A DNA stretch of 64,000 nucleotides from Pedobacter zeae. GTDB lineage: Bacteria > Bacteroidota > Bacteroidia > Sphingobacteriales > Sphingobacteriaceae. The stretch spans positions 620,001 to 684,000 of the forward strand of contig NZ_JACIEF010000002.1 of assembly GCF_014196715.1 (NCBI RefSeq), in the 5' to 3' direction. Positions 1 to 64,000 of this stretch are shown here, piece by piece. The notes beneath the pieces are model-generated. The model was not told the DNA's origin. It ran no database searches and saw only the letters and a list, made by a program, of their open reading frames with translations. Made by a program: the position numbers and the translations under genes. Each line of letters begins with the position of its first letter. Position 1 is the stretch's first letter.

Positions 1-1065
1 GCACCGGAAAATCCCGAATTTATGCCTTTTCTTGGGCCTCAGGAATATGGTGCCGATTCACCTACATTTTCTCCGGCTACGGCGGCCATTACGCCAAAAG
101 ACAGGGCCGATGCGGTACAGGCCAGTTTAAAAGAGGCTATGGATAATAAACTGAATGCCGCCGGGTTTTTATCGAACAGCGTGGGCTGTGCTGCTATAAT
201 GAATAGTAAAGGTTTATTTGCCTACAATACTTCAACGGATGTTGCTTTTAACATTACCGTTAGAACTGATGATGGTAAAGGTTCTGGTTATGCTACCCGG
301 GGATATACTGATTTTAGCAAGCTAAATGCAAAAGCCGATACTGCTATCGCCGCTAAAAAGGCAATGTCTTCGGTAACGGCAAAGGCCATTGAGCCAGGAA
401 AATATACCGTTATTTTAGAGCCAACTGCGGTAGCGGTGATGCTGGAAAACCTGTTCTTCTCGATGGATGCCAGGCAAGCCGATGAAGGGCGGAGCTTTAT
501 GAGCAAACCGGGAGGTAAGACAAAATTGGGAGAACAGCTGGTAGACGAAAGGGTAAATATCTATTCAGACCCCTGGAATCCGGAACTTCCAACTTCAACA
601 TGGGCCGGAGACGGGCGGCCGCAGCAGAAAGTAAACTGGATAGAAAAAGGCGTAGTCAAAAACTTATACAGTTCGCGCTACTGGGCGCAAAAAACCGGAA
701 TTAAAGCGATCCCCTTCCCGGGCGGTGCTATTATGCAGGGCGGAACCAAAAGCCTGGAAGAACTGATCAAAGAAACAGAAAAAGGAATTTTAGTAACCCG
801 TTTATGGTATATCCGTACGGTTGATCCGCAAACATTGTTATTAACCGGATTAACAAGAGACGGTACTTTTTATATCGAAAATGGAGCAATTAAATTTCCG
901 GTGAAAAATTTTCGTTTCAATGAAAGCCCGATCATTATGTTGAATAATTTAGATGAAATCGGGATAGCAGAACGCACGGTAAGTGCCGAATCTGAGGCAA
1001 ACTATCTCTTACCACCTTTAAGGATAAGGGATTTTACCTTTACTTCTTTATCTGATGCCGTATAG
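1..1065 (+). CDS. TldD/PmbA (TldE-like) family protein, 3' part
   Basis: The reading frame is open from base 1, so the gene starts before the window and 354 residues are visible. The sequence has the glycine-rich, beta-strand-rich character of the TldD/PmbA family, with stretches such as GFLSNSVGCAA early and SPIIMLNNLDEIG late. TldD and TldE form a heterodimeric metallopeptidase in which TldD carries the HExxxH zinc motif. No HExxxH is visible here, which fits the TldE/PmbA partner, although the N-terminal part is missing. I expect a tldD gene directly upstream, outside the window. It converges on the Fe-S gene at 1120 and shares a hairpin terminator with it. The family call is firm; which subunit it is is inference. 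Confidence 0.85.
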   Translation, partial: APENPEFMPFLGPQEYGADSPTFSPATAAITPKDRADAVQASLKEAMDNKLNAAGFLSNSVGCAAIMNSKGLFAYNTSTDVAFNITVRTDDGKGSGYATRGYTDFSKLNAKADTAIAAKKAMSSVTAKAIEPGKYTVILEPTAVAVMLENLFFSMDARQADEGRSFMSKPGGKTKLGEQLVDERVNIYSDPWNPELPTSTWAGDGRPQQKVNWIEKGVVKNLYSSRYWAQKTGIKAIPFPGGAIMQGGTKSLEELIKETEKGILVTRLWYIRTVDPQTLLLTGLTRDGTFYIENGAIKFPVKNFRFNESPIIMLNNLDEIGIAERTVSAESEANYLLPPLRIRDFTFTSLSDAV

Positions 1066-1073
1066 TTAAAAAT

Positions 1074-1106
1074 AAAAGGCCTGAGTATCCGGTACTCAGG
1101 CCTTTG
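1074..1106. terminator. Bidirectional terminator between convergent genes
   Basis: A perfect 13-bp stem (AAAGGCCTGAGTA at 1075-1087 paired with 1093-1105) closes a 5-nt loop, with A-rich and T-rich flanks. It sits in the 54-bp gap between the convergent TldE-like and Fe-S genes and can serve both. Confidence 0.85.
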
Positions 1107-1119
1107 TTATAAAAGTTAT

Positions 1120-1908
1120 TTAAAGTCCGTTGGCTCTTGCCGTAATTTCTGCAATATCCAGCACTTTTACTTCCTGTTCTTTATCTTTTAATTTAATGCC
1201 ATCGCTTAACATCGTCATGCAAAATGGGCAACCCGCTGCAATAAATTGAGGGCTGGTTTCCAGCGCTTCATCAATACGTTCCACATTGATGTCTTTATTT
1301 CCTTTCTCGGGTTCTTTAAACATCTGTGCACCACCGGCACCACAACATAAACCATTGCTTTTGCAGCGTTTCATTTCTACCAGTTGGGCATCTAAAACTT
1401 CCAATGCTTTTCTTGGTGCTTCATAAATTCCGTTTCCACGGCCTAAATAACAAGGATCGTGATAGGTAATTTTCTTGCCTTTAAAGCTTTCGCCCCCTTC
1501 AGCTTTTAATTTACCTTCATTAATTAAATCCTGAATGAGTTGCGTATGGTGTATAACTTCATAAGTACCCCCTAAGCCCGGGTATTCATTTTTAATGGTA
1601 TTGAAACAGTGCGGACAGCCGGTTACTATTTTTTTTATGTTATAGGCATTTAAAACCTCGATATTGGTCATGGCCTGCATCTGGAAAAGAAACTCGTTTC
1701 CTGCTCTTTTAGCCGGATCGCCGGTGCAGCTTTCTTCGGTTCCCAATACGGCATATTTTATGCCTACATGATGTAAAATCTTGCAGATGTCGCGGGTAAT
1801 TTTCTGTGCACGTTCATCATAGCTTCCTGCACATCCAACCCAAAATAATATTTCCGGTTCTTCGCCTGCGGCCATTAATTCGGCCATTGTAGGGACTTTA
1901 AATTCCAT
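1120..1908 (-). CDS. CCG-domain (Fe-S)-binding protein, HdrB/GlpC-like
   Basis: A 262-residue protein with two cysteine-rich CCG domains, as in heterodisulfide reductase subunit B, GlpC and LldE. Visible cysteines are C26, C61, C98 and C101 in the first half and C153, C188, C189, C227 and C230 in the second, including CCGAGG and GCPFC. Such domains bind unusual Fe-S clusters and pass electrons between a membrane or ferredoxin partner and a soluble redox enzyme. The partner is probably the membrane ferredoxin-like protein encoded just upstream at 2007-3302 on the same strand, about 100 bp away. The physiological donor and acceptor cannot be read from the sequence. No transmembrane segment is seen, so it is probably peripheral to the membrane protein. 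Confidence 0.88.
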   Translation of the reverse strand: MEFKVPTMAELMAAGEEPEILFWVGCAGSYDERAQKITRDICKILHHVGIKYAVLGTEESCTGDPAKRAGNEFLFQMQAMTNIEVLNAYNIKKIVTGCPHCFNTIKNEYPGLGGTYEVIHHTQLIQDLINEGKLKAEGGESFKGKKITYHDPCYLGRGNGIYEAPRKALEVLDAQLVEMKRCKSNGLCCGAGGAQMFKEPEKGNKDINVERIDEALETSPQFIAAGCPFCMTMLSDGIKLKDKEQEVKVLDIAEITARANGL

Positions 1909-1922
1909 TTGTCTATTATACT

Positions 1923-1960
1923 AGTATCAAGTATCGAATATCAAATATCGAGTATCGAGA
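1923..1960. repeat. Short imperfect tandem repeat (TATCRA units)
   Basis: The gap between the two Fe-S genes holds about five degenerate 7-9 bp units built on GTATCAA, GTATCGA and ATATCAA. It is one of several locally unique intergenic micro-repeats in this window. No function is evident. Confidence 0.6.
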
Positions 1961-2006
1961 CCTGGTAATTATTATTTAATTCAATGTCAACTGAAAACGT
2001 CAGTTG

Positions 2007-3302
2007 CTAACTTTCTTGTGCCCAGTTAAAACGATCGGCTGGTGAGTATTTCCAGGGAGCCTGGTTATTCTCGATATTGCCCAGCATTGCATTAATGCTT
2101 CCGGGAGCCTGCGATTCTTCCATTACCGCATAACGGCGCAATTCCATGATAATCTGCAATGGGTCGATGTTTACCGGACAGGCTTCTACGCAAGCGTTAC
2201 AACTGGTACAGGCCCAGATTTCTTCCCGGGTAATATAATCGTCTAATAAAGCTTTCCCATCCTGATGTTCTGCACCATGTTTATCAATGTTTTGTCCCAC
2301 TTCGGTAATGCGGTCGCGGGTATCCATCATAATTTTCCGTGGAGATAATAGCTTGCCGGTAATATTTGCCGGGCATACCGAAGTACAGCGGCCGCATTCG
2401 GTACAGGTATAGGCATTCATCAGGTTTACCCAGCTTAAATCGGTCACATCTTTTGCACCAAATTTACCGGGTTCGGTTTCAGCCGGAACGTACGAAGGAT
2501 CGAGCATCGCTTTTACCTCATTGGTAACCGAAGCCATATTGGTAAACTCGCCTTTAGGCTCCAGATTGGAGAAATAAGTATTTGGAAAGGCAAAAAGAAT
2601 GTGAAAATGTTTTGAATATGGCAGGTAATTTAAGAAAGCCAAAATCCCGACAATGTGGAACCACCAGCAGCTTCGCTCGATAATAACCAACGCTTTTTCT
2701 GTTGAAGGAAGGATATTGATTAAATACTGGCTTACCGGAAAAGCACCTGCATTAACATAATGGCTTGCGCCTAAAAGCTGCAGTTTTGCATCAGCCGCAT
2801 TCATGAGCAGGAAAGCACTCATTAATAATATTTCGGTAATCAGGATATAATTGGCATCTGATTTTGGCCAGCTTTTCATCTCCACACCACTAAAGCGTTT
2901 AAGCTTAAGGATGTTCCTGCGGACAAGAAAAATAGCACAGGAAACCCAAACGGTAAAAGCCAGAATCTCAAAAGATCCGATCAGAAAGTTATATAGACTA
3001 CCTAAGCCGTTAAAGATCCGGTGGGTGCCGAATAACCCATCAATCATGATTTCCAATACCTCGATATTGATAATGATGAAACCGATATAGACAAAAAAGT
3101 GCAGAAAGGCGGGAATAGGGCGGACCACCATTTTAGATTGCCCGAAGGCCACGCGGAGCATGGTCATTAGTCTTTTTTGCGGCTGATCCCGTCGATCTAC
3201 CGGTTTGCCTAAGCGGATATTGCGAATTATTTTACGCAGATTAACTGTAAACAGCGCAATTGCTGCAAGTGTAAGTACTAGAAAAATGATCTGTGCTACC
3301 AT
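2007..3302 (-). CDS. Membrane protein with two [4Fe-4S] motifs (HdrC/HdrE-like)
   Basis: A 431-residue protein. The N-terminal 240 residues hold about five hydrophobic segments (near 3-22, 65-85, 105-127, 152-170 and 208-228), like the membrane domains of NarI/DsrM/HdrE proteins. The C-terminal part has two ferredoxin-type motifs: C300-x2-C303-x2-C306-x3-C310 and C365-x2-C368-x2-C371-x3-C375, each followed by P. It therefore resembles a fusion of a membrane cytochrome-like subunit with an HdrC-type ferredoxin. Histidines lie in or near the membrane segments, so haem b is possible but unproven. It is first in a two-gene unit with the CCG protein downstream, which fits a quinone-linked electron-transfer complex. 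The enzyme they serve is unknown. Confidence 0.85.
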   Translation of the reverse strand: MVAQIIFLVLTLAAIALFTVNLRKIIRNIRLGKPVDRRDQPQKRLMTMLRVAFGQSKMVVRPIPAFLHFFVYIGFIIINIEVLEIMIDGLFGTHRIFNGLGSLYNFLIGSFEILAFTVWVSCAIFLVRRNILKLKRFSGVEMKSWPKSDANYILITEILLMSAFLLMNAADAKLQLLGASHYVNAGAFPVSQYLINILPSTEKALVIIERSCWWFHIVGILAFLNYLPYSKHFHILFAFPNTYFSNLEPKGEFTNMASVTNEVKAMLDPSYVPAETEPGKFGAKDVTDLSWVNLMNAYTCTECGRCTSVCPANITGKLLSPRKIMMDTRDRITEVGQNIDKHGAEHQDGKALLDDYITREEIWACTSCNACVEACPVNIDPLQIIMELRRYAVMEESQAPGSINAMLGNIENNQAPWKYSPADRFNWAQES

Positions 3303-3485
3303 GCAATATTAGATTGTAATGCTAAATTATAATATTAATCCAAATAAATTGCTATGCATGCATAAAAAAAATAATAAAATTGTTTGTTTGTACTCATTCT
3401 AAGCTAGGATTAGGGACTGCTTTTAATAAACTGAAAAATTAATTAATTGATAATCAGGTTAACAATGAAATAATCGAAAAAAAGT

Positions 3486-3515
3486 TTTGCTTTTGGAAAA
3501 AGAACGCTACATTTG
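3486..3515 (+). promoter_or_regulatory. Bacteroidota-type promoter of tRNA-Phe copy 1
   Basis: TTTG at 3486-3489, an 18-bp spacer and TACATTTG at 3508-3515 match the Bacteroidota -33/-7 consensus (TTTG, TAnnTTTG). The tRNA begins 15 nt after the -7 box. The same -7 block recurs before the second copy. Confidence 0.8.
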
Positions 3516-3530
3516 CAATCCCAAACGGAT

Positions 3531-3603
3531 GGTGCCATAGCTCAGTCGGTAGAGCAAAGGACTGAAAATCCTTGTGTCCCTGGTTCGAATCCAGGTGGCA
3601 CCA
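3531..3603 (+). tRNA. tRNA-Phe (GAA), copy 1
   Basis: A 73-nt cloverleaf. The acceptor stem GGTGCCA pairs with TGGCACC, the T arm reads GGTTCGAATCC, and the anticodon GAA lies at 3564-3566. The discriminator is A and the CCA end is not encoded. It is identical in sequence to the copy at 3876-3948. Confidence 0.97.
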
Positions 3604-3608
3604 CTTCC

Positions 3609-3638
3609 AAAAGCCTTTCAGCAATGAGAGGCTTTTTT
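3609..3638 (+). terminator. Terminator of tRNA-Phe copy 1
   Basis: A 12-bp stem (AAAAGCCTTTCA with TGAGAGGCTTTT) closed by a GCAA tetraloop and ending in six Ts. The terminator after the second copy has the same GCAA loop and core. Confidence 0.85.
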
Positions 3639-3830
3639 GGTTTCCAGACTTTTGCTAATCATTTTCCGAAATTAACTGACCTGGTTGCAAAAAGTCATAA
3701 TTGGTCACAATGGTCGATAAATTAGCAAAATTGACAAATATTTTTTTGATTACATCTGGCTGATTTTCAGAAAAGTGGGTTTGTATGGTTGAATTTATCC
3801 GTCTTTTTTTAAAATAAATTCGAATCCTTT

Positions 3831-3861
3831 TTTGCATTTGTAAAAAAGAACGCTACATTTG
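3831..3861 (+). promoter_or_regulatory. Bacteroidota-type promoter of tRNA-Phe copy 2
   Basis: TTTG at 3831-3834, a 19-bp spacer and TACATTTG at 3854-3861. The block AGAACGCTACATTTGCAATC is the same as before copy 1, so the promoter was duplicated along with the tRNA. Confidence 0.8.
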
Positions 3862-3875
3862 CAATCCCAAAAGGG

Positions 3876-3948
3876 GGTGCCATAGCTCAGTCGGTAGAGC
3901 AAAGGACTGAAAATCCTTGTGTCCCTGGTTCGAATCCAGGTGGCACCA
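3876..3948 (+). tRNA. tRNA-Phe (GAA), copy 2
   Basis: A 73-nt tRNA with the same sequence as copy 1 and anticodon GAA. It has its own promoter and terminator, so the two copies are separate transcription units about 345 bp apart. Confidence 0.97.
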
Positions 3949-3957
3949 CAAAAAACA

Positions 3958-3985
3958 AAAGCCTTGCAGCAATGCAGGGCTTTTT
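3958..3985 (+). terminator. Terminator of tRNA-Phe copy 2
   Basis: An 11-bp stem (AAAGCCTTGCA with TGCAGGGCTTT) with a GCAA loop, ending in a run of five Ts. Confidence 0.85.
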
Positions 3986-4005
3986 ACGTTTGGAATAGTA
4001 TTCGT

Positions 4006-4452
4006 TTATGTTTCAACATGATATTCATTCCGTTTTTCGGCCATCTCTTTTACTTTATCGAGGGCTTTTGGCCAGGTCTTTTCAAAATAATCAAGCCATT
4101 CTTTAATAATTTCCATGTCGATTATAAGTTCCGTTTTGCCATCTTTTTCCGTTAACGTATAATTCTCGAATGATTCGCCCCAGTTATGGGGGATTTCTTT
4201 ACCATCTTTTATTTCACCAATATGCTTGATAGACAGGTACTGGTTCGGGATATTTTCTTCGATAAGGGCTAACATTCCATCTCCCTTGCCATCGTGAAAC
4301 AGGGCTTTGCTCCCTTTTTTCCAATCGGTTTCTACACTGGAGCCCTCAGCAAATACGGCCGTCCATTGCGGGTAACTTTCTACACCGAAAAGCACATCCC
4401 AAACTTTCTCTTTTGTAGCGTTAATGGTGGTTTTAAATTTTATTTTTTCCAT
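4006..4452 (-). CDS. SRPBCC (START/AHSA1-like) family protein
   Basis: A 148-residue protein starting MEKIKFKTTINATKEKVWDV. The opening beta strand, the KVWDVLF helix and the later NWGESFENYTLTE strand are typical of SRPBCC ligand-binding folds, which include AHSA1-like and polyketide-cyclase-like proteins. The frame stays open for 43 more codons upstream, but that part looks unlike the family, so the ATG at 4452 was chosen. It is a cytosolic protein without a signal peptide. The bound ligand is unknown. It converges on the second tRNA-Phe unit. Confidence 0.8.
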   Translation of the reverse strand: MEKIKFKTTINATKEKVWDVLFGVESYPQWTAVFAEGSSVETDWKKGSKALFHDGKGDGMLALIEENIPNQYLSIKHIGEIKDGKEIPHNWGESFENYTLTEKDGKTELIIDMEIIKEWLDYFEKTWPKALDKVKEMAEKRNEYHVET

Positions 4453-4814
4453 AACCTGTATTTTAGTGTAATCAATTCCTTTATCATTAAGCGTATATTT
4501 ATACTCAATGGACCTGTTTATCAATTTATGATAACAAATTTGGGGATGAATTGATTGATTTAAGCGGTGCAAAGGCGACAATTTATGGGGGCGAAAAGGC
4601 TAATAGCCGGGCAAGTTTTAGCCTATTTTTTAAAATTTAATAAATATTTCAGCAGAAAGTAATTTAATCGGTAGATTTACGTAATTCATGAATTGAGGTG
4701 CTTAAAGAGCACAATATTTTGAATTAAATGGAGTTGTTGGTAGGTAAAAGTTTTATTTCCAAACTACTTAACTATTGCCCGGTTCGTATATACACTAACG
4801 TTATCCTGATTTCC

Positions 4815-6413
4815 ATGAGAAATAAGAAATTCATTTACCTGGTTGTACTGGGTTTTTTAAGCTTCGGGGCCATTACCGGCTGCAAAAAGAGCAATGATAC
4901 GCCTGAGGGGCCTGAAACTCCGCCAGTTGTGACACCACCTAACGGAACGCGTGATGAACTGACCAAAGATTCTATTTTTTTATACGGCAAAGAACTTTAC
5001 TATTGGAATACTTCGCTGCCAACTTATGAAATGTTTAACCCACGTGGGTTTAGCTCTAATGAAGCTGAGTTATATGCCATGACGCAATACTCCTTGAATC
5101 CGTCAACAGGAAAACCATATGAATATACCAATACTCCCGGCGATCCTAAATATTCGTTTTTCGACTATACAGCGGCTACTACAGGTAAAACCGGGGTGCT
5201 AAAGGCCAGTGCAAATGGCTCAGCCAATGATTACGGTTTTTCTGTTCAGTATAACAACGAGACAGACCTTAGGGTAAAATATGTATATCCAAATTCGCCG
5301 GCCGCCCAGCAGGGCTTAACACGTGGCTGCAGGATAACCGGTGTGAACGGAAGGACAGACCTGACCTATCCTGGTGCTGTTAACTTTTTAAGTAGCGCTA
5401 TTTTTGGCACAAATCCGGCGGTTACTTTAGCTTATAATGATATTGCCGGTAATGCAAAAACAGCTGTTATCACCAGTAGCCTGTATACCATTAACCCGAT
5501 ATTTTTTACGAATGTTTATACGGTTGGTACAAAGAAAGTTGGTTATATCGTATTTAATAGTTTTACCGATAATGCCACTGCTGCCATTAGTTCGGTTTTT
5601 GCTGGCTTTGCTACACAGGGAGTAAGTGAGCTCATTGTTGATTTGCGCTATAATGGTGGTGGTTATGTGACCACCGCTACCGATATGATTAATTTAATAG
5701 CACCGGCAGGAGAAACAGGTAATACGATGTTTACTTCCTATTACAATAACTATTTACAATCGATTACTACGGCCCAGCGTAAAGCTTCCGTTTTGGCACA
5801 TCAACCGCTGTTGGATGATGGAGGTAAATTACAGACTTTTACCTCAGGCGTAAATGGAAAATATGCCACCTATGCCGATTTAAATTACTCGCCTACAGCG
5901 GCCGATAACATAGAAAAATTTGCAAAATCAGGTAGTTTAACCTTAAACAGGGTTTATTTTATCGTGTCAGACTATACTGCATCTGCCAGTGAATTAACCA
6001 TTAACAGCCTAAAACCAGTAATGGAGGTAAAGCTAATAGGCAGAACAACTTATGGCAAACCTGTAGGTTTCTTTCCGATCAGGATAGATAAGGTAGATAT
6101 GTATATCCCTGAATTTGAAACCAAAAATAAATTGGGCGTTGGTGGCTATTATTCTGGCCTCACGGTTGATAAAGAATCAGCAGAAGATTTAACCAAAGCC
6201 TGGGGAGATGAAAAAGAGACTTTATTGTCTTATGCGTTATTGTATGCCAAAACCGGGGGTTTTGTAACTACAGCAACAAAAACGGCCAGCTTAAGTACCA
6301 GTACAACAGTAATGCCGGCAAAACTATCTGTAGCAGAACTAAGGGCATTGGATGAAAAATTGGATCCGAACGGATTTAAAGGAATGGTAATGACACCTCA
6401 CAAGAAATTTTAA
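4815..6413 (+). CDS. S41-family C-terminal processing peptidase, lipoprotein
   Basis: A 532-residue protein from the ATG at 4815, which opens MRNKKFIYLVVLGF and has a lipobox ending at Cys23 (AITGC). A Pro/Thr-rich linker follows. A PDZ-like segment (VYPNSPAAQQGL) precedes the tail-specific protease core: VDLRYNGGGY, then SDYTASASEL with the likely catalytic Ser, then GRTTYGKPVG with the likely Lys. This is a Ser/Lys protease of the CtpA/Prc superfamily anchored in the outer or inner membrane. An in-frame ATG at 4728 would add 29 residues before the signal peptide and is unlikely. Substrates cannot be inferred; it stands alone. Confidence 0.87.
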   Translation: MRNKKFIYLVVLGFLSFGAITGCKKSNDTPEGPETPPVVTPPNGTRDELTKDSIFLYGKELYYWNTSLPTYEMFNPRGFSSNEAELYAMTQYSLNPSTGKPYEYTNTPGDPKYSFFDYTAATTGKTGVLKASANGSANDYGFSVQYNNETDLRVKYVYPNSPAAQQGLTRGCRITGVNGRTDLTYPGAVNFLSSAIFGTNPAVTLAYNDIAGNAKTAVITSSLYTINPIFFTNVYTVGTKKVGYIVFNSFTDNATAAISSVFAGFATQGVSELIVDLRYNGGGYVTTATDMINLIAPAGETGNTMFTSYYNNYLQSITTAQRKASVLAHQPLLDDGGKLQTFTSGVNGKYATYADLNYSPTAADNIEKFAKSGSLTLNRVYFIVSDYTASASELTINSLKPVMEVKLIGRTTYGKPVGFFPIRIDKVDMYIPEFETKNKLGVGGYYSGLTVDKESAEDLTKAWGDEKETLLSYALLYAKTGGFVTTATKTASLSTSTTVMPAKLSVAELRALDEKLDPNGFKGMVMTPHKKF

Positions 6414-6467
6414 TGCAGCTTTTTACTGATACTAAGAAAGTATTATCAATAGGGTTGCGCTGAAAAT

Positions 6468-6537
6468 TGTGATGTTGAGCCTGTCGGAACACCCTTAATG
6501 GTGTTATCGAAGGTCCTTCGACAGGCTCAGGATCACA
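6468..6537. repeat. Dispersed dyad repeat in a convergent gap
   Basis: The left arm TGTGATGTTGAGCCTGTCG (6468-6486) is largely complementary to the right arm CGACAGGCTCAGGATCACA (6519-6537). It lies between two convergent genes, like related elements at 17639 and 22204. It could act as a bidirectional terminator or be a REP-like mobile remnant. Confidence 0.7.
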
Positions 6538-6579
6538 TTCTTTATTATTGAGACAGTCTAATTTTTATTAGACTGGTAT

Positions 6580-7191
6580 TTACAATAATATTTTACTGCT
6601 GATATCTTTATTTATGGTGATGTAGCCTGGATATTTAACCGGTGTATTGCCCAACATAAAGGTTGGTTTTATTTTTATGGTTAATAACCCCAGTTTTTCA
6701 TCTTTTGAAGATGATCCCTTCTGGGCAGCCTTAATAATGTCATTAAAAATATTTCCATTGGATACCAATCCATAAATGTTGCTCACCAATTGAACCGGAA
6801 CGGTAACCGTTTGATTTTGGCCAATGCTTACATTTTGATTAACTGTGCCTTCTGCCAGGTCGGTATTGTTAACCAATATCTTGTATTCGAACTGGTTTAT
6901 TGCCGCTAAATTACCGGAAGGGTTGGTTATTTCTAAATTCAGATTGGCTTTTAAAGGAATATCTTTTCTTAACAGGCCCAAGGCAATCCCCGGTAAATTA
7001 GTTAAGCTAAAACTTTGCTGGTCCATTAGCTTTTTAACATCGGTGCCTGCAATTGATACCTGTTGCACACTGGTAATTTTATAGGTGCAGTTTTCAAGGG
7101 CTTTTATCTGCTGTGCCTGCCTGTTTATTCCACAACCAAAAATGCTTATGGTAAAGAGGAAAAGCAATAGTTTTTCTTTCATGTTATTCAT
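6580..7191 (-). CDS. LEA14/WHy-like lipoprotein
   Basis: A 203-residue protein with a short signal peptide and lipobox (TISIFGC, Cys at about residue 20). The body is an Ig-like beta sandwich: NLNLEITNPSG, then FEYKILVNNTDLAEGTVNQ, then TVPVQLV. This matches the LEA type 2 (WHy) domain, in which a conserved NP pair sits in the second strand. Such lipoproteins are common in Bacteroidota and their role is not settled; desiccation or envelope stress is often suggested from plant relatives. A second ATG nine bases downstream is an alternative start. It diverges from the GNAT gene at 7317. Confidence 0.72.
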   Translation of the reverse strand: MNNMKEKLLLFLFTISIFGCGINRQAQQIKALENCTYKITSVQQVSIAGTDVKKLMDQQSFSLTNLPGIALGLLRKDIPLKANLNLEITNPSGNLAAINQFEYKILVNNTDLAEGTVNQNVSIGQNQTVTVPVQLVSNIYGLVSNGNIFNDIIKAAQKGSSSKDEKLGLLTIKIKPTFMLGNTPVKYPGYITINKDISSKILL

Positions 7192-7316
7192 AACGCCAAA
7201 ATACTAAAACTATTTTAGAAGATGCTGCTTTAAAATTGAGCAATTGTTGAGTAATAGCTACAATGAACCCGGTTAACAATTGATCCAAGTTATTAACTTT
7301 ACAAAAAATAAAAAAT

Positions 7317-7799
7317 ATGGCTATTACCCTCCGGAACATCACTCCACAAGATAATGCAGCTACTGCTTTAATGATCAGGACGGTCTTAAGAGAATTTAAA
7401 ATAGACAGGCCTGGTACTGTGTACACTGATCCTACAACCGACGAACTTTCTAAAGTTTTTGAACATCCTCAATCTGCTTATTGGCTGGCTGAAGAAGATG
7501 GGGTTATTATTGGGGGCTGTGGCATCTATCCAACAGACGGCTTGCCAGATGGTTGTGTTGAACTGGTTAAGCTATACACCTCGGCATCCTCCCGGGGAAA
7601 GGGTATTGGCAGGATGCTCATGGAGAAAAGTATAGAATCGGCACAGCATTTTGGTTACAATGAAGTGTATTTAGAATCGTTTCCGGAGCTTACCACCGCA
7701 ATTGCCATGTACGAAAAGGCAGGTTTTAAAAAACTCGCTGCACCGTTGGGTAATTCGGGGCATTTTGCCTGCAATGTATGGATGCTATTGGTACTGTAG
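7317..7799 (+). CDS. GNAT-family N-acetyltransferase
   Basis: A 160-residue single-domain GNAT. The acetyl-CoA pyrophosphate loop is visible as SSRGKGIGRMLMEKSIE (motif A, R/Q-x-x-G-x-G/A), preceded by the strand VELVKLYTS and followed by the motif-B region YLESFPELTTAIAMYEKAGF. The acceptor is not predictable; PadR-independent stand-alone GNATs of this kind acetylate small amines, antibiotics or protein N-termini. It diverges from the LEA14-like lipoprotein gene. The start ATG at 7317 gives the normal N-terminal beta strand (MAITLRNITPQD). Confidence 0.88.
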   Translation: MAITLRNITPQDNAATALMIRTVLREFKIDRPGTVYTDPTTDELSKVFEHPQSAYWLAEEDGVIIGGCGIYPTDGLPDGCVELVKLYTSASSRGKGIGRMLMEKSIESAQHFGYNEVYLESFPELTTAIAMYEKAGFKKLAAPLGNSGHFACNVWMLLVL

Positions 7800-7892
7800 G
7801 TGGTTAGTTGTTAGAACTGGTTAATCGGTTAACTGAATTGGATTTCTCAATTTTAACAGTTAACCGATTTATGCAATTAACCTTATTCAAAC

Positions 7893-10310
7893 CTAATTTT
7901 TACCTACCCTGTTTTCCTCATCACTTGTTCCCGTTTGCCTCCTGCGGGCGGTTTTAATTTTCATATTTCCGAATTTATAGGTGAAACTTAAATTAATTCT
8001 ACGGCTTTCCCATTCGTTCTGCCAGTAAGTTTTAATGTTGTTGTATTCCAGGTTGGCTCTAAATTTACTTGTATTAAAAATATCATTTACTTTTAGGGCC
8101 AGTGTTGCATTTTTATTCCAGAATGATTTTTTAGCACCAATATTTAACTGATAACTCCCCAAGCTGTGGAAAAGACCGGAAACTGAAGGAGAATCGTAAT
8201 AAGCATAGGTTGACAGGCTATAGTTTTTAGGCAGGGTGATCGTATTATCCATCATGACCGACCAATTCCATGAGAAAGCGTTATAACCATTTCCCTGTAC
8301 TGCCGATTCGGTGCGGTTATAACCAACCGAAACTTCGGTACTGTTGTTCCACCATTTGGTTACATCGAAAGGGCTGCCTGTGGCCATGTAAAAGTTTGTA
8401 GTTCTGTTCAGGTTTTCTGGTTTCGAGATACTTTCTTTTGTGTTATTGTTCTGATAAACCACTTCCCATATCGAACCGTCGCTTACCGAATAACTTAAGG
8501 TAAGTACCCTGAAGTTTTTGATGGAGTAATTAAATTCAAAGCTATTGGCGTAAGATGGTTGTAGTAACGGGTTGCCCTGTAAAGCTGTATATGGGTCAGA
8601 ATAAAAGGTAAAAGGGTTTAAGCTACTGTATGATGGCCTGTTGATGCTCTTACGGTATGCCGCGGTTACAAGGTTGTTGGAATCGATTTTTAGCGAAACA
8701 AAAAGCGTTGGGAAAAGCTTCCAGTATTTTCGGTCAATCAAGGTATTCGTGCCTGATGAACTGCCATTACCAAGGGTTTGTTCTGCACGTAAGCCCGCTT
8801 TGATCTGGATCGTTTTAAAACTTTTGTCAAGAGAAAGATAACCTGCATTGATATTCTCATGGTATAGAAAGGCGTTTGTCCTGCGGGGATCATTAACCCA
8901 GCCTTCCGTTTTTAACGAATCGAAACGCACATCGCTCTGCGATCTTACCCAGCTGCTCTTCCAGCCGGTTTCCATTTTTAATGTTTTTGAAAAATTGATG
9001 CTATAATCGGCCTTGATCGAATAGATAGAAACCTTGCCCATGCCTTTGTTACGTAAATTGATTGGATTGCCGATCAGCTGATCATCCGTATCGAGATAAG
9101 TATTGGTAAAGGTTTCGTCTTTGCTGTTATCGTATCGAACATAATCTGCGTCAACACCCAATTCTCCACCCAAGGTATCTGTTTTAAAACGGTAGTTTAG
9201 ATTAAGGGCATGGTTTTTTTCGGTATTACTTTGAGGATTGAACATTGATGTTGCCCCCATTTTTATGCCGGCCGCATTATAATTAACCGAATTGCTGTTT
9301 ACTTTTGTTTCTTCAGGAGCACTAAATCCTTTCACCATTAGTCCCAAGGTATGTTTGTCGTTGATAAAATAATCGGCACCGGTAGCGTAATTTAGGCTGT
9401 TGGTTACCGGATGCCAGAAATTAAGCTGGTTATATTGTTCGGTGTCAATGGTCCTGTTTAACGTTAACCTGTTGTATGAATTATAATGTCCGGCATCTAA
9501 CCGTATATAAGTGCTGAGCTTTCCGATATTATAATTGAGGTTGGTTCCGGCATAAACTTTTTCATAACGGCCGTAGCCGCCACCCAGGTTCATGTTCCCG
9601 TTAAAGCCCTGCATTTTATTTCTTTTGAGTTTGATGTTGATGATCCCAGCCGTGCCCGCCGCATCGAAAGCAGATGGAGGGTTGGAAATCAGTTCTATTT
9701 TGCTCAGTACTGATCCGGGCAACGATTTTAGGTAAGTGGTTAATTCCAGGCCCGTCATATAACTCATTTTTCCATCGATCATTACATTGATTCCATTTTT
9801 CCCCTTCAGTATGATGTTGTCATCCTTATCCAGTTTTACCCCTGGCGATCTGCTGATTACTTCCAAGGCATTATCGCCTGCAGTATTCATCTGTTCTACG
9901 TTTACGATCACACGGTCTGCTTTTTGATCAATTACCGGCATTTTAGATATAATGTTTACCTCTTTCAGGTTTTGAGCCTGGTCTGCCAGCATAATTACCG
10001 GAACCTTAACAGCCATAGCTTTTACCTCGAATGGTTCAGATTGGTTTTTTCCATAACCCATCATTAGGGCTTTGATCAGATACCTCCCTGATTTAACATT
10101 GCTGAACTCATATAAACCTTGTTGGTTAGTGACTTGCGAAGCAACTGAAGCCGAATCGGGTAAGTGGATTAATGCTACTGATGCATAATCGAGAGCTTTT
10201 TTACTTTTGTCGGTAATGGTTCCTGATACCTTAATGTTTTGAGCAAAAGCAGTTTGAAGGTTAAAAATAAGTAGGGCAAATAGAGCAGATTTAAATAATA
10301 GCTTCATCAT
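7893..10310 (-). CDS. Outer-membrane beta-barrel receptor (TonB-dependent family)
   Basis: An 805-residue protein. Residues 1-23 form a signal peptide (cleavage after AFA), then a carboxypeptidase-regulatory-like Ig domain (KVSGTITDKSKKALDYASV), a plug region (VISRSPGVKLDKDDNIILKG) and a long barrel whose last strand begins NLSFTYKFGN. This is the OMP_b-brl_3 type of receptor in Bacteroidota, related to TonB-dependent transporters and often located beside LytS/LytTR regulators. The substrate is unknown; the absence of a SusD-like partner argues against a classical glycan-uptake locus. It diverges from the sensor kinase at 10514, and the gap holds repeated TTATCCCAA motifs that could be the LytTR operator. 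Confidence 0.9.
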   Translation of the reverse strand: MMKLLFKSALFALLIFNLQTAFAQNIKVSGTITDKSKKALDYASVALIHLPDSASVASQVTNQQGLYEFSNVKSGRYLIKALMMGYGKNQSEPFEVKAMAVKVPVIMLADQAQNLKEVNIISKMPVIDQKADRVIVNVEQMNTAGDNALEVISRSPGVKLDKDDNIILKGKNGINVMIDGKMSYMTGLELTTYLKSLPGSVLSKIELISNPPSAFDAAGTAGIINIKLKRNKMQGFNGNMNLGGGYGRYEKVYAGTNLNYNIGKLSTYIRLDAGHYNSYNRLTLNRTIDTEQYNQLNFWHPVTNSLNYATGADYFINDKHTLGLMVKGFSAPEETKVNSNSVNYNAAGIKMGATSMFNPQSNTEKNHALNLNYRFKTDTLGGELGVDADYVRYDNSKDETFTNTYLDTDDQLIGNPINLRNKGMGKVSIYSIKADYSINFSKTLKMETGWKSSWVRSQSDVRFDSLKTEGWVNDPRRTNAFLYHENINAGYLSLDKSFKTIQIKAGLRAEQTLGNGSSSGTNTLIDRKYWKLFPTLFVSLKIDSNNLVTAAYRKSINRPSYSSLNPFTFYSDPYTALQGNPLLQPSYANSFEFNYSIKNFRVLTLSYSVSDGSIWEVVYQNNNTKESISKPENLNRTTNFYMATGSPFDVTKWWNNSTEVSVGYNRTESAVQGNGYNAFSWNWSVMMDNTITLPKNYSLSTYAYYDSPSVSGLFHSLGSYQLNIGAKKSFWNKNATLALKVNDIFNTSKFRANLEYNNIKTYWQNEWESRRINLSFTYKFGNMKIKTARRRQTGTSDEENRVGKN

Positions 10311-10367
10311 CGTTTGTTTTATATTGACGGTTCAAAGATGAAGAGGCTGCATGAGGCTAAAAACTAT

Positions 10368-10453
10368 ATAATCCCAACCCTTAAAAATATTATCCCAATG
10401 CTTTTTGAAGCAATAAAAGGTGTTCATCCTCTAATGTCAGGGGTTGGGATAAT
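10368..10453. promoter_or_regulatory. Candidate LytTR operator: three TTATCCCAA motifs
   Basis: The divergent gap holds ATAATCCCAACCC (10368-10380), ATTATCCCAA (10389-10398) and, on the other strand, the complement TTGGGATAAT (10444-10453), which continues as GGGTTGGGATAAT from 10441. The first two are direct repeats 21 bp apart and the third is inverted. LytTR regulators bind paired direct repeats about two helical turns apart, and a LytTR gene is encoded next door. The regulator assignment is inference. Confidence 0.5.
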
Positions 10454-10513
10454 TATTTGCATGTTTGGAATAAGAAAATAGGCGATTAGAAAAGCTTTGT
10501 ATAGTTTTAGGCC

Positions 10514-11521
10514 ATGAAAACAGTTAAAATTATTTCTATTCACATCGTGTGCTGGTTACTTATATTGGGTTATTTCTACGGAGGCGTCTTAATATCTGGA
10601 ACTACATTTAACAAGATTGCCTTTAATGTATCCATGAATTTTATCCAGTTGATAGAATTTTATATCTGTTACCTATGGGTATATCCACGGTTTTTAAAGA
10701 AAAATAAAGTACCACAGCTCATTGGCGGTATTCTGTTTACGATGGCAGTATTTATATCTCTCCGTTATTTAATAGAGGAGGTGCTTTATTTAAAATGGTT
10801 TGGTTTTCATAATTATGACAGTAGAGTTACCGCCTGGGAATATATATCTGATAACATTTATTGGACTATTGCTTTTATTGTGGTGCCCGCTGCGGTTTAT
10901 GGTATTGAACAGAGTTTTAAATCGGAGCAGGTGAACCGTAAACTTAAGGAAGAAGTGGTGAAAGCGGAACTTTCATTTTTAAAATCGCAGATCAATCCGC
11001 ACTTTTTGTACAATACCTTAAATTATGTTTACTCCCTGGCTATTCCCGTTTCCGACCAGTTGGCCAATGCTGTTTTGCGTTTATCAGATCTGATGCGTTA
11101 TACCCTAAATGATAGTCCGGATGGTAAAGTAATTTTAAGTAAGGAAGTGGAATATTTAGAGAGTTATATAGCACTTTTTAAAATGCGTTTTGAACCAAAG
11201 TTTTATGTCGATTTTATAACGGAGGGGATTACTGACCAAAAAATAGCTTCGCTGATATTGATCCCATTTGTTGAAAATGCTTTTAAACATGGTGTGGTGA
11301 ATGATGAAGCCCAGCCAGTGCGCATTAAGTTGAAAGTGCATAACAAACGGTTAAGTTTCGAGGTAAGCAATAAGATCAGTCACGCGCAGAAAGACCACTC
11401 CAGCGGTGTTGGTATGGTTAATATCCACCGCAGGTTAGATTTGATTTACCCCGAGAAACATGAATTGTTGATCTCTAATAATGGTAATACCTACAAAAGC
11501 ACTTTGATCTTAAATCTCTAA
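10514..11521 (+). CDS. LytS-like sensor histidine kinase
   Basis: A 335-residue inner-membrane kinase. Four hydrophobic segments lie in the first 135 residues (near 9-30, 35-58, 68-88 and 115-132), followed by a short coiled linker. The His_kinase motif LKSQINPHFLYNTLNYVYSL carries the phosphorylated His, and the ATPase N box is FVENAFKHGV, with a G box near GVGMVNIHRR. No separate sensing domain is present, so the membrane part probably senses the signal. The response regulator begins 69 bp downstream and the two almost certainly form a pair. They probably control the divergent outer-membrane receptor gene. Confidence 0.92.
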   Translation: MKTVKIISIHIVCWLLILGYFYGGVLISGTTFNKIAFNVSMNFIQLIEFYICYLWVYPRFLKKNKVPQLIGGILFTMAVFISLRYLIEEVLYLKWFGFHNYDSRVTAWEYISDNIYWTIAFIVVPAAVYGIEQSFKSEQVNRKLKEEVVKAELSFLKSQINPHFLYNTLNYVYSLAIPVSDQLANAVLRLSDLMRYTLNDSPDGKVILSKEVEYLESYIALFKMRFEPKFYVDFITEGITDQKIASLILIPFVENAFKHGVVNDEAQPVRIKLKVHNKRLSFEVSNKISHAQKDHSSGVGMVNIHRRLDLIYPEKHELLISNNGNTYKSTLILNL

Positions 11522-11590
11522 TGGATAATTTGCATTATTGAAATACTTTATTAAGCTTATTCCTAAACGCTAACCCCATAACCGTTACCT

Positions 11591-12325
11591 ATGATCCGTT
11601 GCCTCGCTGTTGATGATGAATCTTACGCTTCAGATATTATTGCTGCCTTTATTAATAAAACTCCTTTTTTAACCTTGATTGGAACCACTACCAATGCTTT
11701 TGAGGCACTTAACCTGGTGCAGGAAGGAAAAGTAGACCTTGTTTTTTTAGATATACAGATGCCTGAATTAACCGGGATTCAATTTTTAAAGATCTGTGGT
11801 GGCAAATGTAAGGTCATCTTAACCACGGCTTATCCCGAATACGCTTTAGAAGGTTTTGATCTTGATGTGGTAGATTATTTGTTAAAACCGGTCTCGTATG
11901 AGCGTTTTTATAAAGCAGCTACTAAAGCGCAACAAATTTTAATGCCTGTAGTACCCACTCCGCAGGAAGTTGCTGTACAGCCGGTAACACAGGGAAATGA
12001 TTTTATTTTCATTAAAGGGGATACCAAGAACAAGTTTATCAAGGTGAATTATAACGATATACTTTACATAGAGGGGTTGAAGAATTATGTTTCGGTATAT
12101 ACCGCTCACCAAAGAATTGTGACCTACCAGGCACTGCGGGAGCTGGAAACTGAACTACCACAGCCGCCTTTTTACCGGATACACAAATCGTACATTATCT
12201 CCATCGAAAAAATTAAAATGATAGATGGAAACACCGTTTATATTAACGATCAGGCCATTCCCATTGGCGACACCTATAAAGAAGAATTTTTTAAAGTGGT
12301 GAGGGAAGGAAAGAAAAACGGTTAA
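11591..12325 (+). CDS. LytTR-family response regulator
   Basis: A 244-residue two-domain regulator. The receiver (about 1-120) has the acidic pair DD near residue 7, the phospho-acceptor Asp in VFLDIQMPELTG (about residue 55) and Lys in LLKPVSYERF. A linker leads to a LytTR DNA-binding domain (about 140-240) with IKGDTKNKFIKVNYNDILYIEG and FYRIHKSYIIS. LytTR proteins bind direct repeats through beta strands rather than a helix-turn-helix. The gene is encoded directly after its likely kinase. The motifs at 10368-10453 are the obvious candidate target. Confidence 0.93.
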   Translation: MIRCLAVDDESYASDIIAAFINKTPFLTLIGTTTNAFEALNLVQEGKVDLVFLDIQMPELTGIQFLKICGGKCKVILTTAYPEYALEGFDLDVVDYLLKPVSYERFYKAATKAQQILMPVVPTPQEVAVQPVTQGNDFIFIKGDTKNKFIKVNYNDILYIEGLKNYVSVYTAHQRIVTYQALRELETELPQPPFYRIHKSYIISIEKIKMIDGNTVYINDQAIPIGDTYKEEFFKVVREGKKNG

Positions 12326-12570
12326 CCTGGTAATTGAGGAATAGTTAAATATTGTTGAATTGTCAGATTGTTCAATTGTTGGGATTCGTCTTTCAATTAA
12401 CCAGTTTCAACAGTTAACCGATTAACCATTTTAAACAGTTTCTAGTTGGCAATTTGAAGTTAACAATTTAGCAATGCCGCAATTTAGCAATCCAGTTGGC
12501 AATTTGCAGTTAACCAATTTAAACAGTTAACCAATTAACCCTTTTATCATGTTCATAAATTCTCCCCAGA
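12326..12570. repeat. Low-complexity intergenic repeat region
   Basis: The gap is full of variants of AGTTAACC, CAATTAACC and AGTTGGCAATTTG. A 50-bp unit starting AGTTGGCAATTTG is present at 12444 and again at 12494 with small changes. No coding frame is seen. A -7-like TAAGTTTG at 12588-12595, beyond the repeats, may serve the next gene. Confidence 0.6.
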
Positions 12571-12618
12571 ATTTCTCCCGATTTTTTTAAGTTTGCCAAA
12601 GATTAAATCAAAATCACC

Positions 12619-13086
12619 ATGCAGGAAACTAATTCGCTAAGCCAGGTTGCAGAATTTCATACTACTTTTAAACATCCTATTTTAGAAAGTCCGGTTATCC
12701 CTTCCAAACAGAGGGCCAATTTACGTATTGCGCTTTTAGCTGAAGAATTGAAAGAATTGCAGGAAGCAGTAGACAATAATGACCTGGTAGAAGTTGCCGA
12801 TGCCCTTTGCGATTTACAGTATGTTTTGGCTGGTGCCATTCACGAGTTTGGTCTGGGTGGAAAATTTAAAACGTTGTTCGACGAGGTGCACCGCTCTAAC
12901 ATGAGTAAGGCCTGTAAAACCATAGAAGAAGCAGAGCAAACTATTCAGTTTTACCTGGATAAAGATCAGACCGAATCTTATTATAAAGAAATCGATGGAT
13001 TGTTTTTGGTATTCAGAAAATCAGACGATAAGACTTTAAAATCGATCAACTATTCGCCAGCTGATTTAAAGTCACATTTGGTTTAA
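12619..13086 (+). CDS. MazG-like nucleoside triphosphate pyrophosphohydrolase
   Basis: A 155-residue protein of the all-alpha NTP pyrophosphatase superfamily. The metal-binding pattern E42-E43-x2-E46 followed by E58-x2-D61 is seen in AEELKELQEAVDNN and EVADALCDLQYV. These enzymes hydrolyse (d)NTPs to monophosphates and are usually house-cleaning enzymes; the short single-domain form resembles phage and Bacteroidota HisE/MazG-like members. The substrate is unpredicted. The next gene follows after 18 bp, so the two may be co-transcribed. Confidence 0.82.
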   Translation: MQETNSLSQVAEFHTTFKHPILESPVIPSKQRANLRIALLAEELKELQEAVDNNDLVEVADALCDLQYVLAGAIHEFGLGGKFKTLFDEVHRSNMSKACKTIEEAEQTIQFYLDKDQTESYYKEIDGLFLVFRKSDDKTLKSINYSPADLKSHLV

Positions 13087-13104
13087 TACATAAACAAGCT
13101 CGAA

Positions 13105-13961
13105 TTGAAAAGGCTAAAGCAAATTGTAAACTGGCTTAAATTAACACAGGAAGCACCTGATGCCGCCTTAATGCGTGAATTTATTTTTTATTCACCCAAA
13201 ATGCCTTTACGCCTTCATCAGGAAGAGCTTATTGCCGCATCAAAACAGTTTAGTCTTCAGGTTTTTGATACCTATTTTACCAAAGCAAACGTGACCATTA
13301 ACTGTTTTAGCTGGGGAAACGGAACAGGAAAGTGTTACTTACGCACGGCTGGGCTTCAAAAGCTTTGGATTTTTATGAGTTGATTATTGAGCTCCAAAAA
13401 ATAGAAGATTTAGAGATCATTGCTTTTGATGCTCCAGGAAACGGAAGTTCAATTTCTGAATTTTCCAACCTGATGTTATATGCCGATTCAGTAACATCTA
13501 TTGCCTTAAACTATGCAAAACCTGATATCCTGATCGGACATTCACTTGGTGGTATGGCCAATGTAATTGCATTACAGGCACTTGGTATAACGTCCCATCT
13601 GCTCATTAGCATTGCGCCATTAATCAGGCTGAAAGAGAACTTTGAGCAAAGCTTAAATTCGGTAAACATTGAAGCTAAAGACCAGGATATATTTTTTAGC
13701 AACTTTGCCAAAGAATTTTCTATGCCGGTGAGCCACTTTAACCTGACTGAACTGTATGAATTAGGTCCGGACGTAGATCATTTTCTGGCCTATGATCCCG
13801 CTGATCACATTTCGCCTTATCCATTTCTTAAAGAATTTTTAGATCAATATCCTGCAATCAGTGCAAAATCTTTTGAAGACGTAGGGCATTATAAAATCCT
13901 CAGATCGGTTAATGTAATTGAAGATATTGTAAAGCGGATTTCTGCTCTTCAAATGCGATAA
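13105..13961 (+). pseudogene. Alpha/beta hydrolase interrupted by a frameshift
   Basis: Two frames together make one alpha/beta hydrolase. The first (from a TTG at 13105) ends its homology with CFSWGNGTGK at about 13332. The second resumes at 13332 with VLLTHGWASKALDFY, containing the oxyanion segment HGW, the nucleophile elbow GHSLGG and a late GHYKI segment with a likely catalytic His. One base appears to be missing in the GGAAAG/GTGTTA junction: adding a G restores GTGK-VLLTHGW. It could be a recent inactivating deletion or a sequencing error. The bases do not form a classical slippery site, so programmed shifting is unlikely. The rest of the gene shows no decay, so any inactivation is young. 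Confidence 0.75.
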
Positions 13962-14096
13962 ATTGTTGTAGAGAAATGTAGCTTCATGCAATTCGAAATG
14001 ACGGTTCCCTTGATCAATTGTGCATAAAAACCTTAGAAGAGGGTTTAGTTAAAAACGTATTAATGATTACTTTTATCACTTAGCTATTTAATATAA

Positions 14097-17000
14097 ATGA
14101 GTGAACAGGTAACAACACATCCGGTATCAGAACAACATCCTTACGATTATATTTTAGAGGATTTTAACCTGAAAAATCTGAGCCAGATTGTTATCCTCAA
14201 ACATTTAAGCGGACTGATCCATACGGATGTTAAAGGCTTTTACCAGCTTTTCCCTGAACAGATTGAGCTGGATTTTGCAGCCTTTAGCGATGAGGCTTCC
14301 GGATTACCTTTCCCAATTGTTTTGGTTCAGCAAAATGAAAACTCCGTAAAACTTTCCTGCCGTTGCACAACGCCGAAGTATAAACTTTGTGAGCACCAGG
14401 CAAGGGTTTTGTACAATATCCTCCAACGCCAGGATCTGCTCATTTTTTTCGATAGCAACCTGAGGAAACAAAAGCTTGCCAAAATTGCGATTGATTACGG
14501 ATTGGAAAAGGAAGAGGATCTCGACCTTTTGTTTAATCTTCGATATGAAGACGGCCAGGTAGTGATCCGGCCGAAGATGGATGCCCTCCAGCCATTCAAT
14601 AAAGAAATCCAGCAAAATCTGCAGGAACTTTTACTGCCGGCAAACAAATCCGGAACAAAAATGCCGGTAAAAAACGATCTGGGTAAAATGATCCTGGTTT
14701 TGGGGCAACACCGGTATTACAACCATTTAACAGTAGAGTTATTCGAAGCCGGAATTACTAAAAATGGCAAGGTTAAAAATCCTTTAAAACTAATTAACCC
14801 AGCCGATTTAATATTTAAAACAGAAGATAGTCACCTGCTGAAGTTTTTTAGCGGAATTACCACTTTTCAACAGAACTATAATCATGATCAAAGCGATGGG
14901 GAAATTGAAGCCTTAAAGGCGATTGTGAAAAACCCGCAAAAGATCCCGTTTTACCTGCAGGACAGTAAGCCGTCCGGGATGATCCAAGCTTCAACCCTTA
15001 CTGCGGTTGAGGCGCATCTATTGGATGTAGACTTGCGGCTTTCAGTAAATCAACGCCATGATTATTATGAAATCACCGGCCGATTGATTATCGAAGGAAA
15101 ATCATATGAGTTGGATAACCTGGTATTGGTACATCAGTATTTTATTAAACTTAACAACCAACTATATTTAATCGGGAGGCTCGATTTTCTACGTGTAATT
15201 GGTTTTTTTAAAAAGCAGAGCAATAGATTAATCCTGCACAAAACCAAATATCAGGAGTTTCAAAAGGTTATCCTGGTGCCTTTAGAAGGAAGTATCCATG
15301 TCGATTATTCTTATTTAAAACCTGCTACCAAAAGCCAGATCGAAGAAAAAGGTTTCGACCTTGAAAACGAGCAGCTGATCTATCTGTCAGAATCTGAAGA
15401 TTACATTCTCATCACGCCGGTAATGCGTTATGGCAACCTGGAAATCCCTGTGTTATCTAAAAAGCAGATCCAGGCACAGGATAAACTTGGTAATCTTTTT
15501 ACCTTGCACCGCGATGAAAAAGCAGAACTGCAGTTTATTGGTAACGTTTTGAAACAGCATCCTTATTTTTACGATCAGGAAACCAACGATTCTTTTTACC
15601 TGCACCGCAAACGGTTCCTGGAAGAAGCCTGGTTCCTTGATGCTTTTGAAACATGGCGAAATAAAGGGATTCATATTTTAGGCTTCAACAAACTCAAAAA
15701 CAATAAACTGAGTGAATTCCAGGCGAAAATTAACATCGAAGTATTAAGCGGTACCGATTGGTTCGAAACCAAAGTAAAGGTAAAGTTTGGCAAGCAACAG
15801 GTTGCATTAAAGCATCTCCATAAATCAATCCGGAATAAAAGCAGGTTTGTAACGTTAGATGATGGAACCCAAGGCATACTGCCCCAAGAGTGGATAGAGA
15901 AATTCGCAGCTTATTTTAGTGCCGGCGAAGTAACCGAAGATGCCATTCTTACGCCAAAAATTAAATTTGCATCTATAAACGAGCTTTATGAAGATGCTTT
16001 ACTGGATGGTGATGTAAAAAACGAATTGAAACTGTACAGGCAGAAATTTGAAGGAACCGGTTTCATCAAAGAAGTGGAAATACCAAAAGGTTTAACAGCT
16101 ACCCTTCGCCATTACCAGAAAGACGGGTTAAACTGGCTCAATTTTTTAGATGATTTTAATTTTGGTGCTTGCCTGGCCGATGATATGGGCCTGGGTAAAA
16201 CCATACAGATTTTAGCCTTTATGTTGTCGCAGCGCGAAAAAGTAAAACACAATACCAACCTCGTGGTGGTTCCTGCATCGTTGATTTTTAACTGGAAAGC
16301 CGAAGCAGAGAAGTTTGCTCCATCTATCAGGGTGAAAACCATTTATGCAGGCGAAAGGACAAAAACCACAGATGCTTTCGATAACTACGAGATCATTTTA
16401 ACCTCTTACGGAACGCTGCTTTCTGATATCCGTTTCTTAAAAGATTATCGCTTTAACTATATATTTTTAGATGAATCGCAATTGATCAAAAATCCCGATT
16501 CACAGCGTTATAAAGCGGTCCGGATGCTGCAATCGAGAAATAAAGTAGCCATAACGGGTACACCAATTGAAAATAATACCTTTGATTTATACGGGCAGTT
16601 GTCATTTGCTTGTCCCGGTTTATTTGGCAGTAAACAACAGTTTGCCGATTTATATTCAACCCCGATCGATCAGTTTAAAGACAGTAGAAGGGCAGAAGAG
16701 CTCCAGAAAAAAATAAGACCGTTTATTCTTCGCAGAACAAAAGAACAGGTAGCGAAAGAGCTGCCCGATAAAACGGAAATTGTAATGTATTGCGAAATGG
16801 GAGCAGAACAGCGCGAAGTATACGAGGCGAATAAGAAAGAAATTCAGGATTTTATTTTAGGTAAACAGGAGGATGAGCTGCCTAAAAATTCGATGCACGT
16901 ACTCAAAAGTATTACCACCTTGCGGCAGATCTGCAACTCGGCCGAGTTATTGGCTGATGGAAAATCCTATCTACAGGCTTCTTCAAAAATTGATGTGTTG

Positions 17001-17483
17001 ATGGAACAGATCGGGAGTAAAGCCGGAAAACATAAAATTCTTGTTTTTTCTCAATTTGTAACCATGCTCGATCTGATTAAAAAGCAATTGGAAAAACGTG
17101 GCATTAAATATGAATACCTTACCGGGCAAACCCGTAAAAGAGCAGAAGCAGTTAGCTCGTTCCAACAAAATGCTGATATACCGGTTTTTCTGATCAGTTT
17201 AAAAGCCGGGGGCACCGGATTAAATTTAACCAAAGCCGATTATGTTTATTTAGTAGACCCATGGTGGAACCCTGCGGTAGAAAACCAGGCCATAGATAGA
17301 GCGTATAGGATCGGCCAGCATAAAAATGTGATGGCAGTACGGCTAATCTGCCCTGATACAATTGAAGAAAAAATCATGAAGCTGCAGGCGACTAAAAAAG
17401 ACCTGGTGAACAACCTGATCCAGACAGATGGAAGTTTGTTTAAGAATTTAACCAAAAAAGAGTTGCTGGGCTTGTTGAGTTAA
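14097..17483 (+). CDS. SNF2-family helicase with SWIM zinc finger
   Basis: A 1128-residue protein. A SWIM-type zinc motif lies near the N-terminus (C88-x-C90-x7-C98-x-H100). A long middle region of beta-rich sequence follows. The SNF2 ATPase begins near residue 670: motif I LADDMGLGKT, motif II DESQ (about 790), motif III AITGTPIENN, and the C-terminal helicase lobe with VFSQF, SLKAGGTGLNLT and DRAYRIGQ (motif VI). Such bacterial RapA/HepA-like enzymes translocate on duplex DNA and remodel protein-DNA or RNA polymerase complexes. All ATPase motifs look intact. It is monocistronic, and no restriction or defence genes adjoin, so I do not call it a defence gene. Confidence 0.93.
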   Translation: MSEQVTTHPVSEQHPYDYILEDFNLKNLSQIVILKHLSGLIHTDVKGFYQLFPEQIELDFAAFSDEASGLPFPIVLVQQNENSVKLSCRCTTPKYKLCEHQARVLYNILQRQDLLIFFDSNLRKQKLAKIAIDYGLEKEEDLDLLFNLRYEDGQVVIRPKMDALQPFNKEIQQNLQELLLPANKSGTKMPVKNDLGKMILVLGQHRYYNHLTVELFEAGITKNGKVKNPLKLINPADLIFKTEDSHLLKFFSGITTFQQNYNHDQSDGEIEALKAIVKNPQKIPFYLQDSKPSGMIQASTLTAVEAHLLDVDLRLSVNQRHDYYEITGRLIIEGKSYELDNLVLVHQYFIKLNNQLYLIGRLDFLRVIGFFKKQSNRLILHKTKYQEFQKVILVPLEGSIHVDYSYLKPATKSQIEEKGFDLENEQLIYLSESEDYILITPVMRYGNLEIPVLSKKQIQAQDKLGNLFTLHRDEKAELQFIGNVLKQHPYFYDQETNDSFYLHRKRFLEEAWFLDAFETWRNKGIHILGFNKLKNNKLSEFQAKINIEVLSGTDWFETKVKVKFGKQQVALKHLHKSIRNKSRFVTLDDGTQGILPQEWIEKFAAYFSAGEVTEDAILTPKIKFASINELYEDALLDGDVKNELKLYRQKFEGTGFIKEVEIPKGLTATLRHYQKDGLNWLNFLDDFNFGACLADDMGLGKTIQILAFMLSQREKVKHNTNLVVVPASLIFNWKAEAEKFAPSIRVKTIYAGERTKTTDAFDNYEIILTSYGTLLSDIRFLKDYRFNYIFLDESQLIKNPDSQRYKAVRMLQSRNKVAITGTPIENNTFDLYGQLSFACPGLFGSKQQFADLYSTPIDQFKDSRRAEELQKKIRPFILRRTKEQVAKELPDKTEIVMYCEMGAEQREVYEANKKEIQDFILGKQEDELPKNSMHVLKSITTLRQICNSAELLADGKSYLQASSKIDVLMEQIGSKAGKHKILVFSQFVTMLDLIKKQLEKRGIKYEYLTGQTRKRAEAVSSFQQNADIPVFLISLKAGGTGLNLTKADYVYLVDPWWNPAVENQAIDRAYRIGQHKNVMAVRLICPDTIEEKIMKLQATKKDLVNNLIQTDGSLFKNLTKKELLGLLS

Positions 17484-17535
17484 ATGGTTTTGCTATTGGT
17501 TTATTGAGATAATTAAAATGCCTCACAATGATTTT

Positions 17536-17575
17536 CGTCATATCGAGCGAAGTACAACGCAGTCGAGAGATCTAT
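17536..17575. repeat. Dispersed repeat, GTCAT...CGAGAGATCTAT type
   Basis: A 40-bp element that matches the element at 59173-59212 at 34 of 40 positions; both end AGTCGAGAGATCTAT. It lies in the convergent gap after the SNF2 gene. Confidence 0.7.
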
Positions 17576-17638
17576 CGAACTTAATTCGATTACTATTTAT
17601 TCGTGGTGATAATTTTTGGCCTCTTTGACTTATGCGAT

Positions 17639-17704
17639 CGTCATGCTGAATTTATTTCAACATCTTTCTTGCAAAATAGACCCTGAAATAAATTCAGGGT
17701 GACG
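17639..17704. repeat. Dispersed dyad repeat CGTCATGCTGAA...TTCAGGGTGACG
   Basis: The arms CGTCATGCTGAATTTATTTC (17639-17658) and its near-complement ending TTCAGGGTGACG (to 17704) form a long hairpin about 20 bp deep. Related but more degenerate copies occur at 22204 and 40652. Confidence 0.75.
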
Positions 17705-17721
17705 AAAGTAAGAAGAGATTT

Positions 17722-18543
17722 CTAAATCACCACCTCAAACTCATAACCCAGAAATTCTGGAACATTTATGCTCTCCACAATTTTCCAATCCTTCTTTTCT
17801 GAAATAAAATCAGGCACCACGAGTCCCGTGGTTTTGGCCGCGTAAGTGTAAAAATCCATTTTTGCAGGATGGTTTGGCGAGCAGGCATTATACGTTCTGC
17901 CGAATGCCTGTTTTTCTAAAAGTTTTACCGCAATACCTACCGCATCTGTTTGGTGGATCAGGTTTACCGGCGCTAAACCATTTGGTATATTATTTTTTCC
18001 GGCAAAAAACCTACCCGGGTTACGATCAGGACCAATTAAGCCCGCAAAGCGAATCACTGTGCAGTTTTCTGGAAATAATTCTTTAAACAGTATTTCGGCA
18101 GCTAAAACGACCCTTCCTGAATCGGTATCAGGATTGGGCTTGCTGGTTTCATTTACCGTTTTGTTTTCATCTGCATAAACACTTGTCGAACTGATTAATA
18201 CCACATGTTTGGATTTATCTTTTGCAAAGGTCAAAATTGAATTTATCTTGTTGGGATAATCAGGGAGCTCTGTGGAATTGCGCTTCGGAGGGATACAGAT
18301 AAATAAGGTGTCGGCCTCAAAAAAAGCTGGATCTGCTTTAACCGATTCTGCTGTAAAATCAACTAAAAATGGCTGTATATTTTCAGCTTCAAGCATGGTT
18401 AACTTATCCTGACTTGTGGTAGAACCTTTAACCGCATAATTTAACCCGATCAGTTTTTTGGCAAGGGCCAATCCGAACCAACCGCAACCTAAAATCGATA
18501 TATTTTTAACATTGCTTTCGTACTTGGTATTATCTTGAATCAT
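17722..18543 (-). CDS. NAD(P)-binding oxidoreductase of the SDR/YeeZ type
   Basis: A 273-residue Rossmann protein. The nucleotide-binding motif is ISILGCGWFGLALAKKL (G19, G21, G24 from the ATG at 18543). Later landmarks are VLISSTSVYAD, the SDR-like Ser/Tyr strand, and AGLIGPDRNPGRFF. This pattern fits the extended-SDR-like YeeZ group, whose substrates are unknown. A TTG three codons upstream is possible but the ATG is preferred. It follows another SDR gene by 47 bp on the same strand and the two are probably co-transcribed. Confidence 0.8.
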   Translation of the reverse strand: MIQDNTKYESNVKNISILGCGWFGLALAKKLIGLNYAVKGSTTSQDKLTMLEAENIQPFLVDFTAESVKADPAFFEADTLFICIPPKRNSTELPDYPNKINSILTFAKDKSKHVVLISSTSVYADENKTVNETSKPNPDTDSGRVVLAAEILFKELFPENCTVIRFAGLIGPDRNPGRFFAGKNNIPNGLAPVNLIHQTDAVGIAVKLLEKQAFGRTYNACSPNHPAKMDFYTYAAKTTGLVVPDFISEKKDWKIVESINVPEFLGYEFEVVI

Positions 18544-18590
18544 TGGTGCCAAAGATAAATACTTGGCACCATAATTTACACCGGCTCATG

Positions 18591-19523
18591 TCAATTCTGC
18601 TTTTTATACAGTGTTTTGGATAGGTTTAAAATCCCGTCGTAATAAGTGGTAGGTTTAAAGTTGAACGCCTTTTCAAATTTGGTTGAATCGAAATGATAGT
18701 CATGATCATACTGGTAGTACATTTCTACGGTGCCTGCAACTACCTTTTTAAATAAACCTACTAAGCGTAGCATCAGTTTATTAATGGTTAAATATTGAGG
18801 CTTGGTTGCATAAACCTTTGCAGCCATTTCGATAAAAGCTTTACCGGTTATAGGAGCTGCGGTGGGCAGGTGCCATACCTGGTTCCCGGAATCGGGTGTT
18901 TGCCCCAACAGGAACAAAGCTTTTCCGGCATCTTCAATGTAAGTAAAACTGTGCAGTGTATTCGCGTCACCTATCCATTGAGCTTTGTCTTTTTTAGCAA
19001 ATTTATCAAGAACCATCATGTCAAGAAAGCTGTTCATGGAGTCTGTTCCGTAAAAATCGGCGGCACGGGCAATGGTTACGTTAATGTGGCCTGCTTTGCT
19101 CTCATCCATTAACTGCTGAGCTACTTTTGCCCTTACTTTGCCTTTCAGGCTGCAGGGTTGGTAAGGTGTATCTTCAGTCATGGGGCCATTTACCAGGCCA
19201 TACATATAAACATTATCGAAAAAAATTAGCCTGGCACCGGTACGTTTGGTTAAGTTAATTACATTTTGAATGATAATGGGCCATTGTTGTTGCCAAATTT
19301 GGGCATCGTAAACCAAGCCGGCACACAGGTATATTACTTTCGAACCCTCGGCTGCTGCGAAAAGTTCAGCTTCATTTAACAAATCGGCCTTAACCCAGCT
19401 TAAATTGGGTTGGTCTGTAGAAATCGGTTTGCGGCTAACTAATCTGGTGGTTTCGTTAGTTTTGATTAATTCTCTCGTTAGTGCGTTTGCTGTTGGTCCG
19501 CCGGCGCCAAGTATAGTATGCAT
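18591..19523 (-). CDS. NAD-dependent epimerase/dehydratase (extended SDR)
   Basis: A 310-residue extended SDR. The dinucleotide motif is MHTILGAGGPTANAL (G6-x2-G9 variation on GxxGxxG). The active-site region IFFDNVYMYGLVNGPM shows the tyrosine that usually pairs with a YxxxK Lys, but here the Lys is not in the standard place, so the catalytic type is uncertain; atypical SDRs of this kind often bind NADP without classical activity. It lies between a Crp-like regulator (upstream, same strand) and a second NAD(P)-binding gene, so it may be a target of that regulator. Confidence 0.82.
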   Translation of the reverse strand: MHTILGAGGPTANALTRELIKTNETTRLVSRKPISTDQPNLSWVKADLLNEAELFAAAEGSKVIYLCAGLVYDAQIWQQQWPIIIQNVINLTKRTGARLIFFDNVYMYGLVNGPMTEDTPYQPCSLKGKVRAKVAQQLMDESKAGHINVTIARAADFYGTDSMNSFLDMMVLDKFAKKDKAQWIGDANTLHSFTYIEDAGKALFLLGQTPDSGNQVWHLPTAAPITGKAFIEMAAKVYATKPQYLTINKLMLRLVGLFKKVVAGTVEMYYQYDHDYHFDSTKFEKAFNFKPTTYYDGILNLSKTLYKKQN

Positions 19524-19610
19524 GTCTTCGTTTTTTTGATTAGTTCAAAGTTATGCCGCATAGAACCACGAAAACGTTAACAAAAGATAAGGATTTTAGA
19601 TTATTCAGAT

Positions 19611-19648
19611 TTGACAACTTTAATAGTTGTTTACCACGAAGTTGTCAA
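19611..19648. repeat. Inverted repeat TTGACAACTT / AAGTTGTCAA
   Basis: A perfect 10-bp inverted repeat with an 18-nt loop that itself contains AATAGTTGTTT. It lies just past the stop of the Crp-like gene. There is no T-run, so it is not a typical terminator. Confidence 0.55.
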
Positions 19649-19653
19649 CTCTT

Positions 19654-20253
19654 TTATTGCAAAAGTGTTCGTTTGCGGATACGGGAAAGTGAGACAGGCG
19701 TAATGCCTAAAAAATTGGCAATAAAGTGTTGCGGAATACGCTGGAAAATATCTTTAGCCGTTTTTTCAAGCATGGTGTAACGCTCTTCGGGGCTTTGGGT
19801 AATAAAGGCAGTAACCCTGTCTTCATAACAACAGATGTAATGTTCTGCTACCAGCCGGCCAAAGCGCTCCATTTTTAAAGCTAATAACGGATGACTTAAC
19901 ATTTGTTGAAGATTTTGATATGAAATCATCACCAAGTCTGTTTCTTCAATTGCCTGAATATAATTGGTGTTGAGCGTGCGTTTCAAGAAACTTTTATATG
20001 CACTCATCAACTCATTTTCAAAGCTAAAATATCCGGTAATTTCCTGTCCGTCTTTAATATGGTAGTAACGAACGGCACCACGGGTAATAAAACACATGTA
20101 GTCGCATACTTTTCCTTCAACGATAAAATGTTCCTTTTTCTTTAGCGTGGAAAAACTCAGGTGTTGACTTAAGATTTCCCATTCATCTTCTTCAAAGGTG
20201 ACAAATTGAGCTAAACCGGTTCTAAAAGCATTGATTTTACATTGTTTATCCAT
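19654..20253 (-). CDS. Crp/Fnr-family transcriptional regulator
   Basis: A 199-residue regulator. Residues about 20-120 form a cNMP-binding-type beta roll (FIVEGKVCDYMCFITRGAVRYY), and the C-terminal end has a short helix-turn-helix (IANFLGITPVSLSRIRKR). The phosphate-binding cassette arginine and glutamate of true cAMP receptors are not evident, so the effector is probably different or absent. This short form is very common in Bacteroidota, usually next to a gene it controls. Here the candidates are the two NAD(P)-binding genes downstream on the same strand. tdk lies 48 bp upstream of it on the same strand. Confidence 0.9.
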   Translation of the reverse strand: MDKQCKINAFRTGLAQFVTFEEDEWEILSQHLSFSTLKKKEHFIVEGKVCDYMCFITRGAVRYYHIKDGQEITGYFSFENELMSAYKSFLKRTLNTNYIQAIEETDLVMISYQNLQQMLSHPLLALKMERFGRLVAEHYICCYEDRVTAFITQSPEERYTMLEKTAKDIFQRIPQHFIANFLGITPVSLSRIRKRTLLQ

Positions 20254-20301
20254 ATCAATAACAGATCATGTTTAAAGATACAGTTTAATCGGGAATAGCG
20301 A

Positions 20302-20883
20302 TTATCTTTTATCGAGATTATAACATGCCCTGCAGCGCGGCTCGTAACTTTCTTTTTCGCCCAATAAAACAGTAGCTTCGTCAGCAACAGTCCGGTAACT
20401 GTACAAGGCAGGGTTTCCGCAGCAAACACAAACCGCATTTACTTTGGTAACGTGTTCGGCAATGGCCATTAAAGCCGGCATCGGGCCAAAGGGTTTACCT
20501 GTAAAATCCATATCCAGGCCGGCAACAATAACGCGTATGCCTTTAAGGGCCAGCTTGTTACAAACATCTGGCAGTTCATCATCAAAAAACTGGGCCTCAT
20601 CTATACCCACTACCTGCGTAGTGGTACCCAGTAATAAAATGGCCGATGCACTGTCGACAGGGGTAGAGTTAATGGAGTTTAAGTCGTGAGAAACCACCGC
20701 AGTTTCGTGGTAGCGTGTATCGGTACGGGGTTTAAAAATTTCGACATTCAGTTTAGCAATCTGAGCTCTTTTTAACCTTCTGATCAGTTCTTCGGTTTTA
20801 CCCGAAAACATGGAACCGCATACCACTTCAATGCTGCCCGAAAATTCGCCCCTTCTTCTAAAATTTTGTTCGCTAAATAACAT
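20302..20883 (-). CDS. tdk: Thymidine kinase
   Basis: A 193-residue type II thymidine kinase (salvage of thymidine to dTMP). The P-loop [11 protein letters not shown] (residues 23-33) is followed by the DEAQFF motif with the catalytic Glu96, the lasso-like region [11 protein letters not shown] and the zinc-binding cysteines C152, C155, C184 and C187. Length and motif order match the cellular and bacterial TK1 family exactly. The start is unambiguous. It is followed by the Crp-like gene on the same strand. Confidence 0.96.
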
Positions 20884-21005
20884 GCCTGTTTTTTTATGCC
20901 CCTATGTCCGTTCTATAATTTTAAACCGAACAAATATGAGAATTATGTGTTATTTTTGAACACATAGTTACCAACATAAATCGACTAATAATTCGTTTTA
21001 ACTTT

Positions 21006-22175
21006 ATGATGAACCAACAAGATATTTTCAGAAAGATCGGTAGTATTTTAACAGAATTAAATGAGCAATACCAGTTTTTAGCCCAGAATCCTCAGCAATT
21101 AAACGATTTGGAACTGGAACTCTTTTTAGCCAATGCCCATTTCCTTTCTGATCATGTTAATATCGTCAAAAAATTAAATGCCACAATAGAAAATAAACAG
21201 ACCGAGCCTGGAAACCATGCCTTGTTGGCCGAACAGAATACCATTATCTTGCCGGAAGCCGAAAAAAGTTATTTGGAAGATGAGGAGTGTTTTGATCCGC
21301 AGGAACTTGAAGAGGTGGTAGCAGCCGAGGAAGAAGAGGAACGGGTGGATATGAAGCCGGAACAGGAGGTTATTGATGATGAAATTAGTAAGGAAGAAAA
21401 AGCCGAGACGCTTTTAAAGAATGATTTTTTCAAACCTGATCAGGATGACCACACTTTCGAATTTGTATTGAATGCGCATGATGAAAACGATCAGTTTGAT
21501 TATGAAGCAAAACCTGTAGAAGAAATTTTCGACCGTCCATTAAGTAAAGAAGAGGCAGAGATTTTAGCTCAGAAAAAGAAAATACATGAAAAAGAAGAAG
21601 CTTTAGGGGTACAGCCGGAGCCTATATCAACACAAGAAGATGAAATTGGTCCGGAACCTTTTTTAATTCGACATGTAGAAGAAGAACCACCAATAACAAC
21701 TGAAGAACCGGTTGCAGTTGGTAAAGAAGAAGAACCGGTTTCTGTGTCAAGCCAACCCATTGAGGCGCTTAGGGATGTCAAACTGGATGATCCTGTTATT
21801 TCGCCACCTGTTGAGCAGGAGCGGCCTTTATTTCGGCCCGAAGCTGTTCCTGTAAAACCAGCTCCACAACCTGCTCCAAGCTTAAACGATCTGCTTGCCA
21901 AAACAAACGGAAAAAGCGAGCAGCCTGTTAAAGCGCCAATTGCTGATTTAAAGCAGGCAATTAGCCTAAATGAAAAATTACTTTTTATTAAAGACCTGTT
22001 TGGCGGATATAACCTGGCCTACTCGGAAGTTATTGATATCATTAATAAAATGAGCAGTTTCGAAGCTGCCGACACCTACCTTCAAAATAATTACGCTGCG
22101 AAAAATAACTGGGCCAATAAACAGGCTACTGTTGATCAGTTTTACGAGCTGCTGAACAGAAGGTTTAGTAAGTAG
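21006..22175 (+). CDS. Acidic protein of unknown function with conserved C-terminal helical domain
   Basis: A 389-residue protein I cannot assign. The N-terminal 70 residues are predicted helical (MNQQDIFRKIGSIL). Residues about 85-300 are disordered-looking and extremely rich in Glu, Pro and Val, with runs such as EEEEERVDMKPEQE. The last 75 residues (ISLNEKLLFIKDLFGGYNLA and on) form a compact, conserved-looking helical domain that I recall in other Bacteroidota proteins of unknown function. There is no signal peptide or membrane segment, so it is cytosolic. It converges on the mre/rodA operon and diverges from tdk. A TATTTTTG -7-like box at 20951-20958 may be its promoter. Confidence 0.75.
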   Translation: MMNQQDIFRKIGSILTELNEQYQFLAQNPQQLNDLELELFLANAHFLSDHVNIVKKLNATIENKQTEPGNHALLAEQNTIILPEAEKSYLEDEECFDPQELEEVVAAEEEEERVDMKPEQEVIDDEISKEEKAETLLKNDFFKPDQDDHTFEFVLNAHDENDQFDYEAKPVEEIFDRPLSKEEAEILAQKKKIHEKEEALGVQPEPISTQEDEIGPEPFLIRHVEEEPPITTEEPVAVGKEEEPVSVSSQPIEALRDVKLDDPVISPPVEQERPLFRPEAVPVKPAPQPAPSLNDLLAKTNGKSEQPVKAPIADLKQAISLNEKLLFIKDLFGGYNLAYSEVIDIINKMSSFEAADTYLQNNYAAKNNWANKQATVDQFYELLNRRFSK

Positions 22176-22203
22176 GGTGATGGATCAGTAAACGACCGGT
22201 TTT

Positions 22204-22308
22204 CGTCATACTGAACTTGTTTCAGTATCTATCATGTATTTGTTGTTTATAACCAACATGCACGGGATTAGCATTTGTAATGCCGGTTAAAATTTATTCA
22301 GGATGACG
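22204..22308. repeat. Dispersed dyad repeat with internal insert
   Basis: The arms CGTCATACTGAACTTGTTTC (from 22204) and AATTTATTCAGGATGACG (to 22308) match the element at 17639, but about 60 bp of unrelated sequence separates them. It is in the convergent gap before rodA. Confidence 0.65.
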
Positions 22309-22326
22309 CATCTCTGTTGAGGTATT

Positions 22327-22360
22327 GACTCCAGACTAAGGACTCCTGACTTAGGACTAA
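22327..22360. repeat. 14-bp tandem repeat at the end of rodA
   Basis: Two 14-bp units (GACTCCAGACTAAG, GACTCCTGACTTAG) and a partial third (GACTAA) lie at the rodA stop codon. It is another locally unique micro-repeat. Confidence 0.6.
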
Positions 22361-23619
22361 ATAAATCCCATACGGTTAGAATCCAGTTTTAAAAAGATAA
22401 ACAACAGGATGGTGAAACTCCATAATGACGATCCGCCGTAGCTGATGAATGGTAATGGAATACCGATTACGGGAATGATCCCAATCGTCATCCCGATATT
22501 GATAAACACGTGGAAAAACAGGATACAGGCCACACTATAGCCATAAACCCTGGAGAAGGTAGACCGTTGCCTTTCAGCCAGGTTGATCAGCCTGAGCAAT
22601 AAGAATAGGTATAGGCCGATTACAACCGAACAGCCCACAAAGCCCCATTCTTCGCCAATGGTAGAAAAAATGAAGTCGGTACTTTGAGCAGGTACATAAC
22701 CATATTTAGTTTGGGTACCCTGTAAAAAACCACGACCGGTTGCCTGCCCCGAGCCAATGGCAATCTGCGATTGAATTACATTATAGCCTGCTCCCTTGTT
22801 ATCAGCCTTAAGGCCCAACATCAATTCGATACGGCTACGCTGATGGGGAGCTAAAACTTTTTCGTAAGCAATTTTAACCACAAAAAGATACACAATCGCA
22901 ATAATGGTGACCAGAACGGTTGAAATAATGATTTTTTGTTTTCTCCTGTTATTATAAATGAAAAGTCCGCCAATGGTCGTCAGAATAAGGACTAGTACAT
23001 AAGTTGGCACCAGGAAATCAGCAACAAACAATACAATCATTCCTAAGAAGATCAGAAGAAAATAGCCTGATAAACCCTCGCGGTATAAAGGGAACATAAA
23101 GGCAAGAAACACCAATGCCGAACCTGTATCGGGTTGCAACATGATGAGTAAAAGTGGCGCCAGTACAATAAGTCCGGCAATGACGATCGATTTAAAATCC
23201 CTGAATTTGGGATTAAACGTACTCACATACCTCGCCAAAAGCAGGGCGGTGCCAAATTTGGCAAATTCTGAGGGTTGCAGCCTAAAAGAACCAATAGGGA
23301 TCCAGGCCTGGTTCCCGCCTACATTGCGGCCCACAAATAATACTACAACGAGTAAAAAGAGCGTAGCGCCATAAATAAAAGGTGCAAATACGTTAAATAA
23401 CCTTCCGTCGAACAATAAGATCGATAAGCCCAATATCAGCCCTGTAATTACGTAAATTAGCTGTTTGCCATAACTGCTCGAAAAATCGAAGCCTGTTGCT
23501 TTATCGGGATTGTAGATAGAAGCATAAACATTGATAAAGCCAATTGCACACAATGCTATGTAGATTAAAACGGTAATCCAGTCTACATTAAAAAAGAAAC
23601 GGTTTCCCTGTTGTTGCAT
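22357..23619 (-). CDS. rodA: Peptidoglycan glycosyltransferase RodA
   Basis: A 420-residue SEDS-family membrane protein with about ten hydrophobic segments. It polymerises lipid II in the cell wall with its partner PBP2 during rod elongation. Family marks seen are LQPSEFAKFG, the catalytic-loop region around MLQPDTGSALVF, and the C-terminal PLPFISYGGSSLW. It is the last gene of the operon mreB-mreC-mreD-mrdA-rodA and starts two bases after the mrdA stop codon, so translational coupling is likely. Confidence 0.96.
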   Translation of the reverse strand: MQQQGNRFFFNVDWITVLIYIALCAIGFINVYASIYNPDKATGFDFSSSYGKQLIYVITGLILGLSILLFDGRLFNVFAPFIYGATLFLLVVVLFVGRNVGGNQAWIPIGSFRLQPSEFAKFGTALLLARYVSTFNPKFRDFKSIVIAGLIVLAPLLLIMLQPDTGSALVFLAFMFPLYREGLSGYFLLIFLGMIVLFVADFLVPTYVLVLILTTIGGLFIYNNRRKQKIIISTVLVTIIAIVYLFVVKIAYEKVLAPHQRSRIELMLGLKADNKGAGYNVIQSQIAIGSGQATGRGFLQGTQTKYGYVPAQSTDFIFSTIGEEWGFVGCSVVIGLYLFLLLRLINLAERQRSTFSRVYGYSVACILFFHVFINIGMTIGIIPVIGIPLPFISYGGSSLWSFTILLFIFLKLDSNRMGFI

Positions 23620-23621
23620 CT

Positions 23622-25631
23622 TTATTTATTGGTTACAGGTTTATGGTTTACAATGGCTTGGTTTACTTTAGGCTTTTTAGTAGAGGTTTGCTTTATTATT
23701 GCCGGCTTTATTTTTAAACTGTCTTTAACCTTTTTAAGCGAATCTGCCTTTTTCAGGTTTAAACTATCCAATTTCGTCAATTTAACCTTTTTTGTCTTAT
23801 CGATCAAAGCAGGTAAAAGATTGGTTTCTGAGAACGCTTTTACAGTATACCCATTAGAACGTGGTTTAATACTGTCAGTTAAATATTTTTCAACGATAAA
23901 ACTCGATATTGGTGCAGCATAAGATCCTCCGTAGCCACCATTTTCTACAATCACGGCAATGGCAATTTTAGGTTGGTCCATTGGTGCAAAGCCGATAAAT
24001 ACCGAGTGGTTTTTGCCGTGTGGATTTTGTACCGTGCCGGTTTTACCGCACATGGTGATATTGGGTATTTGCGATTCTTTTGCTGTTCCCCATGGGCTGT
24101 TAACTGCATCTCTCATTCCGTTAATTACTATAGGGAAATATTGTGCATCAACACCTACATAATTTTTAACCACATACTCTTTCTTCACCACATTTTTATC
24201 GCCAATTCCTTTAATTAGGTGCGGTTTTAAATAATAACCACGGTTGGCAATGGCAGCCATCACATTGGCCATTTGCAATGGGGTAGAGGTAATTTCACCC
24301 TGCCCAATCGCCTGCGAAATTACAGTGGTGTATCCCCACCGTTTACCATAAATTTTATCATAATGTTCTGCCGGATAGAAGATGCCCTTTTTTTCGAAAG
24401 GCATATCGATGCCCAACTTCTGGCCAAAACCCCATTTCATGATCTGTTCGTGCCAGTGCGCATAGGTTTGGCGTTGGTTTTTCATGCCGTTTTTAGTGAT
24501 GATGTTCTGAAAAACATGGCAAAAATAAGTATTGCAGGAACGGGCGATACCCCTTTGCATGTTAATGGTACCGTCTACGTGTTCGCATTTCACTTTATGG
24601 TTTCCGGCCATGTAGTAACCCGGACAGAAAAAGGTGGTATTTGGATCGATAGCGCCATCTTGCAAGGCAACAAGTGCATCAACCGGTTTAAATGACGATC
24701 CCGGCGAATACTGCCCTGCAATAGGCCGTATAAGCTGCGGACGGTAAGGGTTTGCTATCAAATTCATGTAGTTTTTTCCCCAATCTTTACCTACTAATTG
24801 GTTAGGATCATATCCCGGACTGCTCACGAAAGCCAAAATCTCTCCCGTTGCCGGTTCGATAGCTACAATTGCCCCTACCTTATTTTTCATCAGCTCTTCG
24901 CCAAGACGTTGAATCCTGATGTCTAAAGAAGAAATTAAGCGTTCACCTGATACGGCATTGACATCATATTTTCCATTGGCATAGCTGCCCTGGGCAATGT
25001 TTTTGGCATCGTACAAGGTATTGATCACCCCTTTTTCGCCACGTAAAAAATTTTCATAAGAACGCTCTAAACCGCTTTTGCCAATAAAATCGCCAGGTTT
25101 ATAGTAACCTTCAGATTTTTCAATATCATCGGGGCTTACTTCCTTAACATAGCCAAAAAGCTGGCCGGCAATACTGTCCGGGTAATGCCTGATCGTTCTG
25201 TCCTGTGTTCTGAAACCCGGAAAACGGTACATGATTTCCTGCAAGCGGGCGTAACTTTGTACTGAAATCTGCCGTTCAAAAAAAGTGGACTGGTAAGTAG
25301 ATTGTGCCCTTGCTTTTTTCAGTTTTTTACGCACATCTTCAACGGTAATTTCCAGGGCATTGGCAAGTGCTAAAGTATCAAAAGGTTTAACCTCATTTGG
25401 GATGACCATTAAATCATAAACAGGTTCGTTCTGCACAATTACTTTCATGTTACGATCAAGAATGGCACCACGGGCAGGGTATTTGTAAATTTTACGCAAC
25501 ACGTTACTTTCGGCAGAGCTGAACGCTTTATCGCTGATAATCTGGATATAAAATAATTTACCCAACAAAATCAGCGCGATTACAATAAATAATCCCTGAA
25601 CGATATATTTCCGGTTAAATAACTGATCCAT
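23622..25631 (-). CDS. mrdA: Penicillin-binding protein 2 (PBP2, transpeptidase)
   Basis: A 669-residue class B PBP that cross-links peptidoglycan in the elongasome. A single N-terminal membrane helix (about 13-29) is followed by the PBP dimerisation/pedestal domain (GAILDRNMKVIVQN) and the transpeptidase domain with the active-site SPGSSFK (SxxK), RSCN (SxN) and CGKTGT (KTG) motifs. A Lys/Pro-rich tail of about 70 residues extends past the catalytic domain. The start codon shares one base with the stop of mreD (TAATG), showing tight coupling. It works with RodA, the next gene. Confidence 0.96.
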   Translation of the reverse strand: MDQLFNRKYIVQGLFIVIALILLGKLFYIQIISDKAFSSAESNVLRKIYKYPARGAILDRNMKVIVQNEPVYDLMVIPNEVKPFDTLALANALEITVEDVRKKLKKARAQSTYQSTFFERQISVQSYARLQEIMYRFPGFRTQDRTIRHYPDSIAGQLFGYVKEVSPDDIEKSEGYYKPGDFIGKSGLERSYENFLRGEKGVINTLYDAKNIAQGSYANGKYDVNAVSGERLISSLDIRIQRLGEELMKNKVGAIVAIEPATGEILAFVSSPGYDPNQLVGKDWGKNYMNLIANPYRPQLIRPIAGQYSPGSSFKPVDALVALQDGAIDPNTTFFCPGYYMAGNHKVKCEHVDGTINMQRGIARSCNTYFCHVFQNIITKNGMKNQRQTYAHWHEQIMKWGFGQKLGIDMPFEKKGIFYPAEHYDKIYGKRWGYTTVISQAIGQGEITSTPLQMANVMAAIANRGYYLKPHLIKGIGDKNVVKKEYVVKNYVGVDAQYFPIVINGMRDAVNSPWGTAKESQIPNITMCGKTGTVQNPHGKNHSVFIGFAPMDQPKIAIAVIVENGGYGGSYAAPISSFIVEKYLTDSIKPRSNGYTVKAFSETNLLPALIDKTKKVKLTKLDSLNLKKADSLKKVKDSLKIKPAIIKQTSTKKPKVNQAIVNHKPVTNK

Positions 25632-26146
25632 TAACGAGGTGTTCTTCTATAGAATATAAACTCTACCAATAAAATAATAAGCAGTGTAAAGATACAACTT
25701 AAGCCGCATCTCATTAAGGTATAACCAACTTCGGTTAACCTGAATGTTTCTAAAAAGAACAGCACCAAATGATGTGCAATAACGCAGAGAAAAGCATAAA
25801 GTGAAAACCATTGGAAACCCATATAACTTAAGGATGGTTCTGGGTCGTCAATTGCGTCGCGGTTTAAACTGATGGATATAAAGGATATTCTTACAAAAGC
25901 CAGCACCACGCAGGCCGTAGCGTGCACGCCCATGGTATCATAAAAGGCATCGAGGGTTAATCCTGTCCCGAATGCCAAAAGATATAATACAATGTTGGGT
26001 ATGCCAAATGGAAGCAGAAGTAAAAACAGCACATAGATAAATGGCGTAGAAAGATCGTAAAAGCCCATATTCTTGAGCAGGAATATCTGCACAAAAAGTA
26101 GCAAAAACCACCTAATCACATTTACGATTATGATTCTACTATTCAT
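25631..26146 (-). CDS. mreD: Rod shape-determining protein MreD
   Basis: A 171-residue integral membrane protein with about five hydrophobic segments and little else, as is normal for MreD. The fast-evolving sequence is poorly diagnostic, but position between mreC and mrdA and its size settle the call. It helps link MreB filaments and MreC to the wall synthases. It overlaps mreC by 8 nt at its start and mrdA by one base at its end. Confidence 0.92.
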   Translation of the reverse strand: MNSRIIIVNVIRWFLLLFVQIFLLKNMGFYDLSTPFIYVLFLLLLPFGIPNIVLYLLAFGTGLTLDAFYDTMGVHATACVVLAFVRISFISISLNRDAIDDPEPSLSYMGFQWFSLYAFLCVIAHHLVLFFLETFRLTEVGYTLMRCGLSCIFTLLIILLVEFIFYRRTPR

Positions 26147-26978
26147 TGGGTTTAACAGCGCTTTCTAAAGCTTTTTGCTCTTCAGCTTTTTTATATTTAA
26201 CCACATATACGTATTGTAATGTGCTAAAATCGGTAAATAAATTAACTTCTCCCGATAGGAAATTATCATTGGTGGCTACGTTTGGCTTGCTGATCCTGCC
26301 TACTAAGATCCCTTTCGGAAATGAAGCAAAGCCCGAAGTAACGATGGTATCGCCAACGTACATCTTAATGTGGTTGGGTACCTCTTTGATAAAGGCTTTT
26401 TTGATATCAAAATTGCCATCGCCCCAAACCAACGATCCTAAAGCATTATTCTTTTTAAGGGTAACGCTGATTTTGGTGTCTTTATGCAATAACGATTGGA
26501 TAGTTGCCAAATGTTCCGAAACATCGCGGATAAAGCCTACAACACCTTTTTGAGGAGCAATAACGGCCATTCCACTTTTAATGCCATCAATGCTGCCCTT
26601 ATTGATGGTCATGACGTTATTACGCAAAGTAATGGAGTTTTTGATCACCTTGGCTGCAAGATAGGTATAATCCTGGTTGGTTACTGTATCAACAACTTTA
26701 ACATCTTTAGCGGTATCAACGGTGGTTAAGCTTAACAGTTGGCTTTTAAGTTTGGCATTTTCAGCAGCAAGGCTATCGTTAACCATCCCAAGGTTTAAAT
26801 AACGCTTAAAAACATTTAACCGCTCGTAAGCCGTGCCTACAATTTGGTTTGTAGAGTTTAAGGTTACGCTACGCTGATAGGAGTTGTTTTTCACCGTTAG
26901 GTAGATACCAACAGTAAAAAAGATAATAAAAAGGAAAAATGCGTTGTATCTGCTGATGAAAATCCAAAGGTTACGCAT
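26139..26978 (-). CDS. mreC: Rod shape-determining protein MreC
   Basis: A 279-residue bitopic protein. One N-terminal membrane helix (about 10-27) is followed by a coiled coil (AAENAKLKSQLLSL) and the two beta-barrel modules of MreC, with landmarks INKGSIDGIKSGMAVI and KGVVGFIRDVSEHLATIQ. It scaffolds PBP2 and RodA in the periplasm. It lies 94 bp after mreB, a gap filled by a short repeat, and overlaps mreD. Confidence 0.95.
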   Translation of the reverse strand: MRNLWIFISRYNAFFLFIIFFTVGIYLTVKNNSYQRSVTLNSTNQIVGTAYERLNVFKRYLNLGMVNDSLAAENAKLKSQLLSLTTVDTAKDVKVVDTVTNQDYTYLAAKVIKNSITLRNNVMTINKGSIDGIKSGMAVIAPQKGVVGFIRDVSEHLATIQSLLHKDTKISVTLKKNNALGSLVWGDGNFDIKKAFIKEVPNHIKMYVGDTIVTSGFASFPKGILVGRISKPNVATNDNFLSGEVNLFTDFSTLQYVYVVKYKKAEEQKALESAVKPNE

Positions 26979-26981
26979 TTG

Positions 26982-27067
26982 AGTTTGGAGTTAAAAGTTC
27001 GGAGTTGGGAGTTAACAGTTTGGCGTATGAGTGGAAACTCCTAGCTCATAACCCCAAACTCCAAACT
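26982..27067. repeat. Short repeat block between mreB and mreC
   Basis: Variants of GGAGTT repeat five or six times (GTTTGGAGTT, GTTCGGAGTTGGGAGTTAAC), and the outer arms AGTTTGGAGTT (26982-26992) and AACTCCAAACT (27057-27067) are exact complements. The transcript of the operon could fold into a hairpin here, perhaps altering the mreB to mreC ratio. Confidence 0.6.
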
Positions 27068-27072
27068 GAATG

Positions 27073-28095
27073 TTATTGCATTAAGAATTTATATCCACCA
27101 ATATTTTTAAGGGCAATTCCGGTTCCGCGTACTACCGCACGAAGTGGATCTTCTGCAACGTGGACAGGTAATTTAGTTTTAGCAGCCACACGCTTATCTA
27201 AGCCTCTTAATAATGCACCACCACCGGTTAAATAAATACCGGTTTGGTAAATATCTGCTGAAAGCTCGGGAGGGGTAATCTCTAATGCTTTTAAAATCGC
27301 CTCTTCAATTTTAGAAATCGATTTGTCTAAACAGTGTGCAATTTCGGTATAGGAAACGGTGATCTGTTTTGGCACACCCGTCATTAAATCGCGGCCCTGA
27401 ACTGCGAAATCAGCCGGGGCATCCTGTAATTCAGGTAAAGCTGCACCCACTTCAATTTTGATTTTCTCTGCAGTACGGTCGCCGATCATAATGTTATGCT
27501 GACGGCGGATGTAGTTTACAATGTCAGAATCGAAGTTATCACCCGCAACGCGGATCGATTGATCGCAGACAATACCCGATAAGGCAATCACTGCAATTTC
27601 GGTGGTACCACCGCCAATATCGATAATCATGTTACCCATCGGCTCCTCCACATCGATACCGATACCTACAGCAGCTGCCATAGGCTCATGTATCAGGTAT
27701 ACTTCTTTTGCCCCTGCAATCTCAGCGGAGTCGCGCACAGCACGTTTTTCTACCTCTGTAATACCGGAAGGGATACAGATAACCATACGTAAAGAAGGGA
27801 ACATCCATCCTTTACCGCCGTTAAGCATGCGGATCATCCCTTTAATCATGGCTTCTGCGGCATTGAAATCGGCAATTACACCATCTTTCAGCGGACGAAC
27901 GGTTTTGATATTATCGTGGGTTTTACCCTCCATTTGCATGGCCTGACGGCCAATGGCAATAACTTTGTTTGTAGTACGATCAAAAGCAACAATAGATGGT
28001 TCATCTACCACTACTTTGTCGTTATGTATAATCAGGGTATTCGCAGTGCCTAAATCGATAGCAACTTCTTGCGTAAACCAGTTAAATAATCCCAT
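27073..28095 (-). CDS. mreB: Rod shape-determining protein MreB
   Basis: A 340-residue bacterial actin. Nucleotide-binding motifs are visible: VAIDLGTANTLI (phosphate 1), MIIDIGGGTTEIAVI (phosphate 2) and GIYLTGGGALLRGLD (adenosine). It forms short membrane filaments that direct the elongasome. It is the first gene of the five-gene cell-shape operon. A -7-like box (TAAATTTG on the minus strand, at 28121-28128) lies about 26 bases before the start codon and could be the operon promoter. Confidence 0.97.
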   Translation of the reverse strand: MGLFNWFTQEVAIDLGTANTLIIHNDKVVVDEPSIVAFDRTTNKVIAIGRQAMQMEGKTHDNIKTVRPLKDGVIADFNAAEAMIKGMIRMLNGGKGWMFPSLRMVICIPSGITEVEKRAVRDSAEIAGAKEVYLIHEPMAAAVGIGIDVEEPMGNMIIDIGGGTTEIAVIALSGIVCDQSIRVAGDNFDSDIVNYIRRQHNIMIGDRTAEKIKIEVGAALPELQDAPADFAVQGRDLMTGVPKQITVSYTEIAHCLDKSISKIEEAILKALEITPPELSADIYQTGIYLTGGGALLRGLDKRVAAKTKLPVHVAEDPLRAVVRGTGIALKNIGGYKFLMQ

Positions 28096-28314
28096 GTAAG
28101 GTATGTTTTCTTTATTTTATCAAATTTATACTATTCCTAATGTAAAAATAGCTTTTTTATTGTTTTAAGTTTTATTTTCTTCAGTTATTAAACTGTTTTT
28201 AAGACAATTAAAATATTCAGAAAATAAAACTTATAATTCTTAGTGCCGGATTGTGGTGATTGGAAGTTATCGATGTAAAACCTTCCGCCCTTAAACCCTC
28301 AACCTTCTACCTTT

Positions 28315-29841
28315 CTAGTGTTTAAAATGTCTTACACCGGTAGTTACCATGGCAATGCCTTTTTCATTTGCTTTAGCAACAGAGTCAGCATCTTTAATCG
28401 ATCCGCCAGGTTGCAGTACAGCAGTAATTCCGGCATCGGCAGCAATTTCTACACAGTCTGGGAAAGGAAAGAAAGCGTCAGAAGCCATAGCTGCGCCTTT
28501 TACGCTGAAGCCGAAAGAAGCCGCTTTTTCAATCGCTTGCCTTAAAGCATCAACACGAGAAGTTTGTCCAACACCACTTGCAATCAATACATCGTCCTTA
28601 ACCAACACGATGGTATTCGATTTGGTGTGTTTTACGATTTTATTGGCGAAGTACAAATCTTTCAGTTCCTGTGCAGTTGGTGCTTTATCGGTAACGGTTG
28701 TCATTTGCTCCGGCCCCTCGATAATTAAATCTTTGTCCTGCTCAATTACACCATTTAACAAAGTTTTAAATTGTTTTTTGCTCAGTTCTACCTCGTTACG
28801 TTTTAAAATAACGCGGTTTTTCTTTTTACTGAACAATTCTACCGCTTCCGGTTGATAAGAAGGTGCAATTAACACTTCAAAAAACAAGTTGTTAATTTCT
28901 TCTGCAGTCTCCAGGTCAACCTCCGCGTTGGTAATCAATACACCGCCAAAAGCCGAAACCGGATCGCATGCTAAAGCATCAATCCAGGCTTGTTTAACAG
29001 TAGGGCGTGAAGCAATACCACAGGCATTGGTATGTTTTAAGATCGCAAATGTTGGATCGTTAAATTCGTCTATCAGGGCAACAGCGGCATCCACATCAAC
29101 CAGATTGTTATAAGAAAGCTCTTTACCGTTCAATTTTGTAAACATGGCATCTAAATCACCGTAAAATACAGCACCCTGATGAGGATTCTCGCCGTAACGT
29201 AAAGTTTTGGCTTCAGTTACACTTTGTTTGAAAACATCAAGCGGTTCTTCCTGGTTGAAATAGTTGAAAATTGCGGTATCGTAATGTGAAGAAGTATGAA
29301 AAGCTGTTTTAGCATACGATTTACGCTGCGCTAAAGTAGTTTCGCCATTTTGCGCTTCTAATTGTGCCTGTAAAGTCGGATAATCATTTTTAGAGGCAAT
29401 AATCACTACATCGTTAAAGTTTTTAGCGGCAGCACGGATCAGGGAAATACCGCCGATATCGATTTTTTCGATAATCTCTTCCGGCGTTCCGCCAGCTTTT
29501 ACGGTTTCCTCAAAAGGATATAAATCAACAATCACCAAATCAATTTCAGGGATATCATATTCAGCAATCTGTGCCTGGTCGCCGGCTAAGGCCCTACGGT
29601 TTAAAATCCCCCCAAATACTTTAGGGTGTAAGGTTTTAACACGTCCGCCTAAAATAGAAGGATAACCGGTTAAATCTTCAACTGCCGTAACCGGAAGATT
29701 CAAATCTTTAATGAATTGTTCTGTTCCACCGGTAGAAAATAACTGTACACCTTGTGCGGCCAACAATTTTACCAATGGTTCCAAGCCATCTTTATAATAT
29801 ACTGAGATTAAAGCGTTTTTGATTTTAATGGATTGACTCAT
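28315..29841 (-). CDS. purH: Bifunctional AICAR transformylase / IMP cyclohydrolase
   Basis: A 508-residue enzyme for the last two steps of IMP synthesis. The N-terminal IMP cyclohydrolase (MGS-like fold, about 1-150) shows LFSTGGTEQFI and GGRVKTLHPKVFGGIL. The C-terminal AICAR transformylase has RYGENPHQGA and the catalytic KHTNACGIA pair. The chosen start at 29841 opens MSQSIKIKNALISVYYKDG; eight further codons upstream do not resemble the family. It stands alone, separate from purN at 31886. Confidence 0.97.
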   Translation of the reverse strand: MSQSIKIKNALISVYYKDGLEPLVKLLAAQGVQLFSTGGTEQFIKDLNLPVTAVEDLTGYPSILGGRVKTLHPKVFGGILNRRALAGDQAQIAEYDIPEIDLVIVDLYPFEETVKAGGTPEEIIEKIDIGGISLIRAAAKNFNDVVIIASKNDYPTLQAQLEAQNGETTLAQRKSYAKTAFHTSSHYDTAIFNYFNQEEPLDVFKQSVTEAKTLRYGENPHQGAVFYGDLDAMFTKLNGKELSYNNLVDVDAAVALIDEFNDPTFAILKHTNACGIASRPTVKQAWIDALACDPVSAFGGVLITNAEVDLETAEEINNLFFEVLIAPSYQPEAVELFSKKKNRVILKRNEVELSKKQFKTLLNGVIEQDKDLIIEGPEQMTTVTDKAPTAQELKDLYFANKIVKHTKSNTIVLVKDDVLIASGVGQTSRVDALRQAIEKAASFGFSVKGAAMASDAFFPFPDCVEIAADAGITAVLQPGGSIKDADSVAKANEKGIAMVTTGVRHFKH

Positions 29842-30035
29842 TCTACTGAAAATTTTGAGCCGCAAAGGTAGTAAAACAGGGGGATTTATTTAGGTGATGA
29901 AACCAATAAAAATGAAATTATTTGTATATTTTTCTGAATGGGGTATTTTTTATCCTGAATAAGTATTTTCAGCTAGTGAAGCCACATCTGAAATTTATAC
30001 TAGAAGATTGTATATCATGGTTTTACTTGTATTTT

Positions 30036-30404
30036 TTATTGCTTGCCGCTAATTTGGAAATTAGCATACCAATCTTCCAAAACATCTATTACCGGAAGAA
30101 GGGTTTTTCCTAATTCGGTGAGTTTATATTCTACCCGGGGAGGGGATTCTGCAAAAGCCTGCCGTTCAATAAGTCTGTCACGTTCCATTTCTTTCAGCTG
30201 TGTGGTTAATGTACCCTGACTTAAGAAATTCGTTTCGCGCTTAAGCTCGCCAAATCTTTTGGGGCATTTAGCAGCAATGGCTTTAATGAGCATAATTTTC
30301 CATTTACCGCCAATTATTTTAAATACGCCAGTCAACGAAGAGTCATTTAAAAATAAACCTTCGTTTGTAACTGCTTTATGCTCATTATTAGTACTGTTTT
30401 GCAT
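30036..30404 (-). CDS. HxlR-family transcriptional regulator
   Basis: A 122-residue winged helix-turn-helix protein. The family core is clear: IIGGKWKIMLIKAI, then RFGELKRETNFLSQGTLTTQLKEMERDRLIER, then PPRVEYKLTELGKTL. HxlR proteins often sense reactive electrophiles through an N-terminal cysteine; here the only early Cys is in AAKCPKRF, so redox sensing is possible but unproven. It diverges from an MFS exporter gene 76 bp away and most likely represses it. Confidence 0.92.
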   Translation of the reverse strand: MQNSTNNEHKAVTNEGLFLNDSSLTGVFKIIGGKWKIMLIKAIAAKCPKRFGELKRETNFLSQGTLTTQLKEMERDRLIERQAFAESPPRVEYKLTELGKTLLPVIDVLEDWYANFQISGKQ

Positions 30405-30418
30405 ACCTGGTACTGTTT
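30391..30418. promoter_or_regulatory. Candidate HxlR operator (two GTACTGTTT repeats)
   Basis: GTACTGTTT occurs at 30391-30399, over the regulator start codon, and at 30410-30418 in the divergent gap to the exporter. The spacing is 19 bp, nearly two turns. Binding by the adjacent HxlR protein is inference. Confidence 0.4.
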
Positions 30419-30480
30419 AAATGACTACTTGATTGCCATTAAAGTCTTTTTTTCCTTTGAATCTTAAATATAAGAAAAGC

Positions 30481-31878
30481 ATGAAAAAATACAGCAATTG
30501 GCTCCCTTTCCTCATCGCCTGTTCGGCCATATTTTTATCCGTTCTGGATCTGTTCATCGTTAATGTAGCGCTTCCTTCCATAAGAACGGGCATAAAAGGC
30601 ACCCATGCCGAGATGCAGTTGGTCATCGTGATGTATATTATAGGTTATGCTTCATTTTTGATTACCGGGGGGCGTGCAGGCGAGTATTTTGGAAAGAAAA
30701 AAGTGTTTTTAAGCGGAATGCTGATTTTTACCATCGCTTCTTTATCCTGTGGTTTATCACAATCGGCTATCCAATTAAATGCAGCACGTTTTGTACAGGG
30801 AATAAGTAGTGCTTTTATGGTTCCGCAGGGGATTGCTTTTATCCCCGGTTTATTTCCTGATCAAAAGGAACGGGTAAGGATGCTCGGGATTTATGGCAGT
30901 ATTGCAGGTACCGCTTCTGTTATTGGTCAGTTTTTGGGTGGATTGATCCCTGATTTGGGAATTGTTCAGCAGAGTTGGCGTTTGATTTTTTTGATTAATG
31001 TGCCTGTCGGACTAACTGCTGTTGTATTGGGTTTAAAATACCTGAAGGAACTGCCTGTTAAAACAAGCCGGAAATTCGATTTTATCGGCAGCCTTTTACT
31101 GATGTTAACATTAACATTTTTGATTTACCCGCTGATACAGGGCTGGGAGTTGGGTTGGCCACTTTGGAGTCTTTCTATGTTGTTCCTGTCATTAGTATTT
31201 TCGGTTATATTTATTAATTACCAGCGCTTAACGATAAAGACCGGAAATAGTCCGTTGATAAGTATAGGTCTTTTTAAAAATTCAGATTTCAGGATGGGGC
31301 TTTTAATTTCCCTGTTTTATTATCTTGTTCAGGATTCTTATTTTTTGATCAACACCGTTAATTTACAAAGCGGATTAGGGATAAGTTCTGCACATACCGG
31401 GATGTATTTTGTTTGCCAGGGACTCGGTTATGTTATGGCATCAATGTTTTTTACGCCTCTGGTGGCCCGTTATGGTAAATTTATTTCGCTAACAGGATCG
31501 ATTATTATGATCGTAGCACTTGTTTTTCATCTGTTTCTCTTTAATTTAAGTGCTCCGGCACCATTTTACATCGTGATGGTGTTGTTTACATATGGGATAG
31601 GCTGCGGTACAATTTTACCGTCATTAATGACGATCTCATTAAAAAGCACTTCAGAAAATCAGATGGGTGCTTCGTCGGGCATCTACTTAACATTGCAACA
31701 GGTTTCAGTGGCGATAGGGGTTGCCGTTGTAGGGGGTGTTTTTTTCGGCAAGTTGCATTGCCCGAATGTAGCTTCGCAGTTTTCTGTAGCCTATCAATGG
31801 GCAACTTTACTCGATATAGGATTTCTTGTGATTGTTAGTGTATTGTTATTGCTGATGCCAAAAACCAAGAAGGTATAA
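30481..31878 (+). CDS. MFS transporter, DHA2 (14-TM drug:H+ antiporter) type
   Basis: A 465-residue protein with about 14 hydrophobic segments, the EmrB/QacA topology. Motif A-like GGRAGEYFGKKKVF and the motif C-like GIYGSIAGTASVIGQFLGG are visible. Substrates are probably hydrophobic toxins or drugs. The ATG at 30481 is chosen because the upstream TTG extension is not hydrophobic and overlaps the operator region. The divergent HxlR gene suggests inducible expression. It ends 7 bp before the convergent purN. Confidence 0.9.
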   Translation: MKKYSNWLPFLIACSAIFLSVLDLFIVNVALPSIRTGIKGTHAEMQLVIVMYIIGYASFLITGGRAGEYFGKKKVFLSGMLIFTIASLSCGLSQSAIQLNAARFVQGISSAFMVPQGIAFIPGLFPDQKERVRMLGIYGSIAGTASVIGQFLGGLIPDLGIVQQSWRLIFLINVPVGLTAVVLGLKYLKELPVKTSRKFDFIGSLLLMLTLTFLIYPLIQGWELGWPLWSLSMLFLSLVFSVIFINYQRLTIKTGNSPLISIGLFKNSDFRMGLLISLFYYLVQDSYFLINTVNLQSGLGISSAHTGMYFVCQGLGYVMASMFFTPLVARYGKFISLTGSIIMIVALVFHLFLFNLSAPAPFYIVMVLFTYGIGCGTILPSLMTISLKSTSENQMGASSGIYLTLQQVSVAIGVAVVGGVFFGKLHCPNVASQFSVAYQWATLLDIGFLVIVSVLLLLMPKTKKV

Positions 31879-31885
31879 TTTCGAA

Positions 31886-32464
31886 TTATTTTTTTAGTTT
31901 TTTTACAATCGCCTCTACAATGCGGGGGTAGTGCTGGTGTTCGAGCTGTTGGCCTTTAAATTTTACCATTTCCAGGTTGTCGCTTTTATCGATCCTGTAG
32001 CGCGCCTGGTAAATGTATTCCCCTTCATCGTAATTTTCATTTACATAATGGATCGTGATGCCGCCTTCGGTTTCGCCGGCAGCCATTACCGCCTGGTGTA
32101 CATGGTCGCCATACATGCCTTTTCCTCCAAATTTAGGAAGGATTGCAGGATGGATATTGACGATCCTTCCCGGATAGGCGTGGATCAGGTTTTTAGGGAT
32201 CAGCCAAAGGAAACCAGCCAGTACAATAAAATCAATGTCGAGATTTTTAAGCAGATCCACTACCTCATCGGTTTTATAAAATTCGTTTTTATCGAAAATA
32301 TGGGTAGGGATTTCGAAATTATCAGCCCTTTGTAACACATAGGCTTCAGCATTATTGGTTAACACCAAAGAAATTTCAATTTCGTTACTCCTTTTAAAAT
32401 GCTCCATCAGTTTTTGGGCATTTGAACCAGAACCTGATGCAAAGATGGCTATTCGTTTTTTCAC
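31886..32464 (-). CDS. purN: Phosphoribosylglycinamide formyltransferase
   Basis: A 192-residue folate-dependent GAR transformylase of purine synthesis. The N-terminal phosphate-binding loop IAIFASGSGSNAQKLM, the catalytic NIHPAILPKF (Asn and His) and the Asp in VNENYDEGEYIYQ are all present. Length is typical. It is convergent with the MFS gene. Confidence 0.96.
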   Translation of the reverse strand: MKKRIAIFASGSGSNAQKLMEHFKRSNEIEISLVLTNNAEAYVLQRADNFEIPTHIFDKNEFYKTDEVVDLLKNLDIDFIVLAGFLWLIPKNLIHAYPGRIVNIHPAILPKFGGKGMYGDHVHQAVMAAGETEGGITIHYVNENYDEGEYIYQARYRIDKSDNLEMVKFKGQQLEHQHYPRIVEAIVKKLKK

Positions 32465-32768
32465 TCAAAAATCGTTTTGTCCAAAAATAGTATTTTTAAG
32501 GTTGTTTTCTTAAAGCCTGTTCAAAATTCAATAAAAAATAATTATTATACCTCTGCTAAGGGCTTATGTTTTTAATACAAAGAAAGCAATTTCGACAGGC
32601 CGGCATGTGGGAAAAGTATTTTGAAGCTCATAATGGGCAGAAATTAAAAATACCCTTAACCGGAAAGCAATTTTATTCTGTTAGCTAATGTATTCTTAAT
32701 GAAGAATTTTAATGTATTTGGCAACGCGAAAATGGGCTTGGGATTTAATTAAAAAAAAGTTAAAAGTG
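32465..32768. other. Intergenic region before rpsT, nothing clear
   Basis: About 300 bp of AT-rich sequence between divergent purN and rpsT. A 27-codon frame (ATG at 32605) has no recognisable product. No hairpin or repeat stands out. Confidence 0.5.
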
Positions 32769-32801
32769 TTTTGTAGTTTAAAAATATTAATCCTATATTT
32801 G
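32769..32801 (+). promoter_or_regulatory. rpsT promoter
   Basis: TTTTG at 32769-32773, a 20-bp spacer and TATATTTG at 32794-32801 match the Bacteroidota consensus. The start codon of rpsT lies 50 bases downstream. Confidence 0.8.
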
Positions 32802-32851
32802 CAACCCGAATTAAAGGAAACGAATAAAGAAAAATAAAAGGCTAAATAGAA

Positions 32852-33106
32852 ATGGCAAATCATAAATCTTCATTAAAAAGAATTAGAGCAAACGCAACAA
32901 AACGTTTACGTAACAGATATCAGGCAAAAACTACACGTACTTTCATTAAAAGATTGCGTGCTGCAGAAGATAAAAAAACTGCATCTGATTTATTGCCTAA
33001 AGTAATCTCTATGTTAGATCGTTTAGCTAAAAAGAATGTTATCCACAAAAACAAAGCGGCAAATAACAAATCAAAATTAACGAAATTCGTTAACGGTTTA
33101 AAATAA
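32852..33106 (+). CDS. rpsT: 30S ribosomal protein bS20
   Basis: An 84-residue, very basic three-helix protein starting MANHKSSLKRIRANATKRLRN and including KNVIHKNKAANNKSKLTKFV, as in all bS20. It binds 16S rRNA early in 30S assembly. It has its own promoter and a strong terminator, so it is monocistronic. Confidence 0.97.
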   Translation: MANHKSSLKRIRANATKRLRNRYQAKTTRTFIKRLRAAEDKKTASDLLPKVISMLDRLAKKNVIHKNKAANNKSKLTKFVNGLK

Positions 33107-33129
33107 GCCAATTTTTTTACGATATTAGT

Positions 33130-33167
33130 AAAGGCATCTCAACTTTTGGTTGAGATGCCTTTTTTTT
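33130..33167 (+). terminator. rpsT terminator
   Basis: The stem AAAGGCATCTCAAC (33130-33143) pairs with GTTGAGATGCC and following Ts (33149-), ending in eight Ts. Confidence 0.9.
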
Positions 33168-33177
33168 GGTTAAAAAA

Positions 33178-33876
33178 ATGGAAAGCTACGAACAAAAACT
33201 GGGTATAAAATTATGGGCGGAAGAAGACCGCCCACGCGAAAAACTTTTATTGCATGGACGGAGACATTTAACGGATGCCGAACTGATCGCTATTTTAATT
33301 GGCTCGGGAAATAAAAATGAAACCGCCGTAGATTTAAGCAAAAGGATTTTGTCTTTTTATGATAACAATTTAACAAAACTGGGAAAAGCTTCCATCCTCG
33401 AGCTTTCGCGGTTTAGGGGTATCGGAGAGGCCAAAGCGATAACCATTATTGCCGCTCTGGAACTTGGATTGCGAAGAAAGGAAACTGCCGAAGAAACCAT
33501 TACTCATGTTAACACCTCTAAAGATGTTTACAGGTATTTGCATCAAACTTTCGCCAATCTCAATCACGAAGAATTCTGGATCTTGCTTCTAAACAGGTCT
33601 AACCGCGTAATCGGTAAATTTTTAATCAGCAAAGGCGGACAGGCGGGTACGGTAGCCGATCCGAAAATTATTTTTAAAACAGCTTTGGAAAACAATGCTG
33701 CAAATATTGTGCTGGCGCATAATCATCCCTCAGGAAGTTTAAAGCCTAGTGAGAGCGACGATAAATTGACAAGGGATATGGTAGCCTCAGGAAATTTGCT
33801 GAGCCTGTATGTGGTCGATCACCTGATCTTCGCCAATGACCGTTATTATAGTTACAGGGATGAGGATTTAATTTAA
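33178..33876 (+). CDS. radC: RadC-family (JAB/MPN domain) protein
   Basis: A 232-residue protein. The N-terminal helix-hairpin-helix (ILELSRFRGIGEAKAITIIAALELG) leads to the MPN/JAB domain with HNHPSGSLKPSESD, which carries the metal-binding HxHx10D signature. Although named RadC, its role in DNA repair is doubtful in general. The ATG at 33178 is used, just after the rpsT terminator; an upstream TTG lies inside that terminator. Confidence 0.94.
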   Translation: MESYEQKLGIKLWAEEDRPREKLLLHGRRHLTDAELIAILIGSGNKNETAVDLSKRILSFYDNNLTKLGKASILELSRFRGIGEAKAITIIAALELGLRRKETAEETITHVNTSKDVYRYLHQTFANLNHEEFWILLLNRSNRVIGKFLISKGGQAGTVADPKIIFKTALENNAANIVLAHNHPSGSLKPSESDDKLTRDMVASGNLLSLYVVDHLIFANDRYYSYRDEDLI

Positions 33877-33889
33877 AAGATATTCGAAT

Positions 33890-33918
33890 GTTAAACTACA
33901 ATTAACCTTAAATTGGTA
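33890..33918 (+). promoter_or_regulatory. PHO-box-like repeat before the lipid-modification operon
   Basis: GTTAAAC (33890), ATTAACC (33901) and ATTGGTA (33912) are spaced exactly 11 bp apart, a 7+4 layout. ATTAACCT resembles the PyTTAAPyPyT repeat of cyanobacterial Pho boxes. The first gene starts 63 bp after the last unit. The third unit is weak, and the assignment is a hypothesis. Confidence 0.35.
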
Positions 33919-33980
33919 TCATCGCAGCTTAAATCTGGCGGTTACTTGCTAACCCGCATTAATTAATAGTGAATTATATT

Positions 33981-34817
33981 ATGAATACATTAAAAATTAT
34001 CCCTGTTTTTCTATTATTAACCATAATGGCTTTCGCTCAGAAAAAAGCTGTTCCAATTAATATCATTACCTATAACATCCGATTAAATGTAGCATCAGAT
34101 GGCGTTAACGCCTGGCCAAACCGAAAAGATAACGTAAAAGCTTTGGTAAAATTCCATGATGCCGATATTCTCTGCGTACAGGAGGCTTTGCCGGAACAAT
34201 TCGATGCCTTGCTCGAAAATTCTAATTTCGATGTGGTAGGGGCAGGGCGTGATGATGGGAAAAGAAAAGGAGAGTTTTCAGCAGTTTATTTCGATAAAGA
34301 TAGATTTGAAAAGAAAGAGGGCGGTACCTTTTGGTTGTCGGAAACCCCTGATGTTCCCTCAAAGGGATGGGATGCCGCACTTAACCGGGTATGCAGCTGG
34401 GTTAAACTGTACGATAAGCTGAACAAAAAAGAGTTTATCGTTTTTAATACCCATTACGATCATGTTGGGGTAAAAGCGAGAATTGAATCTGCTAAGCTGC
34501 TAAAACAGAAAATACAGCAGATTGCCCCGGCATTACCTGTTGTATTTACAGGCGACCTGAACGTAACACCTGAAACCGAGGCAATCGCAACAATCAAATC
34601 TTTTCTTATCGATGCGAAAGATATTTCTGCAGAGCCTCCATACGGCCCCGCAGGTACTTTTAATGGTTTTGATTTTAACAGCGACCTGAAAAACAGGATC
34701 GATTATATTTTTGTAAACAAAGGGTTTAAGGTGCAGAAATTTGCTGTACTAACAGATAGTAAGGATAAAAGGTATTATTCGGATCATTTACCTGTTTTTT
34801 GCCGTTTATTCTTTTAA
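33981..34817 (+). CDS. Secreted endonuclease/exonuclease/phosphatase-family protein
   Basis: A 278-residue protein with a signal peptide ending near AFAQ (ATG at 33981 preferred over GTG at 33969). The DNase I-like/EEP fold is shown by ITYNIRLNVASDG, LCVQEALPEQFDAL (metal-binding Glu), FNTHYDHVG, VFTGDLNVTPET (Asp-Leu-Asn) and the C-terminal YSDHLPVF (Asp-His pair). Members hydrolyse phosphodiesters in nucleic acids or phosphomonoesters/phosphodiesters in inositides and sphingomyelin. A secreted member could release phosphate or lipid head groups. It is the first of five tightly packed genes, with only 3 bp to the next. Confidence 0.88.
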   Translation: MNTLKIIPVFLLLTIMAFAQKKAVPINIITYNIRLNVASDGVNAWPNRKDNVKALVKFHDADILCVQEALPEQFDALLENSNFDVVGAGRDDGKRKGEFSAVYFDKDRFEKKEGGTFWLSETPDVPSKGWDAALNRVCSWVKLYDKLNKKEFIVFNTHYDHVGVKARIESAKLLKQKIQQIAPALPVVFTGDLNVTPETEAIATIKSFLIDAKDISAEPPYGPAGTFNGFDFNSDLKNRIDYIFVNKGFKVQKFAVLTDSKDKRYYSDHLPVFCRLFF

Positions 34818-34820
34818 CAG

Positions 34821-35585
34821 ATGCTGTTAAAATCTGTATCTCCATTTCCTTTCCAATTCGAACTTTTTGGCAACCAATACCATTACCACTATATTTTCGA
34901 AACCCTGGCCTTTATAGTTGGTGTAAGGTTGTATTATTACTATAAAAAGGGAAATGCAGATCCGATATCTGACGACAACAGGCTGTGGATTATGTTGGGG
35001 GCCATGCTTGGCGCTTTGATCGGTTCGCGCATAATTGCCGTGCTCGAAACTCCTCAGGTACTTAGCCATCTTAGTTTTTCGGTTCTTTACCAGAGTAAAA
35101 CCATTGTGGGCGGTTTGCTTGGTGGTTTATTCGGGGTCGAATTAATTAAAAAGATAATTGGTGTGAATATCGCCTCCGGAGACATCTATGTTATCCCGAT
35201 TTTGGTCGCCCTCATTATCGGCCGTATCGGTTGCTTTTCGATGGGGATCGATGAGCCGACCTATGGTATTCCTACCCACCTGTTTACCGGGATGGATTTA
35301 GGTGATGGTATACGCCGGCATCCCATCATGCTTTACGAAATAGTTTACCTCATCCTTTTGATTGTTCTTTTTAACAGCATCAAACATCAAGAACTGATCA
35401 ATGGCGATCGCTTTAAACTATTGATGTTGTTGTATTTCTTATTTCGCTTCCTGATCGAATTTATTAAGCCTTACCATTCATTATTTTTAAGTTTAAGCAG
35501 CATTCATTGGTCAGCATTGTTTATTTTTATTTATTATTATCGATTCATCATCAGAATTTCAAAGAAGATAACAGCTAAACAGTAA
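34821..35585 (+). CDS. Lgt-like integral membrane protein (diverged)
   Basis: A 254-residue membrane protein with about seven hydrophobic segments in the arrangement of prolipoprotein diacylglyceryl transferase. GRIGCFSMG (134-142) corresponds to the Lgt signature GRxGNFxNG, and RRHPIMLYE (165-173) to the conserved Arg and HPxxLYE. The segment SKTIVGG (92-98) stands where Lgt has a catalytic SFHGG, so the essential His seems to be missing and the signature Asn is Cys. It is therefore probably not a standard Lgt but a relative that binds phosphatidylglycerol or another lipid. It lies 5 bp before the radical SAM gene. Confidence 0.8.
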   Translation: MLLKSVSPFPFQFELFGNQYHYHYIFETLAFIVGVRLYYYYKKGNADPISDDNRLWIMLGAMLGALIGSRIIAVLETPQVLSHLSFSVLYQSKTIVGGLLGGLFGVELIKKIIGVNIASGDIYVIPILVALIIGRIGCFSMGIDEPTYGIPTHLFTGMDLGDGIRRHPIMLYEIVYLILLIVLFNSIKHQELINGDRFKLLMLLYFLFRFLIEFIKPYHSLFLSLSSIHWSALFIFIYYYRFIIRISKKITAKQ

Positions 35586-35590
35586 ACATT

Positions 35591-36985
35591 ATGGCCAACA
35601 CAAGAGATTATATATATTACGATTATACCAAAAGTCTTTGTCCGGAATGTTTACAGCTTTGCGATGCGAAAATTGTTTTTCAGGATGCTAAAGTGTTTAT
35701 GCTGAAAAATTGCAGAACGCATGGGAATAGTAAAGTGATGATTGCCGATGATGTAGAATATTACAAACAGATCAGGAATTACAATAAGCAATCGGAAATG
35801 CCACTTAAGTTCAATACTAAGGTGCATTACGGTTGTCCTTACGATTGTGGTTTGTGTACCGATCATGAACAGCATTCATGTTTAACAGTAATAGAGGTTA
35901 CCGACCGTTGTAACCTGGCCTGCCCAACCTGTTATGCCATGTCGTCGCCAAGTTATGGCAGGCATAGAACGCTGGCAGAAATAGAGCGGATGATGGATGT
36001 GGTGGTGGCAAACGAGGGGCAGCCGGATGTGGTGCAGCTTTCGGGCGGGGAACCAACAGTACATCCCGAATTTTTTAAGATTTTAGACCTCGCCAAAACC
36101 AAACCCATAAAACATTTAATGGTAAATACGAATGGGATCAGGATTGCAAAAGACATTAAATTTGTGGAGAAACTGGCCGGTTATATGCCCGATTTTGAAA
36201 TTTATCTGCAGTTTGATAGTTTCAGTCCAGAAGTATTAACCAGGCTGAGGGGGGAAGACCTTAGCGAGGTGAGGAGAAAAGCCATCGATCATTTAAACCA
36301 ATTTAATGTATCTACTACTTTGGTTGTTACTTTACAAAATGGCTTAAATGACCATGAAATTGGCGATATTTTGGATTATGCACTTAAACAGAAATGCGTG
36401 CGTGGAGTAACTTTTCAGCCTACCCAGGTTGCAGGGAGAAATGATAACTATAACGATCAGCAGGGCAGGATCACCCTGACCGAAGTGCGCAGAAAAATTT
36501 ATGAGCAATACCCAACCTTTACTCCGCAGGATTTAATTCCTGTTCCCTGTAATCCTGATGCGCTTTGCATGGCTTATGCCTTAAAAATAGGAGATGAGGT
36601 AATCCCGATGACACATTTGATCAACCCGGAAGATTTGCTGAATAATTCAAAAAATACCATTGTTTTTGAACATGATGAAAAACTGAAAGAACACATGCTC
36701 AATTTGTTTAGTACCGGTGTTTCAGTAGATTGCGCTGAAGATACCTTTGGCGAACTGATGTGCTGTTTGCCGAGGGTAAAATCAGACAGTTTAAGCTATG
36801 ATAATTTATTTCGGATCATTATTATGAATTTTATGGATCCGCTTGATTTTGACGTGCGAGCAGTTAAGAAATCATGTGTGCACATTGTGAGTGATAAATA
36901 TAAAATGGTACCTTTCGAAACCATGAATATTTTTTACCGCGACAATAAAATAGATCTGATCAGGGGAAAATTAAATATGAACTGA
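35591..36985 (+). CDS. Radical SAM protein, tetraether-lipid-synthase-like
   Basis: A 464-residue radical SAM enzyme. A rubredoxin-like N-terminus has C17-x2-C20, C24 and C41-R-T-H-G; a second group YGCPYDCGLCTDHEQHSC gives C82, C86, C89 and C97; the radical SAM motif is C107-x3-C111-x2-C114, with the GGEPTVHPEF strand after it. The C-terminal part has PVPCNPDALC, ELMCC and the segment FMDPLDFDVRAVKKSC. This order resembles, as I recall it, the archaeal Tes (MJ0619) group that joins lipid tails by C-C bonds, and its bacterial relatives. The substrate here is unknown. The Lgt-like gene just upstream supports a membrane-lipid substrate. Family placement is fairly sure, reaction is inference. 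Confidence 0.8.
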   Translation: MANTRDYIYYDYTKSLCPECLQLCDAKIVFQDAKVFMLKNCRTHGNSKVMIADDVEYYKQIRNYNKQSEMPLKFNTKVHYGCPYDCGLCTDHEQHSCLTVIEVTDRCNLACPTCYAMSSPSYGRHRTLAEIERMMDVVVANEGQPDVVQLSGGEPTVHPEFFKILDLAKTKPIKHLMVNTNGIRIAKDIKFVEKLAGYMPDFEIYLQFDSFSPEVLTRLRGEDLSEVRRKAIDHLNQFNVSTTLVVTLQNGLNDHEIGDILDYALKQKCVRGVTFQPTQVAGRNDNYNDQQGRITLTEVRRKIYEQYPTFTPQDLIPVPCNPDALCMAYALKIGDEVIPMTHLINPEDLLNNSKNTIVFEHDEKLKEHMLNLFSTGVSVDCAEDTFGELMCCLPRVKSDSLSYDNLFRIIIMNFMDPLDFDVRAVKKSCVHIVSDKYKMVPFETMNIFYRDNKIDLIRGKLNMN

Positions 36986-36986
36986 T

Positions 36987-37181
36987 ATGGGTGGTTTATT
37001 CGTATTATTGATTGTTTATTGCCTTACCGCTGTCGTGCTTTTTGTGGTAGGGATTATTCAGATTATCATTAAGTCATCAAGGAACGAACCGGTAAAACCA
37101 GGGTTAAAGTTGCTTATTATTTCGGTAATTATGGTGGTAATCGGTTTTGGGGCCTGTGCTGTATTGCTGGCCAACAGTTAA
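36987..37181 (+). CDS. Small two-helix membrane protein, copy 1
   Basis: A 64-residue protein with two hydrophobic helices (about 4-26 and 42-62) joined by a basic loop with NEPVKPGLK. It begins one base after the radical SAM stop codon, so it is translated with it. The gene downstream encodes a close paralogue. No family is recognised. It could anchor, regulate or insulate the lipid-acting enzymes. Confidence 0.7.
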   Translation: MGGLFVLLIVYCLTAVVLFVVGIIQIIIKSSRNEPVKPGLKLLIISVIMVVIGFGACAVLLANS

Positions 37182-37196
37182 TTTCAATATAAATCC

Positions 37197-37391
37197 ATGG
37201 GAATTTTCATTATATATTGGGTAATTGTCGTATTGTTGTTTGTAATTGGCATTATCCAGATCATCGTAAAGGCAATTAAAGATCAACCGGTTAAACCAGG
37301 ACTTAAATTGGTTATTGCCTCTGTTATTATGCTGGTAATAGGAGCCGGTGCATGTGCCGTAATTCTTTCTAATTTGAATATTGGCCATTAG
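37197..37391 (+). CDS. Small two-helix membrane protein, copy 2
   Basis: A 64-residue paralogue of the preceding gene. The shared core includes PVKPGLKL at the same place, VIGI(I)QII before it, and GACAV(L/I)L in the second helix. The gap is 15 bp. It looks like a local tandem duplication, with both copies kept in frame. Confidence 0.7.
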   Translation: MGIFIIYWVIVVLLFVIGIIQIIVKAIKDQPVKPGLKLVIASVIMLVIGAGACAVILSNLNIGH

Positions 37392-37456
37392 CCATTTTTA
37401 TCTTGTGTTTAAACAAAGGTTTTTAGCGTTTGTAGGTCTTAGCCGTGTGTCTAGAA

Positions 37457-37579
37457 TCTCAAATCTCTATAATTTAACTTCCTCCTTTGACCTTTAAATA
37501 ATATCTTTGCATTTTATAATTCTTAGACCGGTTTTTTGTGCTGATAAGTCTCAAATCTCTTGTCTGGAGTCTCAAATCT
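37457..37579. repeat. Intergenic TCTCAAATCT repeats before pheT
   Basis: TCTCAAATCT is present at 37457, 37549 and 37570. A -7-like TATCTTTG at 37502-37509 lies between them and could be the pheT promoter, although no TTTG is found at the right distance. Confidence 0.5.
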
Positions 37580-37585
37580 TAATAG

Positions 37586-39985
37586 ATGAAAATATCATAT
37601 AACTGGTTAAAACAATTTGTACAAATAGACAAAACACCTCAGGAACTTTCTCTAATCCTTACCAATGTAGGTTTGGAGGTAGAAAGTGTAGAAAAAGTAC
37701 AGCCTGTTGTAGGCGGCTTAGAGGGATTGGTAATTGGCGAGGTATTAACCTGTGTGCAGCATCCCAATGCCGACCGTTTGCGTATCACCACCGTTAATGT
37801 TGGGGGTAAAGAAAGTCTTCAGATTGTTTGCGGTGCGCCTAATGTAGCTGCCGGGCAAAAAGTGGTTGTGGCTACTGTGGGTACAACTGTTTATCCTTTG
37901 GAAGGTGAGCCTTTTAAAATCAAAGAATCGAAAATTAGGGGTGAACTTTCGCAGGGCATGATCTGTGCTGAAGATGAAATCGGTTTAGGTAAATCGCATG
38001 ATGGAATTATGGTTTTAGCTGACGATACCGAAGTGGGAATCCGGGCTAAAGACCATTTCAAAATGGAAGACGATTACGTTTTTGAAATCGGCTTAACACC
38101 GAACCGTGCTGATGCCGCTTCACATTTAGGTGTAGCCAGAGATTTGGCAGCCTATTTTAGAAGTGAATATGAAATCCCTGATCTTTCGGCCTTTAAAACC
38201 GATAATGAAAATCTGGTTATTAAGGTGGAGGTAGAAGATCTGGCGGCTTGCCCACGTTATAGCAGTCTTACCATTTCGGGGGTTACCGTACAGGAATCGC
38301 CTGAGTGGTTAAAAGATAAGTTAAAAGTAATCGGTTTACGCCCGATCAATAATGTGGTCGACATTACCAATTATGTGCTTCATGGCTTAGGTCAGCCGCT
38401 GCATGCTTTTGATGCCGATAAAATCACTGGTGGAAAAGTAGTGGTTAAGAAAGTTGCCGAAGGTACTCCTTTTGTAACGCTGGATGATGTAGAACGTAAA
38501 TTAAGCGCAGAAGATTTGATGATCTGTAATGCCGAAGCCCCCATGTGTATCGCGGGTGTTTTTGGCGGAAAATCGTCGGGTGTGGAAAGCAGCACTAAAA
38601 ATATTTTCCTCGAAAGCGCTTATTTTAATTCCGTTTCTGTCCGTAAAACTTCAAAAAGACATGGGTTAAAAACCGATGCCTCTTTCCGTTTTGAGCGTGG
38701 TACCGATCCTGAAATTACAGTTACGGCTTTAAAATATGCTGCTTTACTGATTAAAGAATTGGCGGGCGGAGAAATTTCTTCATCTGTTTCTGATATTTAC
38801 CCTAATCACATCAAACCGTTTGAGTTTGAGGTCAGTTATACCAATATCAATAAACTGATTGGGGCAAATATTCCTTCGGCCGAAATCAAACATATCATCA
38901 CTGCTTTAGGCATTTCGGCAACCAACACCTCTGAAGATACGCTGGCCTTAAGGGTGCCCTCATTTAAAGTTGATGTTACCCGCGAATGCGACATTACCGA
39001 AGAAGTGCTGCGTATTTATGGGTATAACAACATTGAAATCCCTGCAAAAGTAAATGCGTCACTTTCTTACAGCATTAAACCAGAGAAAGAAAATACACAT
39101 AATGTAATTGCAGATATGCTGACTTCAAACGGTTATGCGGAAATTATGTGTAATTCGTTAACCAAATCAGCTTATTCGAAAAAATTGGATGAGGCGGTAT
39201 TTATTTTAAACCCGCTAAGCAGTGACCTGAATGTCATGCGCCAGAGTTTGTTGATGCCGGCTTTAGAAAGTGTAGCGTATAACCAAAACCGGAAAAATTC
39301 GGATGTGAAATTTTACGAATTTGGTAAAACCTACCACTTAATTAACGAAAAGTATGTTGAACGCCCCAGGTTGTTATTGTTGATTTCAGGAGCCAAACAA
39401 AGTGAGCAATGGAACCATAATGCTAAAGCGGTTACTTTTTACAACTTAAAATCGGCTGTTGATGCCATTATTTCACGTTTGGGAATCGAGAGTTATCAAT
39501 CGGATACATTAAGCGACGAAAACTTTGCCTATGGAATCAGGTATTTCCGTGGAGATAAAACATTGGTCAGCTTTGGTGCGGTTTCGAAAGCCGACCGTAA
39601 AGCTGCTGGCGTAAATGCTGAAGCATTTTATGCTGATTTCGATTGGGCTACCTTATTGGATATCGTTAAGAAAAACAAGATCGTGAATAAAGAAATTGCT
39701 AAATATCCTGCAGTACGCCGCGACCTTTCCCTATTGATCGATCAATCGGTTAGTTTCGATACCTTAAAAGGCATTGCATTCAAAACCGATAAAAAACTGA
39801 TTAAAGAAGTTGGGGTATTCGATGTATACGTTGGCGATAAATTACCTGAAGGCAAGAAATCTTACGCCCTGAATTTTATTTTACAGGACGAAGAGCAGAC
39901 CCTTACTGATAAGCAGATTGACCATACCATGCAAAAGCTGATCGCGAATTTAACCGGACAAGCCGGCGCAGAAATTAGGAAATAA
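37586..39985 (+). CDS. pheT: Phenylalanine--tRNA ligase, beta subunit
   Basis: A 799-residue subunit that charges tRNA-Phe with PheS. The N-terminal tRNA-binding (EMAP-like) domain includes VLTCVQHPNADRLRITTV; B3/B4 editing and B5 domains follow (IYGYNNIEIP near the core), and the ferredoxin-like anticodon-binding domain closes the protein (YPAVRRDLSLLID). Length is typical. pheS is not in the window, as is common in Bacteroidota where the genes are separate. The next two genes follow closely on the same strand. Confidence 0.97.
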   Translation: MKISYNWLKQFVQIDKTPQELSLILTNVGLEVESVEKVQPVVGGLEGLVIGEVLTCVQHPNADRLRITTVNVGGKESLQIVCGAPNVAAGQKVVVATVGTTVYPLEGEPFKIKESKIRGELSQGMICAEDEIGLGKSHDGIMVLADDTEVGIRAKDHFKMEDDYVFEIGLTPNRADAASHLGVARDLAAYFRSEYEIPDLSAFKTDNENLVIKVEVEDLAACPRYSSLTISGVTVQESPEWLKDKLKVIGLRPINNVVDITNYVLHGLGQPLHAFDADKITGGKVVVKKVAEGTPFVTLDDVERKLSAEDLMICNAEAPMCIAGVFGGKSSGVESSTKNIFLESAYFNSVSVRKTSKRHGLKTDASFRFERGTDPEITVTALKYAALLIKELAGGEISSSVSDIYPNHIKPFEFEVSYTNINKLIGANIPSAEIKHIITALGISATNTSEDTLALRVPSFKVDVTRECDITEEVLRIYGYNNIEIPAKVNASLSYSIKPEKENTHNVIADMLTSNGYAEIMCNSLTKSAYSKKLDEAVFILNPLSSDLNVMRQSLLMPALESVAYNQNRKNSDVKFYEFGKTYHLINEKYVERPRLLLLISGAKQSEQWNHNAKAVTFYNLKSAVDAIISRLGIESYQSDTLSDENFAYGIRYFRGDKTLVSFGAVSKADRKAAGVNAEAFYADFDWATLLDIVKKNKIVNKEIAKYPAVRRDLSLLIDQSVSFDTLKGIAFKTDKKLIKEVGVFDVYVGDKLPEGKKSYALNFILQDEEQTLTDKQIDHTMQKLIANLTGQAGAEIRK

Positions 39986-40016
39986 AATATAAATTCGTAT
40001 TTTTAGAAATAAATTC

Positions 40017-40307
40017 ATGACTTCCGTTGCAGATCAATTAGATAAGGTATTACAAAAAACGGCTCAGGTGATTGAGCTATGTAATGCGCTACAGGAAGAA
40101 AATGATTTATTAAAGCTTGAGAATCAATCGTTAAAAGTTGCATTCGATACTGCAAAAGGCAAAAATGTAGAACTTGAAGAAAAACTCAGGGTAACAAAAC
40201 TGGCCAAAAGTATAGAGGGGGCGAGCGAAAAATCGCTTGACATTAAGCAAAAAATTAACGATTTTGTGCGGGAGATTGATAAAAGTATCGCATTATTGAA
40301 GAAGTAA
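40017..40307 (+). CDS. Small coiled-coil protein (cell division candidate)
   Basis: A 96-residue protein that is almost all coiled coil (LDKVLQKTAQVIELCNALQE, then ENDLLKLENQSLKV). There is no signal or membrane segment. It lies 31 bp after pheT and 32 bp before zapA, so it is probably co-transcribed with zapA. A short coiled coil beside zapA suggests a ZapB-like role in Z-ring organisation, but this is inferred from position only. Confidence 0.75.
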   Translation: MTSVADQLDKVLQKTAQVIELCNALQEENDLLKLENQSLKVAFDTAKGKNVELEEKLRVTKLAKSIEGASEKSLDIKQKINDFVREIDKSIALLKK

Positions 40308-40339
40308 TGGTGCGGAAAATCAGAAACTAAGCTAAACAA

Positions 40340-40630
40340 ATGGGAGAAATCTCGATTAAAATAACCATTTCCGACCGTATCTATCCACTAAAGGTGAATA
40401 TGGAAGAGGAAGAGATTGTGAGACGGGCGGCAAAAATGATCAACGAGCGCATAAAAGATTATCAGGATAATTATGCGGTTAGAGATAAGCAGGATCTCCT
40501 CTCTATGGCAGTATTGCACTATGCAACTGCTGTATTGAGAACTGAAAACAAAGTACAGAACCAGGATACTGCTGTTGCCGATAAAGTTGAAGAATTGGAT
40601 ATTTTACTCAATAATTTCTTTTCAAAATAA
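40340..40630 (+). CDS. zapA: Cell division protein ZapA
   Basis: A 96-residue protein with the ZapA pattern: an N-terminal beta hairpin (ISIKITISDRIYPLKV), the globular ERIKDYQDN helix, then a C-terminal coiled coil. ZapA cross-links FtsZ filaments. The structured RNA at 40741 follows, an arrangement also seen in gammaproteobacteria, where ssrS lies by zapA. Confidence 0.9.
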   Translation: MGEISIKITISDRIYPLKVNMEEEEIVRRAAKMINERIKDYQDNYAVRDKQDLLSMAVLHYATAVLRTENKVQNQDTAVADKVEELDILLNNFFSK

Positions 40631-40651
40631 AGGTTCGTTCTTTAAACATTT

Positions 40652-40712
40652 CGTCGTGCTGAACCCATTTCAGGGTCTTTAATTTAGAACCAGAAATACA
40701 TTCAGGTTGGCG
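40652..40712. repeat. Dispersed dyad repeat, degenerate copy
   Basis: CGTCGTGCTGAACCCATTTC at the left and TTCAGGTTGGCG at the right match the 17639 element with changes. It lies between zapA and the 6S-like RNA. Confidence 0.55.
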
Positions 40713-40740
40713 GGAGTTGTATATATTAGCACAAAAATAT

Positions 40741-40914
40741 AGCCGCAGCTAGTTTTTGAGTTTCAAATTTTATAAAACTTAACACTTCAATATCTATAGG
40801 GTTAAGAGGGCGTATTTCATTTGCTTTGCACCTGAAAATGGCTTAAACCCTAATTATGCTTAGTTGAGGTTTAAAATGTATGAGACTTTAAAAAATTAGT
40901 TGCGGTTTTTTTTT
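40741..40914 (+). ncRNA. ssrS: 6S RNA (6S-Flavo-like)
   Basis: The transcript folds into one long rod. A closing stem pairs 40743-40757 with 40891-40905 (13 Watson-Crick and 2 G-U pairs). Helices 40759-40765/40881-40887, 40767-40772/40872-40877 and 40778-40783/40863-40868 extend it. An open bubble (13 by 10 nt) follows, then the upper helix 40797-40806/40842-40852 with one bulge and an apical hairpin. Nine Ts follow directly. This is the 6S RNA architecture that mimics an open promoter and sequesters RNA polymerase. A -7-like TATATTAG at 40722-40729 gives a start near 40737-40741. The fold was worked out by hand. Confidence 0.75.
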
Positions 40915-40928
40915 ACTTAAAAAACAAA

Positions 40929-42500
40929 ATGGAAATAGTTGAAATATTAGGATACGTGTTTGCCGTAATAGCAGGTATCGCTATTGGAGTAGTGGTAGGA
41001 AGATTCCTCCTGCGCAACTTGCTTAAGCAGCAGGAAATAGCTGCACAGAACAAGGTTAAGAAGATTTTAAAGGATGCAGAAAATAATGCAGAAATTTTAA
41101 AAAAGAATAAACTTTTAGAAGCAAAAGAGAAGTTTTTGCAGTTAAAAGCCGAGCACGAACAAGAAGTTAGTGCCAGAAACAATACCATTAATCAGCGCGA
41201 AAACACCATCAAACAGAAAGAGCAATCGGTGAACCAGCGCATGGAAAACTTCAATAAAAAAGAACAGGAGCTCGACAGGCAAAAACAGAACCTCGAAAAG
41301 CAAACCGATCTTGCCCTTAAAAAACAGGAAGAAGTTGAAGTATTAAAAAATCAGCACCTGAAGCAATTGGAAACCATTGCAGGTCTTTCTGCTGAAGAAG
41401 CAAAAGAACAGCTGGTAGAAAACCTGAAACAGGAAGCCCGTACCCAGGCCATGATGCAGGTTAAAGATATTGTTGATGAAGCAAAATTAACAGCCAGTAA
41501 AGAAGCAAAAAAAGTGGTTATTCAAACCATTCAGCGCACCGCTACAGAAGCTGCCATTGAAAACTCTGTTTCTATTTTCCACATCGAAAGCGACGAAATT
41601 AAAGGTCGTGTAATCGGCAGGGAGGGTAGAAATATCCGTGCACTTGAAGCAGCTACCGGTATTGAAATTATTGTGGATGATACCCCGGAAGCGATCATTT
41701 TATCAGGTTTCGATCCGGTAAGAAGGGAAATTGCCCGTTTGGCACTTCACCGTTTGGTAACCGACGGACGTATCCACCCGGCACGTATTGAAGAGATTGT
41801 AGCCAAAACCAAAAAACAGATCGAAGATGAGATCGTGGAGATCGGTGAGCGTACCGTGATCGATTTAGGTATCCATGGTTTGCATCCCGAACTGATCCGC
41901 ATGGTTGGCCGTATGCGTTACCGTTCATCGTATGGGCAGAACTTATTGCATCACTCACGTGAGGTGGCTAACTTCTGTGCTACAATGGCCGCCGAACTTG
42001 GCTTAAATGCTAAAATGGCGAAACGTGCAGGTTTATTACATGATATTGGTAAAGTGCCTGATGATAATCCTGAACTGCCACACGCAATTTTAGGGATGCA
42101 ACTGGCCGAAAAATATAAGGAACACCCGGATATCTGCAATGCGATTGGTGCCCACCACGACGAGATCGAGATGACCTCGATGATTTCGCCGATTGTGCAG
42201 GCTTGCGATGCCATTTCGGGTGCACGTCCGGGCGCACGCCGTGAGGTGGTTGAAAGTTATATCAAACGTTTAAAAGACCTTGAAGAACTTGCGCTTTCTT
42301 ACCCAGGCGTAGAGAAAACCTTTGCCATCCAGGCGGGTAGAGAGCTACGTGTAATTGTAGAAAGTGAGCGCATTACCGATGCACAGGCAGAACTTTTAGC
42401 AGCTGATATTTCGACCCGTATTCAAACTGAAATGACTTACCCAGGCCAGATTAAGGTTACTGTAATCAGGGAAACCCGTTCCGTAGCCTTTGCGAAATAA
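40929..42500 (+). CDS. rny: Ribonuclease Y
   Basis: A 523-residue endoribonuclease that starts mRNA decay from the membrane. An N-terminal membrane helix (about 5-25) is followed by a long coiled coil, a KH domain ([25 protein letters not shown]) and an HD domain with [10 protein letters not shown] and [10 protein letters not shown], the metal-binding His-Asp pair. All motifs are intact. It lies 15 bp after the T-run of the 6S-like RNA. Confidence 0.97.
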
Positions 42501-42505
42501 TATCA

Positions 42506-42576
42506 AGACCTTGCAGATTTTAAAAATCTGTAAGGTCTAAAAGATCTAAAGCGATGGATATTCCATCGCTTTTTTT
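42506..42576 (+). terminator. Tandem hairpins after rny
   Basis: A first inverted repeat (AGACCTTGCAGATTTT, 42506-42521, with AAAAATCTGTAAGGTCT to 42538) lacks a T-run. A second hairpin, AAAGCGATGGA / TCCATCGCTTT (42548-42572), ends in seven Ts and is the likely terminator. Confidence 0.8.
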
Positions 42577-42590
42577 GTATTTTTACATTT

Positions 42591-43106
42591 ATGAGCAAGC
42601 AGACCATCCAGATCGAACCAAAACGGCCGGTAGATGTACTTTTTGATAAGTATGCCGAAAGTCACCAAAATCCAACCAATAAACTGGTACACTGGATCTG
42701 TGTACCCCTGATTGTATTCAGTTTGTTAGGCCTCATCTGGCAGATTCCTTTTCCATATCTCGGTTTTTTGGGTAGCTATAATGGATTTTTTAACTGGGCA
42801 TCCTTCCTTTTAGCCTTTAGCTTATATTATTATTTCACCTTGTCGCCCGTTCTGTTTTTTCTCATGATTTGGGTAGTGGCCATTATGAGTTACGTAATCG
42901 TAAAGATCGAACAGGGCGTTGGTTTAGGCAGCAGTACGGCCTATCTTATTTACGCGGCCATATTTGTAGCAGCCTGGATCGGCCAGTTTATCGGTCATAA
43001 AATTGAGGGCAAAAAGCCGTCATTTTTAGATGATGTTAAATTCCTGTTAATTGGTCCGATCTGGTTATTGCACTTCATCTGCAAAAAAGCAGGTATCCGG
43101 TATTAA
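42591..43106 (+). CDS. DUF962 (Mpo1-like) membrane protein
   Basis: A 171-residue protein of the DUF962 family, with the family start VDVLFDKYAESHQNPTNKLVHWICVPL, about four hydrophobic segments and the C-terminal IGHKIEGKKPSFLDDVKFLLIGPIW. The yeast member Mpo1 is a dioxygenase in fatty-acid alpha-oxidation that uses conserved histidines, such as the one in NKLVHW and GHKIEG here. The bacterial role is unknown. A lipid link would fit other genes in the window. Confidence 0.88.
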   Translation: MSKQTIQIEPKRPVDVLFDKYAESHQNPTNKLVHWICVPLIVFSLLGLIWQIPFPYLGFLGSYNGFFNWASFLLAFSLYYYFTLSPVLFFLMIWVVAIMSYVIVKIEQGVGLGSSTAYLIYAAIFVAAWIGQFIGHKIEGKKPSFLDDVKFLLIGPIWLLHFICKKAGIRY

Positions 43107-43128
43107 TTCAAAAAGTAGTTAATCTTAT

Positions 43129-43196
43129 GTTAACTTTAAGGTAAAAGAATGTTAATTAACACCTAACCTTTTGTTAACATTGCCGTAATAGTTTTG
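43129..43196 (+). promoter_or_regulatory. 11-bp-phased GTTAAC repeats (PHO-box-like) and promoter
   Basis: Five 7-bp units are spaced exactly 11 bp apart: GTTAACT (43129), GGTAAAA (43140), GTTAATT (43151), CCTAACC (43162) and GTTAACA (43173), each followed by 4 AT-rich bases. A -7-like TAGTTTTG (43189-43196) follows. OmpR/PhoB-type regulators bind 7+4 direct repeats, and cyanobacterial Pho boxes use TTAAC-type units. Several GTTAAC units are palindromic, so orientation is unclear. Confidence 0.55.
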
Positions 43197-43217
43197 CCTT
43201 TATCAAATAAAGGCAAA

Positions 43218-46010
43218 TTGGAATTACTAAACTCTTTTAGAAGAGCTGCACTTACAGTGTTCGCTCTAACATGGAGCATACTTTCGTATGCGCAAACCGG
43301 AAAAATCTCCGGAACTGTTACTGATAAAAAAACTGGTGAAACTTTAATTGGCGTTACCGTTAAAATAGCTGGGACCACCAAAGGTGTTTCTACCGATGTA
43401 GAAGGAAGATACGCTATTGGTGGATTAACTGCCGGAAAATATACCTTGAATTTATCTTATGTAGGTTACACATCTAAGAATGTAAGTGACATTCAGGTTT
43501 CAGGTAGTCAGTCAACTATTGTGAACTTAATTTTAGAAGAAGCGGGGGGGGCAAACTTAGGCGACGTAATAATCACAGCTTCAGTTAAACAAGAATCAGT
43601 GAATTCTTTATACGCATCACAAAAAAATAGTACTCGTATCTCAAGCGGTATAACGGCTGATCAAATTAGAAAATCGCCTGATAAGAACACTTCTGAAGTT
43701 TTGAAAAGGGTAAGTGGTGCAAGTATTCAAGACGGAAAGTTTTTAGTTATTAGAGGTTTATCTGATCGTTATAATGTTGCGCTAATCAATAATTCCTTGC
43801 TGCCAAGTACAGAACCTGATAAACGAGCATTCTCTTTTGATATCATTCCTTCTAATATGATTGATAAAATTGTGATAAATAAAACTGCAACTCCTGATTT
43901 ACCTGGAGACTTTGCTGGTGGTGTTACACAAGTGATCACAAAAGACATACCTGACAGTAAATTCATCAACTTTGCTGTTTCAACAGGATATAATACCCAA
44001 TCAACTTTTAAAGATTTTTATTCAAACAAAAGGAACAGTACTGATTTTTTAGGGTTTGATGATGGAACTAGAAGCCTACCGACAAATTTTCCTAGTACTC
44101 GGGGGGAGTATAATGGAGGGTCAACAAATCTTAGGATAGCCAATTCGAAATTGTTTCCTAATCTTTATGCTGAACGAAAATATACCGCTTTACCTATGCA
44201 GAACTACCAGTTTACATGGGGGAATGTTGCCAAGTTTAAAAACGAAGGTACCTTCGGAAGTATAATTTCACTAAACTATAGGAGAGAGCAAAACCAAAGA
44301 ATTGCGGAACGTGAAGCTTTCGATGGTATCAATTTTATAAATAAATATCAGGATTTAAATTATAGATACAATGTTGCTTTGGGTGGGCTTGCTAACTTTT
44401 CATATAAAATTAGAAAGAATAAAATTTCACTAAAAAACTTATTTAATCAATCATTTGAAGATAGTTACATAAACAGAAATGGGTTTATAAACCAAAATAC
44501 TGATATCAGATATACCTCTTCAGAGGTAAATCAAAAATCACTATTAAGTTCTCAATTAGAGGGTGAACATCAGTTGGGTGAGAAAAATATTAAGCTAGAA
44601 TGGAATTTAAACTATGCTTTAATTAAAAGAGAACAGCCGGATTTACGTACAATTATGTATGGTAGTATTCAGAATTCTAACTCACCATTTAGTTTAATTG
44701 ATGATAATACTAAAAGATTTTTCTCTGACTTAAACGAAAACAATTACGGTGGCAGTGCATCGTTAAGCATGCCTGTTAATATTTTTAGTAAAAAGGGCAC
44801 GTTCAAATTTGGCGGGTTAAAACAAGTAAGAGATAGAGATTTTGATGCAAGGATTTTTCTATATACACCAGCTAGCTCAAGTGAATTCGATGCTAGTAAA
44901 TTAATCCTTCCAAAAGAAAGTATTTTCGCTACAAGCAACATTTCACGAAATGGGTTTGTACTGGATGAAATTACAAATAACCAAGATAGTTATACTGCGA
45001 AAACAGATTTAAATGCTGGTTATTTAATGCTTGATCAAGCGCTCGCTGAAAAGGTACGTTTAATTTTAGGAGCAAGAGTTGAAGGTTATAAACAAACCAT
45101 TGATGCTCTGAATAGTACAGGACAAAAAAGATCTTACGAGAAAGATTTTTTTGATGTACTTCCTTCATTAAATTTGACATATAGCTTAAATGAAAAATCT
45201 AATTTCAGGCTTTCTGGTTCAAGAACTGTAACCAGACCAGAATTAAGAGAATTGGCACCTTTCGTTTTCGTCAATCAGGAAGAAGGTGTTCAAATTGGTG
45301 GAAACCCTGATCTGGTAAGAAGTCAAAATACCAATGCAGATATTCGGTATGAATATTATCCTTCTCCAGGTGAGGCATTCACTTTCTCCGTTTTCTATAA
45401 AAATTTCCAGAATCCGATTGAACAAGTCACAGATGGTTCTTCAACGGCTGACAATTTAAAGTTCAGTTATCAAAATGCTGATAAGGCATATACGTATGGC
45501 TTTGAGTTAGATGTTCGTAAGAAGCTTACTTTCTTGTCTGATGCGAAATGGTTAGAGAACTTAATCGCATTTGCAAACTTTACCTATTTGAAATCTGAAG
45601 TTCGATCGAGTATCCCTGGTTTCCAAACTAGACAACTACAAGGTTTGTCACCTTTTTTGATTAATGCAGGTATACAATATAACTCACCTGAAACTGGTTT
45701 GTCATTCAATGCGCTTTATAATAGAATTGGCGATAGAATTGGCAAAGTTGGTAACGAATCTGTGCCAAATATCTATGAGAAAGGAAGAGATGTTATAGAT
45801 TTTCAGATCGCTAAAAAAGTGCTAAAAAACAAAGGTGAGATTAAGCTGAATGTTTCAGATATTCTTAACCAATCAAATGTATCTTTCTTAAACTTCGGAC
45901 CAAATAATAAAACCTATAACAGAGCTGATGATGCTGTCTATTACAGCTACAAGAGCGGTACGAATTTTACAATAGGATTTAGTTATAATATCGATTTTAA
46001 AAATAAATAA
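43218..46010 (+). CDS. TonB-dependent outer-membrane receptor
   Basis: A protein of about 930 residues. No ATG is in frame at the start; TTG at 43218 leaves a normal signal peptide (cleavage near LSYAQ), and TTG at 43194 overlaps the -7 box. A carboxypeptidase-regulatory Ig domain (GTVTDKKTGETLIGVTVKI) precedes a TonB plug (RISSGITADQIRKSPDKNTS, VIRGLSDRYNVALIN) and a 22-strand-type barrel ending in FTIGFSYNIDFKNK. No SusD-like gene follows; a lipoprotein gene does. The 7+4 repeats upstream suggest phosphate control, so the substrate could be a phosphorus compound, but that is a hypothesis. Confidence 0.87.
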   Translation: MELLNSFRRAALTVFALTWSILSYAQTGKISGTVTDKKTGETLIGVTVKIAGTTKGVSTDVEGRYAIGGLTAGKYTLNLSYVGYTSKNVSDIQVSGSQSTIVNLILEEAGGANLGDVIITASVKQESVNSLYASQKNSTRISSGITADQIRKSPDKNTSEVLKRVSGASIQDGKFLVIRGLSDRYNVALINNSLLPSTEPDKRAFSFDIIPSNMIDKIVINKTATPDLPGDFAGGVTQVITKDIPDSKFINFAVSTGYNTQSTFKDFYSNKRNSTDFLGFDDGTRSLPTNFPSTRGEYNGGSTNLRIANSKLFPNLYAERKYTALPMQNYQFTWGNVAKFKNEGTFGSIISLNYRREQNQRIAEREAFDGINFINKYQDLNYRYNVALGGLANFSYKIRKNKISLKNLFNQSFEDSYINRNGFINQNTDIRYTSSEVNQKSLLSSQLEGEHQLGEKNIKLEWNLNYALIKREQPDLRTIMYGSIQNSNSPFSLIDDNTKRFFSDLNENNYGGSASLSMPVNIFSKKGTFKFGGLKQVRDRDFDARIFLYTPASSSEFDASKLILPKESIFATSNISRNGFVLDEITNNQDSYTAKTDLNAGYLMLDQALAEKVRLILGARVEGYKQTIDALNSTGQKRSYEKDFFDVLPSLNLTYSLNEKSNFRLSGSRTVTRPELRELAPFVFVNQEEGVQIGGNPDLVRSQNTNADIRYEYYPSPGEAFTFSVFYKNFQNPIEQVTDGSSTADNLKFSYQNADKAYTYGFELDVRKKLTFLSDAKWLENLIAFANFTYLKSEVRSSIPGFQTRQLQGLSPFLINAGIQYNSPETGLSFNALYNRIGDRIGKVGNESVPNIYEKGRDVIDFQIAKKVLKNKGEIKLNVSDILNQSNVSFLNFGPNNKTYNRADDAVYYSYKSGTNFTIGFSYNIDFKNK

Positions 46011-46086
46011 TTAATTAACAATAACTTAATCTGCGTTTACTTTGTGTTAAAGTATCCAGGTTAATTTGCTTAAACAACACTTGAAC

Positions 46087-47451
46087 ATGAAAAATTTTAA
46101 AGTATTATTGGCATCGTTATCAATTTTAGCTGTAACAATGTCCGCTTGTAAAAAAAACAATGACAACCCGATAGTAGAGGAGCCGGTTGCGCCAGAAACA
46201 ATACCTAGTAACGTAACAGCAAATAAAACACTTACCGCAGATAGAGTGTGGATATTGAAAGGTGAGACCCACGTGCAAAGCGGTGCGGTTCTTACTATTG
46301 AAGCTGGAACCGTTATCAAAAGTGATGTGACTTCAAAAGGAGCTTTAGTGATAGATAAAGGAGCTAGAATTGAAGCGGTAGGTACAGTAGATAAACCTAT
46401 TGTATTTACTTCTGGCAGAGCGGCGGGTGATAGAAATCCAGGTGACTGGGCTGGTATTACAATCATTGGTAATGCACCTACGAACAGAACTTCAGTATCT
46501 AATGTTGAAGGCGGTGTATCGGGTACATTTGGTTTAGGTACAGTAGTAAACGATAACTCAGGTACAATAAAATATGTACGTATTGAATATGCTGGTATTG
46601 CTTTTAGTGCTAACAGCGAGGTAAATGCACTTAGTTTATATGCAGTGGGAAATGGAACAACTTTAGATCATATTCAGGTGTCATATGCCAAAGATGATGC
46701 TTTTGAATTTTTTGGTGGAACTGTTAACGGAAAATATTTGATCGCTTATGGCACGTCTGATGACGATTTCGACTTTGATTTCGGTTACTCTGGAAAAATC
46801 CAGTTTGCTGTAAGTTACAAATTGGCTAATTATTTTGACGCTGCCGATCAAAGTAATGGTATCGAATGTGATAATGAAGCAACTATTCCAGCAACTGGTC
46901 CATCAACCCCAAGAACTAAGCCAGTATTATCTAATTTTACATTTGTTGGTACTAACGGTAACGATAACACCGCCTCTACAAATAACTTTGCTGCACGTTT
47001 CAGAAGAGCTGCTCAGTTTGCATTAAACAACTCAATTTTATTAGGGTATAAAGCTGCTGGTTTCTCAATTGAGTCTTCACAAACTGCTACTGATTATGTT
47101 TCTGGGGCTGCTACATTTAAAAATAATTTAGTCCATGCGGTAGCTAATCCATATCAATCTTTTGATGCAAGTGCACAAGGTGTAATTACATCTGCTGCAA
47201 TCAAAACAAAGGCAGAAACAGAAGGAAATGTAACTTTAGCATCTATTACAGATGCAGGTTTAAAAGCTCCATTAACTGCTACAGCCCCAGACTTAATTCC
47301 TAATGCTGGTTCTGCTGCTTTAGCTGGAACATGGGTAAACCCCGATGGTTCTTCATTCTTCACGGCTGTGACTTACAGAGGTGCCTTCAGTGCAACTGAT
47401 AACTGGACAACTGGCTGGACAAACTTTAACCCAGGTGCTAAAGTTTACTAG
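46087..47451 (+). CDS. Lipoprotein of beta-helix type, receptor partner
   Basis: A 454-residue protein from the ATG at 46087, with a signal peptide and lipobox MSACKKN. The sequence is repetitive and rich in Gly, Asn and Val, like a right-handed beta helix: SGAVLTIEAGTVIKSDV, GARIEAVGTVDKPIVFTSG, WAGITIIGNAPTN, and later YVRIEYAG. I recognise it as the lipoprotein often encoded after TonB receptors in Bacteroidota, with no SusD motif. It probably sits on the outer membrane and binds the receptor's ligand. The substrate is unknown. The gap to the receptor is 76 bp, so they are probably one operon. Confidence 0.75.
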   Translation: MKNFKVLLASLSILAVTMSACKKNNDNPIVEEPVAPETIPSNVTANKTLTADRVWILKGETHVQSGAVLTIEAGTVIKSDVTSKGALVIDKGARIEAVGTVDKPIVFTSGRAAGDRNPGDWAGITIIGNAPTNRTSVSNVEGGVSGTFGLGTVVNDNSGTIKYVRIEYAGIAFSANSEVNALSLYAVGNGTTLDHIQVSYAKDDAFEFFGGTVNGKYLIAYGTSDDDFDFDFGYSGKIQFAVSYKLANYFDAADQSNGIECDNEATIPATGPSTPRTKPVLSNFTFVGTNGNDNTASTNNFAARFRRAAQFALNNSILLGYKAAGFSIESSQTATDYVSGAATFKNNLVHAVANPYQSFDASAQGVITSAAIKTKAETEGNVTLASITDAGLKAPLTATAPDLIPNAGSAALAGTWVNPDGSSFFTAVTYRGAFSATDNWTTGWTNFNPGAKVY

Positions 47452-47657
47452 AATATAGTTGAAATATATTATAAATGCCTGTGTCATAAATAATGGCCAG
47501 GCATTTATATTAACTGAATTGTCTTGATAATTTATGTTTTTATCTTATTAATAATCGTTAATGCACTAATAACTTAAATTTTTGACTGTTTATAGGAGTT
47601 TGCTAAAGCGTAACTATTGTCTTTTTTGTTTACGTAAATGTATTTTTTTGTTCTATA

Positions 47658-47697
47658 GTTAATCTTTAGTTAATTTTCATTTAATCCATTGTAAGTA
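47658..47697 (+). promoter_or_regulatory. Weaker 11-bp-phased TTAAT repeats
   Basis: GTTAATC (47658), GTTAATT (47669), TTTAATC (47680) and GTAAGTA (47691) keep an 11-bp period. Base composition is very AT-rich, so chance is a real possibility. The start codon follows at 47707. Confidence 0.35.
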
Positions 47698-47706
47698 TTT
47701 TTAGTT

Positions 47707-48015
47707 ATGAAGAATCTAAATACTTATGTTCTTAAAATTGCAATAGTTGCAGTTTTATCGATCTTCTCCCTAACGGGTTGTAAAAAAGATGAAATCAAAA
47801 TCGAACCTGTTACTAAAACAACGGGAGTGTCAGAAATTGAGTTTTCAAAACTACTACAGTTTATTTCTATAACTACCACTGCACCAAAGGATCAAATTAT
47901 ATATAATGAACGGGACAAAGAATTTGTTGTATATGGTTGGTATCATAAAAGTTTAGCAGACGTTCAATCTGAGTACAATTCCGCAAATGAGTATAAAGCC
48001 ACGTACGAGAAATAA
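47707..48015 (+). CDS. Small lipoprotein of unknown function
   Basis: A 102-residue protein with a signal peptide and lipobox SLTGCKKD (Cys at about residue 25). The mature part is short and has no recognised domain; YNERDKEFVVYGWYHKSLADV is its most distinctive part. The next gene starts two bases after its stop codon, so the two are translated together. The pair is AT-rich and looks lineage-specific. Confidence 0.65.
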   Translation: MKNLNTYVLKIAIVAVLSIFSLTGCKKDEIKIEPVTKTTGVSEIEFSKLLQFISITTTAPKDQIIYNERDKEFVVYGWYHKSLADVQSEYNSANEYKATYEK

Positions 48016-48016
48016 T

Positions 48017-49393
48017 ATGAAAAAACAAATATTTATTTTGTTGGCTATTATGGTAATAGCTACAGGTGCATATGCTCAGGTGACATTGCAATCATTTCAA
48101 ATTGGACAGAATTATTTACAAGGAACATCTCTTAAAGTAGCAAATATAAATTCTGCAACTCCTTTTAAGTTTCTTGTCTCCGTAACTAGGGGAATTAACT
48201 CTGGAGGAGGATATGTTTCTGGTAATTGTACAATTAAACTATATTATACAGAAAATCAAAGTAGTGATTCAAATATTCCAGATGATCCAACCAGCGTACT
48301 TTTACTTACAAAAAATATAACATCTTCAAACTATAGTTCAAATCAGGCAATTTTAGCTGATTTAGATGCATCACTGCCAGCGAATAAGCAATATGGGAAA
48401 ATATTGGTCAAATTCGAGTTTTTAGATAATCAGAATATTAATCGGGTAAGCTATTCTTCCACTCGCTATGGAATTTACGTTGTACCGCCGACTCAACCAG
48501 AGGTTATTGACCCTAGTCATATAGCCAAAATACAAGCTAAGGGCTTTTCTACTACTGATATAAAAAACTTTAGTAGTGTACATTATTTGGTTGAGGGAGA
48601 TATATTAATAAATAAAAGCTCATTGGATGTAAATAATCCGATATATACAGTAAATAATGATAAGGAACATAACATTAACATTTGGGTAAAATCTGTTGTT
48701 AGTGCTAATTCATCTTGGGATAATGCGATATTACTTGCTATTGGAGCATGGAATGCGAATCCAACTAGTGATATAAAATTACACTTGGTTCGTCAATACG
48801 GAACATTAGATACACCACCCCCATATGATATAGTAATAGACTCAGATCAGGGATTACTTCCGTCTACTACAGCAAAAGCTGTAGAATATCCCAATGGGGA
48901 TGCAAGGTCTGGCGTATTTATAATGGCAAATTTAGATTACAATTTTGTTTCAACAGCAGAAGCCGTTAACAACATGATTCATGCAATTGGGCACAGTTTG
49001 GGCTTTAAGCACAATAATGATACTAATTCAATAATGAAAAACAGCAGCTTAGCAAGTCTTACAAATACCTTTCCAAGTTCAGTAGATGCTCCTATTATTA
49101 GTTCTATTTATCCTCTAAATCCATCTAGCGTAGTAATTCCATATATATCAGGTACTGCTAATTTATCTCATGGATCTGAGCAGAGTTATGACATGAGTTA
49201 TTATGTGCCGGGTGTTACTTATAGCTGGGGTGCAACAGGAGGAAATGGCGCAGCACCAGATTTTTCTTGGGCTTCACAAGTGAGATTACCTGAAGTATTT
49301 TTTGATCCTGGCAGCTATCAATTACAGTGTACCGTTTCTGGAGGCAAGTATACAACACCAGTAATAGCAGTTAAAAATATTATTGCACAATAG
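48017..49393 (+). CDS. M57-like (HEIGH) metallopeptidase-fold protein with Glu to Ala
   Basis: A 458-residue secreted protein (signal peptide to about TGAYAQ). From about residue 180 it follows the M57 dual-action HEIGH peptidase pattern: VHYLVEGDILINKSSL, then WDNAILLAIGAWNAN, then the zinc site. Where active members read HEIGHxxGxxH, this protein reads HAIGHSLGFKH (residues 322-332). The three zinc-binding His remain, but the catalytic Glu is Ala (GCA, one base from GAA). A C-terminal beta domain (VTYSWGATGGNG) follows. It is therefore either an inactive, possibly ligand-binding, member or a recent loss. It is co-transcribed with the small lipoprotein. Confidence 0.75.
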   Translation: MKKQIFILLAIMVIATGAYAQVTLQSFQIGQNYLQGTSLKVANINSATPFKFLVSVTRGINSGGGYVSGNCTIKLYYTENQSSDSNIPDDPTSVLLLTKNITSSNYSSNQAILADLDASLPANKQYGKILVKFEFLDNQNINRVSYSSTRYGIYVVPPTQPEVIDPSHIAKIQAKGFSTTDIKNFSSVHYLVEGDILINKSSLDVNNPIYTVNNDKEHNINIWVKSVVSANSSWDNAILLAIGAWNANPTSDIKLHLVRQYGTLDTPPPYDIVIDSDQGLLPSTTAKAVEYPNGDARSGVFIMANLDYNFVSTAEAVNNMIHAIGHSLGFKHNNDTNSIMKNSSLASLTNTFPSSVDAPIISSIYPLNPSSVVIPYISGTANLSHGSEQSYDMSYYVPGVTYSWGATGGNGAAPDFSWASQVRLPEVFFDPGSYQLQCTVSGGKYTTPVIAVKNIIAQ

Positions 49394-49408
49394 CTATTGA
49401 GCAATTAA

Positions 49409-49444
49409 AAAGCGGGTGTTCAACATAATGGTAACACCCGCTTT
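49409..49444. terminator. Bidirectional terminator
   Basis: AAAGCGGGTGTT (49409-49420) pairs with AACACCCGCTTT (49433-49444). It separates the convergent genes ending at 49393 and 49459. Confidence 0.85.
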
Positions 49445-49458
49445 ATTTTAAAACGTAT

Positions 49459-49764
49459 TTATACTGTCTCTTTAACCTCTTCTTTTGCTTTCTTCGCTAC
49501 AGCAGGTTTAGTCGTTTTTGCTTTTGGTACAGGAACTGATTTTTCCTCTTCCTTAATAAATGGGGTTATAGAATCATCTTGACTCACGAAAGCAACTTTT
49601 TTAACCAGCTGTTTTGCAAACTTCTCGATCACTTTATCTGTTTTTTTGGCTTTGCCATATTGAATAATAAGGTCGTTAAATGCAAGTGCTAATTTTGTCT
49701 CTAATTCTTTACGTAACTTTTTGCTTGTCGAATGGTTTTTCGACTTGGATTTATTCTTTTTCAT
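49459..49764 (-). CDS. Lysine-rich small protein with H1-like tail
   Basis: A 101-residue protein, strongly basic at both ends. It opens MKKNKSKSKNHSTSKKLRKE, has a helical middle (LALAFNDLIIQYGKAKKTDKVIEKF) and closes with PKAKTTKPAVAKKAKEEVKE, like bacterial histone H1-like tails. It may bind DNA or be nucleoid-associated; this is inferred from composition only. No family is recognised. Confidence 0.6.
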   Translation of the reverse strand: MKKNKSKSKNHSTSKKLRKELETKLALAFNDLIIQYGKAKKTDKVIEKFAKQLVKKVAFVSQDDSITPFIKEEEKSVPVPKAKTTKPAVAKKAKEEVKETV

Positions 49765-49824
49765 CTAAAATTAATGGGTATTCTCAAAGATAGATAATCA
49801 GAAAATTAAATTAATATTATCATT

Positions 49825-49853
49825 ATGTTAACAATTTTGGGTCTTGTTAACAT
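49825..49853. repeat. Inverted repeat ATGTTAACAA / TTGTTAACAT
   Basis: A perfect 10-bp inverted repeat with a 9-bp spacer, 61 bp upstream of the lysine-rich gene. The rest of the gap (49765-50047) holds no gene I can support. It may be an operator; the spacing (19 bp) differs from the 11-bp-phased repeats. Confidence 0.45.
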
Positions 49854-50047
49854 ATAGAATATTTATAATAACTTATTTTAAATCAGTTAAGTACGTTTTT
49901 AAACTAACTGATATGTATTGTCTGATATTGATCGGAGCCATCGTTTAACCGGCTGCTCTGTTAAAAGAAACCAAAAAGATAAAGGATAACTTAAAGAAAA
50001 GGTTATTCAGTTCGAACGTCTTTAGAAAAAGATGATGGATAAAATGT

Positions 50048-50323
50048 CTAGAAATGAATTCCAGGTGCAACATCTCCGCCTAAATCCAGCGTATTCTGAA
50101 ACGCTTCAAGATAGCCTAGCAAATGACGCTCTGCGTTGGCATAGGAAGTAAACGTTGATGCCGGTATATTGGCTTCCTGTTCGCTGGTATTTTTGAAATG
50201 CGAGCTTACCTGGAAAGTAAAGATCTTGTCGTTGTTAATTGGCGATAGGATACGGGCCTTAACCGGGTGGCCGTGAATTTCGACAAAAAATTCTTTGATA
50301 ACAGTGTATATGATAGCGGCCAT
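50048..50323 (-). CDS. Small conserved-looking protein of unknown function
   Basis: A 91-residue protein from the ATG at 50323 (MAAIIYTVIKEFFVEIHGHP). The upstream 16 codons of the open frame look unlike coding sequence. It alternates beta strands (VKARILSPINNDKIFTFQV) and one helix (NAERHLLGYLEAFQNTL). No family is recognised. It may be cytosolic. Confidence 0.6.
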   Translation of the reverse strand: MAAIIYTVIKEFFVEIHGHPVKARILSPINNDKIFTFQVSSHFKNTSEQEANIPASTFTSYANAERHLLGYLEAFQNTLDLGGDVAPGIHF

Positions 50324-50411
50324 GTGACTTATTCTTCTTTGAAGATAAAAATAGTGCAAATAAGTTGTCATTATGTTTTTTATTAATAAGATAACTTATT
50401 TTTAATACATT

Positions 50412-50429
50412 CTTAACCTGAACTTAACA
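50412..50429. promoter_or_regulatory. CTTAACC-tgaa-CTTAACA direct repeat (PHO-box-like)
   Basis: CTTAACC at 50412 and CTTAACA at 50423 form a 7+4 direct repeat, close to the cyanobacterial Pho-box unit CTTAACCT. It lies between the gene at 50048-50323 (minus) and the stop of the next one, about 90 bp upstream of the first. Confidence 0.4.
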
Positions 50430-50440
50430 TTTAGGGTCTT

Positions 50441-51649
50441 TTATCTTTTAACAGGCTCATAAGCATACACCACCTCATATTTCAGGTTTTTAAGGTTGGG
50501 GGCAATTTGCCCTATTTTTAAGTTTTGTGCCTGGGGGGTAGGTTCACAGTAAGAATATTTCTTGCCTTTATAAGTAATCGGTTCACCAATGGGTTTATCG
50601 AACTGTACCGCAATGGTTAAATGTTTAGGATATAACAAGGCAACCATTGGCAGATCGTATATTTCTTTTACGAGGTAAAAAAATAATGCAGCCCGGTCAT
50701 CGCAATCGCTATAGGTGCTCAATAATGTCTGCTCGGGCGAATAACGTTTCTCCTTGCCAAAGTTTTCATCATCATCTTCATATAAAAAAACATAACGGGT
50801 AAACCTCATGAGGTAATCGACACCCTTTTTCTGGTCCATGTGTTTAAGGTTTTCTTTCAAAGTAGGAATGAGCGAACTGTATGTTTCCCTGCTTAAAGGA
50901 ATATTGAAATAACTCTCAAAATCTACTACCGGATAGTTTTTGAAAATGGTTTGTACATCCTCATTAACTTTAAGCTTAAAATGATGAACTTTCTGGCGGT
51001 AGCTAAACTGGATATCTTTTTCCTGATAATTTTCGGGTTTAAAATCCGGCATCCTGGTTACTTTAAAAGAGAATGGATTTTTAGCCTCCGGTATTAAAAT
51101 TTTAATGGGTTTGTAAGCATCGGCCTGTTTAAACAGTTTACCATAATCGTGATAATTTAAGCAAACGAACTTTTTATCTTCGATCATGAAAAAAGGAATA
51201 TCGCTGATATCCTCATTATTCCTCACATAAAAAATAACCTGGTCATTACCTACGGCCAACCGGGCATCATAACCGCATTTACTCAATAAAAACCATTTGT
51301 ACAATGTATATTGGAAATAATTATTGGCTTTAGGACTGATCTCTTCTGCCGTTCTACGTATCAGCTGGTAATAAATCCAGTCGTTGAGATCATACTTGTC
51401 CTGGTATTTTTTTAATGCTGCAATTAATGGTGCATAATGACCAGCGGATACATAACCGTAAAACTTTGCAATTTCGGAGGCTGTTGCTTTTTGAGCGGTT
51501 TGAAAAACAACTGTAGAATCCATACTGAAATTGAAGGTACCGTTATAAAAATCAAATGAGTAATTCTGTGCCTTTGCCGTAATGATATTCATCATCATGC
51601 AAACCGACAGAAATAGCCCCCAGAAATATGTATCAATCCTTCTTTTCAA
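50441..51649 (-). CDS. Secreted transglutaminase-like protein
   Basis: A 402-residue protein with a signal peptide (cleavage near TAKAQ). The C-terminal region has the transglutaminase-like pattern: YSDCDDRAALFFYLVKEI with the likely nucleophile Cys, LLYPKHLTIAVQF with the His, and YCEPTPQ in place of the third acid. The N-terminal 300 residues are unassigned. Such proteins in Bacteroidota are usually periplasmic and of unknown target. It sits downstream of the acyltransferase gene on the same strand, with a terminator between. Confidence 0.7.
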   Translation of the reverse strand: MKRRIDTYFWGLFLSVCMMMNIITAKAQNYSFDFYNGTFNFSMDSTVVFQTAQKATASEIAKFYGYVSAGHYAPLIAALKKYQDKYDLNDWIYYQLIRRTAEEISPKANNYFQYTLYKWFLLSKCGYDARLAVGNDQVIFYVRNNEDISDIPFFMIEDKKFVCLNYHDYGKLFKQADAYKPIKILIPEAKNPFSFKVTRMPDFKPENYQEKDIQFSYRQKVHHFKLKVNEDVQTIFKNYPVVDFESYFNIPLSRETYSSLIPTLKENLKHMDQKKGVDYLMRFTRYVFLYEDDDENFGKEKRYSPEQTLLSTYSDCDDRAALFFYLVKEIYDLPMVALLYPKHLTIAVQFDKPIGEPITYKGKKYSYCEPTPQAQNLKIGQIAPNLKNLKYEVVYAYEPVKR

Positions 51650-51721
51650 ACCGCAAGATATTTGGTTATCCTAAATTTACCTATAATTAACATAAAAGCA
51701 ACAATTTGTTTATGTGAATAA

Positions 51722-51750
51722 TTTTAAGGTGGCTTAACATTGAGTTAATG
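51722..51750. promoter_or_regulatory. 11-bp-phased TTAA repeat (PHO-box-like)
   Basis: TTTTAAG (51722), CTTAACA (51733) and GTTAATG (51744) are spaced 11 bp apart. It is 73-101 bp upstream of the transglutaminase-like gene (minus strand). No good -7 box was found for that gene, so support is limited. Confidence 0.35.
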
Positions 51751-51925
51751 CAGGATAATTCGCTTAGAACGGAGTTTTTTATGAAAAAACAGGTCTTCTA
51801 AGCATCTTTCGATTATTAACAAATTCTATAAATAACATTTCATTAATACCGATTTAACACGGCAAGCCTATTTTTGTGGTATAAATATTTGGTTAGTATT
51901 TATAAAGTTTAGGTTAGTTGATAAT

Positions 51926-51956
51926 AAAAAACCCAGATGGATGTCTGGGTTTTTTT
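51926..51956 (-). terminator. Terminator of the acyltransferase gene
   Basis: ACCCAGA (51931-51937) pairs with TCTGGGT (51944-51950), flanked by A and T runs, just past the stop codon of the minus-strand gene at 51968. Confidence 0.8.
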
Positions 51957-51967
51957 ATTGCCTTAAA

Positions 51968-53719
51968 TTATAAGTTTTTTCCGAGTTTTTCAAGCATTTC
52001 AGGCGGGATATTATGCGTGTCTACCACTAAGAAACCATCCAGGCAGTCTGAAAATTTAGGGTCGATATTGAAAGAGATAATCTTTGCATTCAGGTTCATG
52101 TACTGCCTTAACAACACCGGAATTTTGATGTGTGAGTTTTCAATATCTCCGATAATACTGTCTAAATCTTTAAAAGATTCACTGCTGTCAACCAGTGTAT
52201 CGGTGGCTATAGGTAATAAATCGGCTTTAAATTTATTTCTTGGCTTAACGTATTTTGCCATCTCATAATCGAAGTGGTTTTTCGTAATGTAATCAACAAT
52301 TAGGGCCTTGCTGAATTTTGAGAAATTGTTACTGATACTTACCGGACCAAACATGTAGCGATATTGTGGGTTATCAATCAGGTATTTTAAAATGCCTTTC
52401 CAAAGTAAGAACAGTGGAAGTGGCTTGCCCTGGTATTCTTTCCTGATCCACGACCTGCCCAGCTCGATCCCTTGCCTTAACATCGGGTAAAACTGATCTT
52501 TCATTTTAAAGAGCTCAGACAGGTAGAAACCACGGCGGCCCATGCTTTCTAAAATCTCATCGCCTTTACCAATGCGGTAAGCACCTACAATGTTTTCCAG
52601 ATCTTTATCCCATATAAATAAGTGATTATAGTAAATATCGTAGTTGTCGAGGTCGATTTTTTTATTGGTACCTTCACCTACCTCACGGAAAGTAATTTCG
52701 CGTAAACGGCCAATTTCTCTTAAAATATTTGGAATTTTTAGCGTGGGAACAATATAGACCTCATAGTTTTTCTCTGTCCAAACCTTAAAATCTTCCAAGC
52801 GCTCTACTTCTCCTTTAATCAGCTCGCGCGATGTTTCTTCAATCACCTCGGCAGCTTTCTTTTTAATTTTAAAGAGATTAAGCGGGTTAAACAGTTTTTT
52901 TTCGGTATCTAAACCTATACCAAGTGCATACGTACGGGCCCTTAGAAAGTCCATAAGTTTATTGCTGCTGTTCATGTGCGAAATTTCCGAAACGGCAATT
53001 GGCTTACCAATCCTTACCTTAATGGTACGGCCATGCTTATTTAAAAACTCTGAAGGTAATTTTGCGGTGCGCAGGGTGGGGTGGATAAAGCTTAAAATAT
53101 TAAAGAAAACGCCATTATTACCATGAAAATAAATAGGCACAACGGGTACTTTCGATTTAGCAATCAGTTTTCCAACAACAGGGTGCCACATCCGGTCGGT
53201 TACCTGTTGTGCATCTAATTTAAAGGTAGAAACCTCTCCTGCAGGGAAAATACCTATAGGCGTTCCATTTCTAAGCAGGTCAAAAGTAGTTTTTAATCCA
53301 CTGATACTGGATGAATGCTGCACATTTTCGAAAGGATTTACGGCAACAAAAAATTCGTCGAGGTTAGGGATTTTTTTCAAAATGAAGTTTACCATCACCT
53401 TGGCATCTGGCCTAACGGTACACAGCAGTTTAACCAAAGCCAACCCTTCCACACCACCATAAGGATGATTTGCAATAGCAATAAAGGGACCTGTTTTAGG
53501 GATGCTGTTTAAATCATCTTCATCAAATTCTATAGAAACGCCAATGGTTTCCAATATTTTATCTACAAACTCTAAACCCTTAAAGTGTTGGTTTTGAGCG
53601 AATACATCATTAATGTCATTCAGCTTCATGATCTCCATCAGCAAACCTGCCAAACCCGGTACACCTAGCTTATCTATCTTCGTTGCTTTCGCAAATTCAG
53701 ATGTCGTTATGATCTTCAT
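51968..53719 (-). CDS. olsF: OlsF-like bifunctional acyltransferase (ornithine lipid synthesis)
   Basis: A 583-residue two-domain protein. The N-terminal half is a PlsC/hemolysin-type acyltransferase: FIAIANHPYGGVEGLA (acceptor His85), IGIFPAGEVSTFK and VVPIYFHGNNG. The C-terminal half (from about 330) is a GNAT-like acyl-ACP transferase of the OlsB kind: RLREITFREVGEG, AYRIGKGDEIL, ELGRSWIRKEYQ and LLWKGILKYL. OlsF joins both steps of ornithine lipid synthesis in Serratia and Flavobacterium. Ornithine lipid is phosphorus-free and often rises when phosphate is scarce. Domain order fits; function here is inferred. The gene at 53815 diverges. Confidence 0.75.
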   Translation of the reverse strand: MKIITTSEFAKATKIDKLGVPGLAGLLMEIMKLNDINDVFAQNQHFKGLEFVDKILETIGVSIEFDEDDLNSIPKTGPFIAIANHPYGGVEGLALVKLLCTVRPDAKVMVNFILKKIPNLDEFFVAVNPFENVQHSSSISGLKTTFDLLRNGTPIGIFPAGEVSTFKLDAQQVTDRMWHPVVGKLIAKSKVPVVPIYFHGNNGVFFNILSFIHPTLRTAKLPSEFLNKHGRTIKVRIGKPIAVSEISHMNSSNKLMDFLRARTYALGIGLDTEKKLFNPLNLFKIKKKAAEVIEETSRELIKGEVERLEDFKVWTEKNYEVYIVPTLKIPNILREIGRLREITFREVGEGTNKKIDLDNYDIYYNHLFIWDKDLENIVGAYRIGKGDEILESMGRRGFYLSELFKMKDQFYPMLRQGIELGRSWIRKEYQGKPLPLFLLWKGILKYLIDNPQYRYMFGPVSISNNFSKFSKALIVDYITKNHFDYEMAKYVKPRNKFKADLLPIATDTLVDSSESFKDLDSIIGDIENSHIKIPVLLRQYMNLNAKIISFNIDPKFSDCLDGFLVVDTHNIPPEMLEKLGKNL

Positions 53720-53758
53720 ATAAAATTCTTAGGTTGTTGATAGTCAAAACCTGCTCAG

Positions 53759-53790
53759 TTTTGCAATCCCAAAAATAAGATTTATATTTA
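53759..53790 (+). promoter_or_regulatory. Promoter of the ComEA-like gene
   Basis: TTTTG at 53759-53763, a 19-bp spacer and TATATTTA at 53783-53790 (one mismatch to TAnnTTTG). The start codon follows 25 bp later. Confidence 0.65.
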
Positions 53791-53814
53791 TAATACACAT
53801 GTCATATCGCATCA

Positions 53815-54714
53815 ATGAGAATTTGGCTGAATAAATATTTTGGTTTTAGTAAAGGTGAGTTCAACGGATTGTTGTTGCTGATATTGATTATAGTAGTGCT
53901 TAAGGCTATACCTATTATATATGGTTATACCCGGCCAATGGAAAAAGATCCTCCAAATCTTTTAGCTCAAATTCAGAAAATAGCCATCGCAGATGAAAAC
54001 TATAGGAATAATTTCCGCTACCGGATTGGAGATCCTTCTCCTGGAAAAACGGTTAAGCTTTTTAATTTTGATCCCAATACCTTAGATGCAGATGGTTGGC
54101 AGATGTTGGGCTTATCGCCAAAACAGGCAAAAGCCATTATTAATTATACCGCTAAAGGCGGTAGATTTTATAAACCTGAAGACCTTCAGAAAATGTACAC
54201 CATTTCTCCGGAGATGTATAAAAAGATTTTACCCTATGTTAAAATCACAGAAAGAGAGCTAAATGTTTCAGGAAAATATACCGCCTTCGACAAGAAAGAG
54301 TATGTTAAAAAAGCAGCTTTAGTAGTGGATATTAACCAGGCTGATTCGGCAAAACTGGATGAAATAAAAGGAATTGGTGGTGTTTTCGCGAAAAGGATTA
54401 TCAAATACCGAGAGCGTTTGGGTGGTTTTTACAAAAAAGAACAGTTAATGGAAGTTTATGGTTTAGATTCTGCCAGGTATGCTGAAATTAAGGATCAGAT
54501 ATCGATCAGTAATGTTCCTTTAAAAACAATTAATATCAATACAGCGGTTTTTAGTGATTTAAAACGGAACCCATACCTTTCGTATAAGCAGATCAATGCC
54601 ATTATTCAATACCGGAAACAGCATGGTAACTATTCAAATATATCTGATCTGAAGAAGATAGTCATCCTAGACCAGCAGGTGATCGATAAGATTGCACCGT
54701 ATATTTCTTTTTAG
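53815..54714 (+). CDS. ComEA-like helix-hairpin-helix protein
   Basis: A 299-residue protein with one N-terminal membrane helix (about 18-35) and three helix-hairpin-helix repeats: GLSPKQAKAIINYTAKGGRFY, then INQADSAKLDEIKGIGGVFAKRI, then INTAVFSDLKRNPYLSYKQINAI. ComEA proteins bind incoming DNA in transformation, but Bacteroidota have many such proteins and competence is unproven here. It is periplasmic or membrane anchored. It diverges from the acyltransferase gene. Confidence 0.87.
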   Translation: MRIWLNKYFGFSKGEFNGLLLLILIIVVLKAIPIIYGYTRPMEKDPPNLLAQIQKIAIADENYRNNFRYRIGDPSPGKTVKLFNFDPNTLDADGWQMLGLSPKQAKAIINYTAKGGRFYKPEDLQKMYTISPEMYKKILPYVKITERELNVSGKYTAFDKKEYVKKAALVVDINQADSAKLDEIKGIGGVFAKRIIKYRERLGGFYKKEQLMEVYGLDSARYAEIKDQISISNVPLKTININTAVFSDLKRNPYLSYKQINAIIQYRKQHGNYSNISDLKKIVILDQQVIDKIAPYISF

Positions 54715-54749
54715 AATGAACATTTATTTTTGGTTTTTAGAAAGCAGAA

Positions 54750-55000
54750 CCTGTGCTTCATAGTAAAGTTTCTCCCTGCTCTTCGCTTTACTCCGTTGCA
54801 CTCCGTGTTCGCCGCGATCAGGTTTAGGTACGCAGGATAGTGCTGCTGCCTTGCAAATAACTAAAAGCATGTTGTTTCTGTACCCTGTAGCCTCAAATCT
54901 GACTACTGGCCGCCCACCTCAACCCAATGGAAGCGGGCACAAAGTAAAGCGGACAGTGGGACTGTATTATCCTAAACGCTTCCAACTCCTTTCCTAACAA
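54750..55000. other. GC-rich structured intergenic block
   Basis: The 540-bp gap before the acyl-CoA dehydrogenase has a GC-rich, non-coding stretch from about 54760 to 54990. The perfect arms TGGAAGCG (54928-54935) and CGCTTCCA (54977-54984) enclose a smaller hairpin CAGT-GGG-ACTG. The segment CTTCGCTTTACTCCGTTGCA is reminiscent of dispersed repeats I recall from related genomes. It may be a repeat remnant or a structured RNA. The last 250 bp of the gap is AT-rich and holds a possible -7 box TATAATTG at 55218-55225. Confidence 0.45.
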
Positions 55001-55253
55001 AACAAATCATATTTAAAGATTTTGAGCTGTTAATATTTTATCCTGATCAAATTGAAACCTATTTTATAAAATATTCGGCATAGTTGTAAAAAATCACAAA
55101 AAAATTCTTACCTAATTTTCAAGGTTTAAAATTAACCGGTAAACTTATTGAACCGAATACCATTTCATTCTGTAATTGCACGAATATTTAATGGTAACTA
55201 ACTATCAAATAATTGTTTATAATTGCCCTCGGCTAACTTAAAATATAAGATTA

Positions 55254-56408
55254 ATGAGCGTAAGCTTTGATTTTTCAGAAACAGAAACTCAGCAAAGTGT
55301 AAGGGCGATGGTCCGGGATTTTGCAGAGAAAAACATTCGTCCATATATAATGGAATGGGATGAGGCACAGCATTTTCCTGTCGAATTGTTTAAACAGTTC
55401 GGAGAATTAGGCTTAATGGGGGTGTTGGTGCCGGAAGAGTATGGCGGTTCGGGTTTAGGTTATCAAGAGTATGTTGATATTATTGTGGAAGTAGCCCGTG
55501 TTTGTGGTTCAGTAGGTTTATCGTTAGCCGCGCATAATTCTTTATGTACAGGCCATATCCTAACTTTTGCCAACGAAGAACAAAAGAAAAAATGGTTACC
55601 TAAACTGGCAACTGCAGAGTGGATAGGTGCCTGGGGTTTAACTGAGGCCAATACTGGCTCGGATGCCTTAAGAATGATGACAACCGCGGTTGAAGACGGC
55701 GACGACTACATTATAAACGGTTCAAAGAACTGGATTACACATGGCAAAAGCGGCGATATTGCTGTGGTTATGGTAAGGACGGGAGAGCAGGGAAGCTCGA
55801 AAGGAATTTCGGCTATTGTAGTAGAGCGCGGCACACCTGGCTTTACCGCAGGCAAAAAAGAAAATAAGCTGGGAATGCGGGCATCAGAAACTACTGAAAT
55901 GATTTTTGATAATTGCCGCGTCCCGAAAGCCAATTTACTAGGTAATGTAGGCGAAGGTTTTAAACAGGCCATGAAGGTTTTAGACGGGGGAAGAATTTCT
56001 ATTGCCGCATTGGCCTTAGGAATTGCAAAAGGTGCTTTTGAGGCAGCAGTAGCTTATTCGAAACAGCGGCAACAGTTTGGACAGCCTATTTCCAGTTATC
56101 AGGCCATCAGTTTTAAACTGGCCGATATGGCTACAGAGATTGAAGCAGCAGAGCTGTTGATCCGCCAGGCGGCAGATTTAAAGAACAGGCATTTGCCCAT
56201 GACAAAGGAATCGGCCATGGCAAAATATTTTGCCTCGGAGGTTGCCGTAAAGGTAGCAACAGATGCCGTTCAGATATTTGGTGGTTATGGCTATACCAAA
56301 GATTTTCCGGTAGAGAAATTTTACCGGGATAGTAAATTATGTACCATAGGCGAGGGCACTTCCGAAATCCAGAAAATTGTAATCGCCAGAGAAATATTGC
56401 AAGGATAA
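55254..56408 (+). CDS. Acyl-CoA dehydrogenase
   Basis: A 384-residue flavoprotein that oxidises acyl-CoA to enoyl-CoA. Family marks are [11 protein letters not shown], the FAD-binding [17 protein letters not shown] strand, [13 protein letters not shown] and the C-terminal [18 protein letters not shown] with the catalytic-base region [18 protein letters not shown]. It resembles short-chain or isovaleryl/butyryl-CoA dehydrogenases; chain length is not resolved. No other beta-oxidation gene is next to it. Confidence 0.95.
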
Positions 56409-56501
56409 AAGGTATAAGGTTAGGGTTTAAGGCAAATTTCAGTCACCCTACACTTATGCTTTACCCCTTACATCTTATTAAAAACCAAATATATTATGAG
56501 T

Positions 56502-56536
56502 AATCCGGATGGTTAAACCACCTCCGGATTTTTTTA
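56502..56536 (+). terminator. Terminator after the acyl-CoA dehydrogenase
   Basis: AATCCGGA (56502-56509) and TCCGGATT (56523-56530), with inner GGTT/AACC pairing, end in seven Ts. It is about 95 bp past the stop codon. Confidence 0.75.
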
Positions 56537-56663
56537 TTTAAAATTTTAAAACTTCCCGTCCTGATACCATGTTTTTACTTATGACTAAAGTAATAAACAG
56601 TTTTCAGTTGGTAATTGGCAGTTACAAATGACCAATGAACCATTGCATTAATGAACTAAAAAT

Positions 56664-56837
56664 ATGGCAAAGTATTCAAAAAAAGCTGGCGAAAAAGTAG
56701 AAAAAACCATGCACGAAATGAAAGAGGGCAAACTTAAAAGCGGCTCTGGTAAAAAAGTAACTTCCAAAAAGCAGGCAGTAGCCATCGGATTATCGGAGGC
56801 GAGAAAAGAAGGCGCTAAGGTACCTAAGAAAGGTTAG
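56664..56837 (+). CDS. Small basic DUF6496-like protein
   Basis: A 57-residue, lysine-rich protein opening MAKYSKKAGEKVEKTMHEMK, with KLKSGSGKKVTSKKQAVAIG and ending in a PKKG tail. It matches the small DUF6496-type proteins I recall, found in many bacteria and of unknown function, perhaps DNA- or RNA-binding. The frame is uninterrupted. Confidence 0.75.
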   Translation: MAKYSKKAGEKVEKTMHEMKEGKLKSGSGKKVTSKKQAVAIGLSEARKEGAKVPKKG

Positions 56838-56892
56838 GAGGTAAAAGGTTTATGGTGTAAAATTTAAAACTAAACTTCAAAATAATAATTTC

Positions 56893-56941
56893 CCCTAAAC
56901 CCTAAACCCTAAACCCTAAACCCTAAACCCTAAACCCTAAA
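56893..56941. repeat. Seven tandem copies of CCCTAAA
   Basis: Seven exact 7-bp copies of CCCTAAA end at 56941, five bases before the stop codon of the membrane-protein gene on the minus strand. The unit equals the plant-type telomere repeat, but it is embedded in bacterial genes. Nearby text (GGTTTAAGGC, AAAGGTTTATGG) has similar words. Confidence 0.9.
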
Positions 56942-56945
56942 CCTT

Positions 56946-57332
56946 TTATTGTGGTAAATCTTTCGAAGTTAAAATGCTGTCTACCACATAAACGCTAAAC
57001 CCACGCCAGGGCAGGGAGTGCTTATATTCTTTGTAGTGTAATTCGAAAAACTTACCGCTATTAGCCATCATTTTTTCGGCGATAGCCTGGTTAGCAATAG
57101 AAAATTCGAATTCGTTGTTTTGTAGTGTACCTGTTTGTCGCGATTTTATTCCGCTTTGGATTAATTTGCCTTCATAAGTTTTAAAGATGTAGCCTTTTTT
57201 TACTACATAATTGAGCTCTCCTGCCTTAACACCTTCTCCGAAAACAAAGAAATACCGGTAATAGCAAATAGCTACGAGTAAAATAACGACTATAATTGCG
57301 ATAATGGAGCCTACTTTTTTACCTGTTGTCAT
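56946..57332 (-). CDS. Membrane-anchored protein of unknown function
   Basis: A 128-residue protein with one N-terminal membrane helix (about 8-28) and a periplasmic beta-rich domain (YIFKTYEGKLIQSGIK, FEFSIANQAIAEKMM, FELHYKEYKHSLPWRG). The pattern recurs in Bacteroidota proteins sometimes mis-named 6-phosphogluconate dehydrogenase. No function is known. The CCCTAAA repeat directly follows its stop codon. Confidence 0.75.
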   Translation of the reverse strand: MTTGKKVGSIIAIIVVILLVAICYYRYFFVFGEGVKAGELNYVVKKGYIFKTYEGKLIQSGIKSRQTGTLQNNEFEFSIANQAIAEKMMANSGKFFELHYKEYKHSLPWRGFSVYVVDSILTSKDLPQ

Positions 57333-57439
57333 ATATTATAAATAATGTATATATAAATGTAACTAAACAACACCTAAGTTCAATTAATGATTTAAATAAA
57401 AATTATTTTATAAAACTTCCTGGTTCCAAATATTTTACT

Positions 57440-57447
57440 TACATTTG
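57440..57447 (+). promoter_or_regulatory. rpsU -7 promoter element
   Basis: TACATTTG matches TAnnTTTG, 53 bp before the rpsU start. No clear TTTG is present at the -33 position. Confidence 0.6.
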
Positions 57448-57481
57448 CAGCCCGCTAGCACGGAAAATTTAAAAAGCACGA

Positions 57482-57489
57482 GAGGAGGT
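57482..57489 (+). promoter_or_regulatory. Strong Shine-Dalgarno of rpsU
   Basis: GAGGAGGT lies 11 bases before the rpsU ATG. Genes in this window otherwise lack such sequences, except hpf. Bacteroidota ribosomes hide the anti-Shine-Dalgarno with bS21, bS18 and bS6, so a strong site before rpsU allows ribosomes lacking bS21 to favour bS21 synthesis (reported in Flavobacterium). Confidence 0.85.
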
Positions 57490-57500
57490 ATTTCAGCGTT

Positions 57501-57695
57501 ATGATCATTATCAACATTAAAGACGGCGAATCATTGGATAAAGCCCTTAAACGTTTCAAGAAAAAGTTTGAAAAAACTGGTGTATTGAGAGAACTACGTA
57601 GCCGCCAGGCATACGAGAAAAAATCGGTAACACGTCGTACTGAAATTAAGCATGCTGTTTACATTCAGAATATGAATCAAGATACAACTGCATAG
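57501..57695 (+). CDS. rpsU: 30S ribosomal protein bS21
   Basis: A 64-residue basic protein with IKDGESLDKALKRFKKKFEK and LRELRSRQAYEKKSVTRR, the bS21 signature. It sits near the 3' end of 16S rRNA. It has its own promoter, an exceptional Shine-Dalgarno and a terminator, which fits autoregulated expression. Confidence 0.97.
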   Translation: MIIINIKDGESLDKALKRFKKKFEKTGVLRELRSRQAYEKKSVTRRTEIKHAVYIQNMNQDTTA

Positions 57696-57714
57696 TTGTT
57701 TAAGATATAAGATT

Positions 57715-57750
57715 AAAGCCCTTTCGATGTAAATCGGAAGGGCTTTTTTT
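57715..57750 (+). terminator. rpsU terminator
   Basis: AAAGCCCTTTCGAT pairs with ATCGGAAGGGCTTT around a GTAA loop (57729-57732), ending in seven Ts. Confidence 0.9.
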
Positions 57751-57853
57751 ATTCAGGGGCTGTGCAAAACTTTACAATAAACATTTAATTAATGATTTCT
57801 TTATATCAAAACAATTTGTAACTTCATACTAATGCCCCTCAAGAAAATATTGA

Positions 57854-58735
57854 ATGTTGCTAGAAAGTTTTATCACTTATTTAACTCACGAGAAGCGCTA
57901 TTCCCAGCATACTGTTACTTCTTATCAGACCGATCTGGATCAGTTTGAAGAGTTTCTCAAGGCATCGGGGCTGGATTTCTCTGAAGTTAAACATACCCAC
58001 CTGCGCAGCTACCTGGTTGAGTTAATGGAAGAGGGACATTCAGAGAATACTGTTAACAGGAAAATCTCGGCTTTAAGAAGTTTTTATAAGTTTCTGCACC
58101 GCTCAGGGAAAATCGATCAAAACCCCAGTGCCTTGATCAAGGCACCGAAAATACCTAAAAGGTTGCCAGTTTTTGTAGAGGCACAGAAAATGGATCATTT
58201 ATTGGATTCAGCGCATTATTTCGACGAAAGTTTTCCTTCCGTCCGCGATCACCTGGTGATTGAGCTGCTTTTTGGAACCGGAATGCGTTTAACTGAACTG
58301 TTGCAATTAAAAGATAGTGATATCGATGTTTATTCAGGGACAATAAAAGTGTTGGGCAAAAGAAACAAGGAGCGCATTATCCCCGTAAATAAACAGCTTA
58401 TCAATCAGGTAAATAACTATATCGAGCTAAAAAAAATACAAAACTTTAATAACAATTTACGTATATTAATCGTTACCAATACAGGTGCAGCCGGGTATCC
58501 TAAACTGATATACCGTATTGTTACCTCATACTTAAACTATATATCAACCAATGAAAAGAAAAGTCCCCATGTGCTGCGGCATAGTTATGCCACAAGCCTG
58601 TTAAATGCAGGTGCAGATTTAAATGCAATAAAAGAACTTTTGGGCCACGCCAGTTTGGCTGCAACCCAGGTTTATACGCACAACTCGATCGAAAGATTAA
58701 AAACAATTTATAAACAAGCCCATCCAAAGGCGTAA
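57854..58735 (+). CDS. Site-specific tyrosine recombinase (XerC/XerD type)
   Basis: A 293-residue recombinase. The N-terminal core-binding SAM-like domain (FITYLTHEKRYSQHTVTSYQ) is followed by the catalytic domain with Arg in GTGMRLTELLQL, a Lys in IKVLGKRNKER, HVLRHSYATSLL (His, Arg), LLGHASLAATQVYTH (His, nucleophile Tyr). Length and motifs fit chromosomal Xer proteins that resolve dimers at dif. Whether it is XerC or XerD is undecided. It directly precedes hpf, a common Bacteroidota neighbour. Confidence 0.92.
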   Translation: MLLESFITYLTHEKRYSQHTVTSYQTDLDQFEEFLKASGLDFSEVKHTHLRSYLVELMEEGHSENTVNRKISALRSFYKFLHRSGKIDQNPSALIKAPKIPKRLPVFVEAQKMDHLLDSAHYFDESFPSVRDHLVIELLFGTGMRLTELLQLKDSDIDVYSGTIKVLGKRNKERIIPVNKQLINQVNNYIELKKIQNFNNNLRILIVTNTGAAGYPKLIYRIVTSYLNYISTNEKKSPHVLRHSYATSLLNAGADLNAIKELLGHASLAATQVYTHNSIERLKTIYKQAHPKA

Positions 58736-58749
58736 AAAAAGGAGGAAAA

Positions 58750-59097
58750 ATGAAAATCGGAGTTCAATCAATCCACTTCAGTGCAGATAGTAAGTTGTTA
58801 GACTTTATACAAAAGAAAGCAAATAAGCTTGATCAGTTTTTTGACCAGATCATTAGCGGCGAAGTGTATTTAAAGCTAGAGAACGTAGAGGACGAGGCCA
58901 ATAAGATCAGTGAGATTAAACTCATTGTGCCGGGAGGTACCCTCTTTGCTAAAGAACAATGTAAATCATTTGAAGAAGCCACGGATCTGGCCATCGAGTC
59001 ATTGAGAAAACAGATCACTAAACATAAAGATAAAACGCGTGCAAAATTAAGTGAGCATAAAGCAATTTTAAGCGAAAGCGAGGCTGCTGACTATTAA
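58750..59097 (+). CDS. hpf: Ribosome hibernation-promoting factor
   Basis: A 115-residue short-form HPF/YfiA protein: MKIGVQSIHFSADSKLLDFIQ, then VYLKLENVEDEANKISEIKL, then KSFEEATDLAIESLRKQITK. It inactivates 70S ribosomes in stationary phase. A GGAGG at 58741-58745, four bases before ATG, is one of only two strong Shine-Dalgarno sites noticed here; its meaning parallels rpsU and is discussed as a finding. It lies 14 bp after the Xer gene. Confidence 0.94.
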   Translation: MKIGVQSIHFSADSKLLDFIQKKANKLDQFFDQIISGEVYLKLENVEDEANKISEIKLIVPGGTLFAKEQCKSFEEATDLAIESLRKQITKHKDKTRAKLSEHKAILSESEAADY

Positions 59098-59123
59098 TAA
59101 AAGCAATTCATTATAAGATAACG

Positions 59124-59155
59124 GAGCGGTACAGGTAATGTGCCGCTCTTTTTTT
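59124..59155 (+). terminator. hpf terminator
   Basis: GAGCGG (59124-59129) pairs with CCGCTC (59143-59148), with inner ACA/TGT pairing, then seven Ts. Confidence 0.85.
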
Positions 59156-59172
59156 GTTTTGATCATAAATCC

Positions 59173-59212
59173 TGTCATCTCAAGCGGAGTAAAACGTAGT
59201 CGAGAGATCTAT
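59173..59212. repeat. Dispersed repeat, GTCAT...CGAGAGATCTAT type
   Basis: A 40-bp element matching 34 of 40 positions of the one at 17536. It lies between hpf and the tRNA cluster. The rest of the gap to 59463 holds nothing I can support. Confidence 0.7.
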
Positions 59213-59463
59213 AAGGAGAATATTTTAATCAGATCTACATGGAAAAAATTAGCCTTGCCACATAAATTTTAACTTTTAACGAAATTAATTCATTTGTTAT
59301 TTGCTATTGATTATTGTGATTCCGTACAGTTATCACATATACTAGGGCAATAGATGAAAAAAAAGGAAAAAAAATATTCGATTTTAAGCGATTGATTATT
59401 AAGCTCCTTTGGAGGAATAATGCGTTCTGGCTAAAATAACTTCATTATTTTTTTTCAAAATTA

Positions 59464-59494
59464 TTTTGAAGTGAAATATAAGTGTGTATATTTG
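59464..59494 (+). promoter_or_regulatory. Promoter of the tRNA-Thr/Tyr/Gly/Thr cluster
   Basis: TTTTG at 59464-59468, an 18-bp spacer and TATATTTG at 59487-59494. The first tRNA starts 129 bases later, leaving a leader without a clear role. Confidence 0.75.
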
Positions 59495-59622
59495 CATTCC
59501 CTTTCGGAAACGGTGTTAAGCCAAGAAGAAAAGGTTAGTTCTGTGAAAAGATAAAAGTTTTAAAAAAACACGTTCATGATATGAAAAATGAAGATTTTTC
59601 GTATCATTGCAGAAAATTTAAA

Positions 59623-59695
<73 letters not shown>

Positions 59696-59734
59696 CTTTT
59701 TATGTTAAAGTGTTAGCATTTTAAAGTAAAAAAT

Positions 59735-59817
59735 GGGGAGATACCAGAGCGGCCAAATGGGACAGACTGTAACTCTGTTGTCGTAAGACTTCGAAGGTTC
59801 GAATCCTTCTCTCCCCA
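59735..59817 (+). tRNA. tRNA-Tyr (GTA)
   Basis: An 83-nt class II tRNA: acceptor GGGGAGA with TCTCCCC, anticodon GTA, a long variable arm (GTTGTCGTAAGACTTC region) and T arm AGGTTCGAATCCT. Confidence 0.96.
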
Positions 59818-59897
59818 CACTTTAAATGAATGACCAAATGTTTTAATGATGGAATAAATCTCTCATTCTTTCATTCAATCAATCACTAATTTTAAAA

Positions 59898-59970
59898 GCG
59901 GAAGTAGCTCAGTTGGTAGAGCGATAGCCTTCCAAGCTATAGGTCGCGAGTTCGAACCTCGTCTTCCGCT
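59898..59970 (+). tRNA. tRNA-Gly (TCC)
   Basis: A 73-nt tRNA: acceptor GCGGAAG with CTTCCGC, anticodon stem ATAGC/GCTAT, anticodon TCC, T arm GAGTTCGAACCTC. The next three bases are CCA, so the end may be encoded. Confidence 0.96.
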
Positions 59971-60050
59971 CCAAAATAAAGTGAGCAGTTAACGGTTATC
60001 AGTTGGGTAGTTTTACTGAAAACTGAATGCTGAAAGCTGGAAACTAAAAA

Positions 60051-60122
<72 letters not shown>

Positions 60123-60252
60123 CAAGAATAATAAAGCTTTGTTAAATCTGTTTAATAAGCAGGGTAGACAAGGTTTTTTGTGTTGCATTGCATCAAAACA
60201 ATAAATAAAAAAATAATAAAAAAAGTTAACCTACTAATTAGTTATAAATAAA

Positions 60253-61440
60253 ATGGCAAAAGAAAAATTTGACCGCAGTAAACCGCACTTAAACATCGGT
60301 ACAATTGGTCACGTGGATCACGGTAAAACAACTTTAACAGCGGCTATTACAAAAGTTTTAGCTGATGCTGGTTTAACTGAGGCACGTTCATTCGATTCTA
60401 TTGACTCTGCTCCAGAGGAAAAAGAAAGAGGTATCACTATCAATACAGCTCACGTTGAGTATTCAACAGCTAACCGTCACTATGCACACGTTGACTGTCC
60501 AGGTCACGCGGATTACGTGAAAAACATGGTTACTGGTGCTGCTCAAATGGACGGTGCAATTATCGTTGTTGCTGCTACTGATGGTCCAATGCCACAAACC
60601 CGTGAGCACATCTTGTTAGCTCGTCAGGTTGGTGTGCCTTCATTGGTTGTATTCATGAACAAAGTGGATATGGTTGATGATCCAGAATTATTAGAACTAG
60701 TTGAAATGGAAGTTCGTGAATTATTATCTTTCTACGAATTCCCAGGTGATGATATTCCAGTAATCCAAGGTTCTGCATTAGGTGGATTAAACGGTGACGC
60801 TAAATGGGTTGGTAAAATTATGGAATTAATGGATGCTGTAGATAGCTATATTCCAATTCCTCCACGTTTAACTGATCTTCCATTCTTAATGCCTGTTGAA
60901 GACGTATTCTCAATCACTGGTCGTGGTACTGTTGCTACTGGTCGTATTGAGCGTGGTGTAATCAACTCTGGAGATCCTGTTGAGATCTTAGGTATGGGTG
61001 CTGAGAACTTAAAATCTACAGTAACTGGTGTTGAGATGTTCCGTAAAATCTTAGATTACGGTGAAGCTGGTGATAACGTAGGTTTATTGTTACGTGGTAT
61101 TGAGAAAACTGATATCCGTCGTGGTATGGTAATCTGTAAACCAGGTTCAGTAACTCCTCACACTGATTTCAAAGCTGAGATCTATGTATTATCAAAAGCA
61201 GAAGGTGGTCGTCACACTCCATTCTTCAACAAATATCGTCCTCAATTCTATTTCCGTACCACAGACGTAACTGGTGAGATCTCACTAGCTGAAGGAACTG
61301 AAATGGTTATGCCAGGTGATAACGTTACAATCACTGTTAAATTAATTAACGCGATTGCAATGGAAAAAGGTCTACGTTTCGCTATCCGTGAAGGTGGTAG
61401 AACAGTAGGTGCTGGTCAGGTAACTGAAATCTTAGCTTAA
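60253..61440 (+). CDS. tuf: Elongation factor Tu
   Basis: A 395-residue GTPase that brings aminoacyl-tRNA to the ribosome. G1 GHVDHGKT, G3 DCPGH and G4 NKVD are intact, followed by domains 2 and 3 ([19 protein letters not shown]). Codon use is strongly biased, as in highly expressed genes. A terminator follows at 61459, and tRNA-Trp lies between it and secE, a typical Bacteroidota arrangement. Confidence 0.98.
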
Positions 61441-61458
61441 TTTTAAGCTACAACAATA

Positions 61459-61488
61459 AAAAAGAGCTGGTTTAGGCTGGCTCTTTTT
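61459..61488 (+). terminator. tuf terminator
   Basis: AAAGAGC (61461-61467) pairs with GCTCTTT (61480-61486), followed by further Ts. Confidence 0.75.
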
Positions 61489-61494
61489 AAATAC

Positions 61495-61565
61495 ACGGGA
61501 ATAGTTCAACGGTAGAATAGAGGTCTCCAAAACCTTTGATCAGGGTTCGAATCCTTGTTCCCGTG
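61495..61565 (+). tRNA. tRNA-Trp (CCA)
   Basis: A 71-nt tRNA: acceptor ACGGGAA with TTCCCGT, anticodon CCA within CTCCAAA, discriminator G. Located between tuf and secE. Confidence 0.96.
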
Positions 61566-61589
61566 CTTAATATAATGATTGAGTATTTG

Positions 61590-61645
61590 AATGAGTGAAT
61601 GATTGAATTTGAAAGATTGCTTTCAGATAGTATCATTCACTCATT
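61590..61645. repeat. Inverted repeat before secE
   Basis: AATGAGTGAATGAT (61590-61603) and ATCATTCACTCATT (61632-61645) are exact complements with a 28-nt loop. The same region repeats GAATGA-type words, like the other intergenic micro-repeats. It would form a hairpin between tRNA-Trp and secE and might affect tRNA release or secE expression. Confidence 0.6.
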
Positions 61646-61674
61646 TACTCATTCGGTCATTCAATAATTTTAAT

Positions 61675-61872
61675 ATGGCTAAAGTAGTTGAGTTTATAAA
61701 AGAATCGTACGATGAAATGACCCAGAAGGTTACCTGGCCTACCTGGGGCGAGCTGCAAAGCTCTGCTATTCTGGTATTGGTAGCTTCTTTAATTATTGCA
61801 TTGGTAATTTTTGCAATGGATAAAGGCTCTACATTTGTGTTAGATACTTTTTATAAATCACTTTCTAATTAA
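61675..61872 (+). CDS. secE: Preprotein translocase subunit SecE
   Basis: A 65-residue bacterial SecE with one membrane helix (about 30-50) after the conserved VTWPTWGELQSSA segment. It holds SecY in the translocon. The ATG at 61675 gives MAKVVEFIKESYDEM; an upstream extension would read through the inverted repeat and is rejected. nusG follows after 9 bp. Confidence 0.95.
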   Translation: MAKVVEFIKESYDEMTQKVTWPTWGELQSSAILVLVASLIIALVIFAMDKGSTFVLDTFYKSLSN

Positions 61873-61881
61873 TATTTACGA

Positions 61882-62421
61882 ATGAGCGATCTAAAGTGGT
61901 ACGTTGTAAGAGCTGTTAGCGGTAAAGAGAAGAAGGTAAAGCAGTACATAGATGCTGAGATCAGCCGTTTGGGTTTCTCTCATTTGGTTCCTCAGGTGTT
62001 AATTCCTATGGAAAAATATTACCAAATGAAAGATGGTAAAAAAATTGCCAAAGAGCGTAACTTTTATCCTGGCTATGTTTTAATCGAAGCTACTTTAGAC
62101 GGAGAGCTAGAGCATATCATCAAAGGGATTAATAGCGTTATTGGTTTCCTGGGAGATAAAGAAGGTAACCCGATCCCAATGCGCCAGGCAGAAGTTAACC
62201 GTATTTTAGGTGTGGTTGATGAAATGAGCGAGCAAGGTGAAACGATGAATGTACCTTACTATGTTGGCGAAAACATCAAAGTAATGGACGGACCTTTCAA
62301 CGGTTTCTCGGGTATTATCGAAGAGGTAAATGAAGAGAAGAAAAAACTGAAGGTAATGGTTAAGATCTTTGGCCGTAAAACTCCGCTTGAGCTGAACTAC
62401 ATGCAGGTAGAAAAGGAATAA
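61882..62421 (+). CDS. nusG: Transcription termination/antitermination protein NusG
   Basis: A 179-residue NusG with the N-terminal NGN domain (KWYVVRAVSGKEKKVKQYI, YPGYVLIEA) and the C-terminal KOW motif (VMDGPFNGFSGIIEEV). It couples RNA polymerase to the ribosome or Rho. It is co-transcribed with secE. Confidence 0.97.
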   Translation: MSDLKWYVVRAVSGKEKKVKQYIDAEISRLGFSHLVPQVLIPMEKYYQMKDGKKIAKERNFYPGYVLIEATLDGELEHIIKGINSVIGFLGDKEGNPIPMRQAEVNRILGVVDEMSEQGETMNVPYYVGENIKVMDGPFNGFSGIIEEVNEEKKKLKVMVKIFGRKTPLELNYMQVEKE

Positions 62422-62443
62422 GGAAATTCTTTTAAGATATAAT

Positions 62444-62472
62444 AAGCCCCGAATTTATTCCGGGGCTTTTTT
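62444..62472 (+). terminator. Terminator after nusG
   Basis: AAGCCCCG (62444-62451) pairs with CGGGGCTT (62461-62468), followed by Ts to 62472. It separates secE-nusG from the ribosomal operon. Confidence 0.85.
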
Positions 62473-62609
62473 ATGCAATTCAGTGTTACTAAAGCAATAT
62501 CTTTCATCACTATCCGTTAATCATCTATGAGTTGTTAACTTATCTTTCAATCAGCATTGCAGTTGACCAGGTCGATAAAAAATAATAATAATTAATTTTA
62601 TCGATACTA

Positions 62610-62640
62610 TTGTTTTACTGTAAGTTAATCCATATCTTTG
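62610..62640 (+). promoter_or_regulatory. Promoter of the rplK operon
   Basis: TTG at 62610-62612, a 20-bp spacer and TATCTTTG at 62633-62640. The leader of about 85 nt before rplK has no obvious fold. The rest of the 312-bp gap holds nothing else. Confidence 0.7.
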
Positions 62641-62733
62641 CAGTCCTTTAAGCTTTATAGGAGCCCTAAGGAAATAAAATGTTACATGCTTCCACTATTT
62701 AACATTGAGTTTTAAATAAATAAAAAACACAAA

Positions 62734-63177
62734 ATGGCAAAAGAAATCAGTGCGATGATCAAATTACAGATCAAAGGCGGAGCTGCAAATCCATCGCCAC
62801 CGGTAGGGCCTGCATTAGGTGCTAAAGGGGTGAATATCATGGAGTTTTGCAAACAATACAATGCTCGTACCCAAGATAAAGCAGGTAAAGTGTTGCCGGT
62901 TGTAATTACTGTTTATGCTGATAAGTCATTTGATTTCATCATCAAAACCCCTCCTGTAGCTATTCAGTTGAAAGACGCGACTAAATTACAGAGTGGTTCT
63001 GCTGAGCCTAACCGTAAAAAAGTAGGTTCAGTGACTTGGGACCAAATCAAAGTTATTGCTGAAGATAAAATGCCGGATTTAAACGCATTTACAATCGAGT
63101 CGGCAATGAGTATGGTTGCTGGTACAGCACGTAGTATGGGAATCACCGTTTCTGGTGATGCACCCTGGAAAAATTAA
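62734..63177 (+). CDS. rplK: 50S ribosomal protein uL11
   Basis: A 147-residue uL11 with the N-terminal [19 protein letters not shown] and the C-terminal RNA-binding segment [16 protein letters not shown]. It forms the GTPase centre with 23S rRNA. First gene of the L11-L1-L10 operon. Confidence 0.98.
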
Positions 63178-63197
63178 TTAAAAAACAGTTTACAACA

Positions 63198-63896
63198 GTG
63201 GCGAAATTAACTAAAAATCAAAAAAAGGCGCATGCTAAAATAGAAGCTGGCAAAGCTTACACTTTGAAGGATGCTGCTGCTTTGGTAAAAGAAATCACTA
63301 CTACTAAATTTGATGCTTCAGTTGATATTGATGTATCTTTAGGGGTAGATCCACGTAAAGCCAATCAAATGGTTCGTGGTATTGCTACTTTACCACACGG
63401 AACAGGTAAAACTGTACGTGTTTTAGCTTTGGTAACTCCTGATAAGGAAGAAGAAGCGAAAGCAGCTGGCGCAGACTTCGTAGGTTTAGACGAGTATGTA
63501 GCTAAAATTGAAGGTGGTTGGACCGATGTAGACATTATTATCACTACACCAGCTTGTATGGCTAAGGTAGGTAAATTGGGCCGTGTTTTAGGTCCAAGGA
63601 ACTTAATGCCTAACCCAAAATCTGGAACAGTAACCAACGAAGTTGGTAAAGCTGTAGCAGAGGTTAAAGCAGGTAAAATTGATTTTAAAGTAGACAAAAC
63701 GGGTATCATACACGCCTCGATAGGAAAAGTATCATTCCCGGCAGATAAAATTTATGAGAACGCACTTGAAATTATTCAGGTGATTTCAAAACTAAAACCA
63801 TCTGCTGCTAAAGGAACTTATTTTAAGAGCATTCACGTGTCTTCTACAATGAGTCCTGGAATTGCAATTGAAACCAAATCAGTAGCGGGGATCTAA
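63198..63896 (+). CDS. rplA: 50S ribosomal protein uL1
   Basis: A 232-residue uL1 starting at a GTG ([20 protein letters not shown]). Family marks: [37 protein letters not shown] and the C-terminal [10 protein letters not shown]. It forms the L1 stalk and often represses its operon. It lies 20 bp after rplK. Confidence 0.98.
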
Positions 63897-63898
63897 TC

Positions 63899-64000
63899 AT
63901 GAACAGAGAAGAAAAAAACGAAGTAGTTTTAGAACTACAAGGACAAATGCAAGAGTATGGCAATTTTTACATTGCTGATACTTCAAGCCTTTCTGTTGAG
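63899..64000 (+). CDS. rplJ: 50S ribosomal protein uL10, 5' part
   Basis: The first 34 codons (MNREEKNEVVLELQGQMQEY) are visible before the window ends. The position directly after rplA, two bases past its stop codon, and the N-terminal DNA sequence fit uL10, the base of the P-stalk. Confidence 0.93.
   Translation, partial: MNREEKNEVVLELQGQMQEYGNFYIADTSSLSVE

Follow-up and report, generated by a model that had tools for sequence, protein, structure and literature searches.

Organization of the gene run

A stretch of 64,000 nucleotides of Pedobacter zeae DNA (the window) carried a gene for an Lgt-like membrane protein, a gene for a radical SAM enzyme related to Tes and genes for two small membrane proteins, S1 and S2, in one tight run, which raised the question of whether these genes belong together and what they might act on. 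Our results showed a conserved module made up of the small membrane proteins together with the genes for the Lgt-like protein and the Tes-like radical SAM enzyme. The compact five-gene run described in an earlier note on this DNA was confirmed in place, with all genes on the plus strand in the order EEP, Lgt-like, radical SAM, S1 and S2, and with gaps of 3, 5, 1 and 15 bp. The features of the run were as follows.

33981..34817, +, secreted EEP-family phosphodiesterase (PF03372, E 3e-20); passenger outside the module
34821..35585, +, Lgt-like integral membrane protein of 254 aa (PF01790, E 6e-20); core component
35591..36985, +, Tes/TrsS-related radical SAM enzyme of 464 aa (PF04055, E 3e-27; PF23545, E 2e-18); core component
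36987..37181, +, S1, two-helix membrane protein of 64 aa with Cys57 (dN/dS 0.066); core component, putative substrate
37140..37157, +, motif IGFGAC of S1, residues 52-57 (35-protein alignment); candidate modification site
37197..37391, +, S2, two-helix membrane protein of 64 aa with Cys53 (dN/dS 0.084); core component, putative substrate
37338..37355, +, motif IGAGAC of S2, residues 48-53 (alignment, C-terminal ending test); candidate modification site

The EEP gene had been counted as part of the unit, and this assignment did not hold. The gene was found in 34 of 37 Pedobacter loci and in 0 of 32 Flavobacterium-type loci, and it was present at more than 70% identity in 5 of the 8 Pedobacter genomes without the cassette. 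Since it was missing from the Flavobacterium loci and present in cassette-free Pedobacter, it was ruled out as a component and is an adjacent passenger, a chance neighbour of the module.

Conservation of the module

The neighbourhood in other genomes, a check that the earlier note had called for, proved to be conserved. Among 396 Bacteroidota genomes, 31 contained both the Lgt-like and the radical SAM gene, 1 the Lgt-like gene only, 2 the radical SAM gene only and 362 neither (Fisher p 1.4e-42), and within 19 Pedobacter genomes the co-occurrence was 11/11 versus 0/8. The two genes were neighbours in all 37 Pedobacter loci and in 30 of 32 loci of the Flavobacterium type. One genome had the Lgt-like gene without the radical SAM gene, and in two genomes the two genes lay on different contigs. 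The combination of Lgt-like gene, small protein and radical SAM gene was also seen in a TrsS-like clade (38% identity). It recurred on Actinomycetota plasmids, with a radical SAM enzyme of only 29% identity, phyla outside Bacteroidota being covered through a plasmid collection only. The module thus recurs in two phyla with different gene orders. No system of Lgt, radical SAM and small membrane proteins was found in the openly accessible literature.

The small membrane proteins and their common ending

S1 and S2 were 63% identical over 57 aa, in line with their earlier description as 64-residue paralogues, and neither matched a Pfam or NCBIfam family above the cut-off. Both were under purifying selection (median dN/dS 0.066 for S1 and 0.084 for S2) and are therefore real genes rather than chance ORFs. 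The C-terminal end of S1 was KLLIISVIMVVIGFGAC-AVLLANS and that of S2 was KLVIASVIMLVIGAGAC-AVILSNLNIGH, the tail of S2 closing with GH. Nearly all small proteins of the module ended in the same way, with K/R, a single helix, the Gly...Cys motif and a short tail, and the median spacing between the final K/R and the Cys was 16 residues. In an alignment of 35 small proteins, in which the mean column identity was 29%, the Ile, Gly and Cys of the motif did not vary. Otherwise the proteins were highly divergent, with lengths of 46-368 aa and unrelated N-termini; given this range, the shared ending appears to behave like a substrate tag. The cysteine was predicted to lie at the outer (periplasmic) end of the last membrane helix.

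Each locus had 1-4 divergent small-protein paralogues that shared only the Gly...Cys motif; most had no more than two, and two types often contributed one member each. A terminal His was confined to the second protein in 35 of 52 pairs. Some tails closed with a conserved Met-His or Gly-His, and the tail was not conserved across clades. A profile search of 10 genomes for relatives elsewhere in the genome returned significant matches at the cassette only.

The C-terminal helix and cysteine followed the gene pair. They were present in 104 of 107 trio loci (79/80, 19/20, 3/3, 3/3 and 0/1 by group) versus none of nine one-enzyme loci (0/5 with the radical SAM gene only, 0/4 with the Lgt-like gene only or unlinked). 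Only two of the 248 ORFs of the window, S1 and S2, had this ending, and the strict C-terminal motif was found in 0 of 3060 flanking ORFs. The “twin micro-proteins” of the earlier note were thus present as described, but their importance had been missed, as they are the key part of the module.

The Lgt-like protein

The proposed relationship to Lgt, the prolipoprotein diacylglyceryl transferase, was borne out by the PF01790 match (E 6e-20), by a profile match to E. coli Lgt 5azb (E 8e-15) and by an AF2 model (pLDDT 92) whose sole significant fold match in the PDB was 5azb. The Pfam LGT domain cut-off was passed (72 vs 24.9 bits), whereas the scores were far below the curated Lgt equivalog cut-offs (36.1 vs 334 and 23.3 vs 118.9 bits). 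Besides the fold, the protein shared with Lgt the RHPxxLYE segment and the residues that hold the phosphatidylglycerol (PG) head group, which in Lgt are R143, E202, Y235, R239 and R246 (PMC8689077). The equivalents of E. coli R143, E202, Y235 and R239 were invariant in 32 Lgt-like sequences, and that of R246 was always K/R. Unlike in E. coli Lgt, the position of His103 was occupied by V/A/L/M/T in the same 32 sequences. The loss of His103 and Asn146 was rejected as proof of a different mechanism, since the separate main Lgt encoded in the genome likewise had Tyr at His103 and Cys at N146; a His at this position is therefore not universal. A further difference from Lgt was found in the partner proteins, which bear their Cys at the C-terminal end and not after an N-terminal signal peptide. 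An N-terminal signal peptide followed by the lipobox [LVI][ASTVI][GAS]C was absent from S1 and S2, in which the C-terminal Cys was preceded by FGA or AGA.

The radical SAM enzyme

The relationship to the archaeal tetraether lipid synthase Tes (GDGT-MAS; MJ0619; NF045702; 7tol, 7tom) was supported as well, with full-length homology and the same overall fold. The profile match to MJ0619 (7tol) had an E value of 6e-121, the zinc ribbon that MJ0619-family proteins carry at the N-terminus was present (PF23545, E 2e-18), and the FMD...FD..R..K..C ending pointed out earlier aligned with MJ0619. The AF2 model (pTM 0.83) had 7tom as its best and only full-length structural match (TM 0.82), and matches to SkfB, SuiB and others covered the core barrel only, with TM below 0.4. 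No Pfam domain for a SPASM C-terminal domain or a RiPP recognition element was found in the protein.

Nevertheless, the enzyme could not be filed as Tes, as its score was below the curated cut-off and its C-terminal cluster cysteines were different. It reached 272.5 bits on NF045702 (Tes; cut-off 450), on which a positive control from a Bacteroidota MAG reached 493.8 bits. The highest-scoring curated family was NF045646 (the radical SAM (seleno)protein TrsS), with 314.4 bits below a cut-off of 490. The cluster and metal-site ligands used for comparison were those of Tes (PMC9433317). Residues C17, C20, C41 and H44 were conserved and corresponded to the Cys3His N-terminal site by alignment to Tes; C82, C86 and C89 ([4Fe-4S]N) and C107, C111 and C114 (CX3CX2C radical SAM cluster) were also conserved, so that the N-terminal site, the auxiliary cluster cysteines and CX3CX2C of Tes were all kept. 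The cysteines named in the earlier note were all present, but C24 was not conserved and the fourth ligand of the N-terminal site was His44 by the Tes alignment. In the C-terminal part, only C429 had a counterpart in the CC...PFC set of Tes, three cysteines deduced from conservation, and C320, C391 and C392 were present instead. These four cysteines, which the note had overlooked, were invariant in the family; C391 and C392 lay within residues 353-401 of the AF2 model, with pLDDT below 50. Tyr459 of Tes was replaced by Ile. The differences at Tyr459 and Met439 were rejected as disqualifying Tes-like chemistry, because Tes variants at both positions stay active (PMC9433317). The enzyme also differed from Tes in its Lgt-like and small-protein partners and its mesophilic bacterial hosts.

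C97, C320 and C429 were common to the enzyme and the TrsS-like Bacteroidota clade, but the enzyme formed a separate clade. The TrsS-like loci had ICMT-like and DUF4395-like genes, neither of which was found at the Pedobacter zeae locus. An in-frame TGA in one TrsS-like gene was considered as selenocysteine and rejected; it is a stop, and the match extended two codons past it.

A possible membrane-protein modification

The matched set of Lgt-like protein, Tes-like enzyme and cysteine mini-proteins suggests an undescribed lipid attachment or tailoring on membrane proteins. We tentatively favor a three-part modification module, a reading about which we remain nearly evenly divided, with the small proteins as candidate substrates. 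The last helix would follow a cytoplasmic loop rich in K/R and cross the membrane so that one cysteine comes to lie at the periplasmic face, which is also how the signal peptide of a lipoprotein is presented to Lgt. The Lgt-like enzyme, in which the PG head-group residues are kept, could then attach a diacylglyceryl group or some related lipid at this cysteine, after which the Tes-like enzyme might perform C-H activation, either on the tail of the attached lipid or on the Gly/Cys next to it in the helix; we infer the substrates, the modified cysteine, the group added and the order of the steps from the homologies and the shared ending. Several points count against this module. Nearly all the Lgt-like proteins were hydrophobic at the proposed catalytic His103, and the Gly...Cys motif differed from the standard lipobox. 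A cytoplasmic location is expected for the radical SAM enzyme, whereas the prediction places the cysteine near the periplasmic face, and the one or two small proteins of most loci could also suit a structural subunit pair. The genome with the Lgt-like gene alone and the two genomes with the pair on different contigs count against the module as well.

The earlier note had suggested a lipid-modifying system. In a free-lipid system of this kind, the Lgt-like protein would deliver or remodel phosphatidylglycerol, the radical SAM enzyme would couple or alter free tails and the small proteins would scaffold or present lipids. The closest solved relative of the enzyme, MJ0619, does couple lipid tails, and bacterial phospholipids occupied its pocket in the crystals (PMC9433317); small-protein pairs with two tail types could form a heterodimeric scaffold. 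The Tes and Lgt relationships of this lipid-modifying reading stood, but it omitted the set of cysteine proteins, the strongest signal: it leaves unexplained both a near-invariant single cysteine in otherwise unrelated, length-variable membrane proteins and the link of this cysteine to the Lgt-like gene rather than to radical SAM homologues without it. We also know of no membrane-spanning lipids from the mesophiles that carry the module, and we consider a system acting on free lipids rather unlikely. The near-invariant cysteine of the dedicated small proteins tracks the Lgt-like/radical SAM pair, and a putative modification at this cysteine fits the data better than one confined to free lipids.

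Divergent, multi-copy small genes beside a radical SAM gene look like those of precursor peptides, and conserved Gly residues adjoin the Cys, so the enzyme might modify the Gly/Cys motif directly (thioether, methylation or epimerisation), while the Lgt-like protein would hold the helix as a helper without transferase activity. This peptide maturation is unlikely, as the enzyme showed no SPASM or RiPP-recognition architecture and had Tes as its only full-length structural match, and invariant PG-binding residues would be needless in a mere holder. The small proteins, nearly always encoded next to the enzyme and in part ending in Met-His or Gly-His as possible metal ligands, might instead be its redox or assembly subunit, the cysteine ligating a metal or forming a disulfide. 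Reduction of radical SAM enzymes takes place on the cytoplasmic side, yet the predicted position of the cysteine is at the periplasmic face, and the tail varied across clades with a copy number of 1-4, which makes such a subunit very improbable. Chance neighbourhood of unrelated genes holds for EEP but is already refuted for the three core parts by a co-occurrence p of about 1e-42 and by the recurrence in two phyla with differing gene orders; we give it almost no weight for the locus.

Within the protein-linked reading, the tail of a cysteine-linked diacylglyceryl group might be radically cross-linked, with either the protein itself or an opposite-leaflet lipid as its partner, so that a membrane-spanning lipid would tether the protein. 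We regard this tether as improbable; if true, it would represent a previously undescribed form of protein lipidation whose tag is a C-terminal helix. One C-terminal helix plus a cysteine serves as a processing tag in C-terminal cysteine sorting (MYXO-CTERM). The MYXO-CTERM order is Cys, helix and then an Arg cluster, whereas that of the small proteins was reversed, with K/R, the helix and then Cys and a short tail.

The module may thus provide membrane proteins with a new lipid modification, and this testable candidate occurs in at least two phyla, including Pedobacter and Flavobacterium species commonly kept in laboratories. Bacterial Tes homologues, taken at E below 1e-50, over 400 aa and over 20% identity, are counted as evidence for the possible production of branched tetraethers that span the membrane, lipids on which a temperature proxy is based (PMC8941075, PMC11868695). 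Going by the match to MJ0619, the present radical SAM family would pass this filter, yet it is part of another module, which has an Lgt-like enzyme of its own and cysteine proteins dedicated to it, and recognising the module would clean up the count of bacterial Tes homologues.

Gene content and linkage of the module

The five open reading frames claimed in the earlier note were all found in place in the window, on the plus strand of a 5.4-Mb Pedobacter-type genome:

33981-37391 (+): genes for an EEP-family phosphodiesterase, an Lgt-like membrane protein, a Tes/TrsS-related radical SAM enzyme, and the 64-residue membrane proteins S1 and S2, in this order

The intergenic gaps were 3, 5, 1, and 15 bp. 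Both 64-residue proteins were encoded by real genes under purifying selection, as shown by dN/dS values of 0.066 and 0.084; the Lgt-like and radical SAM genes had values of 0.071 and 0.015, respectively. The closest named relatives of the radical SAM protein were found in Pedobacter loci (97-98% identity) and in a Sphingobacteriaceae MAG (99%).

Of 396 Bacteroidota genomes, 33 carried the radical SAM gene (hits with E up to 1e-40), 32 the Lgt-like gene (hits with E up to 1e-15), and 31 both (Fisher p 1.4e-42, which overstates the independent events because the genomes are related). The two genomes with the radical SAM gene only both had distant homologues. One was the Tes control; the gene of the other genome (G096, locus L154) was adjoined by a weak Lgt-like match and by a small protein that ended in GGMC, so this locus is possibly another divergent trio. 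Of 19 other Pedobacter genomes, 11 had both enzyme genes and 8 had neither. All 37 Pedobacter loci and 30 of the 32 Flavobacterium-type loci had the enzyme genes side by side, and no further gene was widely common to the two groups of loci. The conserved neighbourhood of Lgt-like, radical SAM, and small-protein genes was thus borne out. The EEP gene, counted in the unit by the earlier note, did not belong to it: it occurred with >70% identity in five of the eight Pedobacter genomes without the cassette and was not found in the 32 Flavobacterium-type loci, and is a resident of this Pedobacter site.

In the radical SAM tree, Pedobacter was nested inside Flavobacterium, apart from Mucilaginibacter of the same family, and the Lgt tree likewise placed Pedobacter among Flavobacterium. 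Both trees were as expected if the cassette moved as a unit. A contig labelled as a Limnohabitans MAG (L079) carried a typical Flavobacterium cassette and was probably misbinned.

The two enzymes

Besides its radical SAM domain, the radical SAM protein had an N-terminal zinc ribbon of the MJ0619 type. It scored 314 bits against TrsS (cut-off 490) and 272 bits against Tes (cut-off 450), and therefore belonged to neither family by the curated standard. A profile of 25 relatives matched MJ0619 over nearly the full length (E 6e-121), and MJ0619 was the sole full-length fold match (TM 0.82) of the single-chain AF2 model (pTM 0.83), in agreement with the relationship to Tes noticed earlier; SPASM maturases matched only the barrel. 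Conservation in the family extended to C17, C20, C41, and H44 as ligands of the N-terminal site, to C82, C86, and C89 of the N-terminal auxiliary cluster, and to C107, C111, and C114 of the radical SAM cluster, but not to C24, previously listed among the clusters. The C-terminal cysteines of Tes were mostly replaced, although C429 was retained, and C320, C391, and C392 were invariant within the Bacteroidota clade. The positive control for the Tes cut-off was a protein of another Bacteroidota-phylum genome (MAG G066, locus L153, 6864-8318), which passed with 494 bits; its neighbours included no Lgt-like or small-protein genes.

The membrane protein was related to Lgt, as the earlier note held: it matched Pfam LGT (E 6e-20), its profile matched E. 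coli Lgt (E 8e-15), and Lgt 5azb was the sole significant fold match of its single-chain AF2 model (pLDDT 92). Residues R143, E202, Y235, R239, and R246 of E. coli Lgt line the phosphatidylglycerol head-group site (PMC8689077). The equivalents of the first four were invariant in the Lgt-like family, and the R246 position was always K/R. Nearly all members had a hydrophobic residue in place of the proposed catalytic His103. The main Lgt of the same genome (G000:C2:1466229-1467311, L113) had Tyr at this position and Cys at Asn146. A lone Lgt-like gene with 37% identity (L149, 7656-8498) was present in genome G017, which had no radical SAM gene, and no cysteine mini-protein was found near it. An unannotated stretch resembling the Lgt-like protein was found on a Mycolicibacterium chubuense NBB4 plasmid (L179, 4001-4558), close to apolipoprotein N-acyltransferase and M23 peptidase genes and without a radical SAM gene.

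Small cysteine proteins

The loci contained one to four genes for small membrane proteins, placed before, after, or between the enzyme genes. Alignment of 35 small proteins gave a mean column identity of only 29%, yet I-G-x-x-x-C was invariant. The proteins were 46 to 144 aa long in most Bacteroidota and 94-151 aa on mycobacterial plasmids, and the Nonomuraea protein had 368 aa with a proline-rich N-terminus. Despite these differences in length and N-terminus, all clades shared an ending composed of a K/R-rich loop, one helix, a Gly shortly before the Cys, and a short neutral tail, with a median of 16 residues from the last K/R to the Cys.

C-terminal endings of the small proteins
Window S1: KLLIISVIMVVIGFGAC-AVLLANS
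TrsS-like clade: LLLLALLFGAC-MVGIGGASLFNLFK
Mycobacterium branderi: GLMIGWALTSIITVGVC-TGLNPAMYTGA

A generic test for such an ending, independent of any one motif and descriptive in that it was devised after the proteins were seen, was passed in 79/80, 19/20, 3/3, 3/3, and 0/1 of the trio loci. Two of the three failing loci (L024 and L154) had the cysteine and missed a numeric threshold. The controls were loci with only one enzyme gene and flanking ORFs: none of five loci that had just the radical SAM gene passed the test, nor did any of four where the partner of either enzyme gene was missing or unlinked, and the clade-specific motif was present in 0/3060 flanking ORFs. Among the 248 ORFs of the window, only S1 and S2 passed, and no further family members were found outside the cassettes in ten genomes. 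In 35 of 52 two-copy loci (L033-L112), only the second small protein, of the S2 type, had a C-terminal His, usually preceded by Met or Gly.

Proposed mechanism and relation to known systems

The positive-inside rule would place the K/R loop in the cytoplasm, and the Cys is therefore predicted near the periplasmic face. The helix and Cys would then have the same geometry as a lipoprotein signal peptide approaching Lgt, and because of this match we infer that the small proteins are substrates of the Lgt-like enzyme. Most likely, they would be lipidated on that Cys, while the Tes-like enzyme would tailor either the lipid itself or the adjoining peptide. The analysis establishes the components, their linkage, their folds, and the common ending; the substrate role, the attached group, and the radical step are proposed. 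The main rival, less likely but viable, is the free-lipid model of the earlier note, to which the small proteins would be added as a scaffold.

The small proteins had no name in either protein family library searched, and no curated family was found to cover the radical SAM clade of the window above its cut-off. No description of the three-part combination was found in the open-access literature searched, which is no proof of novelty. By the tested features, the module is not a member of the Tes, TrsS, Lgt, or lipoprotein pathway, although it uses related enzymes; any novelty lies in the three-part module, and the enzymes themselves are new representatives of known superfamilies.

In three TrsS-like Bacteroidota loci, the genes for the radical SAM and Lgt-like proteins flanked an isoprenylcysteine-methyltransferase-like and a DUF4395-like gene, and a small protein with an FG[SA]C ending was encoded after them:

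L146, 3435-6941
L147, 6065-9617
L148, 6501-10088

Outside the Bacteroidota, where the sampling consisted of plasmid records only, a class I methyltransferase gene came after a related radical SAM gene on haloarchaeal and Mycolicibacterium vanbaalenii plasmids (L172-L175). These loci lacked Lgt and the small cysteine proteins, and several had thioredoxin-like neighbours.
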